In this document: piece by piece, positions 1 through 64,000 of the stretch
Numbering within the stretch: the stretch's first letter is position 1
Layout: each line of letters opens with the position of its first letter
NCBI GenBank assembly: GCA_963921825.1
Contig: OY997594.1
Span: 4,903,001 to 4,967,000, forward strand
DNA: 64,000 nt
From: Erodium maritimum
Taxonomy: Eukaryota; Streptophyta; Magnoliopsida; Geraniales; Geraniaceae
Direction: 5' to 3'
Notes under the pieces: model-generated
Told to the model about the DNA's origin: nothing
The model's input: only the letters and a program-made list of their open reading frames with translations
Database searches by the model: none
Program-made: the position numbers and the translations under genes

Positions 1-1527
1 TTTTTTGTTTTTCTTCTCAACAAAAGACTTGTTTTCAAAAACTTACCCCAATGTTTCAAATTCCAGAAAATTACCTTTTTTTTTCTTTTTTTAAAAGAGC
101 GGGCTTTACATCATTGATCTTTGCCATTGCTCTTTCCACCATTCTGCCAGTCCTTCGCTAGATTTGTTACTCTAATGCACGAAGGTTGGCTTCCAACTCC
201 TACCTTATTTGAGACTTGTCATCGGACATTTTTTTTATCGAAATTTATGAGAGAAATTTGGAATTTTGAGAGGGAAAGTTGAGATAAATGTTGGTGGTTT
301 ACTAAATGGGATGGGTTAACGGCTACATCCTGTTAGTAGCCTTAGCGCATCCACGATCGTCTATCAGAGCTCGGATAGGAAGGCGCATATTCAGGCTCTA
401 TATGAGACCATGGGGAAGTTTTTGATCGGAAAACATTCTACTCAGGTTGGGTCTAGTGAAGGGCAGATCGTTGCATGTGTTTTTTCAGCAAATGCTTCGG
501 TCATAGATGGAAAATCTACAGTCCGTTTGTGTTTCCATGATTCCCGTGTTTTCGAGTTTCAAATCCCCCCGTTTTCGTGGGATTGTCAGGATATGGTGTT
601 TACATGATTTGGTGTCCCCTGGTTGCGACACCGTTTTTTGTTAAATCTCAGTCGGATTTTCTTATTGGGTAATACGACATTGTTGCTAAGGTTTAAGTCG
701 GTTTGGACTTAGATGATCAACGGGCCGAGTTAGCGGAAGAGGCCCAAGTCCAGGTTGATCAAAGTAGGCGCACAAGCATTATTGGACGAGAGGTGCTGGC
801 AATGATCAATGCTCCTGATTCTGATCACTAAGTTTGGTCTAGGCTAGGCCCGGCCTGATTCTTTGGTTCGGGAGCAGGTTCTTGGACACAGATATGTTGC
901 CTTGGGGCAGAGTGTTCAAGCGGTGCACGGTGCAGATTTTGTTGTTAGGCCGGGTGTGGAGGCCTAGGCAGTGAGTTTAGTTGTTGTTCTGGTGGCCCAG
1001 GGCCTTGGCCCTGCTCTTTTGGGTCCGGGTGTTGTTGCTTCTCAGGTTGTTGGTCCGGTAGACATTGGTGTTTCGAAGGACTCGATCCCGACTGTCGGAG
1101 AACAGGGTAGTCCATAGAAAGATGCTCTAGTTCAATCCTCGATTTCTAGGAGTCAGAATACTAAGAAGCATACTTCTACATGTATTGTGACTTTTACTAA
1201 GCCTAGAACGCGGACTATGAGTTGGGAGAGAGCTATTCAAACTGTCCCTTCAGCGGCGGACATATGGCATCAGAAGACTCTTAAGTCATCTAAGGGCGTC
1301 CTCTCGGACGTTAAGGAGATTAGCAAGTAACCTTGTGTATCTCTTTGCCTTGTTTTGTTTGGTTTTTATTTGTTTGAGACTACTTTTTTTTGTTTTAAAG
1401 ATTTTTGTCTTTAATCTTTATTATCGGGAACTCCTTTGTAATCGTTGTTTCTGATCTTTGATCTTGAGTTGTTTTTCTACTTGAAAAGTATCTTATTCTA
1501 ATAAAGGTCTGAGCTGATAAAAAAAAG
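1..1527 (+). mobile_element. 3' part of a non-LTR retroposon (no RT seen)
   Basis: The stretch ends in a 3' leader-like, T-rich segment followed by the tail GCTGATAAAAAAAA near 1516-1527. Retroposons at 30969-32432 and, reversed, at 23371 end in a near-identical GCTGATAAA tail. Before the tail, a decayed plus-strand frame ends at about 1329 (last residues SDVKEISK). Upstream, around 580-830, another run reads like coding sequence but has stops. No reverse transcriptase, zinc knuckle or LTR was recognised. The 5' end lies outside the window, so the target duplication cannot be tested. I infer a degraded LINE-derived element; a decayed host 3' gene end is the alternative. Confidence 0.4.
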
Positions 1528-2222
1528 TCTTCACATTCCGTATGTAATTTCGCTTTACTTCAACTGTTAAATGAATTTCAATTCCTCTATTGTATAACAA
1601 CTTGGCTTAACAACTTACTCAAATAGAAAAAAGAAACTAGTTTCTGTACCTGACTCAATCTTTTAAGTCAAGTAAGTTTGACTTAAACAGAAAAAAGAAA
1701 CTGGTCTTTGTGCTTAACTCAATCTCGAAGTCAAGTATTTGGCTTACACAATGTACATACTCTATCCACATAACTCATTTGAGACATATACAAAATCATT
1801 ATAAGCAAATTTGCAGCGATAGATGGTAATTGTTGTAATAAAGTGTTTTTATTTTTTATGAAACGTGGTGAGGTGTTTAAAACAGTGTCAAACAATCTAT
1901 ATAGAGATAGAAGGTCATTGACCATGAGTTTTTTTTATTATAGTCTAAGAACCTCTATTGTGGAATAAGTGTATTGTTCTGGACCTTTAGAACTGATCTA
2001 TTTTGTTTCATAGATATATTGTGGTGGTTAAACAAGATACAAAATAAAAAAGAAGACACAAATGGCCATCAGCTCGAGATTGTCTGGGTATATGTCGGAC
2101 CTGCTAGTATGCCTCGTGAAAGGTTGTAGGGATGTCTGCTGGCTGGTCGTGTCCTACGGAACATGTGGGGATGTTTCGCTCGATAGGGAGGGGCCGACGG
2201 CCTGGGATGATGTGAAGCAGTA
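1528..2222. other. AT-rich spacer, no gene seen
   Basis: Two similar stretches at about 1625-1665 and 1680-1725 share the words GAAAAAAGAAACTGGT and CTCAATCT, which suggests a small local duplication. The short open frames are not coding-like. From about 2060 the composition becomes GC-richer; this is the unrecognised sequence into which the hAT at 2231 inserted. Confidence 0.5.
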
Positions 2223-2230
2223 CTCCATCC

Positions 2231-2786
2231 TAGGGCTGAGCAAAAATCCGCCCATCACCGTAAATCGACCATCTCCGGCCATCCCCGTCACCGGAAAACC
2301 CGAAACCGACCTAACCACGGGCGGGTATGGGTTGGAAATAGGTGAACCGGCCTGGTCAACGGGTTTGATCGGTTTTCACACCAAAAACCGGTCCTACCCG
2401 AACCGACCGGTGCGATGTTTTATATGATTATGAGGTATTAGGTGTAAGAATTGTTGTGTTTTGTTTGAATGTTTGAAGCGTTTAAACTAAAATCAGTTTT
2501 ATAATAGGCAGGTTTATGGAGTTAAGTTAAACTGTGTGAAATTAAGTTTGAATTGTAGGAATTAAGTTGAATGTTTGAATGTTCATTTCAATAGGCACAA
2601 TAAGAAGTCCATTGGGCCTGGATTGGTTGGTTATAACCGTCCCCGGCCGGTAGTGAGGACGGGCGATTATCGGCCTTCCCTTTAGCGACCGGTGATGGGT
2701 ATGGGTATGGGTTTTATGTAACCGGGAAAAACGGTTTGGGTAACGGGTTTGGGATTTGGGCGGGTACCGGCCGATGCTCACCCCTA
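2231..2786. mobile_element. Non-autonomous hAT element with 8-bp target duplication
   Basis: The ends are inverted: TAGGGCTGAGCA at 2231 and TGCTCACCCCTA ending at 2786. The 8-bp flank CTCCATCC is repeated exactly at 2223-2230 and 2787-2794. An 8-bp duplication with a TAGGGNTGAGCA terminus is typical of plant hAT elements. The 556-bp body is rich in CCGG, GGTT and ACCCGAACCGACC motifs and forms subterminal inverted repeats (for example around 2270-2420 against 2640-2770). It encodes no transposase, so it depended on one supplied elsewhere. The exact duplication argues that the insertion is not very old. Confidence 0.88.
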
Positions 2787-2794
2787 CTCCATCC

Positions 2795-3425
2795 TACTGA
2801 CCCACATCCCGTCCAGCAACTCATGCCTCCAAGCAAGCAGTCCTCGCCTGGATGAGTACCCCACGTCATCCTCTTGGTTTATCGGAAATAGGAGATCTGG
2901 TCACCACTTCTTGGGTCAAGGTTTGTACCTTCATCCCCCACACCTTCTAGTATGTCGCAGCACCCAACATAGGGTTGTTGGGTTGCACGAGACGGTGAAG
3001 GGGACGCTCCGCCAGAGCGTATCGATATAGGGTATCTTTCATGGTCGGAACCGTTCCATCCAAGACTACGACCACCTGTCTTCCTCATCTTCAGCCAATG
3101 CATCGTCCGTTGTTGTTAGAGGGCTGAAATGGGAGAAAGTCGAGGATGGACGGTGGTGGTTGGGGGACGTACCTAAGTCTCTAGGAAACTAGTGTCGTAA
3201 GAGACGGTCGCGACTCAAGATGGGAAGAAGAAAGGGAGGTAAACAGGGATGACAGCGTTTCATCAATAGCAGCGGGTGTGATTTTTGTACAAAACCCTAG
3301 TTGACTTATGCCTTACAGAGAAAATAGACGAGAGACCTTTTACTATTTTCTTATTACCAAATATAAACGTGTTATTTAAACTAGGGATAACGCTATTTCC
3401 TGACAATGGTTTTTGTCTCAATTAC
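2795..3425. other. Unrecognised GC-rich sequence, possibly an old gene fragment
   Basis: When the hAT at 2231-2786 is ignored, the minus-strand frame running from about 2876 down to 2150 stays open across the insertion point for roughly 50 residues. A further open run occupies 2879-3103 on the same strand. I recognise no domain. It could be a fragment of an older element or a decayed exon. From about 3290 onward the sequence is AT-rich and unremarkable. Confidence 0.3.
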
Positions 3426-3442
3426 GTGTTCTTGACTTATTG

Positions 3443-3671
3443 TTTTTTTTATTAATGCATTAAAAAGTGGTGTGGTTTCCGGAAAAGAAACCACAAACCA
3501 CCAAATCAACAAAAGGATCCAAACAAAGTCTACAAACCCTAAAAAGGCCGAAAGAAAAGAGAGGAAGAGGAAGAACTAAAGCAGGCTGAGAGCAAGAGTC
3601 GACGATAGTATCCAAGAGTTCGGAGACAGGCCTCGTCGATCTGCTTGAAGCAATGTAAATACCCCAAACTG
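3443..3671 (-). mobile_element. 5'-truncated LINE tail with 17-bp target duplication
   Basis: On the minus strand the insert ends in a poly(A)-like run (T-run at 3443-3450 on the plus strand). The flank GTGTTCTTGACTTATTG at 3426-3442 is repeated with one mismatch at 3672-3688. Variable-length duplications and a 3' A-tail are the marks of target-primed reverse transcription. The last 70 bases (GGTTTGTGGTTT, then CCACTTTTTAATGCATTAAT) resemble the tails at about 32570-32650 and 32755-32830, so they belong to one LINE family. Only 3' untranslated sequence remains. Confidence 0.75.
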
Positions 3672-3688
3672 GTGTTCTTGACTTACTG

Positions 3689-4492
3689 TTTGTTATATGT
3701 CTTAGTATAAACTTCTCCAAATTTTACACAAATTAGATCTGTTCAACTTGACGGGTTAATTAGTTTGAGCTGCAAAATGTCGAACTTGCCCTCTCATCGA
3801 ATACTCACGAGTTTCTTAGCTTCTAAAGTACCATTCTTAAGTCGTTTAAACGAAAGAACCTAACCATTTTCCCTCTTTTCAAACCAAGTTCGTGTCAAAA
3901 CTTGACTTATACCCTCTCTACTTCTTCTCTGACCTATCCAAGAAGAAGACCTAATCAGAAATGGCAAGATAATGGTTTGAAACCAAAAGTTATCTTTTTT
4001 CAAATATTTTTAATTAAAGCGCAAAACTAGATATATATTTTTCAAGGGAAACTTCAAGACATTCTTCTACCATCTTCGCTAAATATAACTAACAATTTAA
4101 GGAGAAGAAAAAACGCAAATCCAACCCACAACTTAAAAAAGGTTTAATGACCCAAACTGCTTCACTTGGAACATCAGGATCTCGATTTGCTTGAACCCGA
4201 AATCTTTCCCTGAAATATATAACAGAATATTGAATTATTAGTAATTCTGATAACATTTATTAGTAACTGAAAAAATACATTTGGATCAATAATTAAGACC
4301 AAAGCTATTTATTTCACTTTTCTATCATCCAAATATAAGCTACAGCTATCAGCGCTTCTCATGACTAATTATAGGCTACAGTTATCAGAGCTTCTCTTCT
4401 TAATCAGTTAAGAATCCAAGTTAAGTGCTGAAAAGAAAGATGAGCTTAATAAAGAATGAAATTAAGATTGGGCAGCTGTATTATTTTCCTAC
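3689..4492. other. AT-rich region downstream of the ALBA gene
   Basis: No coding-like frame is visible. Around 4260-4420 two short stretches (CTACAGCTATCAGCGCTTCTC and CTACAGTTATCAGAGCTTCTC-like words) form an imperfect direct repeat about 60 bases apart. The ALBA 3' untranslated region ends somewhere beyond the MITE at 4502-4745. Confidence 0.4.
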
Positions 4493-4501
4493 TCAAATAA
4501 A

Positions 4502-4745
4502 GAGGTTAATTGCTAAAAATGACATTACGTATTGTCCACTCGCGAAAAACTACATTATGTATTGTCCACGTGAGAAAAACTATATTTATGTATTGTCCAC
4601 GTGCAAAAAACCTACATATGTATTGTCTACGTCCCTAAAATTTGTATGTAAATGACCATGGTCAAAAGATAGTGTAGTTTAAAAGCGAGGACAATGCATG
4701 ATGTAGTACAAGTGGGCACATGATGTAGTTTTTAGCAATTAACCC
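4502..4745. mobile_element. MITE with long inverted ends, 9-bp duplication (8/9)
   Basis: The left end reads GAGGTTAATTGCTAAAAA and the right end, reversed, GGGTTAATTGCTAAAAACTA; pairing continues inward through repeats of GTATTGTCCACG and its relatives. Flanks TCAAATAAA (4493-4501) and TTAAATAAA (4746-4754) match at 8 of 9 positions, the spacing expected of Mutator-type insertions. The left arm holds four near-copies of TACGTATTGTCCAC at about 40-base spacing. There is no coding capacity. It lies just 3' of the ALBA stop codon and may be part of that transcript's 3' end. Confidence 0.65.
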
Positions 4746-4803
4746 TTAAATAAATGGTAGGACCTATTCTTCCATATAACCAAGAAAACATCTCCTACCT
4801 TGC

Positions 4804-7372
4804 TCAGGCAACTGCAACTAGGACCTGGTTTCCTGCTCTGTAATTGTTACGCCCACGTCCCCTTCCCCTTCCCCTTCCCCTTCCTCGACCACGCCCTCCA
4901 TATCCTACACCCAACAACACAATCATCTCAACTTCGGAAACAAAATTGTACATCTTTTTAGCCTTCTTGTGTCGTTAATGAAGTGACACCAATACTGATA
5001 GATGAAAAAGGCGATTATTTTATAGCAAAACCTACCACGATCAAGGGCCTCTGTTTCACCATAATCGTAGTATCCACCACCATATCCTCCTCTTCCACGT
5101 CCCCGGGAACCACGGCCTCTGCCATTGTAACCTCGACCACCATCTCCATTATAATCCCCTGCCCCATTGTAGTTTCCTACACAAGCCATGAAATATCACA
5201 TATACTAGAAAATAGGAGCTCAGCCTATGGTGTCAGAAAATAAATGCATTGACAACAAGAAAAATAGTCAATACTAGTCAAATACTGATTTTCAGGCCAA
5301 AATCTGATCCCTAATCCAAAAGGCTATCTGCCACAAGAAGGAAAATCTATCATTCTTCACAGTCAAATCACATGTAAGGTAAGTACAGTTCCATGGTTTT
5401 GAAATAGCAACTTCAGCTTTTGTGCTATTAAAGCAACAATCCAATTAAACCACATTTGGTAATAAATAGAAGGGATAATTGTGCGAAAGTACCCTGAGGT
5501 ATTCTTGTAGCCCTCTTTTTTTTATAATTGCAAAATGGGCCATGAACTTGCCTTTTTGTTGCATAAATTTGTTTCAAAATAAGGATTTTACCCTTAACAA
5601 GTAAAAATAAAAAAATCTAGATTTTTCATCCAAATAAGAAGAAAATTAAAGGAGATGAAAATTTTAGGTTTTTGAAACAAATTTACGCAAAGTACAACAA
5701 AAAGGTAAGTTCAGGGCACTTATTAGCAATTATTAAATAAGGGGGATACAACTTGCAAAAAGTGAGTACCTCATGGTCTTTTTTTTTGCAATTATCCCTA
5801 AATAGAATAAATAAACTTAAACTGCAAAAGCAATTTTACCTCTGCCCCTAGCCCTTCCTCGACCACCACGTCCTCTGCCTCGCATCCTTGGCGATCCCTC
5901 TGCACCATGCATATACATGTATATTCAGTCTTTATAGTAACCGTGATAAAACATTTATCTAGAGCCAGCCTCTCTGAGTTAGCTTGAATTTATCTAAGAC
6001 AAGACGACTATTTAATCTATATCTAGCCTAAACAATATCTAAAACACTTCAAATACTAAATACTTGAACAACTTTCAGCTCTACATCAAGACATAATTCA
6101 TTATCATTCCGCTACCCTCATCAAGTAAAAATATAAAGGATTTTCTTAAACATGACGGATAAACTATCACATCACCTCCCTCGTCTTCAAATTCATTCGG
6201 CGGTTTTACTTGATCAACTGGAAGAGGAGGTTGGTATCTGTATTACAGAAACAAGGTAATTACGAGAGATACAAGCGAATTGTGAATATAACACCACGAG
6301 CTATGTGTACAACCCCTGCCCCCAAATTTTGATGACAAAAACCATATAGAACCTATCCGGATTAAAACAATAGATAAAATTCTCTTCCCTTCCCCAGCTA
6401 CTTGAAATGGACCAATTCAAGAAGCAATATGTACAAATGAATCCAGCCACATTCCTACGTCTAGGAAGAACAATTTTGACGTAATATTAAGGCAAATGAA
6501 ATACCCAGTAGATGATACATCCAAATCCTTCTTCGACAGAGTGATTGTGACAGTTGAGACATGGCGAGTAGTCTCTAGACTGCAAAAACAGAAGACAAAT
6601 AGACTCACTCTACAAACAGTAAGACAACAAGTGCAATACGGTAGAAAGTCACTATTACATACGGAAGAAGGCCTTCTTCTAGTGGCTCCCACATATCAGT
6701 TATATCCGTGGATCCAACTGAAGTGTTCTGATGGAGACCCACAACTCTTCTCTGAAATGGGGAAAAAGAATCAATAAAGAAGAAACAAAGTCTTTATTTT
6801 CTACTTGATATGTATATACTGAGACATGTGGGAGAAAGAAAGCATCAATCATCTCACCTTAATCAATTCAGCAATCATCACAGTTTTACTGATAGCTCTC
6901 CCCATTGCTTTAAGAGTAATTTCATTGGAACCTTTCTCCTACACAAAATCCAAGCATCATAACCAGGACAGAGCAGACACCAAAATGCACAGGGAGGGAT
7001 AACACCCCAAAAAAGTCATAGAAAATGAACAATTTGTATACGAGATAACCAACTTGCAACCTATAAACAAATCTAAAGGAGAATTGATTATTCCTCTCAA
7101 CATCTAAAAGACTAGTAAACAACCTCCCACTCAAGCACTTAATTGCAGTAAACAAAAAAAATAATTACCTAAGAAAATAAAATGTTTTCCGGAATAACAG
7201 TCCATCAAGGCAATATGAATAAAATAATTTGAAAGAAGGTATATAATACCTGGAGGAGAGTTGTTGCATAGGTAATATAGTTCCTCATCCGGCCTTGAGT
7301 AGTAATGCGAATTTCATTCTCGTTTATAGGCGTTTCGGCCTTCGGCTTCTCCACTCTCTGGTACCTATCCAT
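4804..7372 (-). CDS. ALBA: ALBA-domain RNA/DNA-binding protein with RGG tail
   Basis: The coding exons read 7372-7250, 6938-6858, 6751-6663, 6579-6505, 6237-6176, 5899-5840, 5176-5036 and 4904-4804. All junctions are GT-AG and the frames join cleanly into 243 residues. The start is the ATG of MDRYQRVEKPKAETP, the usual opening of plant ALBA4/5/6-type proteins. The Alba fold spans about residues 19-120: NEIRITTQGRMRNYITYA, then KAMGRAISKTVMIAELIK, VVGLHQNTSVGSTDITD and TVTITLSKKDLD. Residues about 145-235 are Arg-Gly-rich RGG/RGRG repeats with Tyr and Asn, a low-complexity RNA-binding tail. Such proteins bind RNA and DNA in cytoplasm and nucleus and join stress granules in other plants; that role is inferred. 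A Mutator-type MITE (5472-5798) sits in the intron between exons 6 and 7. The CESA gene lies upstream on the same strand. Confidence 0.96.
4861..4888 (-). repeat. Coding hexanucleotide repeat (CCCCTT)n in last ALBA exon
   Basis: CCCCTT repeats about four times on the plus strand, read on the coding strand as alternating Arg and Gly codons (GGA AGG) in the RGG tail. Hexamer repeats of this kind change length without breaking frame, so the number of RG pairs may vary between alleles. Confidence 0.7.
5472..5798. mobile_element. Mutator-type MITE in ALBA intron, exact 9-bp duplication
   Basis: The ends are GGGATAATTG at 5472 and CAATTATCCC ending at 5798, inside a long inverted repeat that pairs most of the 327-bp element (GTACCCTGAGGTATTC on the left against GACCATGAGGTACTCAC reversed on the right). 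The 9-bp flank TAAATAGAA is repeated exactly at 5463-5471 and 5799-5807. It belongs to the same family as the elements at 13123-13517 and, more divergent, 10057-10364. It is non-coding and fills about half of a 663-bp intron. Confidence 0.88.
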
Positions 7373-8160
7373 CTGACTCACCTATACCATCATGATTTGG
7401 ACCCAAAATTAGTTTCAGAGCAGAAATCACAAAGAAAACAGAACCAACACATTCTGCTGATCAATTTAAGAAAACGTCATAACAAATCTCAAAAAACAGA
7501 AATACACACACCAGAAGTAATTTCGAGACTGCGCAGAAATATTAAATTAATTCTCCATGCAGACACATCAAAATATTAATACTAAGCAGAAACACATTTA
7601 CACTTTCATGACATTCTTCTTCTTCCAAAAAACTAGAACGAACAAGCATACAGGCTTGCTAACACATCTGGTGCACTAAATTTGCAGAGATGTTGCAGCG
7701 AAAAGGCACATCCAAATGGCGCTGAACACAAACTTGTCCAGAGCAATTCAGTCTCAGAATAATTTAATTTACACATTTGCTGCAATGTTACACCAAAATA
7801 ATCGATTCTGGGTCCAAATGAAGAAGAAATTACAGCGAAGGAACCGAAAAATACAGTTTCAGAAACTAAATTACACAAATATCCAAAACACAGACACAAA
7901 AGTGGCTCCTCCGAAGCAGAGTAGAGATTGTGATGAACAAAGAGATGAGAGAAAGGAGAGGAGACGCTTACAGAGAATCCAATAGAGGGGAGAGGGCTAG
8001 GGTTTGGTGTCTCGTTCAGTACGATAGAGAAAGGGACCTGAGTGTATAAAGTTTCTCAAATTCTGCTCCGAATTCGAATTTCTCGCAGTTCCGTTGAGAT
8101 TTAGAACAGTAGAGAGAAGAGAAGGGCTATGAGGTCCGACATTTCCGCCGACGGGACCGC
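7373..8160 (-). promoter_or_regulatory. ALBA 5' untranslated exon, leader intron and promoter-proximal region
   Basis: No frame upstream of the ALBA ATG looks coding. A good donor on the minus strand (CTCT then GTAAGC) at 7972/7971 and an acceptor shortly before 7372 (GAGTCAG just ahead of the ATG) suggest a non-coding first exon at about 8130-7972 followed by a leader intron of about 600 bp. Leader introns are common in plant RNA-binding protein genes. The exact transcription start is not visible. Confidence 0.5.
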
Positions 8161-8991
8161 CTCCGTTTCCACGTCAGCCTTCAGACTTTGGGCCGGCCTA
8201 ATATATTTTTGTTTTCCCTTATTGGGCTAAGCCCAGCTACTAGTATTGTACGCCAGATATAGACTATTACTAATGGTCGCTGGGTCTCAACCCTTCACCG
8301 AGCAATCAAGTGAGGTCTGCTACGTAGCCTCTCCGAGTCTAATGAGACATTTACAGGGAAGCGAGACGTCGGGGAGGAGAAGCGTCCCATCTCATCACGA
8401 TTGGATGCAGCTGATCGTCCTCCTTCACCAATTACAGAGCTTCCTGAACCACTATCGCACCCCTCTCAAATTTTAACAGTCCCTACAAGATGAAGACGCA
8501 GACAAACACCTTGATAAGGCTTGGGTCAAGTCGTGATGGATTACCCACGGACTTATTTCATGTACGTATTGGCAATGACCAACTTCGTCAAAATCGAGTA
8601 GTAATCGGTGATTTGTATGGACCAACGAGTTGGGAATACTCATACTTATCCCGGATCCTCTTGTTTCCACGTTCCTTTCGCTCCAAAAAAATGGTTGTAA
8701 GGTCATTCGTTAGTAAAAATACACGGTCATGCTTCATTTATAATAACGGTTTTCGTTAAATCGCATTGCTCCGACGTCAACACAATTTAACGAGCAAGAG
8801 TAGAATAAAATGAAAGAATTTTTATGGGAAAAAATCCTGTGAAACAAATAACAATCTGTCAGCTCCATGATTCCTATCTACACTGCTCATAAAACTAAAA
8901 CCTCACCTCCACAAAAGGAACAATAAAAATCATTGTTTCAATGCCATGGAAATCAAAATGCCCACTGATGTGAAGTTTTTATTCATACACT
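8161..8991. other. Intergenic region between CESA 3' end and ALBA promoter
   Basis: It holds the CESA 3' untranslated region on the right and the ALBA upstream region on the left. A minus-strand AATAAA lies at 8978-8983, only nine bases past the CESA stop, so a later signal is probably used. Open frames at 8246-8759 on both strands have no recognisable domain and I do not call them genes. Confidence 0.5.
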
Positions 8992-11900
8992 TCAGTCACA
9001 ATCCAACCCACAGACCTGCAAAACCGGACCATCTCTGGACACAAACGGATTGACTCGAACCCACAACAGAGTCAGGATCGAAGAGAGCAGGATCGACCAG
9101 ACCAGTATAATAGTGGGCATCCGATCTTGCTTCCCGAGCAGACCCTTCAGGAACGGGTAGAGATGCACGATAACCCAGATAGCGAAAAACAGCCTCCCGA
9201 ACAACGGGCCCCACGAATCATACCCGTTGTTGACGGCATCGGAGACACCAACGATAACCCCGATTATGTTCATGATCAACAGAGTCGTCGGGGGAATCAA
9301 TAACGACGTCCACTTAAAGATGTAAAGCTCTGAGAACTCCCCGTCGTCTGCTGCTTTTGAGGTCACGGTGAAGTTGGTGTTGACTCCGGCTAAAACCTTG
9401 AGCAGACCTTGGAACAGAGCGAAGAGATGGGAAGAAACGCCTCCGATCACCCAGAACTGCTCGTTCCTCCACCAGTCGTCGAGCCCGACACCTCCCCACT
9501 GCATCTCGAGGATACCTGTTGCTGAGATGGACACGAAAAGCCCGATGAACACGAGACTGGCTAGGTTGCTTATCTGTAAACAAGATCCAACAAGAGTTAG
9601 CCCAAAACAAAAGCAATGGTGAGGAACAAGTATGGGCTCGTGTCAGGATATGCATTACCTCGGGGACGATGAATTTCCCGGTGAGGAGGCAGATAGCGGG
9701 CAAGGTACAGTAAACAATCAAGGGAATGGAGGTCCAAGGATACACGACAGAGTTAATGTAAGAGAACCGCTCCAGCCAGTGGAGCCCACCCCCATAGCCG
9801 TACCAGATTGGGCAATGCTTGCTCAGGAATATCTCGACAGATCCAAGGGCCCACCGGAGAACCTGGTGGAGCCGATCCGCAAGGTTGATCGGAGCTGACC
9901 CCTTGAATGCGGGTCGTTTGGGCATGCAATACACAGACCTCCACCCATGGCAGTGCATCTTAAAGCCGGTCAAGATATCTTCTGTCACAGAGCCATATAT
10001 CCACCCAACCTGGTCATGTGTTCCAAAATTTAGTACATAATATCATATAACATAAAAAGATAACGGCGTAAAAGTACCCTGTATTATCAACTTTTTGCAG
10101 ATAAGTCCCCTTATCATTAAAGGGTTAAAGGTTACAGCCCCGAATTTGTATTTTGTAGCATTTTGTGTCAAATTGTTCTGAAATGGCAAAAAAATTCCCT
10201 TGAAAAATCAAATTAAGGAGTAAAAAAACAAAAATCCAGGATTTGATTAACTCGATTAGGCTAATAAAATAAAAGTTCATGGCCACAACCTTCGACGTTT
10301 CAAAGATAAGGGTACCAACCTGCAAAAGAAAATTAGTACAAGATACTATTTTGCCAGTATCCCCCAACATAAACTTGGATGTTGAAATAATAATTTCTAC
10401 TTACTTCCTTTCCCCATTCTGTTTTGTCTTCATAACCACAGCTAATGACTTGGATGGCTTCTCTCAAGAGAGCGGCATGAGAAGCATTTTTAGGAACACC
10501 ACCATCCTCCAACAGCGTGGACATCACAAATACCGGAGACTGCCCATACTTCTTCTCCAATTTCAGTTGGGACACTTCAGGTGATTTCTCAGGTTTCACT
10601 TCTGCAAAAGTAACAAACCATTTTTAAATGTCCCGTTCTTAATGATATCAACTTGGTTAATCAAGCAAATTCTTACCTAATATGGCACTTTCAATGTTCT
10701 CGAGTGCGTGTACTTGTTTCGATGCTTCCCTATGCTTCAACTTCTTTGTTTTGTCCTTCTTCGACTTCCCGGTTCCTTTCTTTCTAGACCCAAAACAAAG
10801 GCAACACCACCTGGGCCAACAATTGCAGAACTTGCTCGGTGGCTTCTTCTTCACCGGTGCATCAAAGCCATAAAGTGCTTTCCTTCTGAAAACACACCCT
10901 GTCCCAACATAGATCGGGCCTTGCAGACCGTCCAGTCCTTTCATGTTTATCTGTTCAAGAATCGATGATGTATAAACTTCAAGAGCGATAAAAAAAATTA
11001 GAAAAATTAAAAAATGGGGTGGATATGGATATACATACATCGAAAAACACAACATTTCGGTTCGAATATCTGTCATGACGATCGATCCCATCAAATCTTT
11101 GAGGAAACTGGACATAGCAAACCTTCTTCCCCGATATAGGATCCATCATGAAACACATGGCCTCCCTAAGTGCCTTGCTGTTGTTGATGTAGTGATCACA
11201 GTCAACATTCAGAAGGTACGGAGCATTTGAGATCACTGCTGAAACACGTATCTACAAAAATAACAATCGTCAAATATATATCATGTCGTGAATTGATAAA
11301 TTAAATAGCATTGATTGAAAAGGAAAAATATAATATTACCAATGCGTTCATAGCACCAGCCTTCTTGTGGTGTTCGAATCCCGGCCTCTTCTCGCGGGAG
11401 ACGTAAACCAGACGAGGCAATTGGTTTCCTTCAATATCACAGACTCCGCTATGCCCAAGGAACACCTGCAAAGAAAAGGGTTTATAATAGATTTCAAAAT
11501 ATCATAACTTACCAAGGATCGCATGGAATTGACTTAAAACTCCAATCCAACACTCTTGATCGGAACTTAAAACCTTAGACTAATATAAGAAAAAACACTA
11601 AAACAGTAGCGAAAATGCACACACCATTACTACCTAATTGCATAACGAGTGTCCATGACATGCCAATTTTCTTCAGAAAATATAAAATTATGACTATTTC
11701 TTATCCACCGGGCATTTATATGTATTTTAAGTTAGTGTTTCATCACTCTGTTTGCATTTTTGTATAAGAAAAGGGGATAATCTCATTCAGCTACCCTTAT
11801 GTATGCACTTTTCTCAATCAACTACCATTTAGTTCAAAAGTTTTTGACACACCCACCCCCTTAAGTTTTCTAAGTCTCGATTTACCCCAAACCCGACAAC

Positions 11901-14900
11901 TTTTGGATGTAAAATGACGAAAATACCCTAATGTACAAAAATAAGGGTGTTTTGTCATTTCACACCGAAAAGTTGACAGAATTGGGGTAAACTTAAGGGT
12001 AGCTGAGTGAGATTTCTTCTAAGAGAAATACTAATTACTATGTCCAGAAAAATGTATCATGATTAGACATGCACACCATGAAACTCTAAACGGTTATTTC
12101 TTGCATCTACCATAAATGCTTTCTAAAACTTAGAGCTTAGACCGACAAACACGACAGATATACAGTACAGTTTAAGGGCCATCTCACCTGAATCATGCCA
12201 GGATGATCCCTGACATTATTCCCGGGCCACGGAGTCCCATCTTGCATGGTCCAGCCATCCTCAGGTACCTTTTGCGCTGTGGCAACCAATGCATTGATTC
12301 TAACTTTAAATTCCTCATATTCTCTCTGCACCAGAAAAGAAGAGACAATTCAAGACACACAATACATGACAACACCTAGTAGCCAAGTTCTTATCGAAGT
12401 TTTAAGTACCTTCATGGCACGCCTTTCCCTGACAAATGTCGGATGGACCTTATTTTTCAGGTAATCAATCTTCTGAGAAAAATACCATTCTGGAGCACGG
12501 GGTTCGATATTGAACTTCTTAGCGAACGGGACCCATTTCCTGGCAAACTCAGATGTCTCGGACAGTGCTTCGAAAGTAAGCATAGCAGCACCATCGTCCG
12601 AAACATAGCACGCAACTTTATCAACGGGATAATCAACAGCGAGTATAGAAAGAACGGTGTTTGCAGTGATGAGGGGAGGTTCTTTCGAAGGATCCACCGT
12701 ACTCACAAAGACATCTATATCTGCCAACTCAGATTCCTTCCCCTCCTTTTCGTACCTCAGAGATAGACGATCAAGATATGTTTCGCGTTCTATAGGGTAC
12801 CATTTTGGGAACTGATCGAGAATCCATGAAACAGCAAACCATATCTCACATATAACAGATGTCAGCCACAAGGGATATGCGTCTTTAACTGGATGGAGAA
12901 GTCTGTAATGGAAAAAGAAGCCTATAACCACAAGACGAAGTATTATTACTAATCTGTATGGGTTTATCTTGCTTGATGGAATTGGTATCTTCCTCGAAAG
13001 TGGCTGCCTTCCTTCATCCATCCTGATAAAAGTATATGAACAATGCTCATAAGTAGCCTTCAGAAACCAAAACTTGATGAGTCACTGAAAAAGTTAAGAT
13101 AAAACCACCCAAATACCATAAAGGGATAATAGCAAAATAGTACCCCTGAGGTATTCACTTTTTGCAACTTGCAGCCCTCTTCTTTGGTAAATGTAAAAAA
13201 GCGCCTTGAACTTGTCTTTTCTTTGCACTTTGAATAAATTTGTATCAAAACAACAATATTGCCCTTTAAATTTTAAAAACAGTAATTAAAGAACAAGAAA
13301 TCCAAAATTTCATATCCTTTCAACTTCTTACTCTTTGTACAAGTACAAAGAGGAAGAAATTTAAGAGGTATGAAAATTTGGATTTTTTTGTTTTTTAATT
13401 ATTATTTTTTAAATGTAAATTGTAAGTTCAGGGTACTTTGTTTGCAATTACCAAAGAAGAGGGGCCACGAGTTGCAAAAATGAATACCCCAGGGTACCTT
13501 TTCTTTGCAACTATCCCTACCATAAACAAGAAAAAAGTGATGAGTCTCACATGGGCAAATTAGCATCATCAAGTTCATCATCTGCTCCGTCATGCTTAAC
13601 CACTTGAAGTTTGTCACTCTGCCTTTTTTTCCACTCTTCTATGCGGTCCTTCCATGCAACGCTCCCATACCCATATACTGCTAAGTCTTTCTTAGGTACC
13701 ATTGGTCTGGGTTGCACTACAAAAGTAAATAGTCCAAATTAGTAATAGTGTAATACCGAACAAAACAAAATGGAAATAGGGAATGCAGAATAGCTTACAA
13801 GGTATAGACGTATCAGGGTAAGGCATTGGATGAATTCGGTTTGCATAATCCATATATGGGGGTACTATAAGAGCATGAGAATCAGAAGAAATCTCAGCAT
13901 CCTAAAACAACGCAAGTATCATTATTATGTAGTGTCCATTATATAGAATAAAGTACACAATCTAAGATTGCTAAGTAATTCACCTCTTCGCCGTAAGTTA
14001 ATAAAGGGACTTGAGACTTAAGGGGAGAAGAGTCCACTTCAGAGTTCGAGGGGATTCCGGATGCATAACCACGTGAAGAGAGCATCGCCTCTGTAAGTTG
14101 ATGCGGCGCCATAGCATCGTGGTAGCCATAATCAAACTCGTTCTCCAAATCATCAATGTTGTCCTCATCATCGTCACCTTCAACGCGAGGACTACCTGCA
14201 ATTTGCATCAAGAGTTTCAATTCGGACTACTGAAGAGTAAGATTTACATGTTTTACGTAAGAGATACTAAGCAATCAGACCTTTAATACGCACATATCTG
14301 GTTTTACATTGGGGGCAAGCTTGATTTCCCTCTCGCCTTTCATACTCATAGCAATGCCTGCACACGGGAAAAGCACATTCGTTGCAAGCAACAAAGAGCT
14401 CTCCATCTACTGTGAGTTCGACTTCATCACCACAAATCTGACATACTTGCCCACTCAGTTCTCTTAAAGACTTGATCTGAAAAGAGCAAGAACATTTTTT
14501 TAGCATAACAGCAGTATTAGCAAAACCTGATGTTCATGACCACTGTATATGCTGAGTGTTGTGAATATATCACTTTCCAGCTTATATTATAGCCAGATAA
14601 TGAATGAAAACACGAAGAACTAATCACTACTTGTTCTCAAACATGATTACCACTACACACAGATGTCAATTAGTAAAAATTAAATTTACTGATATTTACT
14701 TTCCTCTTCTCCACTGCTTAGTTTCTTTCTCTATAACTTACATGGTTCTCATAAAGGCAAAAAATAGAATACGTTTCATAAGCTAAATTAACAAACGCAA
14801 CAAATATCCCCCGCAAAATTTAACGTTCACAGCAGCTCCAACTACTGCAACAAAAACATGTAAATTCCGGTAAAATCAAACAAAGAACAACACAAAATGC

Positions 14901-15474
14901 ACCTGTGACTTACAATTACGAGTCAAGCTTTTTTTTCCAGATGAAAAACAAATAAAACTGAGCTCATGTAACTCAAAAATGCAGAAAATTATCTAGCCAT
15001 GCTTAAGAATCATGAAAGAAAAGAATGAAGGCATGTGCATCTGAACAGGAACCCATCTCAAATCAGTCCTTAAAATAATTGAAGTTCCAAAGGATTTTAT
15101 CTATAATACATTAAAAAATGCTCTGACAAACAACATGCCTAAATATTCATCAAATCATCAAGAAGAAGAAAAAAAACGCATGCAGCCATCAAAACATTTC
15201 CAATAAACCCTAAACGGCTGATCATCCGAGAAAATTCTGGATTAAGAAACAACAAATCGGCAAATGGGTATCCTGGAAACCTGCAAAAACAGTCTAAAAA
15301 CCCTAATTTTATGACGATTGTGACACAACCAGGAGGGAAAATCAACTAAAACGCAAATGGGCATCATGATATCGAGTTTTGGAAGACGCATACTCTGGAA
15401 GTCTCGTCCGCATTGATGAGAATGAACTCGTTCCTGTTGTGAGAGCCAGCAACGAGTCGACCCCCAGTATTCAT
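8992..15474 (-). CDS. CESA: Cellulose synthase catalytic subunit, CESA6-like clade
   Basis: The thirteen coding exons are 15474-15394, 14476-14281, 14195-13984, 13901-13799, 13716-13551, 13022-12410, 12325-12188, 11465-11340, 11251-11039, 10950-10677, 10601-10405, 10009-9659 and 9573-8992. All have GT-AG junctions and together give 3252 nt, or 1083 residues, the normal CESA6 length. The N-terminus [17 protein letters not shown] is typical of the clade. A RING-type zinc finger ([15 protein letters not shown] to CPQC) spans about residues 39-88. Catalytic motifs in order are DDG near 395, DCD at 562-564, TED at 782-784 and QVLRW at 822-826. Two membrane helices precede the catalytic loop (about 274-325) and a C-terminal group follows it. 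It polymerises UDP-glucose into beta-1,4-glucan in plasma-membrane rosettes. The [13 protein letters not shown] and HPVKDAY motifs place it with CESA2/5/6/9, the primary-wall type. It ends GLDCD where the family usually has GLDCL or similar. Confidence 0.97.
10057..10364. mobile_element. Divergent Mutator-type MITE in CESA intron 11
   Basis: The left arm contains GTAAAAGTACCCTGTATTAT and CTTTTTGCAGATAAG; the right arm reversed contains GGCAAAATAGTATCTTGTAC and CTTTTGCAGGTTGGTACCC, so the two pair across the element. Flanks TAACATAAA (10048-10056) and CAACATAAA (10365-10373) match at 8 of 9. The element makes up about 308 of the 395 bases of this intron and starts only about 47 bases from the exon 12 acceptor, so the branch point may lie inside or beside it. 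Confidence 0.7.
11773..12020. mobile_element. MITE in CESA intron 7
   Basis: The left end reads GATAATCTCATTCAGCTACC and the right end reversed AGAAATCTCACTCAGCTACC, an inverted pair. The interior also pairs (TTTACCCC against GGGGTAAA; GACAACTTTTGGATGTAAAATG against a reversed relative). The flanks are AAGAAAA-like on both sides but match only imperfectly (7 of 9 at best), so the element is older or its exact ends are off by a base or two. It is a different family from the elements in introns 5 and 11. Confidence 0.6.
13123..13517. mobile_element. Mutator-type MITE in CESA intron 5, exact 9-bp duplication
   Basis: The element starts GGGATAATAGCAAAATAGTA and ends, reversed, GGGATAGTTGCAAAGAAAAG. 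The flank TACCATAAA is repeated exactly at 13114-13122 and 13518-13526. Internal arms (CCTTGAACTTGTCTTTTCTTTGC on the left) mirror the right side. It is the sister of the element at 5472-5798 in the ALBA gene. It occupies about 395 of the 528 bases of intron 5 and reaches to within 33 bases of the exon 5 donor. Confidence 0.88.
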
Positions 15475-16440
15475 GACTGATTTGACTGTTCCAAGCGGCA
15501 AATCTAGAAACCCACCACCCTAATCAATCACCGTTCACCGATCGTCTTCGTCTCCGAGTCTTTTTCTCACACACACCCAAACCCCTAATTTTTAGGTGTT
15601 ACAGAACTGACCACTCAGTCCTCGGACCACAAATAGAAGAAGATGAAACTGATAAAAATGGGACCTTTATTAATTATTAAAACAGAAAAGGGTGGAGAAA
15701 AGTAGGGATGGCAAAGGGTGGGTGTGGATATTGATTCATTGACAAGCCAAGTCTGGTCTGGTCCAGCTAGCAAGTCCCACTTCCCAGTTCTACCGATCGA
15801 ACAATCAATGGGAGGAAATGGGTACGTGTCGAGACCCAATGCTGACGCGTAACGGAGAAGATTGAGATGAGATAGTGAATCTGTGAGAAAAATTGCAGAG
15901 GCTAGGGGAAGAAGAAGAGGAGGAAATGGTAGGGCCCAGAGACCATGAAAATGGTCACAAAAAAGCTCTGTTTTTTTCACTGGGAAATAAGAAATTCAAC
16001 TTTTGGATTGAGCCCAGAAAGTGATGGAAAAGATTCTGGATTATTTAGGTGGGTTTATTCGATTCAATTCAATAAAATAAAAAAAGGGTTTTGTTCTGTC
16101 CGATGTGTGTGTATATGTGGTTTAAGTGTTTTTGTTTGTGTTTGGTGAGCGAGAAATTGAAAAGGAAAGTGGGAGGAGAGAGAAAATAAAACGCGTAGCG
16201 TCCATCTGATTCTGATCTGAGTAAGTCTGTGAATTTTTGTTGTTTTGCATCGAGCGGATTGAGATACGGAGAGAGAGTGATGGTGAAGAGAATGGGAGAG
16301 AGACATAATCTACGGCGCGTGAGCAGATCCTACTTCACAGCTTTTCTCTCTCTCTCTGATATTCAATGCTCTCTGAGCTGTTTGGTGGTTTTCTTCGTTC
16401 TGTTCCGCACTCGATTCTGGGTTGACCATTAAGTCCAATT
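15475..16440 (-). promoter_or_regulatory. CESA 5' leader and upstream region
   Basis: Directly upstream of the ATG at 15474 the minus strand reads a purine-rich leader to about 15610 with no open frame. Further up are TTAATAAAGG-like A/T boxes at about 15660-15680 and GA/CT runs (CTCTCTCTCTCTC near 16348-16360, GAGAGAGAG-like near 16265 and 16172-16187). GA/CT tracts are frequent near plant transcription starts. No single TATA box can be chosen with confidence. Confidence 0.45.
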
Positions 16441-16893
16441 CATTGCTATGCATAACCCCGGTTGGACCGGTTAATCGGTCGGGTCGGTCCGACCCTGATA
16501 AATTAGATTGAGTCCGGAAAAATAATTATTCAGTCTGGTTTGGGGTCAGTGGTTATCTTTTTTTTCAAACGATAAACAGAAACGTGCATTATTGTAAATC
16601 AGGGATTACAAAGTAAGGCCAAAAGTTTTAGGTTTCAAAATATTGTTTAAGCCTCATGTAGGCAGCCAAGTTTTCATGGACTTGTAGAAATAGTCTACTT
16701 TCAGCGTAGACACAAACTAAGGACGACATCTTACCATATTTTCAAACTTATTCAAACTAAAACTAGAAACCCAAACTAAAAACGAGGAAGCAATAAAACT
16801 AGTAAAACTTGGTGCGCTGCTCTTCTTGTTGTTGCGAGACATCCCATCACTGGTCGTCTCGAGTCTCGGAGGATAGGCATCCCAGCAAGACGC
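16441..16893. other. Spacer with no recognisable gene
   Basis: The GC-richer start (CCGGTTGGACCGGTTAATCGGTCGG-like words near 16457-16490) resembles the subterminal motifs of the hAT at 2231 and may be a fragment of such an element. The remainder is AT-rich. Short open frames on the minus strand show no domain. Confidence 0.35.
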
Positions 16894-17075
16894 TTGTTGA
16901 AATACAAAGAAATGTCTGGCATTTTGGAGAGAAGCAATAACCATAATTGTCTATCTCCACAACGAACCTCAACCAAAAACGTCAAGACGATGACCCCGTA
17001 TAAAGCTTGGTACAAAAAGAAGCCAGTAATTCACCATATGAAGGTTTTTGGATGCCTAGCACATATAAAGGTAGC
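16894..17075 (+). mobile_element. Copia integrase fossil fragment
   Basis: A short plus-strand run contains TMTPYKAWYKKKP and MKVFGCLAHIKV, the C-terminal integrase signature of Ty1/Copia polyproteins. Nothing else of the element (LTRs, RT, RNase H) is present beside it. It is an isolated, broken remnant of some age. The word CATATGAAGGTTTTTGGATG recurs at about 17036 and 17096, so the fragment's end was locally duplicated before the minisatellite that follows. Confidence 0.7.
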
Positions 17076-17109
17076 AACACAGTTAAAGGTAGCCCATATG
17101 AAGGTTTTT

Positions 17110-17450
17110 GGATGTCTGCGTACCATTGCTTTTACTTGCTTCTGGGTCTGCGTATCTTTTTTTTGCCTTTGGGTCTGCGTACTCTTGCTTTGCCTCTGGG
17201 TCTGTGTGCCCTTGCTTATCTTTCGGGTCTGTGTACTCTTGCTTGTCTTCTGGGTCTGCATGCCCTCTCTTTCTTTCAGGGTCTGTGTACCCTTTCATTG
17301 CCTTTGGGTCTGCGTGCCCTCTCTTATCTGTGGTTGGTCTTCCCCGATGTGGGACTATTGGGTCGGTGTACCCTTTCTTTGACTCTAGGTCTGCGTATCC
17401 TTACTTGGCTCCTGGGTCTGTGTACCATTACTTTGGTCCTTTGCAAGCTT
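17110..17450. repeat. Minisatellite of about 30-bp degenerate units
   Basis: Ten or more units of about 30 bp carry the core GGGTCTG(T/C)GTA(C/T)CC followed by a T-rich CTTGCTT or CTTTCTT stretch. Because the unit is a multiple of three and lacks stops, several frames on both strands stay open for 70 to 160 codons; one frame repeats a 10-residue pattern like GSVYPCLSFG. I take these as by-products of the repeat and not as genes. The array is interrupted near 17330-17360 by unrelated sequence. Confidence 0.8.
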
Positions 17451-17479
17451 TAGAAAGTTTGCGTTTGTTTGTGTAATAT

Positions 17480-18409
17480 TTTCTTCCTTAGAAGAGGTAA
17501 ATTTAAATATGTTTTCGTAGATAAAAAAACAAACTATCCCCTCTCAAAAAAAAAAAAAAAACTAAAGATCTTTTTTCTGGTAAAACAAGTAACCTTTTAT
17601 TTATAGAGATTCTTAAAATTCAAAGGTTGTCAATAGGGTGTAAATATCGTTTTCCCTATACTGTACTCTATCTTATCTTCTTATCCCCGGCCCTATTAGT
17701 GGTTTGATTATAGTTCCAAAATTCCAAATTAAGAGAAGATATCGTACCCCTCTTTAGTATCTGAATCTGATAATGGTAAAATACCATTTGATTTTTTTAA
17801 AAAAAAAAACTGTAAACTCTGGTAACCAACATTTTTTTAATAATATTGTCTCGACCCATTAAAATATTGAAATATTTTTGTTGTGTATACGAACAGGGAA
17901 AGTGACAGAAACATGTGACAATGAGAATTTTGCAGGTGAACAAAATATTTGGTCCTGTTGTTTTATTCTGAACTTAAATATTATAAAAAAAAATTTAAAC
18001 ACTCCTTCCAAAAAATGTATATTAAATGATAATATATAAGATTCTTTATTTCAGTTTGATAAACAAATATCAGATTCTCTCCATGGTCAAAGTAGCCCAT
18101 CCTAAAACCATATACAAGTAGAAGGACCCTTTTCACATGACATGTATGGCTTGGGAAGCACAACATAATTATAGCCAACCCTAATTAATTATGATGATCA
18201 CACCTAACTTTTAGGCGCCAAAGTGTGCTCTTGCAACTCTCAATCTTATTGGGCTATGGCTACTTTACAGGTGCCAGACTTTTGGATTAGTTTGGTGAAA
18301 AGTTTGGTAACAAATGATTTATAGTTTTATAATAGTTAGTTTTGTAGGGTAATGACTAATGACTCACAATTTTGATGAATTATTTTTATCATGATAAATA
18401 GTATGTATC
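17480..18409. other. AT-rich spacer, no gene seen
   Basis: It contains homopolymer runs (A-run near 17548-17561 and 17800-17810) and no coding-like frame. The right end is the target of the Copia insertion at 18415. I see no other element ends. Confidence 0.5.
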
Positions 18410-18414
18410 AGAAT

Positions 18415-18554
18415 TGATAACAATTGTAGAATTGTGTTGAAATTGATGATTGATACATACAATGTACATGAGTATATATAGCGGTAGGGTTTCCTAAACC
18501 CGATGCTAACCCTAACGAGCCATATGGGTTGGGCCTATACAACGTATTCTAACA
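18415..18554 (-). repeat. 3' LTR of the Copia element at 18415-23356
   Basis: The 140-bp direct repeat begins TGATAACAATTG and ends TATTCTAACA on the plus strand. It is read on the minus strand as the 3' LTR because the polypurine tract adjoins it at about 18555-18563. Confidence 0.95.
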
Positions 18555-21500
18555 CCCCCCCTCAAACTCAAGATGGTGGTAATGAACCCAAATTGAGTTT
18601 GTCAACTAAAGGTTTGAACTTCCCTGGGATTAAGGCCTTGGTGAAGATATCTGCAATTTGATCGCCACAGGAGACAGATCGGAGAGCGAGGGTGCCCTGA
18701 TTGAGATGTTGTCGGACAAGGTGACAATCAATCTCAATATGCTTGGTGCGTTCATGGAAGACATCATTATGAGCAATCTGAATAGCACTCTGATTGTCAC
18801 AATGAATGGTAGTGGCGGACTTGTGAACAACACCCATGTCATTTAGTAACCAACGAAGCCATATGAGTTCGGAAGTAGTATCAGCAAGGGCTCGATACTC
18901 AGCTTCCGTGCTGGAGCGGGCAATGGTTGTCTGTTTCTTACTTCTCCAAGAAATCAGAGAGTTACCAAGGAAGAAACAGTAACCTGTGGTAGATCGTCGG
19001 TCTGTGGGATCGCCTGCCCAATCTGCATCTGAGTAGGCCTGTAGGACTAAAGGTGATCCATAAGAGAAATGTAGTCCTTGTGATAAGGTGCCTCGAACAT
19101 AGCGCAAGATCCGGAGAACGGCCTCATAGTGAGTAGTGCGAGGTGCGCACATGAACTGACTGACGATGTGGACAGCATATGCAATGTCAGGCCTGGTAAC
19201 AGTGAGGTATACCAACCCTCCAACTAATCGGCGATATAAGGTGGGATTCTCGAGGACTTTACCATCTGATGGAAGGTACTTGACATTCGCTTCAATGGGA
19301 GTGGAAGCGATCTTGCTATCGGTTATTCCCCCCTTGGAGATGAGCTCGGCTGCATACTTGGCCTGTGACAAATGATAACCAGATGACAGAGAGGAAATCT
19401 CCAAACCAAGAAAGTAAGAGAGATGACCCAAATCCTTCATCTCGAATTGTTCGCTTAGTTGATGCTTGAGATCCACTATCCCGACAGCATCATCACCAGT
19501 AATGATCATATCATCTACATATAGAAGTAAGAGAGTATGTCCCCGAGAGGTCTGACGAACAAACAGTGAGTTGTCGTGCGGACTGGAGACGAAACCAAAG
19601 ACTGCCATCGCACCACTGAACTTGGAGTACCATGCTCGCGGAGCCTGCTTGAGGCCATAAATGGATTTGCGCAAACGACAAACCATGTGTGGAGGGTGAT
19701 CATAGCCTGGTGGGGGCTTCATGTAAACCTCCTCTGTAAGATCTCCATTGAGAAAAGCATTCTTCACGTCCATCTGGAAAACGTCCCACTGTCGACCAGC
19801 AGCAACGGCAAGAATGGTGCGAACAGAAGTGAGTCTCGCAACAGGAGCAAATGTCTCCTCATAATCAACCCCATGTTCCTGGGTAAATCCACGAGCCACA
19901 ATACGTGCCTTGTAGCGCTCGATAGAACCATCTGCCTTGGTCTTCACCTTGTATACCCATCTAGAACCAACCACATGTTTGTCCCGAGGCAAGGGGACCA
20001 GATCCCATGTATGAGTCTTTACCATAGCCTGTAGTTCCTCAGTCATTGCTTGCTGCCATAGGGGGTTAGTGCAAGCCTCCCGATAGGTGTCAGGCTCATA
20101 TACAGAGGACACTATGGAAGCGACACGAGATGGGAGTGTTACCTCAAAGTCCTGGAGGTGAGATGGGAGTTGCCGATGACGCTGTGGTCGAGTCGGTAGC
20201 ACAGGATCTTCTAGCACGGGATCCTCTGGCGGAACGTGGTCCATGGTAGGAGGTAGAGATGTCGGAGCACCTGCAGGAGTCAGCTCAATGGGAGAACCCT
20301 CATCATCATCAGAAAACAGATCAATATCGGGATTAGCGAAGAAAGGAGTAGACTCGGGAATGTGAAAAGAAGACATGGAAGAAAACATCTTATGTTCCCA
20401 GAATGTGACATGGCGAGATATGCGGAGACGTTTGGAAACAGGGTCCCAACATCTGTACCCTTTGTGTTCGATCCCATACCCAATAAAACAACAAAGACGA
20501 GAACGAGGTTCAAGTTTAGTACGTTCATGAGGTTGGAGATGAACAAAACAGACACACCCAAAGACACGAAGAAGATCATAGACTGGAGGACGACCATATA
20601 AGCACTCGTAAGGAGTTTTGTTACCTATGACCGGGGATGGAACTCTGTTGATGGTGTAAACGGCAGTGAGAGCAGCCTCCCCCCAGAATCGTTCAGGACA
20701 GGCAGCCGCAATGGTGAGAGCACGGACCGTATTTAGAATATGACGGTGTTTCCGTTCTGCCCGACCATTTTGTTGCGATGTGCCAGGACAGGAGCGTTGA
20801 ACGATAGTACCGGTGGAAGCAAGTTGTGCAAGGAAGGATGACTCTTTAAATTCCATGCCGTTATCCATACGCAGTGTTTTGATAACCTTTGAAAATTGTG
20901 TGCGAACCATTGCAGAAAACTCAGAATAAATTTTGTTGAAGTCAGATTTATGATGCATGAGATAAATCCAAGTAAAACGTGTATGATCATCAACAAATAT
21001 AACAAACCACCGAGACCCCCCCATGGTCGGAACAGGTGATGCTCCCCACAAGTCAGAATGAACAAGATCAAAAGGTGCAGAGGAAATAGTATTATTAAGA
21101 GAAAACGGCAGTTTATGATGTTTAGCAAGCTGACAAGACACACAATCACCAAAAGTATGCGAAACTGACCCTAACAAACCACTTGAAATAAGACTACGCA
21201 AACGAGAGGAAGACGGATGACCTAGGCGAGAGTGCCATAGATCAGCGGAGACGACAGCGCCACAAGCAGATGAGGATGATGATGATGGTGAGGGAACCAC
21301 CAGGGAGGTGAGTTCAAACAGGCGACCAACTTTACGTCCTGTCCCATGGATTCGTCCCGTCAGTGGATCCTGCACAAGAACAGAAGAAGTACGACCAGAA
21401 AAGTTAACGTCAAAACCCAAATCACACAATTGACCAACTGATACAAGGTTCAGTGATAAATTCGGAACAAGCAAGGTGTTGGGTAGTGATAACTGGTCTT

Positions 21501-22677
21501 CGGTTGCGGTACCACAGTGTGTGGCAAGCAAAGCGGAATTATCAGCAGTGCGAATAGTCGGAGACTTGTTGACCGGGGTTACACATGTAAGTAATTCCGA
21601 CTGAGGGCTCATATGATTGAAACAAGCAGAATCAAAATACCAAGTGGAAGTGCTACCTGGCGGAGTAGTGGACGAGCTACCTGACGAAGAAGTGTGAGCT
21701 GAAAGGAACGCTCGTATGTCACCCAAGAGAGCAGTCATGTCAGGAGAGTCGGCAGACACATCAGGTGTAGCAGCAACAGTGCCATTGGGCCTATTGGAAG
21801 GCCGATGATCCCCACGGGAGCCACGCCCCCCCTAAAGTTTTGAGAGGGTCTGGAGTTACCCCATCGAGGGGTTTCGGAGGCAAGGAGGTGCCGAGCATGA
21901 GTTCTGCATTCAGTTAAGACATGTCCAGATCTGTTGCAGAACGTACAGTGGGGTTTGGCACTAGGTCCACCAGTAGCGGTAGAGAGAACAACATCAGGAG
22001 ATGGAGACGAAGGTGTTCCTGTACCCTCGAACCTAGTTTCTTCAAAGAGAAGCTCAGCCACCACGGTGTGGAGATCAGGGAATGTTGGCCGATGAAAGAG
22101 AGCGCTCCGAACTGCTTCAAATTCAGGACGAAGAGCTGTGAGGAACTGAAATACCTTGAGTTTATTCCAGTAGGTTTGAAAACTCGTCTCCGTTGGTTGA
22201 GCGACACTCATTTGGTCCCAAACATGTTGCATCTGGGAGAGAAAATCTTTGACAGATTGACCTGGAGCTTGCTTCATGCAGTGAAGACGGGTGTAGAGCT
22301 GGTAGTGATGCGAGATGTCAGCAGTGGAGAACAATTGGGCCAGAAAATCCCAAACCTCTTTCGCAGTATGGAAGCGAGCAAAGTGCACTTTAATCGATGG
22401 AGCGCAGGTATTACGAATCCAGGTAATGATCTGGTGATTCTTGCTGTCCCATTGATCAAAGCGGTCATTGAATGCATCTTTGGTCTCGTCTTTTTCCTGG
22501 ACTGGTGCAGTGATATCGCCAGTAACGTAACGCCAGAGGAGTTTGCCTCGCAAAAAACTAGACATCTCTGCAGCCCACAACACATAATTGTTGCCATCAA
22601 AGTAAACGCTAATAGGTTTAGCGATATCGAATTTCTCCATTAGGATTACCTGAAACGAAACACTGAAATAAAGGATT

Positions 22678-22679
<2 letters not shown>

Positions 22680-22725
<46 letters not shown>
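22680..22725 (-). repeat. 46-base homopolymer in the Copia leader
   Basis: An uninterrupted run of T on the plus strand (A in the element's sense) lies between the gag start and the GC-rich leader. It may be an assembly-sensitive tract, and its true length should be treated as uncertain. Confidence 0.9.
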
Positions 22726-22726
<1 letters not shown>

Positions 22727-23216
22727 AACAGAGGTCAACGGCGCGTGTGGTTCACGCGGTCAGCGGCGGCGCGCGTGGCGCGTGGCGCGTGGGCGCGGGC
22801 GAAGAAGTAGGCGCGTGTGGTGCACGCGTCTTCTTCGACGACTCTGATTCGTGTTTTCCGGCGGCGCTCGATTCCGGCGTCGGAGAGGCGGTGTCTTGCG
22901 GTGCGTTTCCGGCGTGGGTCGCGGAACAAGGAGCGGCAGATTGCACGGAACAAGGAGAGGCAGGTGTGGGCGATCGTGGTCGACCGAGGAATCACGCCGG
23001 CAGCTCCGTTTGCGCGAGTTTCCGGCGGCGGCGGGGCTGTGTCTGCGTATCTCCGGCGACGTGGGTCGTGACACGAGGAGAAGCAGAGTGACAGCAGTGA
23101 GGGCAGCAGCGAGGTCGTTCAACGAAGGTGAACGGTTGGTGGCTGCTGTGACGACGTCGGCGGTGACGTCGGCTGAAGCGGAAGCGATAACTAGAGCGAT
23201 AGAGGCTCTGATACCA

Positions 23217-23356
23217 TGATAACAATTGTAGAATTGTGTTGAAATTGATGATTGATACATACAATGTACATGAGTATATATAGCGGTAGGGTTTCCTAAA
23301 CCCGATGCTAACCCTAACGAGCCATATGGGTTGGGCCTATACAACGTATTCTAACA
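23217..23356 (-). repeat. 5' LTR of the Copia element at 18415-23356
   Basis: The 140-bp repeat shows no difference by eye from the copy at 18415-18554. The Met-tRNA primer site adjoins it on the inner side at about 23204-23216. Confidence 0.95.
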
Positions 23357-23370
23357 AGAATGTTGTTTGT

Positions 23371-24150
23371 TTTATTTATCAGCAAAAAAAGTTTATTAAG
23401 TATAAAATCTTTTGATACAAAAAAGAAATAAGAAGTCTAATAATCAGTATTTGCTCAAAACAACACACATAGTATATAATGATAAAGGAACATCAACAAC
23501 ATATCTAAACCCCAACAAAAGGCAGACCAAACATGTAGTCTAATAAACACAACAATAGCAAAAGAAATGTAAGGGTCTAATACTCAGATGTAATAATCTT
23601 AAACCCTCAACAAAGGAAATTGAATATCAAATGCTCAAATTTGACTCACCTAAAGCTCAAGAACGTCAAATCGAACAGACCTCACCTCCAAACGGCCATC
23701 TTGAAGATCGCCAACACTGCACGAAGACACAATGAACCGATTAAATAGACACCACACACTGCACTCGGCTTCCAAACTCAAAAGCTCATATACCGGCCAA
23801 CAACAAGAAGATGGCCCAGGAGAGAGTCAGATCTAAGGCTCCCAGAAAACCACCACCGAAGAGAAGGTGGAAAAAATGATCTGTAACAACCCCCATAGAG
23901 CACTCCACAAAATTCTGCTCTCGGCTACACAAGGTAACCCCTTGACGGCCAACACCAGCAAAGGACCAGCCGGGAGAGTGATTCTGACCTCTCCACGCAC
24001 CTCCTCCGACAAAGGGGGAAAAGGACACCGTAACCCAGTAAAATGGAACACCCAAAGAGAGGTCAAAGAGTAGCAGAACCTCCCTCCAAACAACATGGCG
24101 GCCACGAACGAACCTACTCTTAGAGGCGGAACAGACAGGAAGCAGGAACC
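23371..24150 (-). mobile_element. Probable RT-less non-LTR retroposon, minus orientation
   Basis: On the minus strand the segment ends near 23371 with the tail TTTTTTGCTGATAAATAAAA, matching the GCTGATAAA tails at 1516-1527 and about 32420-32432. The body from about 24150 down to 23640 is GC-richer and has open frames of 90-120 codons without a recognised domain. No clear target duplication was found, partly because the Copia element inserted directly beside the tail. I infer that it belongs with the RT-less retroposons, at moderate confidence. Confidence 0.45.
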
Positions 24151-24156
24151 ACACTA

Positions 24157-24480
24157 GAATTGGTAACCACTTCAGTACCCTAAACTTTCATTAATTCCAT
24201 TCTAGTATCCACCGTTAACTTTACCTTAAATTTGGTTGTTAGTGAGGTGTATTATGGTCATTTTACATGTTTTGGATGGAAAATCAGATGAAAAGTTAAC
24301 GGTGGGTACTAAAACGAAATTCATAAACGTTTAGAGTACTGAGGTGACAAAAAATGATTTAGAATACTTTAAATGAATTAATAAAAATTTAACATATTGA
24401 TGTGACCCAAAAAATGTTTAGCGTATTTTAAATGAAATATAAAAAATGTAAGATACTGAGATGAAATTAAATAATCCATT
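24157..24480. mobile_element. AT-rich MITE-like element with TACCC/GTACT inverted arms
   Basis: The left arm (TTCAGTACCCTAAACTTTCA, then TAGTATCCACCGTTAAC) is mirrored by the right arm (GTTAACGGTGGGTACTAAAA, then GAGTACTGAGGTGAC). Similar arms occur at 36734-37114 and 41935-42525, where GATGGAAAGTTAACGG is shared, so the three belong to one broad group. The ends are not sharp and I could not fix a target duplication. Confidence 0.5.
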
Positions 24481-24915
24481 CCGCTCGAAGAAAATGTTTA
24501 TATGAAAAAAATCCTCCATTCCATAATTCAAAATTTAAAGGAGTCAAAGATGGTGCTAAATAAGAGGAACAACTTAAATCAGGTGATTTGAAAGTAGACA
24601 ATGTTAAATATACATTTGAAAGGAAGTTAAAAAGAAAAACAAATTCAAAAGAGAGGCGACAACTGGGGAGTTACAAATTACAACCATATAGATTAAAACC
24701 ACCGTACAAAAAGGAGAATAAAAGAGTTCGTCACAAGTTTCAAGTCGTGGGAGGATTTTTTGGTCAAAGTTCATCTGTACAAACCCTATGCCAATTAACC
24801 ACTAATGGTCGGTGAAGCAAACTGTTGCGTGTAGAAGTTGAATCTAGTAAAGTATTAGGCCATTGTTTGTTAATTTTGTTAAAGATAGGACACAAAAATC
24901 ATATTAAGTCAGGTC
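24481..24915. other. AT-rich spacer, no gene seen
   Basis: A 75-codon open frame at 24588-24815 is Lys/Arg-rich and matches no family I know. This is flanking sequence of the second Copia insertion. Confidence 0.4.
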
Positions 24916-24920
24916 GTGGT

Positions 24921-25109
24921 TGAAAGCGAATAGAAATCTGTAATTCTATTATTCATAAACGAGATGTATATATACATGGAGTAATATAGTCCTACTACAA
25001 CTCTAACAATGTAATACATTCCTAGTACAATTATGATATTAACGTGATGTGTATAAATCTGATGTTCATCTGTACAGTAGAGTAGTTATCTAATAAGAGT
25101 CTTCTAACA
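24921..25109 (-). repeat. 3' LTR of the Copia element at 24921-29925
   Basis: The 189-bp repeat begins TGAAAGCGAATAG and ends GTCTTCTAACA on the plus strand. The final codons of the polyprotein frame run into it. Confidence 0.94.
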
Positions 25110-28100
25110 CGCCCCCGCAGTCGAAGTGGGATTGGGAAGAATGCTGAGACTGGAACGGAACTCCTGAAAAAGCGAGGTCGGAAGACCCTTCGTAAAAATA
25201 TCAGCAAACTGGTATGATGATGGTACATGAAGCACACGAACCTGTCCTGCAGCAACTTTCTCACGTACAAAATGTAAGTCTAACTCGACATGTTTAGAAC
25301 GTTGATGTTGTACCGGGTTACTGGTCATGTAAACAGAACTGATATTATCACAAAAGACAAGAGTGGCAGTGGAGAGAGGACAGTGTAACTCAAGAAGGAG
25401 ATTCCGTAGCCAGCATGACTCGGCGACGGCGTTGGCCACACCACGATATTCGGCCTCAGCACTAGAACGAGAGACGACGTGTTGTCGTTTGGAAGACCAT
25501 GAAATGAGGTTAGGTCCGAGGAACACACAATATCCGGAAGTGGAGCGGCGAGTGTCAGGACAGCCAGCCCAGTCAGCATCAGAATAAGCAACTAGAGGTA
25601 AAGTAAAGGATGGGCGAAGATGAAGACCATAAAATATAGTTCCACGGATGTAACGAAGGATACGCTTAAGTGCAGATAGGTGGGGCTCACGAGGATCGTG
25701 CATAAACGAGCAAATTTGTTGTACAGCATAGGATATGTCTGGGCGCGTGAAGGTGAGGTACTGAAGTGCACCTGCCAAGCTGCGATAGAGCGAAGGATCA
25801 GAGACCGGGGAACCAGATGAGGAAGAGAGTTTAGATTTAGTGTCAACATGAGTGAGGCACGGATTGCACGAGGACATGTTAGCTCGAGCAAGTATTTCAC
25901 GAGCAAACTTTTCTTGCGAGAGAAAAAGACCAGAGGATGTGCGAGTGACGGATATACCGAGAAAATAGTGGATGGGACCAAGGTTGGTCATAGCGAATTC
26001 AGAGTTGAGACAAGACGTGATCATCGAGAGAAGAGAATCAGAGGATGCGGTGAGAATGATGTCATCAACATAGAGAAGGAGGAAGGCAATGTGAGAGCCG
26101 TTGCGATAGATGAAGAGGGAAGTGTCAGCCTTACTACTGACAAAGTTGATGGACAAAAGATAGGAGGCAAAACGTTGATACCAAGCACGAGGAGCTTGTT
26201 TAAGACCATAGAGAGCTTTCTTGAGGCGACATACATGATTGGGAAAAGTTGGGTCGTGAAAGCTCGGGGGTTGTTTCATGTATACCGTTTCGGAGAAATC
26301 ACCATGGAGAAATGCATTTTTAACATCAAGCTGGTGAATAGGCCAAGAACGAGAGAGAGAAAGACTAAGGATGGTGCGAATCGTAACAGGTTTAACGACT
26401 GGACTGAAGGTGTCATCATAGTCAATTCCGGGTTGTTGAGTGTAACCTTGAGCTACGAGACGAGCTTTGTAACGCTCAAGAGAACCGTCAGAGCGAAATT
26501 TATGACGAAATATCCACTTAGATCCAACTACGTTGACATTTGGTGGACATGGGACCAGTTCCCAAGTGTCATTTGCAGAAAGAGCAGAGAGCTCATCCTC
26601 CATGGCATGTTTCCAATGAGGATCACAAAGAGCCTGATTGGGGGAGCGGGGAATGGGAGATGGTGTAGTCGTGGAGAGATGAAGATCAAGAATACGTCGA
26701 GGTTTGACGATGCCGACTCTACTTCGAGTAGTCATGGGATGTAAGGGACGTTGTGGTGGATCAGGCAATGTGGTCTGAGCGAGGGAGGTATTAGGAGTGA
26801 CATCAGCAGACGGGTTTAGTGAAACACGTAAAGGAGAAGGGGTTGGAGAAGTATGCGAAGTTGGGGAACTAGAGATTGGGGTGATGGAAGTAGAAGCAGG
26901 ATGAGAGTGAAAGAGAGGAGAAAGATCGTCAGAAGGTGCATTGAGGAAGTCATAGGAGACAGATGACGTGGGTGAGGGATGAGCAGAGTATGGAAATGTT
27001 GATTCATCGAAAATGACATGTCGAGAGATGATTATCCGTCCACTGGAGGGATCAAGACATCGGTAACCGCGATGATTTTGTGGGTAGCCGAGAAAAATGC
27101 AGGCACGAGAGCGAGGAGCAAGCTTGTGGGAGCTTGTGGACGAGAGATTGGGATAACATAAGCATCCAAAAACACGAAGGTGATCGTAAGAGGGAAATTT
27201 GTGATAAAGCATTTCAAATAGGGTGCGGAATGATAAAGCCTTGGTGGGAAGGAGATTGAGAATATGGGCAGCCATGTGGAGACTTTCGACCCAAAAAGAT
27301 GGTGGCAAGTGAGCTTGGAAGAGAAGAGATCGAACTATGTTATTTGTAGTTCGAATCATGCGTTCAACTTTACCGTTTTGTTGAGAGGTGTGAGGGCAAG
27401 AGAACCGAGAAATGATGCCATGAGATTGGAAGAAATTTTGAAGTGGTGTGTTGTCAAATTCACGACCATTATCGCATTGAAAAGATTTAATGGAAAAGCC
27501 AAATTGTGTGCAAACGTAAGTGTGAAAACGCACAAATAAAGAACAAACTTCAGATTTAGCTCGTAGGGGAAAAACCCATAAGAAATGAGAAAAATCATCC
27601 AAGAACAATAAGTAGTATTTAAAACCACTAGGACTTATAATAGGGGAAGTCCAAAGATCAGAATGAATACGTTCAAATAAAGAAGTAGTCCGAGAAAGAG
27701 AAGGAGAAAAAGGGAGACGAACGTGTTTGCCTAATTGACAAGCATCACAAATAGTGTCCAAAATATCCTTATTACATGAAATAAAGTTCCTAGAACAAAG
27801 AAATTTAAAAGTGTGACGACCCGGGTGGCCAAGTCGTCGATGCCAAATTGAGGGGGAGATCGCAGTAGAGAGGAGCAAGGAATTCGATGATGATGAAGTG
27901 GAGTTGGTGGTGGAAATCGGGTACAAATCTTCATTGCTATCACATCGGAGAAGGGAAAGCCCGGTCCTAAGATCCTTCACACAAAACCCGTATGGATCAA
28001 ATTCAACGGAACATTGATTATCACGAGTAAATTTACGAACAGATACAAGATTCTTAACAATACCGGGACTAACAAGAATATCACGTAGGTTTAAATGCTT

Positions 28101-29736
28101 ATGAGATGTAGGAAATGAATAATGACCAGTAAAATGCACAGGTATAACATCACCATTACCAACAATTATCGAACTAGAATTCGTACATGGTGTGACGTTA
28201 GAAAGCATACCTGAATGGGAAGCAGTATGAGACGTGGCACCTGTGTCCATGTACCAATCATCATCTGGTTGCTGGAGAGTCATGGTAGAGAAGAGTTGAC
28301 TTAGATCAGTGGGTTGTGGTGGTGCTGAAACCGGGCCTAATGATAGTGGAATGAATGGAGCTGCTGATGAAGAATGGGCCGCTGGGTCATTCTGGGCCGA
28401 GTATGGAGCTGCTGCTGCTGGGACAGTCTGGGCCGAGTGAACAGGTGCAGATGACGCGGGCTGGAGCTGCAACTTGGTATGGGCCTGTGGGTTGGGCGTG
28501 GCGTGGGCCTGCTGGTGCGTGGAGGAGTAATGCGAGCCCAATGGTGGAACGTGCGCAGACAAAAGGGCGTGACTTCGTTGCCCTAACGCATCAGACGAGA
28601 TTGACGCGGCTTGGAGTTGCTGTTGAAGTGCATCGAGCTGCTGCTGGAGAAGAAGAACCTGCTGCTGAATCTGCTGAGTGTGGTGAGATGAGTCAGAGAT
28701 CATGTAAGCCGATGAGGGAGACGGGAATTGCTGCTGGTGATGTCGAGAACCTGCGGAAGGAGCTGGACCGAGGAGCCCTGGTGAGGGAGAGTGGAAATTA
28801 CCTGACCGGCGAGGAAGGTTGCCGGAGCTGCGACCACCGTAGGTACGTCCCCTACCCCGAGACTTGTTCCTGCCATGGGTGTAATGATTTGGGTATGTGG
28901 GTGGATAGGTATTAGAGATGGGATTAGGGTTTTGAGAGTGGTAAAGAACATAGGCAGAATCTGAAATTTGGGATTGACGATTCTCTGGAAGTAAAAGCAT
29001 AGATCGAACCTTAAGAAAATCAGGAAATGGAGTCTGGTGTTGGATTACCTCAATGGTACTGGTGAATGAGTCGGGTAGACCATGGAGAGTTTGTAGAACG
29101 AGGTCTTGATCGGAGATTGGCTGATCGACATCAGCAAGGGAGTCCGAATTTTTTTTGAGCTTCTGGAAATATTCCGAGATGGTCAGTGTGCCTTTTCGAA
29201 ATGATCGAAGCTGTTGTTGAATTTGTAGAGCTCGAGCCATTTTGTTGTCACGAAAGAGTGCTTCGATCGAGTTCCACATGTCGAATGCAGTCGCCTCAGG
29301 CTTGAAGACGTCCGAGAGCAGATCTGAATGTACTGTTGCATAGAGCCATGTGACAACAAGTGCATCAAGACGCAGCCACAAGGAATCTGGTGAAGTTGGA
29401 GGTGATTCAGTGATGTGTGACAGTGTTTGATGACTGGCACATAGCTTTCGAAACATCTCCCGCCATTGCTTATAGTGATGATCATTCGTTGTAAGTTTTA
29501 TCGGGACAAAATTTCCAGCATTTGTGACACTGTATGCAGGGTGAAATGGAGTTGTAGCTTGAGTAGATTGAGAGGTTTCAGATATGGTGGTAGGTGATAT
29601 AGTTGATGAGTTCTCTTCTGTGGACATGGTTGGTGAGAGTTGGTATTATGGCAGTGAACAAGTCTGGAGAAAGTGATGCACGAACAGTGGCCTGCAAGCA
29701 AGAAAAGAAATAGGTTAGAATAAGGCTCTGATACCA

Positions 29737-29925
29737 TGAAAGTGAATAGAAATCTGTAATTCTATTATTCATAAACGAGATGTATATATACATGGAGTAA
29801 TATAGTCCTACTACAACTCTAACAATGTAATACATTCCTAGTACAATTATGATACTAATGTGATGTGTATAAATCTGATGTTCATCTGTACAGTAGAGTA
29901 GTTATCTAATAAGAGTCTTCTAACA
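29737..29925 (-). repeat. 5' LTR of the Copia element at 24921-29925
   Basis: The 189-bp repeat begins TGAAAGTGAATAG. Its inner edge adjoins the Met-tRNA primer site at about 29724-29736. It differs from its partner at about three transitions. Confidence 0.94.
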
Positions 29926-29930
29926 GTGCT

Positions 29931-30955
29931 AACACGGTTTTGTAGCGTTTTGTTTTATTAAGATGATGATTTAGTTGGTCCAACGTCATTTGAGATTGAG
30001 TAGACGACGTCTAATGAGTATTTTGTGTTATTGGTTGACTATTTTCATCTCTACAATGAGTGCTATTTGTTTGCGTTCATCGACCATGCTTGACTATGTG
30101 GTTGTTTCCACATGCCACTCGTATTTTGTGGGTACGAGCTATATGAACGAGAAGCATCTAATCTTATAGTCTTATCTCCTTGAGTGTTGTAAACCTTGAT
30201 GTATTTGGGTTCTATCCAAACCATTTTTCACCACAACCATGAAATGAAGTGTTCATAGTGTTCTTCATTTCGTACATTTATAAGTCTTTATCGTACAACT
30301 GATTAATGCGGGATATATTTTAAAGCCACCTATAATAAACATGAATATTTTCACATACCATTTATTTTGGACCAACCGTCTTTCAATTTTCTTTCCGTCT
30401 TGGTGGGGATGCCTTGATCCGTGCAATACTATTATTCATCAGTCTGTCATAACCAATTCCCGAGTTTGTTGTTTCTTTTGTAAGAGTCAAATGAGTGATG
30501 AAGCTAACATGAGCCTTACCACAAGTTTTCTCTATGGTCTATCGAAGCACATTTTCACTCAACTTTATGGTCAAAATATGACCTTGAAAATATGAAAAAC
30601 ATACTCTTTTTTAATTTTAGAACTATACTAGTACTAATATGTATTACAAATTTATGTTATTATGAAATATGTTTTCTCACATTTCCCTTTAAAATTCACA
30701 TATAAGTTTTAATCAAAGTAAATATAATCTTAAATAAATGTTAATATACATATTGGTCTTGCATCTTGATGTTTATTTTTGAGTTGATACCAATATTCGC
30801 ATTATAAAGCTTTACTCATCACCATTTTCTTACTATTCCATATCTCCTCCATCTAATTTTAGTGTATCACAAAAAAAAGGATCGGGGGTATTTTTAATAT
30901 GTAAAGAGCTGGGATCATAGTGTATGGCAAACCCATTACAATTGACGTTTCTAAC
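29931..30955. other. AT-rich spacer, no gene seen
   Basis: Short plus-strand frames at 29975-30169 and 30341-30595 have no recognisable domain or splice context. No element ends were found. Confidence 0.45.
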
Positions 30956-30968
30956 TAAGAAGCTAGAA

Positions 30969-32432
30969 ACAGTTTTACATTTTGTTCACATAATGAACAA
31001 GAAAATACCTCTCTTTTTTCCTCTCCCTGCTCACAATCTTAGAGAAACTTTTCCTTCTCGTCGTTGACGACCACGACCACAGTTCTGCTCGTTGCCGACG
31101 GGGTTCTCTTCCTCTCACCTCTTTATCTTTTTGCCCTCTTCTTATTTTGCTATTCCCTTCTTCTCCGACCTCCAACCCTCTTTTCTTCGGCTCAACGATG
31201 CGTGAGGCCCATGCGGACTTGTGAGTCTCCTTCTCTTCGTTCTGGGTTTTGCTCTTTGGTGGATCTGGGGTTTGTGGTAGGGAGTTGGGTTGGGGTTGTG
31301 GTGTCGGGAATCCTGCTCGTGGGAGGCTTTCTCTTGGTGAGATTGTTGCGGTTTTTCCCCGGATCTCGGTTCCTCTGCCACTCTAGGTTTTGCTGTTGTC
31401 TTCGGCTTCTGGTGAGCTTCTCGGAGTGAAGCTTTTCGTCGTGTCCCCTTTACCGGCTTCAAGTCTTTGCATATCCGGCGTGGGACGATCTTCTCCGCCG
31501 GCAAGGGTGTGGATCTTCGCGGATTTGCTCAGTTCCTGGGTATCGTTCATGCTCGGTAGAAATATTGAGTCCTCTCCGTTTAGGGCGTTTCTTGGTGTTG
31601 GCCGGAATCGTTTCGAGGACTAGGAGTGCGCCAAGCCAATTCAGGCGCTGCTCTCTGGAGGTATTACTTTTCCCTTCCCCTGTAGATTAGTCTTCTCCCT
31701 CCCGTTACTTACATCCCAAAGGTTAGGGCTTCGCTTCATCACGGTTGTGTGGCTCGTGCTCGCCGGTTAGAGGTGTTGACCGACGGCGAGATTCAAGGGT
31801 GATCTTTGCCCTCCTCAGAAGCCTTTTCATTGGGTTGCATGGTATTTCGGGTTTGGCTCGGCCGTTTGGGGTGCTGGCCCCCAGCAAATAGATGTTGTCA
31901 TTCCTCATTTTGAGGGATGGAAATACTATTGAGCGGGGAATGCTTTTCTTTCTTGGTTAGAGTTCTGTTTTCTCCTGGGTTGTGATGGGGTCAGTCGGAA
32001 ACTTTCTCCCACTTCTACTTCAAGACTTCCTTCGCTTCCTTCGGTTTGTTTTTGGTAATCTTCATCTTCAGTGGTACCTGAAGTTCTCAGTTCAGAAGAA
32101 TGTTATTCAAGGAGGGGTTTTCATTTCATTCCCCTTTAATTGGTCATTTGGATCTTCTTCAATTGTTGCGGAAGTTATCGGTTCAGAGGTAGGTTCTTCA
32201 AGGCTAATTGGTGCACTATTTGTTTGTTTTAGGTCTGCCTCTTTTTTTAGTGTTGTGTTTGTCATGTTCATCTCGTCTCTGGGAGGTTTTGGTGGGGGTT
32301 TCAATTTCATACCCTGTTGTTTCTTAGTCTATGTTCTTTTTTGTGCTTGATCTGTAGTTGAGATCTGCCTTATACTCCTCTTTATCCTTTAAAGAAGTTT
32401 TAATCTAAATTTGTCTTGCTGATAAAAAAAAA
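30969..32432 (+). mobile_element. RT-less non-LTR retroposon with 13-bp target duplication
   Basis: The insert ends in TTGCTGATAAAAAAAAA at about 32417-32432. The flank TAAGAAGCTAGAA is repeated exactly at 30956-30968 and 32433-32445, the mark of LINE-type retroposition. The 1464-bp body has a pyrimidine-rich, gene-leader-like start (about 31010-31200), a GC-rich middle with open frames up to 120 codons (for example 31064-31429) and a T-rich 3' part. No RT, endonuclease or knuckle is visible. It could be a non-autonomous LINE derivative or a retroposed transcript of unknown origin. Its tail links it to 1-1527 and 23371-24150. Confidence 0.75.
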
Positions 32433-32499
32433 TAAGAAGCTAGAAGTACCCAAAGATAAAAAAAATAAAGATAAATATTGTAAAACGCAAGATCCATGA

Positions 32500-32835
32500 C
32501 AAAGGTTTATAGTGGGAGTGAGTGACGTAGTTGGTCGAGACCAACATGATCTTATGACAAGTTTGACATTCGGTTTGGTGGTTCGTGGTTTTTCTCACAA
32601 AACTTACGTCATTATATTAACACATTATTTACTTTCCGATAAAAAAAACTTTGTTTCCCCTCCTCCCAAATCGGGACATCCGTCCCTTTTTGAGAGATGC
32701 GGTTCTCTCTGTCTCGTTTATTCTTGAGCTTTTAGCCCATATTTTAACTTTATTTTTGGTTTGGTGGTTCGTGTTTTTTTTCAAAACTCACGCCACTTTA
32801 TTAATATATTAATTTTCTGATAAAAATAAAGTTTG
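32500..32835 (+). repeat. Two consecutive LINE 3' tails
   Basis: The words GGTTTGGTGGTTCGTG and CAAAACTCACG or CAAAACTTACG, a TTAATA run and CGATAAAAAA or CTGATAAAAA occur twice in the same order, at about 32570-32650 and 32755-32830. The minus-strand tail at 3443-3671 is related. Each is the last 100 or so bases of a plant LINE; the second copy sits about 180 bases after the first. Target duplications were not resolved. Confidence 0.55.
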
Positions 32836-33479
32836 GTATTCAATTTGTTAGGTTATCAATTTGAAGCCAATAAGGGATATAAAAGTTGAACAAATAAACG
32901 TTATATTTTATCGATAGAATAATCAAGTCTAGTCGGATAAAAAAGGTGACGGACGTGTTAATACCTCATAGAAACCTTCACAACCAACCAACTTGAATTC
33001 AAAGCAAAACCACGTTGCTCTTGCATGACAAGTGTTTTCATTACCACCATTATCATTGTGATAACGTTTTCTATTTTGTGTGTGATACCAAGCCAAGAGG
33101 AGTATTAAAATTTGTAATGCGCTTATGCTTCAAGACTACTAATGTTAACTTGATTGCTAACCATCATTTTTAGTCTTTTATACATAACACATGTCTCTGT
33201 CTAAAGCGGAAACGATAACAAGTCAACAAATATACACTTGTAAATAACATCGTTATTTTTTTTATCGCGATGCAATCTTAGGAAAGTAAGAAAGGAAATC
33301 ACATCTTTGACCACTAGGCTACCCCTGATGGTGTGATTACTCGTCATAATGTCCTTGGCGACGAGCTCCTATCATGGCGCAACAACAGAAGCCTGTGAAT
33401 CCTTCTTACCCTCCGATCGGGCTTGTAACTGCCTCGAGGTTCCACGACACATCACCCATGGAAGGACTGTTCTTGTAAC
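32836..33479. other. AT-rich spacer leading into the kinase pseudogene
   Basis: No coding-like frame was seen. The last 100 bases (33370-33480) are GC-richer and may be further decayed sequence of the kinase pseudogene, but no kinase motif can be read there. Confidence 0.4.
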
Positions 33480-34296
33480 ATTCCATTAGCCATGTAGACT
33501 GTAGTCATAAACAAGGATCATCTCTCGGCCTTCTTCGCAAAACCCTATCAAGGACGACACCAAATGCTTGTGCCTCAACTTAGTGAGTATCTCGATCTCG
33601 GTCTCCAACTCGCGAACACTACGTCCACGCCATGACGTGAGCGTCCTCTCACGACGTAGCTGAGGTTGACAAACACCCACGTCATGTTAGACCCCTCGTT
33701 GACTTTCAAGGTGGGCCCCTTCCACCTCGAGCTCTTGTACACTTCTGGAGGCGCGATCTCCGCCGTCAGGTGTTTTTCAAAGTCAACGGAAACGTTTTTT
33801 CTCCGCGTGTGACCTCACGCCGTACCCTGCTCCGCATGTCGATGTACATGTCCGTGACAGCGTGTCGTTGTCCGCCGACGTTGAGTCTTGCACATTTTCT
33901 GCAAAGTGTTGGCGGTGGCGTCGACGGCTTGGTCGTATCCGGCGGCTTTTGCGTCGCTGAATATCTCCGACGTGGAAATGTAGACGGAGGAAGAGGCGGT
34001 GATTTGGAGGGATCGGTGATTTGGAAGATTCTCGCCGACAGGTAAGGGACTGAGGATGGTTGAGAAGGGTCTTGTATCTCGGCCGGAAGTTGTTCGGAGT
34101 CGCCGGGATTAGATGCGAGGAACTTGGTGTCCGGCTTCCAGTTCCGGCCGGTGGAATCGTCGGCGGCGGGTTTTGAGCCAAAAAACAGAGCGTGAGAAAC
34201 AGAGTCTTGCTCTGTTTTTTGAGAGAGAAAAGGAGTGATTTTGATGGCCATGGAGAAGAGAATGATGGAAAATAAAATATGGGTATTGGAGTTCAT
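33480..34296 (-). pseudogene. CrRLK1L receptor-like kinase pseudogene (FERONIA/THESEUS type)
   Basis: The minus-strand frame from an ATG at 34296 begins with a hydrophobic signal-like stretch (ILFSIILFSMAI). It continues into malectin-like sequence: DSTGRNWKPDTKFL, then QDPSQPSSVPYLSARIFQ, as in CrRLK1L receptors. The frame then shifts: later pieces read APPEVYKSSR and [13 protein letters not shown] (malectin 2-like) at about 33765-33670. A kinase N-lobe piece at 33612-33490 reads [17 protein letters not shown] and [15 protein letters not shown]. The rest of malectin 2, the membrane helix, the P-loop and most of the kinase are missing, so an internal deletion joins ectodomain to kinase. Functional members have one coding exon of about 850 residues. 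This one is under 300 codons with frameshifts, and its parent gene lies elsewhere. Confidence 0.8.
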
Positions 34297-34499
34297 TTGG
34301 TGAGGCGCAAACTGGTGGAAACGCCGAGAATCGAGGTTGAAAGATGTGGAGAGGAGGCGATAAAACAGAAGGGTCGGGAAACAGGGGAAGGAAAGTGAGG
34401 GAAAATGTTTTCTCGGGATCCAAACAAAAAAACGGCGCGAATCTAGGGAAGGATTGTAATTCGGTAGAAGAAGAAAAATATTGGATCTCTCCATTATTC

Positions 34500-36720
34500 T
34501 CAGATTTAAAGTTTCAACATAGTTTTTATTAAGTTTAAACCAATTTGGTTAAGTGAACGAGGAAGATTACCAGGGCCATGTAAGCTCTCACCAGCCGGCC
34601 TCATGACGAAAATGTCGTTATCATTTATAGGCACCATTCATGTCATCTAGCACAACTCCATCGTTGTTATCATCTTCTTCTCCATCTAGCTCAATGTCTT
34701 AGTCTGGATTATCTCTCGACACTGTCGGGAGAAGAGATCAAACGCGGTTCGTTCTCTCTTCATTGGTTGCGATCGCACACTACCATCCCCTCTTCTTTCT
34801 CTTTCGACGATCACTCTACTGCTACCAGCTGCCACCTTTACCTCCTTCGTCGCCTCCGACGAATACTCGGTCGCCACCCGAGCCGTAGTCTCTACCTCCT
34901 TCGTCTCCTCGAACATTCACTCGACCGCCACTAGTACCGCAACCTCTACCTCTTTCGCCGCCTCTACCTCCTTCGTCGCCTGCATAACGAGCTTGGTTAT
35001 CTAGCTGTGGTGGATCTGTTGTGAACCCACACGCCCGTCGCCACCCTCTGATGACCCAAAGTTCGGCGTCGAGATTGTGACACACTTGATAACTTGGGGC
35101 CTCTGGGCATGGTCGCTCCAATCCCCTCCCCTGGATGAGGACTCTAACACCCATGCGCCGCTCCAACCCCCTCCGCTGGATGGGAACACTGACACCCTAG
35201 ATTGGGTGATTCAGAAAACAACATCACCGTTCTATGATCCTAGTTTAAGGAAGAACAACGAGGTGTGTCAGAAGAGGCATACTCCGTCCTGTCAGGATCG
35301 GGCACAACTCAACCCCATTCTTGGAGCCCCATTTGAATGCTTGACATACTCTCTTATGTCAATCAAGGGTTTCCGCCGAGGGATCAACGTGTTCAATATA
35401 CGACACAGAACCTTCCAAGTTAAGTAAGGAAAAGTACAATATGAATTAGGGCTATGCGACCATTGCCAAGAGAATCTCCCCTCTCAGAAATCACCTGGAA
35501 TTGCCGGGAACTCTTACTACGAGGCTCATGCCTCGAACTCGTTGTTCGGGACTATATCCCGTCATTTCCATTTTCAAATTGTCTTCCATTATGTAATCAC
35601 ACATTATCTTTCATATCAATAGATGTTGATAACCTTATACTAGAAAAACCAATTTATTTTTAGCATGTGGTAACATTTATTGATAATTAAACAAATTACA
35701 GCTTAATATTTTTTCGCTTATAAAAAAACATAAGAGGATAATATGACCATAATTAAATAGCGAAAAAGAACGAAATGAAAGTGTAAGACTTGAGTCGTGA
35801 CTCGTGGGTACCAGACGCTAACCTTATAACAATATACCAAACTAATCCAGTGGTAATCTATCAATGGATTATCTACGTATGCAGTTGCACCAACAATGAC
35901 TTTGGGTGAGCGGATCACCGATGCAGAGGGGTAAGCAGCCACCAATTCGGGAAGGAGAGTCCCATCGAGATAAGAGGACCTTTCGACTCCTGACTAGGTC
36001 TCCTCGAGTGTGGTGGCGATAAGAGTCGCGGGAAAGTACTCACTTGCATCTGACACAGAAACGATGGAGATGGTCTTGGTCAGCAATGGCGGAGAGGCAA
36101 ACAATAGTGGTGGTCGGAGATTGAGCGGGGAAGAGTCGGGACATGGTTGGCCTCCTCGATGACGGGAGTTCCGAACAACAGCAATGAGTGAGTGAGGGAT
36201 CTGAGAAATGGATTCATTGAAGGAGGTCGGGATGGGACGGTGTACCTCATGGTACCGGGCACATCACGTCGGGTGCATGATGCACGACGGGCGTGGGTTC
36301 AAGCACATATGTTCCCAACTGTGTTATGGTGGGTGAGACATAGTCGAGACACAACGGTGAGCAAGGGGAAAGGACAGTCATGGGCGACACCGGCATTGAG
36401 AAAGTAGAGGGGAGAGGCGGACGTTGTCTCATTTTTTTTGGTCGAGTCGGTTTTATAAATTTTCTCAGTGGCACCAGTAGCATGACACGAGGGGTCTCCG
36501 ACGGTGATAAGACATAGGTTGGAACAATATGGTTCCAGGAGGGCGCCACATGTCGAGGGGCAACGCAGTAGTGGTGTTTGAAATCGGCATGGCAGGGGCA
36601 GACAACAAGAGCGGTGCAGAGCAAAGGGCCCTAAGAAGGCAGGCGGCGGAGCGAGAGAGACGAGGCAAACCCTAACGGCACACCATTTTAGCTTGTGGAT
36701 GCATATTCTATAAAAAATGG
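34500..36720. other. Mixed GC-rich and AT-rich sequence, no gene called
   Basis: The 34680-35200 segment has a minus-strand frame rich in Gly, Asp and Arg (34822-35166). It also has a local repeat: CTCCAATCCCCTCCCCTGGATG at about 35116 recurs as CTCCAACCCCCTCCGCTGGATG at about 35161. The 35990-36670 segment is GC-rich with frames on both strands and no domain. The composition resembles the leader parts of the retroposons elsewhere in the window, so decayed elements are likely. I see no element ends. Confidence 0.4.
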
Positions 36721-36733
36721 TTGATATATATTT

Positions 36734-37114
36734 GGGAAAATTTCATTTTAATACCCTGGCAAACTTTTATTTGCAGTTTAATACCCTAGCTTATTTTTTT
36801 GCATTTTAATACCCTGACAAACTATTATTTTCAATTTCATATCCAACCGTTAACTTTCCATCCACAATGGATGGAAAATGGTCATTGTTTATTTAATACC
36901 AAAAACACCCTTCAACCTTCAAAAAAGATTAGGGTATTTTTATGAAAATATTAATAAAAATACAGTTGGGTATCAAAAAGATTTGGATGGAAAGTTAACG
37001 GTTGGGTATGAAACTGAAAATAATAGTTTATCAGGGTATTAAAATACAAAAAATATAAGTTAAGGTATTAAATGTAAATAACAATTTGTCAGGGTATCAA
37101 AATAAAATTGTCCC
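36734..37114. mobile_element. MITE with 9-bp target duplication (8/9)
   Basis: The left end reads GGGAAAATTTCATTTTAATA and the right end reversed GGGACAATTTTATTTTGATA. The arms repeat the pattern TTTTAATACCCTGGCAAACT two or three times and meet at the central words CCGTTAACTTTCCATCC and GATGGAAAGTTAACGG. Flanks TATATATTT (36725-36733) and CATATATTT (37115-37123) match at 8 of 9. It is a Mutator-type, non-coding element. Confidence 0.75.
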
Positions 37115-37123
37115 CATATATTT

Positions 37124-37491
37124 TAAAAATATTTCAATTTTGGACGTGATTAATTTCAGAATAAGTGTGATAAAACATATTTTTTCCAGAATAAGTGTGA
37201 TAAAACATATTTTTTCCTCGAATGACAAGTTGTGCATGACCACTTGTTCACAAAACTCACGTTATTGTGTTTTGTGGCATGTAATTTTTACCTATCTTAT
37301 TAATATAATCAATGAGAAACCTCATAATATCAAAAGAAAAAAAGAGAGTAACTTCTTGTGTGGCATGGCCATTGAGGATTACTATACACCGTTTCCTCTC
37401 TACTCTTTTCATTTTCATTTATACGAGAGAAGCGTGTCCTTACCTTTGAAGATAGTATGTACTTTATAAGATATTGGTGGAAACTAAATTT
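37124..37491. repeat. Dispersed repeat, copy 1
   Basis: This copy contains GTGATAAAACATATTTTTTCC (itself duplicated in tandem at about 37168 and 37196), TTCACAAAACTCACG, GGCATGTAATTTTTACC and TATCTTATTAATATAATC. The same words in the same order occur at about 40930-41080 and 50730-50910. The repeat is also interrupted by the LINE at 37504-39122. It is an old interspersed family of unknown class; it has no coding frame. Confidence 0.6.
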
Positions 37492-37503
37492 TGATCCCGA
37501 CCA

Positions 37504-39122
37504 GCAAAATTTGGTTGGGATCCAAATGATTGGGACCTCTTAAACATCCTGATCACAAATGGCAAAAGCTTCATCAACCACATTTCTTCTCTCTTTTCTG
37601 ATCTTAGGTTCTTTGGGGCCTTTGGCAATTCTGGGCTTCATTGGAATGTAGGGAATGACTGTAGAATAGCATTTTGGGAAGATCAATGGTTACCGGATGT
37701 CACACTGACTCAAGCACAAGTATCAAATGTTGTATTTTCTCAGTACACAGAAAACTAACAAGATACTGAATTTTTGGTTTGAAGATTCTTGGTTACTTGA
37801 ACTCAGAAGAAGGGTTAGAGGCTGGGAGATTAACCATTTTATGGAATTGGCCAACTCACTCAATAGTGTTTCTCTATGTATGATCACATTGCTGATCACT
37901 CTGAAGATATTCATTGGGAAAGAAATTTGTGGCTCCCCAATCTCTTCCCTGAAGTTGGGGCCTTTTCTTGGTCACCTGTATTGGTGGGAATCCCTATTTC
38001 CATCAATGATAATATCTACAACTTTTGTGGAGTGTGCTTTGAAGACTCCACTTATCTGTTTATCTATTGCAAGAGAGTTTGGAAGGTCTGGGAAACAGTA
38101 TTTAATTGGTAAGACATTAACTATTGTATTTCAGGGGAAGTGGTGAATTTAATTTTGCTCATGAGAGGGATTGTGTAAGGGCAATAAGTTGTGGAAAAAT
38201 CTTTTCTCTTTGACCCTCTGGTAAATTTGGCTAACCAGGAACAAGTTAGTGTTCAACAATGTACTGCTCTCTACACAAGAGGTTCTCAATCAGATTAAGC
38301 ACTCCTTTTTACTCTTTGGAGCTCTCTATACACAAGGACTTCTATCCTTTCACATTCTCAATGTGGTCTATTTCTCCCCAAGCCTGCAAGAGATTGGGAA
38401 GAAGAAAAGGTCATCTGATCTGCTGAAGTGATGCAGTGTTCTCAGTTGCACTGCTTTGAATTGGTTGTCTTTTTTGTGTTCTGGTTTTGTGTGACTTTTT
38501 GGTCCTGGGGTTGAGTTTTTGGGGTGGCTGGGTTGGTTTTTTATTTTGAGAGGAGTTGTTGTCTACTTGGGGACATGCTGTGAGTCTTTTCTGGGTGTGT
38601 TTGAATTTTGGGTGCTTGTTTGGTGTTGCATCTCCTCTTACTATGATAGGTACTCTTTTTTGGTCCTATTATTGAGAGGTTTGTGGGTAGTTTTCTTTAG
38701 TGTGTGGGGTAGTTCATGTTAGGTTGGTTGACTTGAAACCGGTTGGTGGATTGAGGGGTTGGGTACTTGGTGTTCACTCAGTAAGAGAGTGTTTTGTCTG
38801 AGTGGTTCTAAATGTCTTGAGGTTACTTGCACCTCAAGGAACCCCGGGTTCTTTTGTGTTTCTGGGTTTATAGGCTTATTCGGTTGGTTTTGAACTTACT
38901 TATAACTCAAAAACCCCTGTTTTCTATATTGGTGTTGTGGTTCTTTAGGTTGGGAAGTTGTAAGATGCTAATACTACTTTAGTTGTGTTTGTTGGTTTGA
39001 GGCTCAACTTTGTGTGCTCTTGATTGTAATTGGCTTTGTTTGAGAGGTTTGCCCTCTTCCTCTAGTCTTTAATTCAAAGTCTAGAGTGATATATAAAATT
39101 ATTTGCCTTTCAAAAAAAAAAA
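37504..39122 (+). mobile_element. 5'-truncated L1-type LINE with 12-bp target duplication
   Basis: The flank TGATCCCGACCA is exact at 37492-37503 and 39123-39134, and the insert ends in an A-run at 39112-39122. The 5' half encodes the end of LINE ORF2: FGAFGNSGLHWNVGNDCRIAF with WEDQWLP, and later CGVCFEDSTYLFIYCKRVWKVWE. This is the zinc-binding domain that follows the reverse transcriptase in plant L1 elements (zf-RVT). The frame is broken by shifts and stops. About 1 kb of 3' untranslated sequence follows, T- and G-rich from about 38430 on. RT and ORF1 are absent, as expected of 5' truncation during insertion. Confidence 0.85.
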
Positions 39123-39134
39123 TGATCCCGACCA

Positions 39135-40920
39135 ATTTCGAATAGATGGTTGCAGATAACCTAACATAAGGTGTTTTCTGAATAGGATGGTGGATGAGTT
39201 GGAGGGCTTGATTTCACTTGTTATGTCTATCCTGTAAGGACGAGTTCAAGAGATAAAGTTATTGATGTTAGATTTAGAGAGGAGTTTTGAGGATTTGATT
39301 TCACTTGTCTATCCTGAAAGGAAAAGTTCAGAGTTAGGATCAGTTCACCAGAATGTAATATGAGGAGTTTTTAATAGGTCGATCTATGAACGGGCACCTT
39401 TTTCTGCCTATCCTCCTCAAGAAGAGCTCGGGTTACGGTTATTGATGTTAGATTTAAAGTCGTTCAATACATTTTAAGATGATTACTCGATAAACCTCAA
39501 TTTTAAATTTAGACTTGTATTTTACACCTTATATGGATGATAATTTTGTGCCAGAGGCCTGCCTTAATTTGAATCATAAGTTCACATGTTAATCAGATAT
39601 TTGTTTCTTGTTATTGATAGATATTATAATTATTAAGGGTATCTTTGTTTCCGTTTTTTTGTTCTTGTATCTGAAAAATCTGATGCTGCGACGGGTCTAC
39701 TGTCCGGTTCGTTCTATTATCAATTTGGGGAGATAAGCTTGATATAATCTTTGTTACCCAACCATTGAGTGGTTCAAGTGACAATTACCACACATGGAAC
39801 TCAAAGTCTATCTTGTACTTCTCACCCCCTTGATTCAGTAGTTCTTCAGGTAGCAACGTTTCCTCATTATCACTATCCATCACCACTCCCCTCAATTTTT
39901 CCTAAATCTCGTCCATACTCCTTATTAACCTTGCTTCTCTCTGTTCGAAAAACGACAGTCACCACCTAACCGGACCTCTCTTGCGTCTGTTTGAAAATGG
40001 CGGTAGAGGGTTTTATTTTTGTGGATGTTGCTTCATCGGGGATAGAGAAGAGATCATCACGACAGGGAATGCTGGTCGGTCGAGGTCGGGCCAAGGAGAG
40101 GCGAAGCGGACTGGTTGTCGGTCCACGACCGTGAGTAACGAGGAGGGTAGTACCGACTCCATCACTACTATCGTTGTTCAGGGAGACGGAGTCAGGGGCC
40201 TCCGGTCATGCTCCATCCGCAACGTCCTGGGGGTGGACGGGGGTGGTAATGGAGGGTGAAGCCCTTCTAAGGGGATGGTGGGACGGGGAGGCTCCGATGG
40301 AATCCCACCCATGATCGAGTGTGTATCCTTCGCTCTACAACGATCGGGGGATCGTAGACATGAACGACTTGGACAAATGGCAGGAGCATGCCTAATCACT
40401 ATACCAAAAAGGCGCATCAGCGACTGAATAAAAATATTGGTCGCTGTTGAAAATTTCAATCGCTATTAGTGGTGTCGTTGGCCCCATTGAGGAAGGTCTC
40501 CGTGATAGGGTACAGGCGACGTGGACGGTGAGAGTTTTGCAGTTGGGAGAGGATGTTCAACAGAGACCATGGAAGGAGTAGAGGCGTTAGGACAATGCAT
40601 CAGGCGCTTAGCGATTCGGGAGGTTGTTATCCCGCCCATAGATATTTGTGGGCGATGGCCTGAATTTTGTGTATACCTTGGCAGCTAGGGTTTTGACTTC
40701 GAGAACGTTCCCTTAATAGGTGCTAGAGGATTGGTTGTCAAAGATTTGGAGGATGTCGAACATTGTGTCCCGGCCCCTGAAAAATAGTACTGTGGACTTC
40801 TTCTTCCAGACGGCCAGGTGAGAGCATGAATCCTTGCCGGGAAGACATGTGCATTTCAAAATCAAAATAATTAACAAGTCCATAAAACCCCTTGTTAACA
40901 CGCTAAAATTTTAAAATCAT
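39135..40920. other. Repetitive sequence with a GC-rich core, no gene called
   Basis: The 39135-39480 part is the interrupted host of the LINE. Phrases in it such as GATTTCACTTGT and GTTATTGATGTTAGATTTA recur at about 39210-39290 and 39440, so it is internally repetitive. Words at 39750-39810 (GAGTGGTTCAAGTGACAATTA, AACTCAAAGTCTATC) recur near 42565 and 50630-50690. The 39980-40660 core is GC-rich with no recognised protein. Confidence 0.4.
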
Positions 40921-40924
40921 ATAT

Positions 40925-41330
40925 TGATTTACCCCTCAAGAATAAACATTATTAAACTTATTCATGCAATGAATAAAATGATAAGTTGTGCATGACAACT
41001 TATTCACAAAACTCACGTCTATTGTATTTGTGGCATGTAATTCTTACCTATCTTGCTAATATAATCAGCGAGTAACTTGATCACTAGTCTACACTCCTTT
41101 TCCTTTCACTCTGAAGTTGAGGCTTCATTTATAGAACTATGACCGTAGGTCTAGAGACGGTATATACTTCTTAAGATAGTGGTGGGAACTAAATTTCCCA
41201 AATAGCTGAACCCGATGGACGGGCCCAGAAAGCTTGATGTGTATCATCGTGCTCTTTACTAGTTTCGAACGGATGGTTGAAGAAAGACCATCTTTAGACC
41301 TACAGTCATATCATGGCTAGTCAACGCTTT
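40925..41330. repeat. Dispersed repeat, copy 2
   Basis: This copy shares GTTGTGCATGACAACTTATTC, CACAAAACTCACGT and GGCATGTAATTCTTACCTATC with copies at 37124 and 50700. It also shares the following stretch (TGGTGGGAACTAAATTT, TTTCGAACGGATGGTTG) with the LINE-interrupted copy at 37480/39140. This shows the repeat unit extends at least 400 bp. Confidence 0.6.
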
Positions 41331-41930
41331 ATGCAAGAAATTGTAGTATGGGAGTATTCACACCATCACGGCTCATCAAATTTGATTGGAGTTCGAACAA
41401 TTCTTCACCCGGGGTGTTGCACCCTCCAACATGATCAACAATGCATCTCTGTCATTCTTCAAAAAATTAAAGGGATTTTAGGATGAGGTGTACGGTTTCT
41501 ATCCCCTTCACACAGTCACATGTAGATGGAGCATCTGTATCATTAACAACTAAATCCAAGCTGTGTACTTTAAAAATAAAATATTGCATAAACCACCTTG
41601 TATTGGCGCTAATTTGGCGGGTTAGATTAATAATGATTTTCCAATCGGGTTAGATTACAAGGTGCTAATTTGGCGGGTTAGATTAATAATGATTTTGCAA
41701 TCGGGTTAGATTAATAATGATTTTCCAATCAGAAGGTCAATTATATATCGTTTCTTTATTAACAAATATTGTAAATACATCTGTCTCTTTTTTTGTTCTT
41801 GCATCTTTTGTATAAGTATTTGTGAATAACTTGATCACTAAAACCAAGTTTTGATACAATATCTTTATTTTACATGCTATAAGAATTCTCACATGGCTGA
41901 CACATCTAATATTTTACTAGATCTACTATC
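41331..41930. other. Spacer with a small local duplication
   Basis: Around 41608-41735 the words GCTAATTTGGCGGGTTAGATT and AATAATGATTTTCCAATC recur two to three times, a tandem duplication with units of about 58 and 40 bp. No gene is visible. Confidence 0.5.
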
Positions 41931-41934
41931 CTGA

Positions 41935-42525
41935 CTATTAATAATTTTTGGATTTCGTTTTTAGTAGCCTAATCGTTTTTTGTGCCACTTCAATACCCTA
42001 AATCTTTGATAATTCTACTTTAGTACCCAACGTCTGATTTTCCATCCAATACTGTTAATTTTCCATCCAATGAACATAAAATGTCCAAAATACCCCTCAT
42101 GTTACATCAGATTTTATTTGTTTAAAAATCAATTTTTGTTTAAAATTTAATTTTTTATTTTTTAAAAAATCAACTTTTATTTTAAAAAACAGTTTTATTT
42201 ATTTTAAAAATCATTTTTATTTTTTAAAATTCATTTTTTATTTAAAAAATAGTTTTATTTATAAAAAATCATTTTAATTTTTTTTTAAAATAGCATATGA
42301 AATTAGGGTTTTAAAGTATTCAAGGGCAGTTTGGGCATTTTTTTCAAAAGACATAGTTATGTGCCTGACACATGGTGATTTTCCATCCAAAAATGGATGG
42401 AAAGTTAACGGTGGGTATTAAAATGAAATAAATGAAGATTTAGGGTACTCATGTGGCACGAAAAACATTTAGGGTACTAAAAACGAAATCCATAAGTTTT
42501 AGGGTACTAAAATGGAATTATCAGT
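41935..42525. mobile_element. Long MITE-like element with AT-rich core
   Basis: The left arm (GGATTTCGTTTTTAGTAGCC, TTTTTTGTGCCACTTCAATA) pairs with the right arm reversed (GGATTTCGTTTTTAGTACCC, TTTTTCGTGCCACATGAGTA). Inner words TTTCCATCCAAT and GGATGGAAAGTTAACGG are mirrored too. The core at about 42110-42290 is nearly all A and T. The ends are only approximate because the right arm extends about 35 bases further than the left. Confidence 0.6.
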
Positions 42526-42729
42526 TCCTCTCAAAAATCCTGATATGATCCTTGTTACCACACCGTCGAGTGATTATCATTACACATTATCTCTCCGCGG
42601 GGCTGGCTCAATGGTTTTCGGAGCCTTAAGCAAAAATTTCGAAAAATAATTTTTTCTTATAAAAAAATTGTACGCTCAATCTTTTATAAGTTTAAGCTTA
42701 AATACATTTCTGGCTTTTACTTCATCTCT

Positions 42730-44802
42730 TTTTGTTTTAATCGGCAAAGCAAATTTAAATTGAAACTGTTCTTTGGAAAGAAGAACAGAGTTGAAAAACA
42801 GGCATACGAGCAATCACAAAAGGATTCTCAACCAAGCATCTCTACAAACAGAGAGAGCAACAAGGAACATATACAACCAAGGAGCACTCAACGCAGTGAG
42901 TATGAGCCAAAGGAAAACAAGGACATGCCCAAAGGAAGAACAAGCAGCAGAAGCTCAAAACCAACAAAATAAGGCATTCACACCAGATTTGACTAATATT
43001 AAGCACCAAGAAGAGCTAAAGGCATTCCAACCTCCCGAGATGCCACCCAACACTTAGCCAAAGCTGGACAACGATCCATCCCCAAGCTTACCAACTCTCA
43101 TCGCTTCGAAGAAGATGATCACTAGCAGACGCCGCCGGCCAACACCAGACGACAAGCCAATCCATCGAAAACAACTGGACCCCCAATATCATACCAATCC
43201 TCTAGAGGCTTCTGAGGGCTGATGCCCAAGGAACTCGTCGTCGGCCAACCCCGAAACACCGGCGAGCCCGACCCACATGGTCGTAAAGGACAGAAGCCCC
43301 AACGAGAAGAGGAAGGAAATGGGAGGGAGAGGAAGAGCCAGCCAATGAAAATGAGCAAGTGTCATACCAGATAGCCCAAACAGCGACAAAGACGCTGAAG
43401 AGAAGCGCCTCCGGCAGATCTAGACGAGACAGCACCACAATGATCCTCAACGAGGAAGTGCGTCCCACAACTGAAACTGGACGTCCACGATCACAAACGA
43501 AAACACAACCCTACTGCAACTTCGCCGAAGGAAAACCCCACCAACAGTACAGAGGCAAAGCGGACCTGCGAGAATCCTCACCAGATAAACTCGTCCCACG
43601 CCAGATCGGGGAAGCCCCGCACCGAAGATGAGGATGAAGACCAACCCTGATTCAGCCGCTCGAACTCAACCCTCTGTTACCGCAATAGAGACGATAACCC
43701 TTATCCGGCCATCACCGAGAAAAGGCCCAGAAGAGGAGGATCGACATTTCTGTCGAGAACGAGGGAGCCGAAGAGGGAGAATTTACCTCCAATGCCCAGA
43801 GCAGCCGAAATTCAAGGCCGACGGCCAAAACCCGAGCTTCCGAACAGTACACGGCAACAACCAAAGATCGATAATTGGAGCTCTCAACCCAACAAACGAC
43901 AAAGGATAGAAAAAGTTGGGGGACAACACCCAGATAACCAGTAGAACTCTAATCCTCAACTAAGTCGATAATCGTCTTACCTGATCTGTGGCGATCTAAT
44001 CCCGATAGGAGAAGAAACACCTCCCACTCCAGAATCGGAAGAAAAAACGACGAAGCTTGACGAAAACAGGGTATAAAGCGCAAAACCGGATCTGCAAAAC
44101 CCGTCAAACCCGACCCGATTACTAACCCGGCCCAGATAAGACCATCCACATAACCGACCCATGACCCAAGATCCATCTCCCAACCCGGCCTGCACCGGCC
44201 CAATCCATATGGCCCAGAATGACCCGGCCCAAGAAGCCTCCAACCCGAAGCCCAACCACACGGCCCAGACCCGGCCTGGACGAATCAACCCTGCCCGACC
44301 CGCAGACGTAATCAAACCAGCCTCTACCCATTTCTTCTGCAGATCCAGTGGACGCCGACGACAAACTTCCGAGCAGCAGCCGTAGCAAGCAGCCCACGAA
44401 CTTAGCCTGCCCACGAACCAAAGCGCTGAGCAGAGACGGACTCCGGCACCGGCGAAGCCATGCAAGAGATCCGTGGAGTTCGCAGAGGCTTCCGGTGAGC
44501 TTTCACGGCTGCAGATCCTCAATCATCCGACGACCAGCGACCAAGAAAACACAGTCAAGATCCCAACAGCAAACGTAGAGGCGAGGAAGGTTCCAAAAGA
44601 AGGGGCAGAACAGGGGAGGGGAGAAGAAATAGAACAGAGGGGGGAAGAGAAGGGAAGAGAAGTAAAGGGGAAGAAGAGGGTCATCACCGGCAAGGTACCT
44701 GGTCGGAGCCGAGGTCGTCGTCGGTGAAGACGAGATCTAGAGAGATGACGGCTAGGGTTTCTTTCTAGAGAGAGTTTTTGTTTGAAGAAGATCCTAAAAT
44801 AT
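42730..44802 (-). mobile_element. RT-less non-LTR retroposon with 15-bp target duplication
   Basis: The flank TTTTACTTCATCTCT is exact at 42715-42729 and 44803-44817. On the minus strand the insert ends GCCGATTAAAACAAAAA at the left edge, a tail like the GCTGATAAA tails elsewhere. The 2073-bp body starts on the minus strand with a gene-leader-like stretch (AGAAACCCTAGCCGTC near 44755) and possible donors. It is GC-rich and has open frames of up to 181 codons (44522-43977) with no recognised domain. No RT, endonuclease or CCHC knuckle is seen. Either it is a non-autonomous LINE derivative whose ORF1 is too diverged to recognise, or a retroposed transcript. Confidence 0.75.
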
Positions 44803-45605
44803 TTTTACTTCATCTCTCTTGTCACTAGCATGCTGGAGGACACCATATTACTATTGTTTCATGATAAACAAAAAGCTTTAATGAAACGTTTATAATCGAA
44901 ATAATTCTGGTCTTACATTTTTTATAGTAGTGTAGGGTGTCTTTTGCTAAAGATAAAATGTTTTTTTTAATAATACAATATGTTAGTCAGTTAGAGCATG
45001 TACAATGGAAATGCTCACTAGTAAGGCTCACTAGTAAGGTTCGTATATTGACTGGACAAAATAGTGGGACTTGAGACTCAGAATAGTGGGTGTTTTGCAA
45101 TGAGAGACTCACTATTGTTAGTGGATGCTGACTGGATGTTGAGTGGTTAATTAATTGATATTTTGCTGTTTTATTTAATTCTTTATCAGAAACAGTTTTA
45201 ATTATTTAAAAAATATATAAATGTGAAAAAAAATATAATCAATGACAAATAAAAAAAAGAAATAAATTTAACACGAATAAAAATGAACTTGAACTTTTAT
45301 TCATCCCCTTTTAATACAACCCCCCAAAAAATACATGCTCAAGAATCATTGTGGTGGTATAGCCGGTGGTGGTTGTTGTCAAAGAGCTTCAAGTTCACCT
45401 TCAAGGGTATTCAAGACTCTTCGAAGTCGGACCTTGCACGACTTGTGCTCTTCCACCTCGTCTTCGGTGAAGTCGGAGGTATCCGTTTGCACCATGGACC
45501 TGTACATGGCGAAGTTTGCTTCCCACTTTTCGGTTAACTTATGTAACAAGCGAGTCCTTTCTAGGTTGTCTTACTGCCTTGAACGTTCCATCTCCGCGAA
45601 GGCAG

Positions 45606-46927
45606 TTATTTGTTTCGTGAAGACGGTCCCCTTCTTTCCTGCCTTCGCTGCCTTCTTTCCTTACGGTCGCGTTTGGCGAGTTGGTTGAGGTGGACTTGCA
45701 TCGACCGAATGGGAGGGGGTGTTTCGCTGAGAGGGACCTCACTCTCCTCGTGAGGGGGACTTGAAGCTGCCCATTCTGGTTGTTGAGACTCGCCACCAAG
45801 AGGTGTGTACTCTTCCCTTGTGCTTGTGGGTGGGGTTGAGCTATAATTCCCGGCCTCATCCAAGCGTTGTCGTTGTTGGCGTTGTTGTTGTTGGCGCTAT
45901 TGTTGGCGGACAGTACCCATGGTGCCTTCCTCGGCAGCGAACTTCTCAACGCCCTCAAGCTCGGTAACCCAATGATCGAGTTCAAAATTTCTTGGGTGCA
46001 CCTTCGGTCTAACTTCCTCCTTTGTATTGGCCCACATTTCCTTCGCATGTCTCATGTGGTCCTCATGGCTCCATCCGCTGTGGTCCTCGGCCTTTGAGGT
46101 CTTCAAATAAACGAGGAACCTGCTTGTCTGCGACTGGCATCTGGCCCAATGTTTCTTGATAGCATTCCACTCGTAGGGGCGGTGTCCTACGGTCGCATTG
46201 AACTTCCTCTCAATAGTGCACCAGAATGTGTTTCCGGATTGTGAGTTTCCCTTAATCGGGTCTCTTATAGTTGAGAGCCAGCAGTCTATGAGGTGTTTGT
46301 CTGCCTCGATGGTCCATGTCCTCCGTTGTTGTGGTGCTGCTCGGGGTCATCGTTGGGAAGGACTGGCAGAGGATGACTACGACAACCTACGGGTGCCGAC
46401 TACGTTGGGTAGTGGGTAATCAGGGTAGTTGTAGAATTGTGGTGGAAGCTGGTAACCTTGTGGCGACATTTGGCAACCTTGTGGCGGCATCTGGTAACCT
46501 TGTGGCGGCATCTGGTATCCTTGTGGCGGCATCTGGTATCCTTGTGGCGGCATCTGGTAACCTTGCGGCGGGAACTGGTAACCTTGTGGGTTGAATTGTT
46601 GTTGACGGAATTGACCTTAGAAATATGAAATTACAAAACTTTGATTACAAAAGTATTTTAAAAAATGATATTAAAACAAATAAATTTGTTTAATGAATTA
46701 AACAACAACAATCAATTACAAAAATGAATTAAAAAAAATACAATAAATGAAACACTTAACGATAGTTTGAAATTACCTGAGCTCGAACCCGATTGCATAT
46801 ATGGCGAGAAAGCGGAGTTCTCACCAGGGTCCGTTAAAATTTCGTGGAAATCCCGTGCTAGTTCGTCGGGGGTGAATCCTACATCGTCACCCGCTGATTA
46901 TGAACGGGTCTCTTCGTCGCCCGACAT
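45606..46927 (-). pseudogene. Decayed Myb/SANT-like ORF1 of the Harbinger element
   Basis: Exon 1 is 46927-46777 (start MSGDEETRS, later DDVGFTPDELARDFHEILTD). It is followed by a GT-AG intron and exon 2 from 46615 to the stop at 45606. Exon 2 opens with seven-residue repeats of the type QGYQMPP. It then reads RTWTIEADKHLIDCWLSTI, ERKFNATVGHRPYEWNAIKK, HWARCQSQTSRFLVYL and KVHPRNFELDHWVTELEGVE. This is the trihelix DNA-binding protein, with its NAM-associated-like C-terminus, that pairs with the Harbinger nuclease and is needed for DNA binding. The C-terminus is basic (KRDRKERRQRRQERR), a likely nuclear localisation signal. About four in-frame stops make it non-functional as it stands; there are no obvious frameshifts. 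Confidence 0.82.
46440..46605 (-). repeat. 21-bp tandem repeat encoding QGYQMPP in the Harbinger ORF
   Basis: Units of CCTTGTGGCGGCATCTGGTA plus one base are repeated about seven times on the plus strand. On the coding strand they give seven-residue Gly-Tyr-Gln-Pro-Pro repeats. Similar low-complexity N-termini occur in Harbinger ORF1 proteins. The units are nearly identical, so expansion was recent relative to the rest of the ORF. Confidence 0.85.
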
Positions 46928-47300
46928 TTTTCACGAGAATATTGGAAATGAGAGAGTATAATTTGGAAATGGGAGAGTGAAATTAGAGAATGGGTGAGTG
47001 AAAAAATGAGGTTGGGGTATTTATAGGGTATATTGTAGTAGATTAAATAAAAAATAATAATTTTTGTTACCGTTTCCGACCGTTTTCCAACGGTCGGATT
47101 TTTTTCCTGACGCAGGGACACGTGGCGGCATCGGATTGGAGGGCGGACGGACACGGGCTGCGGCCCGTCCCGCGGTTGTGGGACGTGGGACGAGGGCCGC
47201 GTTTTTGCGGGACGCGTAAAAACCGTCCCACAATTGGACGGCCCGCGGCCCGCAAAAACACGAGTCGGACCGTTGAGCCGGTCCACTGTGTATGCTCTTA

Positions 47301-48234
47301 GGCCTATAGTTTATGTTTGGAGGCTATGTCCCAGAAGCTCATTATGTTTAGGTCGAGAACAACTTATTTTTTCAAACAACAAAAAGTTGAATGGACTCTA
47401 TGTAGGTTCACAAGTATTTGGTTCTTTCTTTTTTGAAAAAAAGTGTGTTTTTTAATTGAATGGAAGTCTAAGCTTGGGTCAATTATAGCATCCACAACGT
47501 TGGACGAGGAGCTGGCGGAGAGCTGATGATGGTGAGGAGTCAGCGGCGAAGAGCTGGTGGGAAGCAGCCAATTCAACGCTAGCGGAGAAGAGAGCTTTTG
47601 AGCTCACCACGTTTTCTCAACGCTGACATTAAGAACCTTTTTTTTATTTTTTTTTATCTTTTTAATTCTTTCTTTTACTCATTCTCTTTTAAAATTCTTT
47701 TTTTATATAAATTCTATTTTTAATTCTTTTATTAATTCTTTTTACATAAATTCTTTCTTTTATACATTCTTTTCTAAAATTATTTTTAATATATATTCTT
47801 TCTTTTATATACATTTATTTTTTAAAATTTGCTTTTTTATATAATTTCTTTTTAAAGAAAAATTAATTTGCTTTCTAGTTCGCATTGCAATAGTCCTTCA
47901 AGTGTTGTGGAATTTAATATATTGTCGTTGAAAATGTCTATTTATCGTAGTAATTTTAAAGTTTGAAAATGTTTAATTATTTACTTGAACAGTCAGTACG
48001 AACATGCTAACTTCACAGGGGTACTGACTATTAGTACTGACAATAAAACAAAAATATTAATTTTGTAGTCTAATTGTCAGCCTTATCACGGTCTACGAAC
48101 TCAGTATTGTGGATGCTCTTAATTTCTTAATTTAATTTGAGATGGAAAGATCCATTTTATTAGTCGATTATGTTAGGGGTAAAAAATAATTACTCATTAC
48201 CAGTTATAGGATTGCACACTGAATGATAATAGAC
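47301..48234. other. AT-rich spacer with pyrimidine-rich low complexity
   Basis: The 47630-47860 stretch is almost wholly T, A and C in TTCTTT-like words. The frames here are not coding-like. The region may be residual sequence of the outer element. Confidence 0.4.
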
Positions 48235-48243
48235 TTTTTCAAC

Positions 48244-50569
48244 GGGTTCTTTACCAAAATGGTCTTATTTTTTGTAAGTGTCACTTATGTAGTCTTCAAT
48301 TTTTATCTCTCACCAAACTAGTCTCCTCTTTAATGAAAGTTTCTTATTTCCAATCTTACCCTTTTGATTATTAATTTTTTTGAAAAATAAAAAGGAAATG
48401 AAAAGAAAAAGCGGGGTGCAGGTCAACGCGCCATGTGGCATGCTCTGGTTCGCTCCTTCATTTTTAATGTTATTTTTACTATTTCGCTCATATCTACTCC
48501 GTTTTAGCTCCGATTTGTTTCGTTCTTTCGCCAATAATTTTATTTTTTTACGGCCTACAAAACAAGACCAATCATCAATATATTTGGAGCACTTGAAAAT
48601 TATCGACCAAGAACGAGGTTATGCACAATTATTATTAAACGCTAAAAATATAAAAACGAGACACAAACTAGGTAAAAATATAGGGGGAAATGGTCAAATT
48701 AACTACGACACAATTACGCTCATCATCACTCACCTCCATTTTAGTCTTCCCGACAAAAAAGTTCACGTCTTAATTAATTGATGAAGCTGCAATTATAAAT
48801 GGGACCAACAATCTCCACTTAAAATCACTCGGAATATCAATTTGTTGATTCATCGAGCTATTGAATTACTTATTTCGAACTACATTTGAACATCAATTTC
48901 GTGATTTTGTGTTCTTAAAATTATAGTTAGTTATTGTCCGTCTCCCGGATCTGGAATGAATGTTTCAGACCGGCACTTAAATATGGACATTAAGGCCCAG
49001 AATAATTATCCCAACTGTAAAATAAATCGAAGATCTATGAATATTATGCTTGTCCTGGTATAAATTTTCCAGATTAGCAGATAAAAGACACAAGTAGAAC
49101 AAAATTGTTGTTTCTCAAAAACAATAGTAAAAGGTATTGAACATTGAAATTGACATTCATTCATATTTCAAATACAAAAAGTTTGAATTAACCAATCCTA
49201 CTCAAGTTTGAATATCCTTCCAAACTTTACAAAATCAACAAAAACAAACTTTTTAGATGGTTGACTTAGATACATTCAAGTTTGACTTCAATCGGCGAGG
49301 AAGAGGTCGACGATATCTTCCTCGTCGACATCCTCCTCGCCAACATCCTCCTCGTCGGTTGACAAAGACGAGGTCCATGAAGGTGGTGACGATGTGTTGG
49401 AGGTCCATGTAAGAGGAGGTGACGAATATGATTTTGGGTCCAATGAAGGTTCTAATGATGTGTAACTCATATATTTACCGATCTATGGTATCAATGTTAT
49501 ATAACTTATGTTTATGTTCACTTGGGTTAAACACTAGACTTAATTCTAATGTGTTTGTGGATGCTCAAAATAGATCTAGGAAATATTTTTCTGGTCTAAC
49601 AAAAAATTTATAGATCCGTATAAGAATGCCTAGATCTGATTTCTTTTCCGATACATAATTTCCAGATCCATAAGCAGGACATGTAAATTTATTTCAGGTC
49701 GAGTACTAGTTGTAGATCTGGTTGGAACTTTTAGAGCAGTTTGAGGGTGTGGAAAATAATTCCCATGGCAGTATGAGGATCAGGGAATAAACTTCTAGAA
49801 CGGACAAGTCCATATTCCACAATATATACAACATAAGCATATTTTGGACATTCTTACTAAAAGTTCACTTAGCTCAGTGGTAAGGGTTCATTTAATTTGG
49901 GCTTAACCTGGGTTCGAATCCCATTACATTCAAAAAAATGTATATATTTTTGTTTTCAGTTCCACTGAAAACCAACAAAATAAATATTATTGTGTATCAA
50001 TATAACAACAAAATACCACATAGCCTAGTGGGCTACACCTTGGTTCGAATCCCATTACATTCAAAAAGTGTATATATTTTTGTTTTCAGTTCTACTGAAA
50101 TACAATTAATAAATATTATTGGGTATTAATATAACAACAAAATACCACATAGCCTAGTGGGCTACACCTTGGTTCGAATCCCATCACATTCAAAAAGTGT
50201 ATATATTTTTGTTTTCAGTTCTACTGAAATACAATTAATAAATATTATTGGGTATTATATAGTAATAAAATACCACATAGCTTAGTGGTAAGTAGCTAGA
50301 TTACCTAGCATTTGCTTGGGTTCGAATCCCAGAGGCTCAAATTTTTGTAAAGATCATTTGGGAGGGAAAAATAAAGCCATGTGGATAAAGAGGAGGGAAA
50401 ATAAAAAGCAAAGCTTTGTTTTCTTAGTATTGAAAGGGTATAAGGGTAATCTTATATTATTTAGATACAAAAAGAAAATCAAAATGAAAAGAAAATAAGT
50501 TTGATAAATTACGAGGTCTACCCTCCTAACACTTACCAAAAAAATAAGGCTCTTTTAGTAATAATATCC
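48244..50569. mobile_element. Mutator-like element, exact 9-bp duplication
   Basis: The flank TTTTTCAAC is exact at 48235-48243 and 50570-50578. The ends are GGGTTCTTTACCAAAATGGT on the left and, reversed, GGATATTATTACTAAAAGAG on the right, both followed by CTTATTTTTT and GTAAGTG. The arms are alike but diverged (about two thirds identical by eye). The 2326-bp body has no recognisable MURA transposase. It holds an acidic minus-strand frame (49470-49288, with STDEEDVGEEDVDEED) of unknown origin, a plus-strand frame at 48380-48781, and the tRNA-like array at 49861-50345. It may be a Pack-MULE that picked up host or SINE sequence. Confidence 0.8.
49861..50345 (+). repeat. Tandem array of four tRNA-like (SINE head) modules
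   Basis: Four modules carry a tRNA-like A box (TAGCTCAGTGGTAAG at 49870; TAGCCTAGTGGGCTAC at 50021 and 50150; TAGCTTAGTGGTAAG at 50278) followed by the B box GGTTCGAATCCCA or close variants. Their spacing is about 151, 129 and 128 bases. Modules 2 and 3 are almost identical over about 128 bp and lack about 20 bases between the boxes. Modules 1 and 4 have the full spacing. Between modules lies the shared sequence GTATATATTTTTGTTTTCAG and TACTGAAATACAATTAATAA. No module forms a proper acceptor stem, so these are not tRNA genes. They look like amplified tRNA-derived SINE heads inside the MULE. Confidence 0.8.
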
Positions 50570-50639
50570 TTTTTCAACTTTGGGGGATTTTTTTGACCGG
50601 GGCCTTAAGCCTTTGCACCGGGCTGTCCCTCCGTTGATT

Positions 50640-50925
50640 GGATTATTACTACACATGAAGACACAAAGTCTATCACACCAGTTTTGCTTTCTATTAAGTT
50701 CAAACCAATTTGGTTGACATATTTTAGAAATATATTAATTTTGAACGTGATTAATTTAAGCAATAAGTGTGTGATAAAACATATTTTTTTTCCTCTACGT
50801 GATTAATGTTGTTCATGCAATGAATAAGATGAAAAGTGGCGCATGCAACTTATTCACAAAACTCACGTCAGTGTAGCATGTAACTTTTACCTATCTTATT
50901 AATACAATTAAAGATAATTCTATCC
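50640..50925. repeat. Dispersed repeat, copy 3
   Basis: AAAGTCTATC and CTATTAAGTTCAAACCAATT come first, then TTGAACGTGATTAATTTAAG, GTGATAAAACATATTTTTTT, TTATTCACAAAACTCACGTC and TTACCTATCTTATTAATACA. The second half matches the copies at 37124 and 40925. The first half matches words at 39750-39810 and about 34515-34550, so this copy shows that the two halves belong to one unit. Confidence 0.55.
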
Positions 50926-50943
50926 AAAATCTTTCATATTTTA

Positions 50944-53333
50944 TTTTTTGATCGAAAATAGAGATATTATAACTTTAAAATATTCGTAAAACTGCCAACA
51001 CTTGAGTACAGAAATGAAACTACAATGGAATTGGAAAAACAAGAACTCAATATTAAATTTGCTCTTGGACATAGAGGTTGATTGGACAGGAGAACTGCGG
51101 TAGCATTCGTGGACACCGATACAGCATAAGCCAACCACATGGCACTGATCGAGCAGATCTAGTGTGAATCTTTGTAGAGGTGGACTGATAACTCCCCCGG
51201 GATGTCAGCGTGCGTCGTCCTCCCTTGACTGATACTTGTAGGGCTCCTAAACGCGGGAGTGCTGACCCCGAACTGGCAGGGAAGAACCTTGTCGGCTTTT
51301 GGTGGAACCGTTGCCACCTTACATCCAGAGAGGCGGTACAACCGACGGATCTCTCCCTGGACCCCTGAGGACTCATTTATGGAGGCGAGGGTGCTTATAG
51401 CCCCCCGCCGCTACATGTGACACTCCATCTGATCCGGTAGAGCCCTCTGACTCCTCTGGTTCCCCTTCTCTTTCTAACCTCTTCTTCCCAGAAACCGTTG
51501 TGGTAGGTTCCCTGGGAATCCAGGCCTCGGGATCGACCTCCAACTAGTCTCCAATCCAGTTTCCTTGCATCATCCTCTCGCCTTGTTTCGGTTGGTATTA
51601 CAACGAGGGGTTATTGGCGCGAATTCCCGTACTGCCACCCCCGACGATCCGCCCACATAGGCCCAATTCGTCCCCAAAATGGCTTTCCCATGTTTTGCCT
51701 TTTCCAACGCCGACCTCGGATCTGCTGGAGACCTCAAAGATGCCCCTTGTTCCGTCATTCACCGGGCAAGCTGGGAATAAATGTCCCGCACAACTACAAC
51801 CAAAACAATGATCTGGCAGGTGTTCATACGACACATGCAGTAGGATGCGTACTTGGGATTCCGTGGGTCGGAACCAAAGTTGGCTCTGAAGCGGTACTCG
51901 TATGTCCATCCGAACTCTGATACGCATGAAATCTCCCCAACAGAGGCCTTCTGCGTCCACATCTACCGCCTGACAGACTCCTAGAGCATTTCACAATCTG
52001 AAGCCCACCTCCCTGTTCCAAGCTCCTACCGGAAGGTTGGACACCCGAGCCCACACCGCAAACTGGGTAAACACCAGGTCTTCCGGTCTCATGTGCGTCC
52101 TCAGGTCCGTGATCAACACCAACGAGTCCCAGAAGGCCCAAGGCTCCCCCATCATCACCCTCGCTCTCTCTCGGTCCATTCGAAAGAAGAACGCCATTAG
52201 TCCATCCTCGAGCGGCCTTGCTTCCACCTTCATGGCCCACGGGTCCTCCAGCCTATCCACCATGGATTTTCAATAGAACTTCCTGGTCGTTAGCACTTTG
52301 GCTGCGAGTGCATACGAGAAATTTGGTCCCCGACCCGTCAACTCCATCAGAGGGACTATAACTTCCCTGATTCGCATCGGTCCCATCCTGTATCGCAGAT
52401 CCCCCATGGGCCCTCCATGACCTGAATAGGCCTACTGACCTGATCCAGACCCGACGCGTTGATTGAAGCCCCTTGGAATGGCAACCGGACCGGAGCCCCG
52501 ACCCGCGACCCCTTCCTTTGGGCCCGGGCCCCAGATACGACCCGGCCCATCGTCCTCTGGCCCAGCCTTACCCAGCCCGTCTGCCCTCCTTGGGCCGTGC
52601 CAGCCCTTGGGCCCGTTCCCCATGCCCGACGCGCATCTGCTATTAGGCCTCGGCCCATGCCCAGGCCTAGCTCCCCCCTCGGCTCCATGGAAACCCTAAG
52701 GGGTTCCTTCCCCTTCCTTCGACGCCACGCCACCGCCTCTGTCGTCTCCCGCGACGTCGTGGCCGTGTCCGACGAGATTGCCACCAGCACCTCTGCCCCA
52801 CCAGTCACCGACAACTTCTCGACCCCCGCTCCACCTTCCTTCTGCACCTCAAACTCCGCAGTCCATCAGAACGTCGAACCGTCTTCCTCTTTGCCTGGTG
52901 TCGCCCGAGTAAGCTTGCGACCCACCCGTGGTCTCGGCCCTAACGCCGGAGTGCGGCGTAGGATGCCCCGTGCCATGGCCTGAGACCATCGCCCCGCGCC
53001 TCCACCACCCCGTTCTCCATCATAGTTGCAGAGAACGTTAGGCCTGTCGCTTCAATTCCGGCACCACCCACACGAGGTGTCAACGAAAACGGTTCCTTGA
53101 GGGACTCCTCCCAAGACGAGACGACCCTCGCCGGTGAGCCACCTCCGCTATCGACCTCCGCCCGGATTCCGGGCTGCTTGGTTCCCGTAGAAGCTCTACG
53201 TCGAACCTACCATCACCTTCTGACAACTCCGCCGTTGACGTTGCCATCGTAACTACCGTACAGAGAGAAAATCGTAAAACTCATAGAGACCCTAGGGTTA
53301 GGGTTTTGGGCTCTGCGTCTAGTTGTTATGCTC
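50944..53333 (-). mobile_element. ORF1-only L1-type retroposon with 14-bp target duplication
   Basis: The flank TCTTTCATATTTTA is exact at 50930-50943 and 53334-53347. On the minus strand the insert ends TTTTCGATCAAAAAA at the left edge. The 2390-bp body encodes an L1 ORF1 (DUF4283 plus zinc knuckle) but no endonuclease or reverse transcriptase, and it runs from ORF1 straight to the tail. That layout, with an intact target duplication, means the element inserted without ORF2. It parallels mammalian half-LINEs (HAL1) and gives an identity clue for the other RT-less retroposons in the window. Confidence 0.83.
51598..53247 (-). pseudogene. L1 ORF1 remnant: DUF4283 and CCHC zinc knuckle
   Basis: From an ATG at 53247 the minus strand reads MATSTAELSEGDGRFDVELL and then a Gly/Arg/Pro-rich stretch to about 52350 with stops and shifts. 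The DUF4283 part follows at about 52330-51990: LAAKVLTTRKFY, FFRMDRERARVMMGEPWAFW, FTQFAVWARVSNLPVGAWN. The knuckle part is at 51960-51598: GDFMRIRVRMDIRVPL, VSYEHLPDHCFGCSCAGHLF and ACP (C-x2-C-x4-H-x4-C). DUF4283 proteins of this type are the RNA-binding first ORF of plant L1 LINEs. Several in-frame stops and a frameshift near 51980 make it non-functional. Confidence 0.82.
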
Positions 53334-54236
53334 TCTTTCATATTTTATAAATTATGGTTAACTTTGTAAAAAAAAAAAAAAAACTCTTATTTATAAGTTG
53401 GCCACTTAAAATTAATGACCCAAGCAGCCTTTCGCTGACTTTAAATTTACCAAGTTGGTTATATTAGTCAAGGAAGCAATCCTTTAAATACAGCCAGATT
53501 TATTTTTATTATAAAATTAAATAAGTGTATGTACTTTAATTATGATTGCTTACATTATAAATTAAATTAAATGTGATGTTTTATACACATCCATTTTTTT
53601 AACAATAAAGGCATCCATGTTGAATATACATGTCACGATTCAATTTCAGTGAACCGAACTCGGGACGCGAACATTTAAAATAATAAACACTTTGAAACTT
53701 TTTCCATTAAATCACTTTAAAATACCAATTTAATTCAACAAAAAAATAATTACAACTCAAAATAAAACGTCCCACAAGCGGACAAAATGCGAGGTATTCG
53801 TCGCTAGACTAAAAGTAACGCGGACTCCCACCCCTAGCTCTTCAAGCTTCGGAAGCTCACCTAGTCCGACCTGCGACAAGTACCTGTAGGAAAAGCAGCT
53901 AGGGGTGAGCGTTCGCTCACCACCACGGATAACAGACTGACTACGACATAATTAGCAGACAAAGCCGGTAACACCCCATACGACCCAAAACCGGGAATAC
54001 AATCCCCAAACTCAAGTAACTCAAATGACACACCACTCGTTACTTTCCTCAACAGATTCAACACCCGATAACGTAATGTAAACCCGACACAACTATCGAC
54101 GACCTCCCCCAAAGACACGACATAACGACTACGCAACGCCAAACAAGATCACAAAGGATCGCACACCAAACAAGATCACAAAGGATCGCATTCCTGTTGC
54201 TCGGTAACCTCCCTCACGCCCTTTACCAATCTCAAT

Positions 54237-54390
54237 CAGGTCAGGCGGTCGACCTATCGCAATTCCTCGACACAAAGTCGGATCAGGCTGTTGACCTATC
54301 GCAGTTCATCGACACCAAATCGGATCAGGCTGTCGACCTATCGCAATTCATCGACACCAAGTCGGATCAGGCTGTCGACCTATCACACTC
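54237..54390. repeat. 42-bp tandem repeat inside solo LTR A
   Basis: Three and a half units of 42 bp carry the words CAGGCTGTCGACCTATCGCA and TCATCGACACCAA plus GTCGGAT. The unit length is a multiple of three, so the plus strand stays open and repeats a 14-residue pattern (QAVDLSQFIDTKSD). I regard this as an accident of unit length, not a protein. Confidence 0.88.
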
Positions 54391-54499
54391 ACAACCCCAA
54401 CCTCAGGTAACCACAATCACAAGCACAACCAAAGCTCAACAAACAGTAACAACATCAGTCCAACACTCCACGGTACTCAAAGCCACCCAAGACGCCTCA

Positions 54500-54890
54500 A
54501 CAGTCAAGACTCGGGTTCAACAACCACACGACACTCACGACCACCCAAACACCAACAGTAAGACGCGGGTTCAACAACCCCACGAGCACTCATGGCCACT
54601 CAAGACACACTAACGGTCAAGACTCGGGTTCAACAACCCCACGAGCACTCATGGCCACCCAAACACCAACGGTAAGACACGGGTTCAACAACCCCCCACG
54701 GGCACTCATGGCCACCCAAGACTCCAACAGTACAACACGGGCTCTCATGGACACCCAAGACACTAACGATAAAACACGGGCTCTCATGGCCACCCAAGAC
54801 ACCAACAATCAAATACGGGCTCTCATGGTCACCCAAGACATCGATAATAAAATACGGGCTCTCATGGCCACCCAAGACATAATTTAAACA
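54500..54890. repeat. Variable tandem repeats (about 36-60 bp) inside solo LTR A
   Basis: About eight units share ATGGCCACCCAAGACACCAA or a variant, and ACGGGCTCTC or CGGGTTCAACAACC. Early units are longer because they carry the CAACAACCCCACGAGCACTC block; later units are shorter and more regular. This is a second, independent minisatellite in the same LTR. Confidence 0.8.
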
Positions 54891-56604
54891 ATCAACCTCC
54901 GGACATGGTCATATGCCTCCAGTAATTCTAATATCGCTAAGTTCTCTGCTCCTACGACACTACTAAGTGTCACATGCAATTCCACTATTTGCTACGTTCC
55001 CGTATCATGCTTTTCTAATATTTAAATAAACCTACTCAACCCACGACACCCCGGTGTCACATGCAATTCTACTGTTAACTTTCCCCAGTCAGGGCCGAGA
55101 TCCGGCTACTTTCCCCTACCTCGAGTAATTCTCCAAAAGTGCTCAACTAAGCCCCGGCATGATCCCAGTCACTCGCCTAGCTTCCCTTTGCCTCGGTCCG
55201 CAGCACGATCTAAAAGAACACAATTTTCAATGCACTTTAAACTCGCAGGAATAAACTGGAATTTAATAAACTTAACGCCCAAACGTAACCCCAACAATGT
55301 CGATCACTCCCAAACTTCCCAATTACTCGACATTGTCGATAAAGGACTCGTAAAGGCCCGATTCGCCCGACATGGCGAATCTGCCCGGGTTTTGTAAATG
55401 CCCTTCCGGGGCTCCAAAAATTCCCGTTTTCGTTTCTACGGTCTTAGAATAATTCAAGGGTCCCAATGCACTTGACGGAATCAAATTTCGACTTCCGAGT
55501 CAATTAATTGACGTTTAAAGTTTCTAAACCCGATAATTACAACTTTTCTAATTTAATTCCAAATTTCGATTCGGTTATGGATAAATGGTCCGGGGAACGT
55601 TTTAAACCACCCGAACACTAAACCCGAGCACCCGAGCACGTGGGCCCCACCCGGCTCTCCTTGGCCGTGGGACCTAGGGTTCACTTTGGGGTCCGGCCAC
55701 CATGGTGGTGGCTGGTCCCAGCTCCGGCCACCACCCACGGTGGCCGGAGCTCCTCCCGAGCTTCCAGTCACCGGAAAACGCCAAAATTTACCTCCAAACA
55801 CCTCCAAAACGTCTCCAAAATTTCCCCAACCTCAATACAACCCTAAACCATTCATTTTAACAAAACCCTAGCTTTTGAAATTAATCAAATTGACGATCGG
55901 TTTAGTACTAACCGTAGAGGAGGATGAGGGGAAGTTGATTTCTTCTAGCCTCGAGACGATTCAATGGATGGATGACGTGAATAGTGCTCCAAACCCTAAC
56001 TTCCTCTCCCTTCTCTCTTCTTCTCCTTCTCCTTCTCTCTCTAAACACTCTCTTCCTTTTCTATTTCTTTTTCTTTCTTTTTTTTGTGTTGGCCGAACCC
56101 TATAACCCCCCCCCCCCCTCACCACTCATTTCCCCCCCAAAACTAACACCACCACTTGTTGGACAAGTGGAAAGGTGGGTCCCACACCTTTTGGAAAATA
56201 TCTACTAGATATTTTCCAATCAGATTCGCGAAAATCGGACGTTTCGGGCCCTGAACGGGCACTTTTTCCAAGAAATTACGAAACTTGGCGGGCTACAAGG
56301 AAACGGCTCAACTAAGACCGCTGCGACGACGGCTAAGCTTTTTGGATCCAAAACGGTCCTCGAATGGACCAAAACGTCGCTCGGCTGACTTTTCCAGCGA
56401 AAAGTCAACTTTTCCCAAATTGATCTGAAAGTTGCCCTGAGTCCCCTGGAACTCACTTTGGTCGATATCGGGGTCAACTTAAGTCCGGTAAGACCCTCGG
56501 GGTCAATTTAGGTTAAGTTAAGTGTCTGTCAATTTTTTTTAAAATTTTTTTTCTGTTTTTCGCAGGTTTGACTGGCGTTGACCGGGAGTGGTTATTACAA
56601 TACA

Positions 56605-58905
56605 TATAGGCTGTAGCACAACAAAACAAAAAGAATATATAAACAAATCATGAAAAACTTCAAGTTGACTTTGAAGTGATTCCAACATTTTCAAGAAGGT
56701 CTTTCCCCAATTTTAGTTGCATTTAATTAAAGTTGTTTTTCATCTAAACTATGTGAAACGCCCCGGCAGGACCCGTTTCGGTCCCCCAGGCACGCCCGGC
56801 ACCCGATCCCTTGGCGAGGTCCCGAAGGGCCCGAGTTCAGCCGTCTGAGGATGGTGCGCAGCGGACTTGGCACATCCTACCATTGAAGAACGATACGAGA
56901 CACTTAAAGCAAGGGACTATCGCACCTCAAGAGAACGGGGCATACCTGCAAACCATAGAAGATGTCGTTAACGCACTAATCTAGCCGTAGGAAAAGGGGG
57001 TCGCCAAAAAGATCGTGACATATGTCTTACTATAAAGTTCGTCAGGCCAGTACTTTAATTTTTCAAAACTTTCTCCATAGTATTGTGAAAATCAGACACC
57101 GTCCAGACAAATTTATAGTTATGTATAGTTAAGTAAAAACAAAAACAAATACATTTAATTAACCATAAAAAAAAAACTATTAAAACCTATTTTTAGCCTC
57201 TTTTTTGAATCCAAGAGTAGAGAATTCTTGGTTTTTGTTTTCAAGAAGATTTCATCAAATAATATCTTCTGTATATATAAGCCGTGGTAGTGACACTGAG
57301 GTAGATGCTTGGAGTTGAAGCGATGTGTAGGCTTGTAATTTAAGGCTTTGTTCAAATATATAGATCTCAACCAATAGGTGTTCCTTGGGCAATTGATAAA
57401 TAAAAACAAACAGAAATGGGTCCCGACCAGATCCAATCTCTGGTCAAAGTAAACAATGTCTAACTGTTATATATACATTATTAATTAAATAAAGAACACC
57501 CGCCATATATCTTTCAGGCTTATGTTAATCATATATATGATTCATGAAATCGCGGGCACAAAATTAAAACTTATCAACTAGGTTTGGTTCACATGAAATA
57601 TTTGACTACTAGTGCACCGTATTATACACGTGAAGTGTACTTTATATATATAATGTACAACATATTTGACTATATGATGTCATTGTCGACTATACGTATA
57701 CTGGACATAGCCGTCGTGGGGTGAAAACTCCAGTTGAAGGGAGGCACATCCCTTTCGAAACTTGTGGTCGTCGTCCTTGTTTGGTAAATCCATGTTACTT
57801 GTACATGTGTCGTGTTAGGTAGGGCAAAAACCTAAGGCTTGATGTCGCTACCCTTTTCACAGAGAGAAATCTCTTACCATCGTCGTGTATGACCAATAAT
57901 GGAACCCCATAACCACTTGTGTACTAACTGGGTATCCACGAGCTGTCATGCTCATCATTGCTTCCAACCTCCCGTGGAACCCTACCCGCCAAGATATACT
58001 CGTGTGAAAGGGTGAGCGTTCACTAATTTCTACCATTTAGGGGGAGTGCAACTATGGACTCCAAAAATAGTGACGATGGTGGTCGGCAAGCCCTATTTCG
58101 CGATAAGGACAAGGTCGATAGAGGCGATGAGGAAACAACGTGATCGGCACAAGATTCTCGTGCAGGATGTGTGGCCATAACTTCCGGTGGTGGAGACTCG
58201 GGGCTGGGAGTCCTTTCCGTTGTAGGGAGCCATGATCGAGTTCCCTTGGCTACCGCAACTGCGCAATAGGGGAGATCCTCTTCTCTAATTGGATAATTAC
58301 GATAAAGATCAATTCCATTTTGGAAACTATCACCACTATGATGAATCAAATGGGGAAAACGCAAAGGTTAAGACCCTCTGGGTGGCATTTAGAGCTCAGC
58401 CCTATGGAGCTCGCAACCCTGATTTGTGACTCATCATTTGTTGTGATGGGAGAAACACGACTCATTCTCTTGCCGTCGCTGAATGAGATCTTTTAGGTCT
58501 TATGGGTTCCAGTATGGTTTCGTGTCGTCGAGATTTGTAGAGGTGATATGAACTGGTAGGTGGGCTTCCATATCAGACATGCTTTGGGGTTTCGCCAAGA
58601 GACATAGATCGACAAGGTCAGATTTTTTAGGCTAATGGTGAAACATGCGAGGGCCGGGAAGCATCCCCGCTTATCTGAATGATGGCCATAGGGGCAAATG
58701 ACTGGGTTGGTACTTCCTAGTCACCATGCCCAGGGTGGATCCGACTCCACCAAGCATGATTTGGCTCTCATCAAGTCGGACAGTTTTGAGCATACCCTAC
58801 ATGCATTGAGCCATCACATCTATCCGAAGGAAGACTTCAAGGGCTGGAGAATATTTCAATTGCGCCTAACCAGATCTTTAAAGAAGGGTAAGTCAAACCT
58901 CCTGC
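56605..58905. other. Spacer between two solo LTRs, no gene called
   Basis: A GC-rich patch at 56755-57010 (ACGCCCCGGCAGGACCC, GGCACGCCCGGCACCCGATC) resembles the inner parts of Gypsy LTRs and may be an LTR fragment. The 57690-58905 part is moderately GC-rich with short frames on both strands and no recognised domain. The remainder is AT-rich. Confidence 0.4.
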
Positions 58906-58910
58906 CTAAT

Positions 58911-61391
58911 TGTCACGCCCCAAATCCGGTTATCGCCCGGACTCGAGGCATGACGAGTAATGGAAGACAATAAAATAATAAAACAACATTTAAATCCTGA
59001 AAACCTCCAATAGAAAAGCTCCAATCCACATGATCTAGTTTAAACAAGAATAACCCTCCAGGGGTGTAATAATATATCTCCACAAAATCCTGGTTCAACA
59101 GAAATAAAGATAAAAACGAAGTCTCGAAGGACACCCATACCGAGAAGCTCCCGAGCCTCTACTCCTCTATCAAGCCTGTAAACACAACAATAAACTCGTA
59201 GGGGTGAGCTTGCGCTCAGTAGGGAAAACTCATAACAAGATGGACCTTCAATTCAATAAGATCAACAATAAAGTCAACCAAAAACATCTTAACAAACACA
59301 GGCAATAGATAAATCAACCAATGCCGTGGCACATGAAGTCTCCACCCTCCGATCCACATAATGTGTCCTCTCGGATTTTCCCTCAAATCCAGAGGAGACG
59401 CATAACATTGAGGCGACCGGAAACAACCCTTCGGGGCGCTTATCATCGGGATTCTCAGAAACGTCTCCAAGGGATTTTATGTCCTCGGGAACCAATGTAT
59501 TACTCCCATAGGGAGCATACTCTTGGACAATTTAATAATAAGCAGTTAATAATTGAATACGCACTCAACCGAACACGAAATAATACAAGCTCAACAACCA
59601 CCAATTCACCACAACAAACAGTACACGTATCACGCAAACCTAGCACACCAATCACACAATCCCAACTTACCGTTCACTTACCAGTTTCGAACCACCAGGG
59701 CATCGATCACCTGATTGCACCGCTCGGTACAACCAGTCATACTCGATGCTCCAAACAACCATTCAAGTAAATCAAGTAATCATTCGAATGCAATCAACGA
59801 GCAAGTACGAGTATAATCAACTTAATCATAAAAACCTTCAAGATAGCATTTACACATGCAAATCCACTAGTTTCATTAGACTCTTTAGCCTATCCATTAA
59901 GCAATCAACAACCAAGCATGTGATCCTAACACGCAACTAATCCGAGAGCTTTGCCAAGGCTCCTCTACCAGACAATCAAATCCCAAGTATTGAAAGCGAA
60001 TTACACTAGTGAATGGCATCCTAATCGGTCACCATTAGACACTTCCGGTTATTAGAAATTGAAAGACGATTATGCTAGTTATTCGCATCCCATAGGCATT
60101 TCTAGGACCCTTTCCAATTTTATTAACCTAACATGCATACTAAGCATCATAACGAGAGGTTAAGGCTTTCCCTACCTCAAGGTACTCCTCTTCAACACTT
60201 TGATGAAGCCCGGTGGTCACCACTCCGTTCTTCACTCGGGTCCCGGCGTGATCTTTACTCTTCTAGCTCGGGTCCAAAATCTTCGCTCTCGGGGGAAGTC
60301 CCGTCTAGGTTTGACACATAAAATGTCCAAATCAATAATGATAAACGTCCCAAGGTCCTCAGATGCTTAAATCCAATCACCAAAATCTCACCTTTAATTA
60401 AATAAAGTTGATTAATTAATCTGGTTTTTAAAATGGTTTTAAATGACTCGGGTTGACCCAGATCCAGACCCGGTCCTGAAAGCCAACTGGGCCCAAGGCC
60501 CGGATTCTGTCTTGCTCGGCCCAAGGCCCAATCTGCCTCGCCCGGCCCACTCCTAACCAGGCTCAAGGTCCACTCGTCTAGGGTTTCTGATTGTCCCGAG
60601 CCTGACCAGCCGAGGATGACGGCGGCGAGGGTCGAACTTCGCTGTGGTGGCGGACGGCGTCCAGTGGGCTCGCCGGAGGGTTTTCAACGGTGGCTGAGGC
60701 GGCAGGGGCTCGGAAAGGTGAGAGGAGCTCGACGGAGGGCTCCCGAGTCTTGCCCCTTCCCGATCTGCTTCGAGGGTACGTCGCCGGCGTGGAAACGAAG
60801 GTCGGTCGCTTCTCCGTCCCCGTCCGACCAACCGAGTTCCGAAACCCAGGGTTCTCAGGCCAAGGCTACGGGGAAGGTGGAACGGTCGAGAACGCACTCA
60901 CCGGCGTGGTTTTGGCGCGGCGGGGCCTCAGACGAAGAGGGGCGGCGGTTCTGCGTTGAATCGGACGAGAAGGAGACGGGAGCGTCTCTGGTTCTGGGGG
61001 TTTCGTTGCGAGGTGAGGCAAGCGGGTGAAGGACGAAGAAGAGGAGGGAGCTGGACGTTGCCGGAGACGAGACGGCGGCGGATCTGGGTTTCGTTCGCGA
61101 GAGGAGGATGAGAGATTGAGGGAGGAGTGACTCGGGAAGCGTGCCGCAAAATGGAGACCGAAGGGACGCGCGATGCCCTTTTGAAGCTAGGGTTGGCTTC
61201 GTCTGGGCCTGGGTCACGCGTTTCTGATTGGGCCCTGCGTTGGCCCAATCCCAAGTTCAGTCCATGACCAAGATCTGCTTCAACCCTTTTTTTTTTGATT
61301 TCTTTCTCTTTAAACAAAAGCTCGTTGCAGACTTCTACCCTCACGTTTCGGCTTGCACTTTACTACACTTTTACACGAAGTGGGTTTTACA
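58911..61391 (-). repeat. Solo LTR of a large (probably Gypsy) retrotransposon, B
   Basis: The 2481-bp segment begins TGTCACGCCCC and ends GGGTTTTACA on the plus strand. It is flanked by the 5-bp duplication CTAAT at 58906-58910 and 61392-61396. On the minus strand it reads TGTAAAACCC...GGGGCGTGACA. It is GC-rich at 60450-61260, where the minus strand could hold the promoter or transcribed leader of the old element. No internal region adjoins it, so it is a solo LTR. It belongs to the same broad family as solo LTR A but differs in length and lacks the minisatellites. Confidence 0.82.
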
Positions 61392-61396
61392 CTAAT

Positions 61397-64000
61397 CATC
61401 CACCGAATACTCCCAGAGTGATCGTCACTCATCCAGTACTATTCAACACGTTGATGATCTCCGGATTCTCATTGGCTAACATCCTGTCAAGAGTGGTTGT
61501 CACTCAATCGATAATGGTCACGATCTGGGTGGTGCACGGAGTTTCATTGATCAACCTCTACAATCAAAAGAACATCTTCTTGTTCTTCGGACATATCAGT
61601 TCAAAATTATACAAGGCTTGCAGACAAAATCGAAAATGTACATCTCCGGATTCGTATGTTGTTTTTTTTCAATTATTTTAATTTGAATATTAATAACTAA
61701 ATAAAAATAAAATAAGAAACAAATAAAAATTAAAATTGATTTTATAAAATAAAATTATTTTTTAAATAAAAATGAAATTAAAAAATAATTAAAAAACTGA
61801 TTTGTGAATATTTTTTTTAATTTTAAACAATGAAATTTTAAAATAAAATTTGATTTAAAAAAAATAAAACTGTATTTTATAATATAAAAATGAATTTTTT
61901 AAATAAAAATGATTTTTGTAAACAAAAACCAATTTTTGATGATAAAAATGAATTATAAAAAATAATGAATATTATATATATAACTGTTTTTTTAAAAATA
62001 ATTCTGATTTTTTAAAATAAAATCTAAAAATAAAGCTATTTTTTTAAAAGATATGAAATAACTGAATTTTAAAATAAAAAAATGATTTTTTGAAAAATAA
62101 AATTGATTTAATGTTGGTTTTAGAAAAAAATAATTAAAGAAAAAGAAAAAGAAAATTAAAGAAAAAAAATGATTAATGAATGGTAGGATTGTGCAATATT
62201 GGAGGGTAGTTGAGTGTATTTTTGTTATTTTACAACCAAAGACTAATAAATTTGGACGGAATAGGGTAAATCGTTAAACGTGAAAATATGAAGGTATGTA
62301 TCAGTTAAAAAAACATGAATGTATGTATCAGATAATTGTGACAAGTTACGGTAGGCAATTGTAGTTTTGCCTAATGTTTATCCACACTTTACACTTGTTT
62401 TATCAACATTGAACACTAGTTTTATCACCTTATTTTCGAAAACTGAACATGATTTTTATCACATCATCACATGTTTTTTTATGAACACTGAACACTAGCT
62501 TTATCAATATTAAACATTAGATTTATCATTAAATTACATGTGTTTTATCACCCCATCACATGTTTTTTTATTATCATGGTGAATATTTGTTTATTAGTAT
62601 AGAAATTTATAAATAACAAGATCTTTTTCAGAGAATGAAGATGATAAGAAATATTGATAAATGTTGTATCTTAAGTATTCGATTATGATGGGTTCTCACA
62701 CCTTTTAAGGTAAGAGGGGTTTATAATAAATTTGTTTAGCCATAATATATTTTCCATGTGTTAATTGAGATATTTATAATAACTTAATCATATACAACTC
62801 TCCCGTTGACATGAAAATGTTATAATCTATAAGCATTGAATTAAAAATTTGTTTGATTAAATTAAAAAATTGATTTGTGAGGGTCACGCCCGCCTCAAGA
62901 TCCACCCACCTACCAACCCTCCTTTGTTCAACCAAACCATCCTCTATCTCCCTATAAGAAATAGAGAACAATTTTTACATGTCGAAATATATATAATTGT
63001 GTTCGTGATTTAAACATGTGACCTCAAGGTAAAGTGAGTCGGTGAAAAACTTTACACCATTAAATTAATCTAAATAGACGTTCATTATTGTACGTAAAAT
63101 GTTTGTTTTTGTTGAAGAATACCCGATCCATTCTATATCCACTGTTTAGGTTTAGATATTTTCGTTATATCTTCTTGCAGGCAAATGCTAAATTTAATTA
63201 GTCATGTACAAGATTTCTCACTCTTTTTCTGAAATATCAAACTTACCCTTATAACGGAAAATTTTATAAATCATACATGAATACTAATAATCGGTGCACA
63301 TACAAAATTTTAAAATCATTGACATAATAATTAATAAAATATTATTTAACATAAGTATATGATCTAAAAAATTATTTCCACATTATATATTTGTATTTTT
63401 AATTAAAAATAGTTTTGATAAAACGTTTTATTACACATAAAAACTATTTAAAATTAAATAAATAATGGAACCGATCGAAAAATAGGTGACTATAGTCAAA
63501 CAACAGTTTGTAACTGATAAGATATAAAAGTGATTATAAATATTAAACAATACTACCATATGAAATATTCAACATTATGACATATACAATAAAACTATTA
63601 TATAATATTATAATAATTTTTAAATTAAAGAAACCATATCTTACATCATACATGATGACATTTTATAAATGAAACAAACAATATAAAAGTAAACTTTGTT
63701 TTTACTATCGTTATAATGATAGTTTCGTCATTAATTAGCATTAGAATTGTATCGAACTTTTTATTATTTAGATTCGATGTCAGATTGGCGTAAAATGATT
63801 ATCATGCCATCGACCTATCTGAATTTGAAACAAAACCGTACATGCTATTAAGTCATATCTTGATTTTGATGAAGAGATCGAGTGGTTTATAATTTTTAGT
63901 TTAAAAATGAGTTTCCTTGTTTACGATAGAGGGTTAATTACCTTTTGTACCCTTTTCTATTGGTAATATATCTTTTGTATCTTATGTTTGGTAATGTTCA
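61397..64000. other. AT-rich terminal region, no gene seen
   Basis: The 61392-61660 part continues the sequence interrupted by solo LTR B; a plus-strand frame through it (to 61681) has no recognisable domain. The 61680-62160 part is almost pure A/T in AAATAAAAAT-like words, similar to the core of the element at 41935-42525. The 62200-62360 part carries GGAGGGTAGTTGAGTG and TATGTATCAG repeats that may be the arm of another MITE. The 62390-62570 part repeats GAACACTAG and TTTATCA phrases, such as TGAACACTAGTTTTATCA. The last kilobase is AT-rich and unremarkable. Confidence 0.4.

Follow-up and report, generated by a model that had tools for sequence, protein, structure and literature searches.

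An ORF1-only LINE clan in the Erodium maritimum genome with a probable HAL1-like way of working

The window analysed here, a stretch of 64,000 bp of the Erodium maritimum genome, contains the insertion of a LINE that carries ORF1 and no ORF2, an observation that we confirmed. This copy is a dead, decayed insertion of a large, old clan. The clan is very probably a lineage of non-autonomous plant LINEs that encode ORF1p only, with a DUF4283 domain and a probable zinc knuckle, and that work in a HAL1-like way. As in elements of the HAL1 type, ORF1 occurs without ORF2, many insertions have the same junction together with duplications, and ORF1 has been under selection. Since ORF2 is lacking, the clan must borrow its copying enzyme from other elements, and mobilisation in trans by the ORF2p of an L1 would meet this need.

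The insertion lies on the minus strand (Table 1). Its flanking direct duplication, predicted to be exact over 14 bp, is indeed exact, over 15 bp. The 3' region ends in ATAATATCTCTATTTTCGATC followed by five A's; an A tail is thus present as predicted, with the A-rich appearance due in part to the adjoining A-rich duplication, the tail proper being merely those five A's. When the pieces of the window ORF1 were compared with Pfam, the predicted DUF4283 domain was recovered (E 1.5e-10) over the cut-off of 27.2 bits, and the predicted CCHC knuckle was found in the expected place with a match to zf-CCHC_4 (E 6.4e-06) slightly below the cut-off of 27 bits. P0001 behaved alike, with 44.4 bits for DUF4283 (above the cut-off of 27.2) and 22.6 bits for zf-CCHC_4 (E 8.5e-05; below the cut-off of 27), again in the expected place. 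The window ORF1 is interrupted by stops and frameshifts, and retains the conserved C-terminus of the family, GGYKHPRLHK followed by a stop. From there it passes straight into the 3' module with no ORF2 between, in agreement with the predicted absence of endonuclease (EN) and reverse transcriptase (RT). Elsewhere in the window, another DUF4283-like stretch (40603-40818, plus strand; 35% over 72 amino acids) is probably what remains of the ORF1 of a different LINE.

Table 1 Parts of the ORF1-only LINE insertion, in window positions
Feature	Position	Strand	Remarks
Whole ORF1-only LINE insert, 2,389 bp	50945..53333	-	Bounded by the duplication; 5' end at 53333, 3' end at 50945
Target-site duplication, 3' side of element	50930..50944	.	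Exact 15-bp repeat, TCTTTCATATTTTAT on the plus strand
Target-site duplication, 5' side of element	53334..53348	.	Exact 15-bp repeat TCTTTCATATTTTAT
Short 5' leader, contains AACCCTAACCCTAGGG	53248..53333	-	Like 5' starts in several copies
ORF1, broken in the window copy	51373..53247	-	ATG at 53247; family stop TGA at 51373-51375, right after GGYKHPRLHK; frame-specific low dN/dS across copies
DUF4283 domain (part)	51997..52230	-	PF14111, 41.3 bits
CCHC zinc knuckle	51763..51909	-	PF14392, 26.1 bits (cut-off 27)
Shared 3' module (last ORF1 codons and 3' region taken as non-coding)	50945..51413	-	
24-base core TCAAGGGAGGACGACGCACGCTGA of the 3' module	51205-51228	-	
A tail proper	50945-50949	-	Five A's

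When the whole element was searched against the window's own genome (763 Mb in 40 contigs), 40 scored places yielded 49 matches, and 20 copies were then fetched. Two relatives were near full length, at 90% (query 29-2389) and 88% (query 14-2389), with nearly the same limits; many further copies without ORF2 were found at 72-79%, together with shorter ones. Several fetched copies have the 5' start, the junction between ORF1 and the 3' region, and the 3' terminus in common. The own-genome search proposed with the original prediction therefore found many independent copies of one layout. A 26-mer from the 3' end (≤2 mismatches) occurs at 56 places, and the 24-base core of the 3' module at 3,983, with 0 control matches in either case; the latter figure counts modules rather than full-length elements, and for both sequences a part of the places was inspected. 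The core ranks with the most strongly conserved parts of the module, being present within 3 mismatches in 51 of 52 modules.

The junction was examined using an unbroken ORF1 piece of one copy (L023) that extends into the 3' module; first-look candidates numbered 16,510, of which 101 loci were scored. These loci include the query itself, some copies from the earlier fetch and three that seem to be in tandem, and the reach of the query into the module favours module-bearing loci among them. Contiguous alignment across the junction, to residue 386 or beyond, was seen at 93 of the 101 loci. Four ended at the ORF1 stop, and their downstream DNA had the module directly behind it in every case; in the remaining four, a second match (324-411) lay roughly as far away as it would in an element lacking ORF2. 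An ORF2 separating knuckle and tail, named beforehand as the finding that would speak for a single deleted LINE, was present at 0 of the 101 scored ORF1 loci, 25 of which lie in open frames of at least 600 amino acids. The absence of ORF2 covers these scored loci; because they are only 101 of the 16,510 candidates, unsplit copies may exist at lower ranks. At G000:C5:57937351-57942545, three equal-scoring ORF1 copies spaced 1,996 bp apart seemingly form a tandem array of the ORF1-only element.

In a second search, the query was confined to the ORF1 part and left the module out; 120 of 12,290 loci were scored. The module was demonstrated at 31 of the 120, a figure based on comparison with 38 of the 101 places from the junction search and with the 100 core matches listed first; the other 89 are open as to what comes after ORF1, which counts against the preferred explanation. 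On C1 below 54.8 Mb, the exact core lay downstream of 7 of 17 ORF1 loci, where about 35% would be expected if all had the module (by our own arithmetic). Using tBLASTn with four ORF2 pieces (E 1e-3), we found no match in 67 of 68 fetched clan loci, while all 29 positive controls matched. The module was found in 59 of the 68 loci, with a median of 577 bp visible upstream of it; for 17 loci (L059-L075), the fetched DNA comprised the upstream stretch and only some 100 bases from the beginning of the module, and nine of these had a module below threshold. The sole match, to RNase H at L097 (24.6% over 114 amino acids), lies ~380 bp before a 5'-truncated tail and is probably a neighbouring element; no duplication was found around it. 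L035 and L049, where a module lies near an ORF2, were outside the 68 loci.

Target-site duplications were sought at 13 copies, including the window copy and four derivatives that have only the N-terminal part of ORF1, with scores of at least 10 counted. As a control, the 3' flank of one copy was paired with the 5' flank of another (156 mismatched pairings). Duplications were found at 9 of the 13 copies compared with 4 of the 156 pairings, and thus are not due to chance as a set. They were present at six of nine ORF1-bearing copies and three of four N-terminal-only derivatives, the window duplication having the top score of all 13. In this search, L014, L024 and L027 had no duplication and L021 scored 9.

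At many loci, the 3' module of the clan stands behind other 5' parts, some of them with the N-terminal part of ORF1 only. Shortened elements that join the module to a 5' or N-terminal ORF1 part (L025-L028, L066, L068, L077, L090-L092, L095, L098) differ in their deletion points. Since three N-terminal-only members (L025, L026, L028) have duplications with scores of at least 10, clan elements are mobile without the region of DUF4283 and the knuckle. ORF1p is therefore not strictly needed in cis, which is a further point against the preferred explanation.

Frame-specific constraint was evident in both parts of ORF1. The DUF4283-CCHC part had a median dN/dS of 0.394 in frame among copies (136 pairs), as opposed to 1.04 and 1.01 in the shifted frames, and the N-terminal part had 0.49 in frame and 0.92 and 1.09 in the shifted frames. 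Between subfamily A (the window copy, L009, L010 and L011) and subfamily B (L014, L017-L020, L023 and L024), dN/dS was 0.19 (28 pairs) at a dS of 1.26, which is near saturation; the two sets were chosen after the alignments had been viewed, with six copies (L012, L013, L015, L016, L021, L022) left out. Values within the subfamilies were higher (0.56 in A, 0.50 in B), as expected because copies decay after insertion. ORF1 has thus been under purifying selection in the source elements, and the inserted copies have decayed. The junction is the same in A and B, which is most simply explained if ORF2 had already been lost when ORF1 was under selection. The subfamilies are 85-88% alike in the 3' module and 59-71% alike in the first 900 bp, which suggests that the module is either constrained or exchanged between lineages. 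If it was exchanged, the direct junction could be younger than the split between A and B. This potential exchange, and the post hoc choice of A and B at near-saturated dS, both weigh against the preferred explanation.

We considered several identities for the 3' module. A SINE, which would have a polymerase III promoter derived from a small RNA and no coding capacity, or a captured RNA was rejected: Rfam had no match for 50930-53348 up to an E of 1, and ORF1 is coding. An ORF2 remnant or other coding region was rejected because the 137-amino-acid open frame that the module has in L012 had no Pfam match and because, over 210 pairs with no more than 58 codons, no frame clearly stands out (dN/dS of 0.72, 0.97 and 0.69). 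RNAalifold gave little energy for an alignment of 52 modules and thus no sign of a conserved RNA structure overall. One stretch of 150 columns reached -7.3 kcal/mol (z -7.7, the next being z -2.8, under column shuffles that do not keep dinucleotides), where a real hairpin is possible. A search of a plasmid collection gave no match.

A model of the DUF4283 and knuckle region was generated with AlphaFold2 from 8 sequences and is of modest to poor confidence (mean pLDDT 60.4); in its first half, we read the order of strands and helices as that of an RRM. The best Foldseek matches were tandem-RRM proteins such as hnRNP A1 and NONO (E about 2e-4 to 1e-3), with low TM-scores of 0.2-0.4. These results hint that the ORF1p of the clan may bind RNA. 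On this basis, a cycle can be proposed in which clan elements would be transcribed by polymerase II and then translated into ORF1p, which would probably bind its own RNA, as its domains, the low-confidence RRM-like model and the purifying selection suggest. An L1 ORF2p would supply reverse transcription and integration in trans, by target-primed reverse transcription at the poly(A) end; we infer this because the elements have target-site duplications and A-rich tails but neither EN nor RT. The source elements would have kept ORF1 over a long time while the inserted copies decayed.

Two kinds of ORF2-bearing L1 were seen in the same genome, either of which could mobilise the clan: two-ORF elements (L103 and L104) and elements that consist of a leader and ORF2. 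L103 and L104 have an ORF1 with DUF4283 and a zinc knuckle in addition to ORF2, and a 701-bp query across the ORF1-ORF2 junction of L104 found four other copies at 99% over its whole length. Young two-ORF L1s are therefore present in the genome, and these could act as helper of the clan. In a finer form of the preferred explanation, the clan would be a HAL1-like parasite of L1s of the L104 type, with the leader-and-ORF2 lineage unrelated to it. The existence of young L1s with a DUF4283 ORF1 agrees with this form, as do the A tails in which L104 and most fetched L1s end, like the clan. However, the ORF1 of the clan is only 30-32% identical to those of L103 and L104 over about 200 amino acids, and no part of either element matched the 3' module. 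We regard this form as a tentative possibility, somewhat short of an even chance. More generally, only a loose poly(A)-signal-like end, judged by eye, is common to the clan and the L1s, and no helper was identified by common 3' sequence, which also counts against the preferred explanation as a whole.

We read the leader-and-ORF2 lineage as an ORF2-only L1. In the copy examined (L105:1969-3999 with L035, C5:56.09 Mb), a leader of ~460 bp with stops in all frames is followed by an open ORF2 with EN, RT, zf-RVT and RNase H, and there is no ORF1. Its ORF2 is 39-40% identical to those of L103 and L104. On the basis of an RNase H 30-mer (≤2 mismatches), the lineage accounts for 25 of the 30 best zf-RVT loci fetched; the 30-mer occurs at 519 places in the genome and a leader 25-mer at 20. 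L110-L114 are further loci of this lineage without ORF1. The presence of both lineages raises the prospect of a split LINE, in which the ORF1-only clan and the ORF2-only L1 would be mutually dependent halves, complementing each other in trans like a multipartite genome; the halves would be separately transcribed and separately inserted, and we consider this reading possible but unlikely.

In its favour, a leader search with 40 scored loci found that the query's own locus and 19 copies start at a common boundary (query 655-688) and run into ORF2, with no match upstream of query 652. However, 20 of the 40 loci start later, five of them with a separate leader match (65-70% alike); because the full leader is unmatched in these 20, the absence of ORF1 is seen directly only where the 5' end is seen. 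Duplications at six ORF2-only copies, scored without a chance control, were clear at two (17/17 and 12/12), but weak at two (9/9, four of the nine letters being tail A's) and absent at two; at L113/L054, which had none, the A run used was probably not the L1 tail. The 17/17 copy has about 36 extra bases between the duplication and the leader. Also in favour, ORF2 dN/dS had medians of 0.08-0.28 over four dS bins, in a set that included five loci without the RNase H 30-mer and was biased to intact copies because the best HMM matches had been taken. Furthermore, no sequence common to the ORF1-only and ORF2-only elements was found at the 5' or 3' end. Finally, with young two-ORF L1s in the genome as well, each half can do without the other.

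At 2 of the 30 fetched ORF2 loci (L035:2785-3160, minus strand; L049:89-632, plus strand), the 3' module of the clan lies antisense beyond the L1 tail by about 80-240 bp. With about 4,000 modules, some chance L1 neighbours are expected, but the placing is alike at both loci.

Under another reading, L1 would have copied a domesticated ORF1 host gene, and the clan would consist of the resulting processed pseudogenes. This would agree with the purifying selection on ORF1 and the lack of ORF2, as well as with the A tails and the duplications. However, subfamilies at dS >1, ~4,000 modules, many long open frames and like 5' starts favour a mobile lineage with many sources, and we consider a host gene very improbable. 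A single LINE that lost its ORF2 by deletion after insertion, an explanation that would suffice for the layout of a single copy, is ruled out by the same junction in all 101 scored loci.

The preferred reading, a non-autonomous clan with a HAL1-like way of working, sets these elements apart from known plant L1s. Of the features of the plant L1 clade, the DUF4283 domain in ORF1 is present, and the accompanying ORF2 with its EN and RT is absent. According to PMC11288735, Celine of poplar has a DUF4283 ORF1 and, like the clan, an A tail and a target-site duplication. L103 and L104 likewise resemble the clan in an ORF1 with DUF4283 and a zinc knuckle, the latter scoring slightly below the cut-off in the clan. 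Celine, L103 and L104 all carry ORF2, whereas the clan does not. Almost all L1s of flowering plants end in poly(A), as stated in PMC3747384. Among the matches listed from the open-access literature, with subscription journals and Repbase lying outside, neither an ORF1-only LINE nor an ORF2-only L1 from a plant appeared. In powdery mildew, the EKA family is, like the clan, derived from a LINE ORF1 and has more than a thousand copies; as described in PMC4641428, it is fungal and consists of truncated retrotransposon copies co-opted as effectors. The clan, in contrast, is a lineage of ORF1-only elements whose junction is fixed.

If our reading is correct, plants, like mammals, have evolved elements that shed ORF2 and retained a selected ORF1, and ORF1p itself would therefore give an advantage worth keeping. 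Together with the ORF1-less L1 of the same genome, these natural single-ORF elements make the role of a plant DUF4283 ORF1p, in cis or in trans, testable. Mammalian HAL1 descends from mammalian L1 and has an ORF1 of the coiled-coil/RRM/CTD type. The clan belongs to another L1 lineage and another kingdom, and with its plant-type ORF1 (DUF4283 and CCHC) it is not the mammalian HAL1 family proper. It further differs in a 3' module common to diverged subfamilies and in many nested shorter derivatives. The predicted plant counterpart of HAL1 thus holds for layout and probable way of working and not for homology as a family. HAL1, which encodes ORF1p only and arose several times in mammals according to PMC5753468, is like the clan in being LINE-derived, with ORF1p alone, no ORF2 and a non-autonomous way of life.
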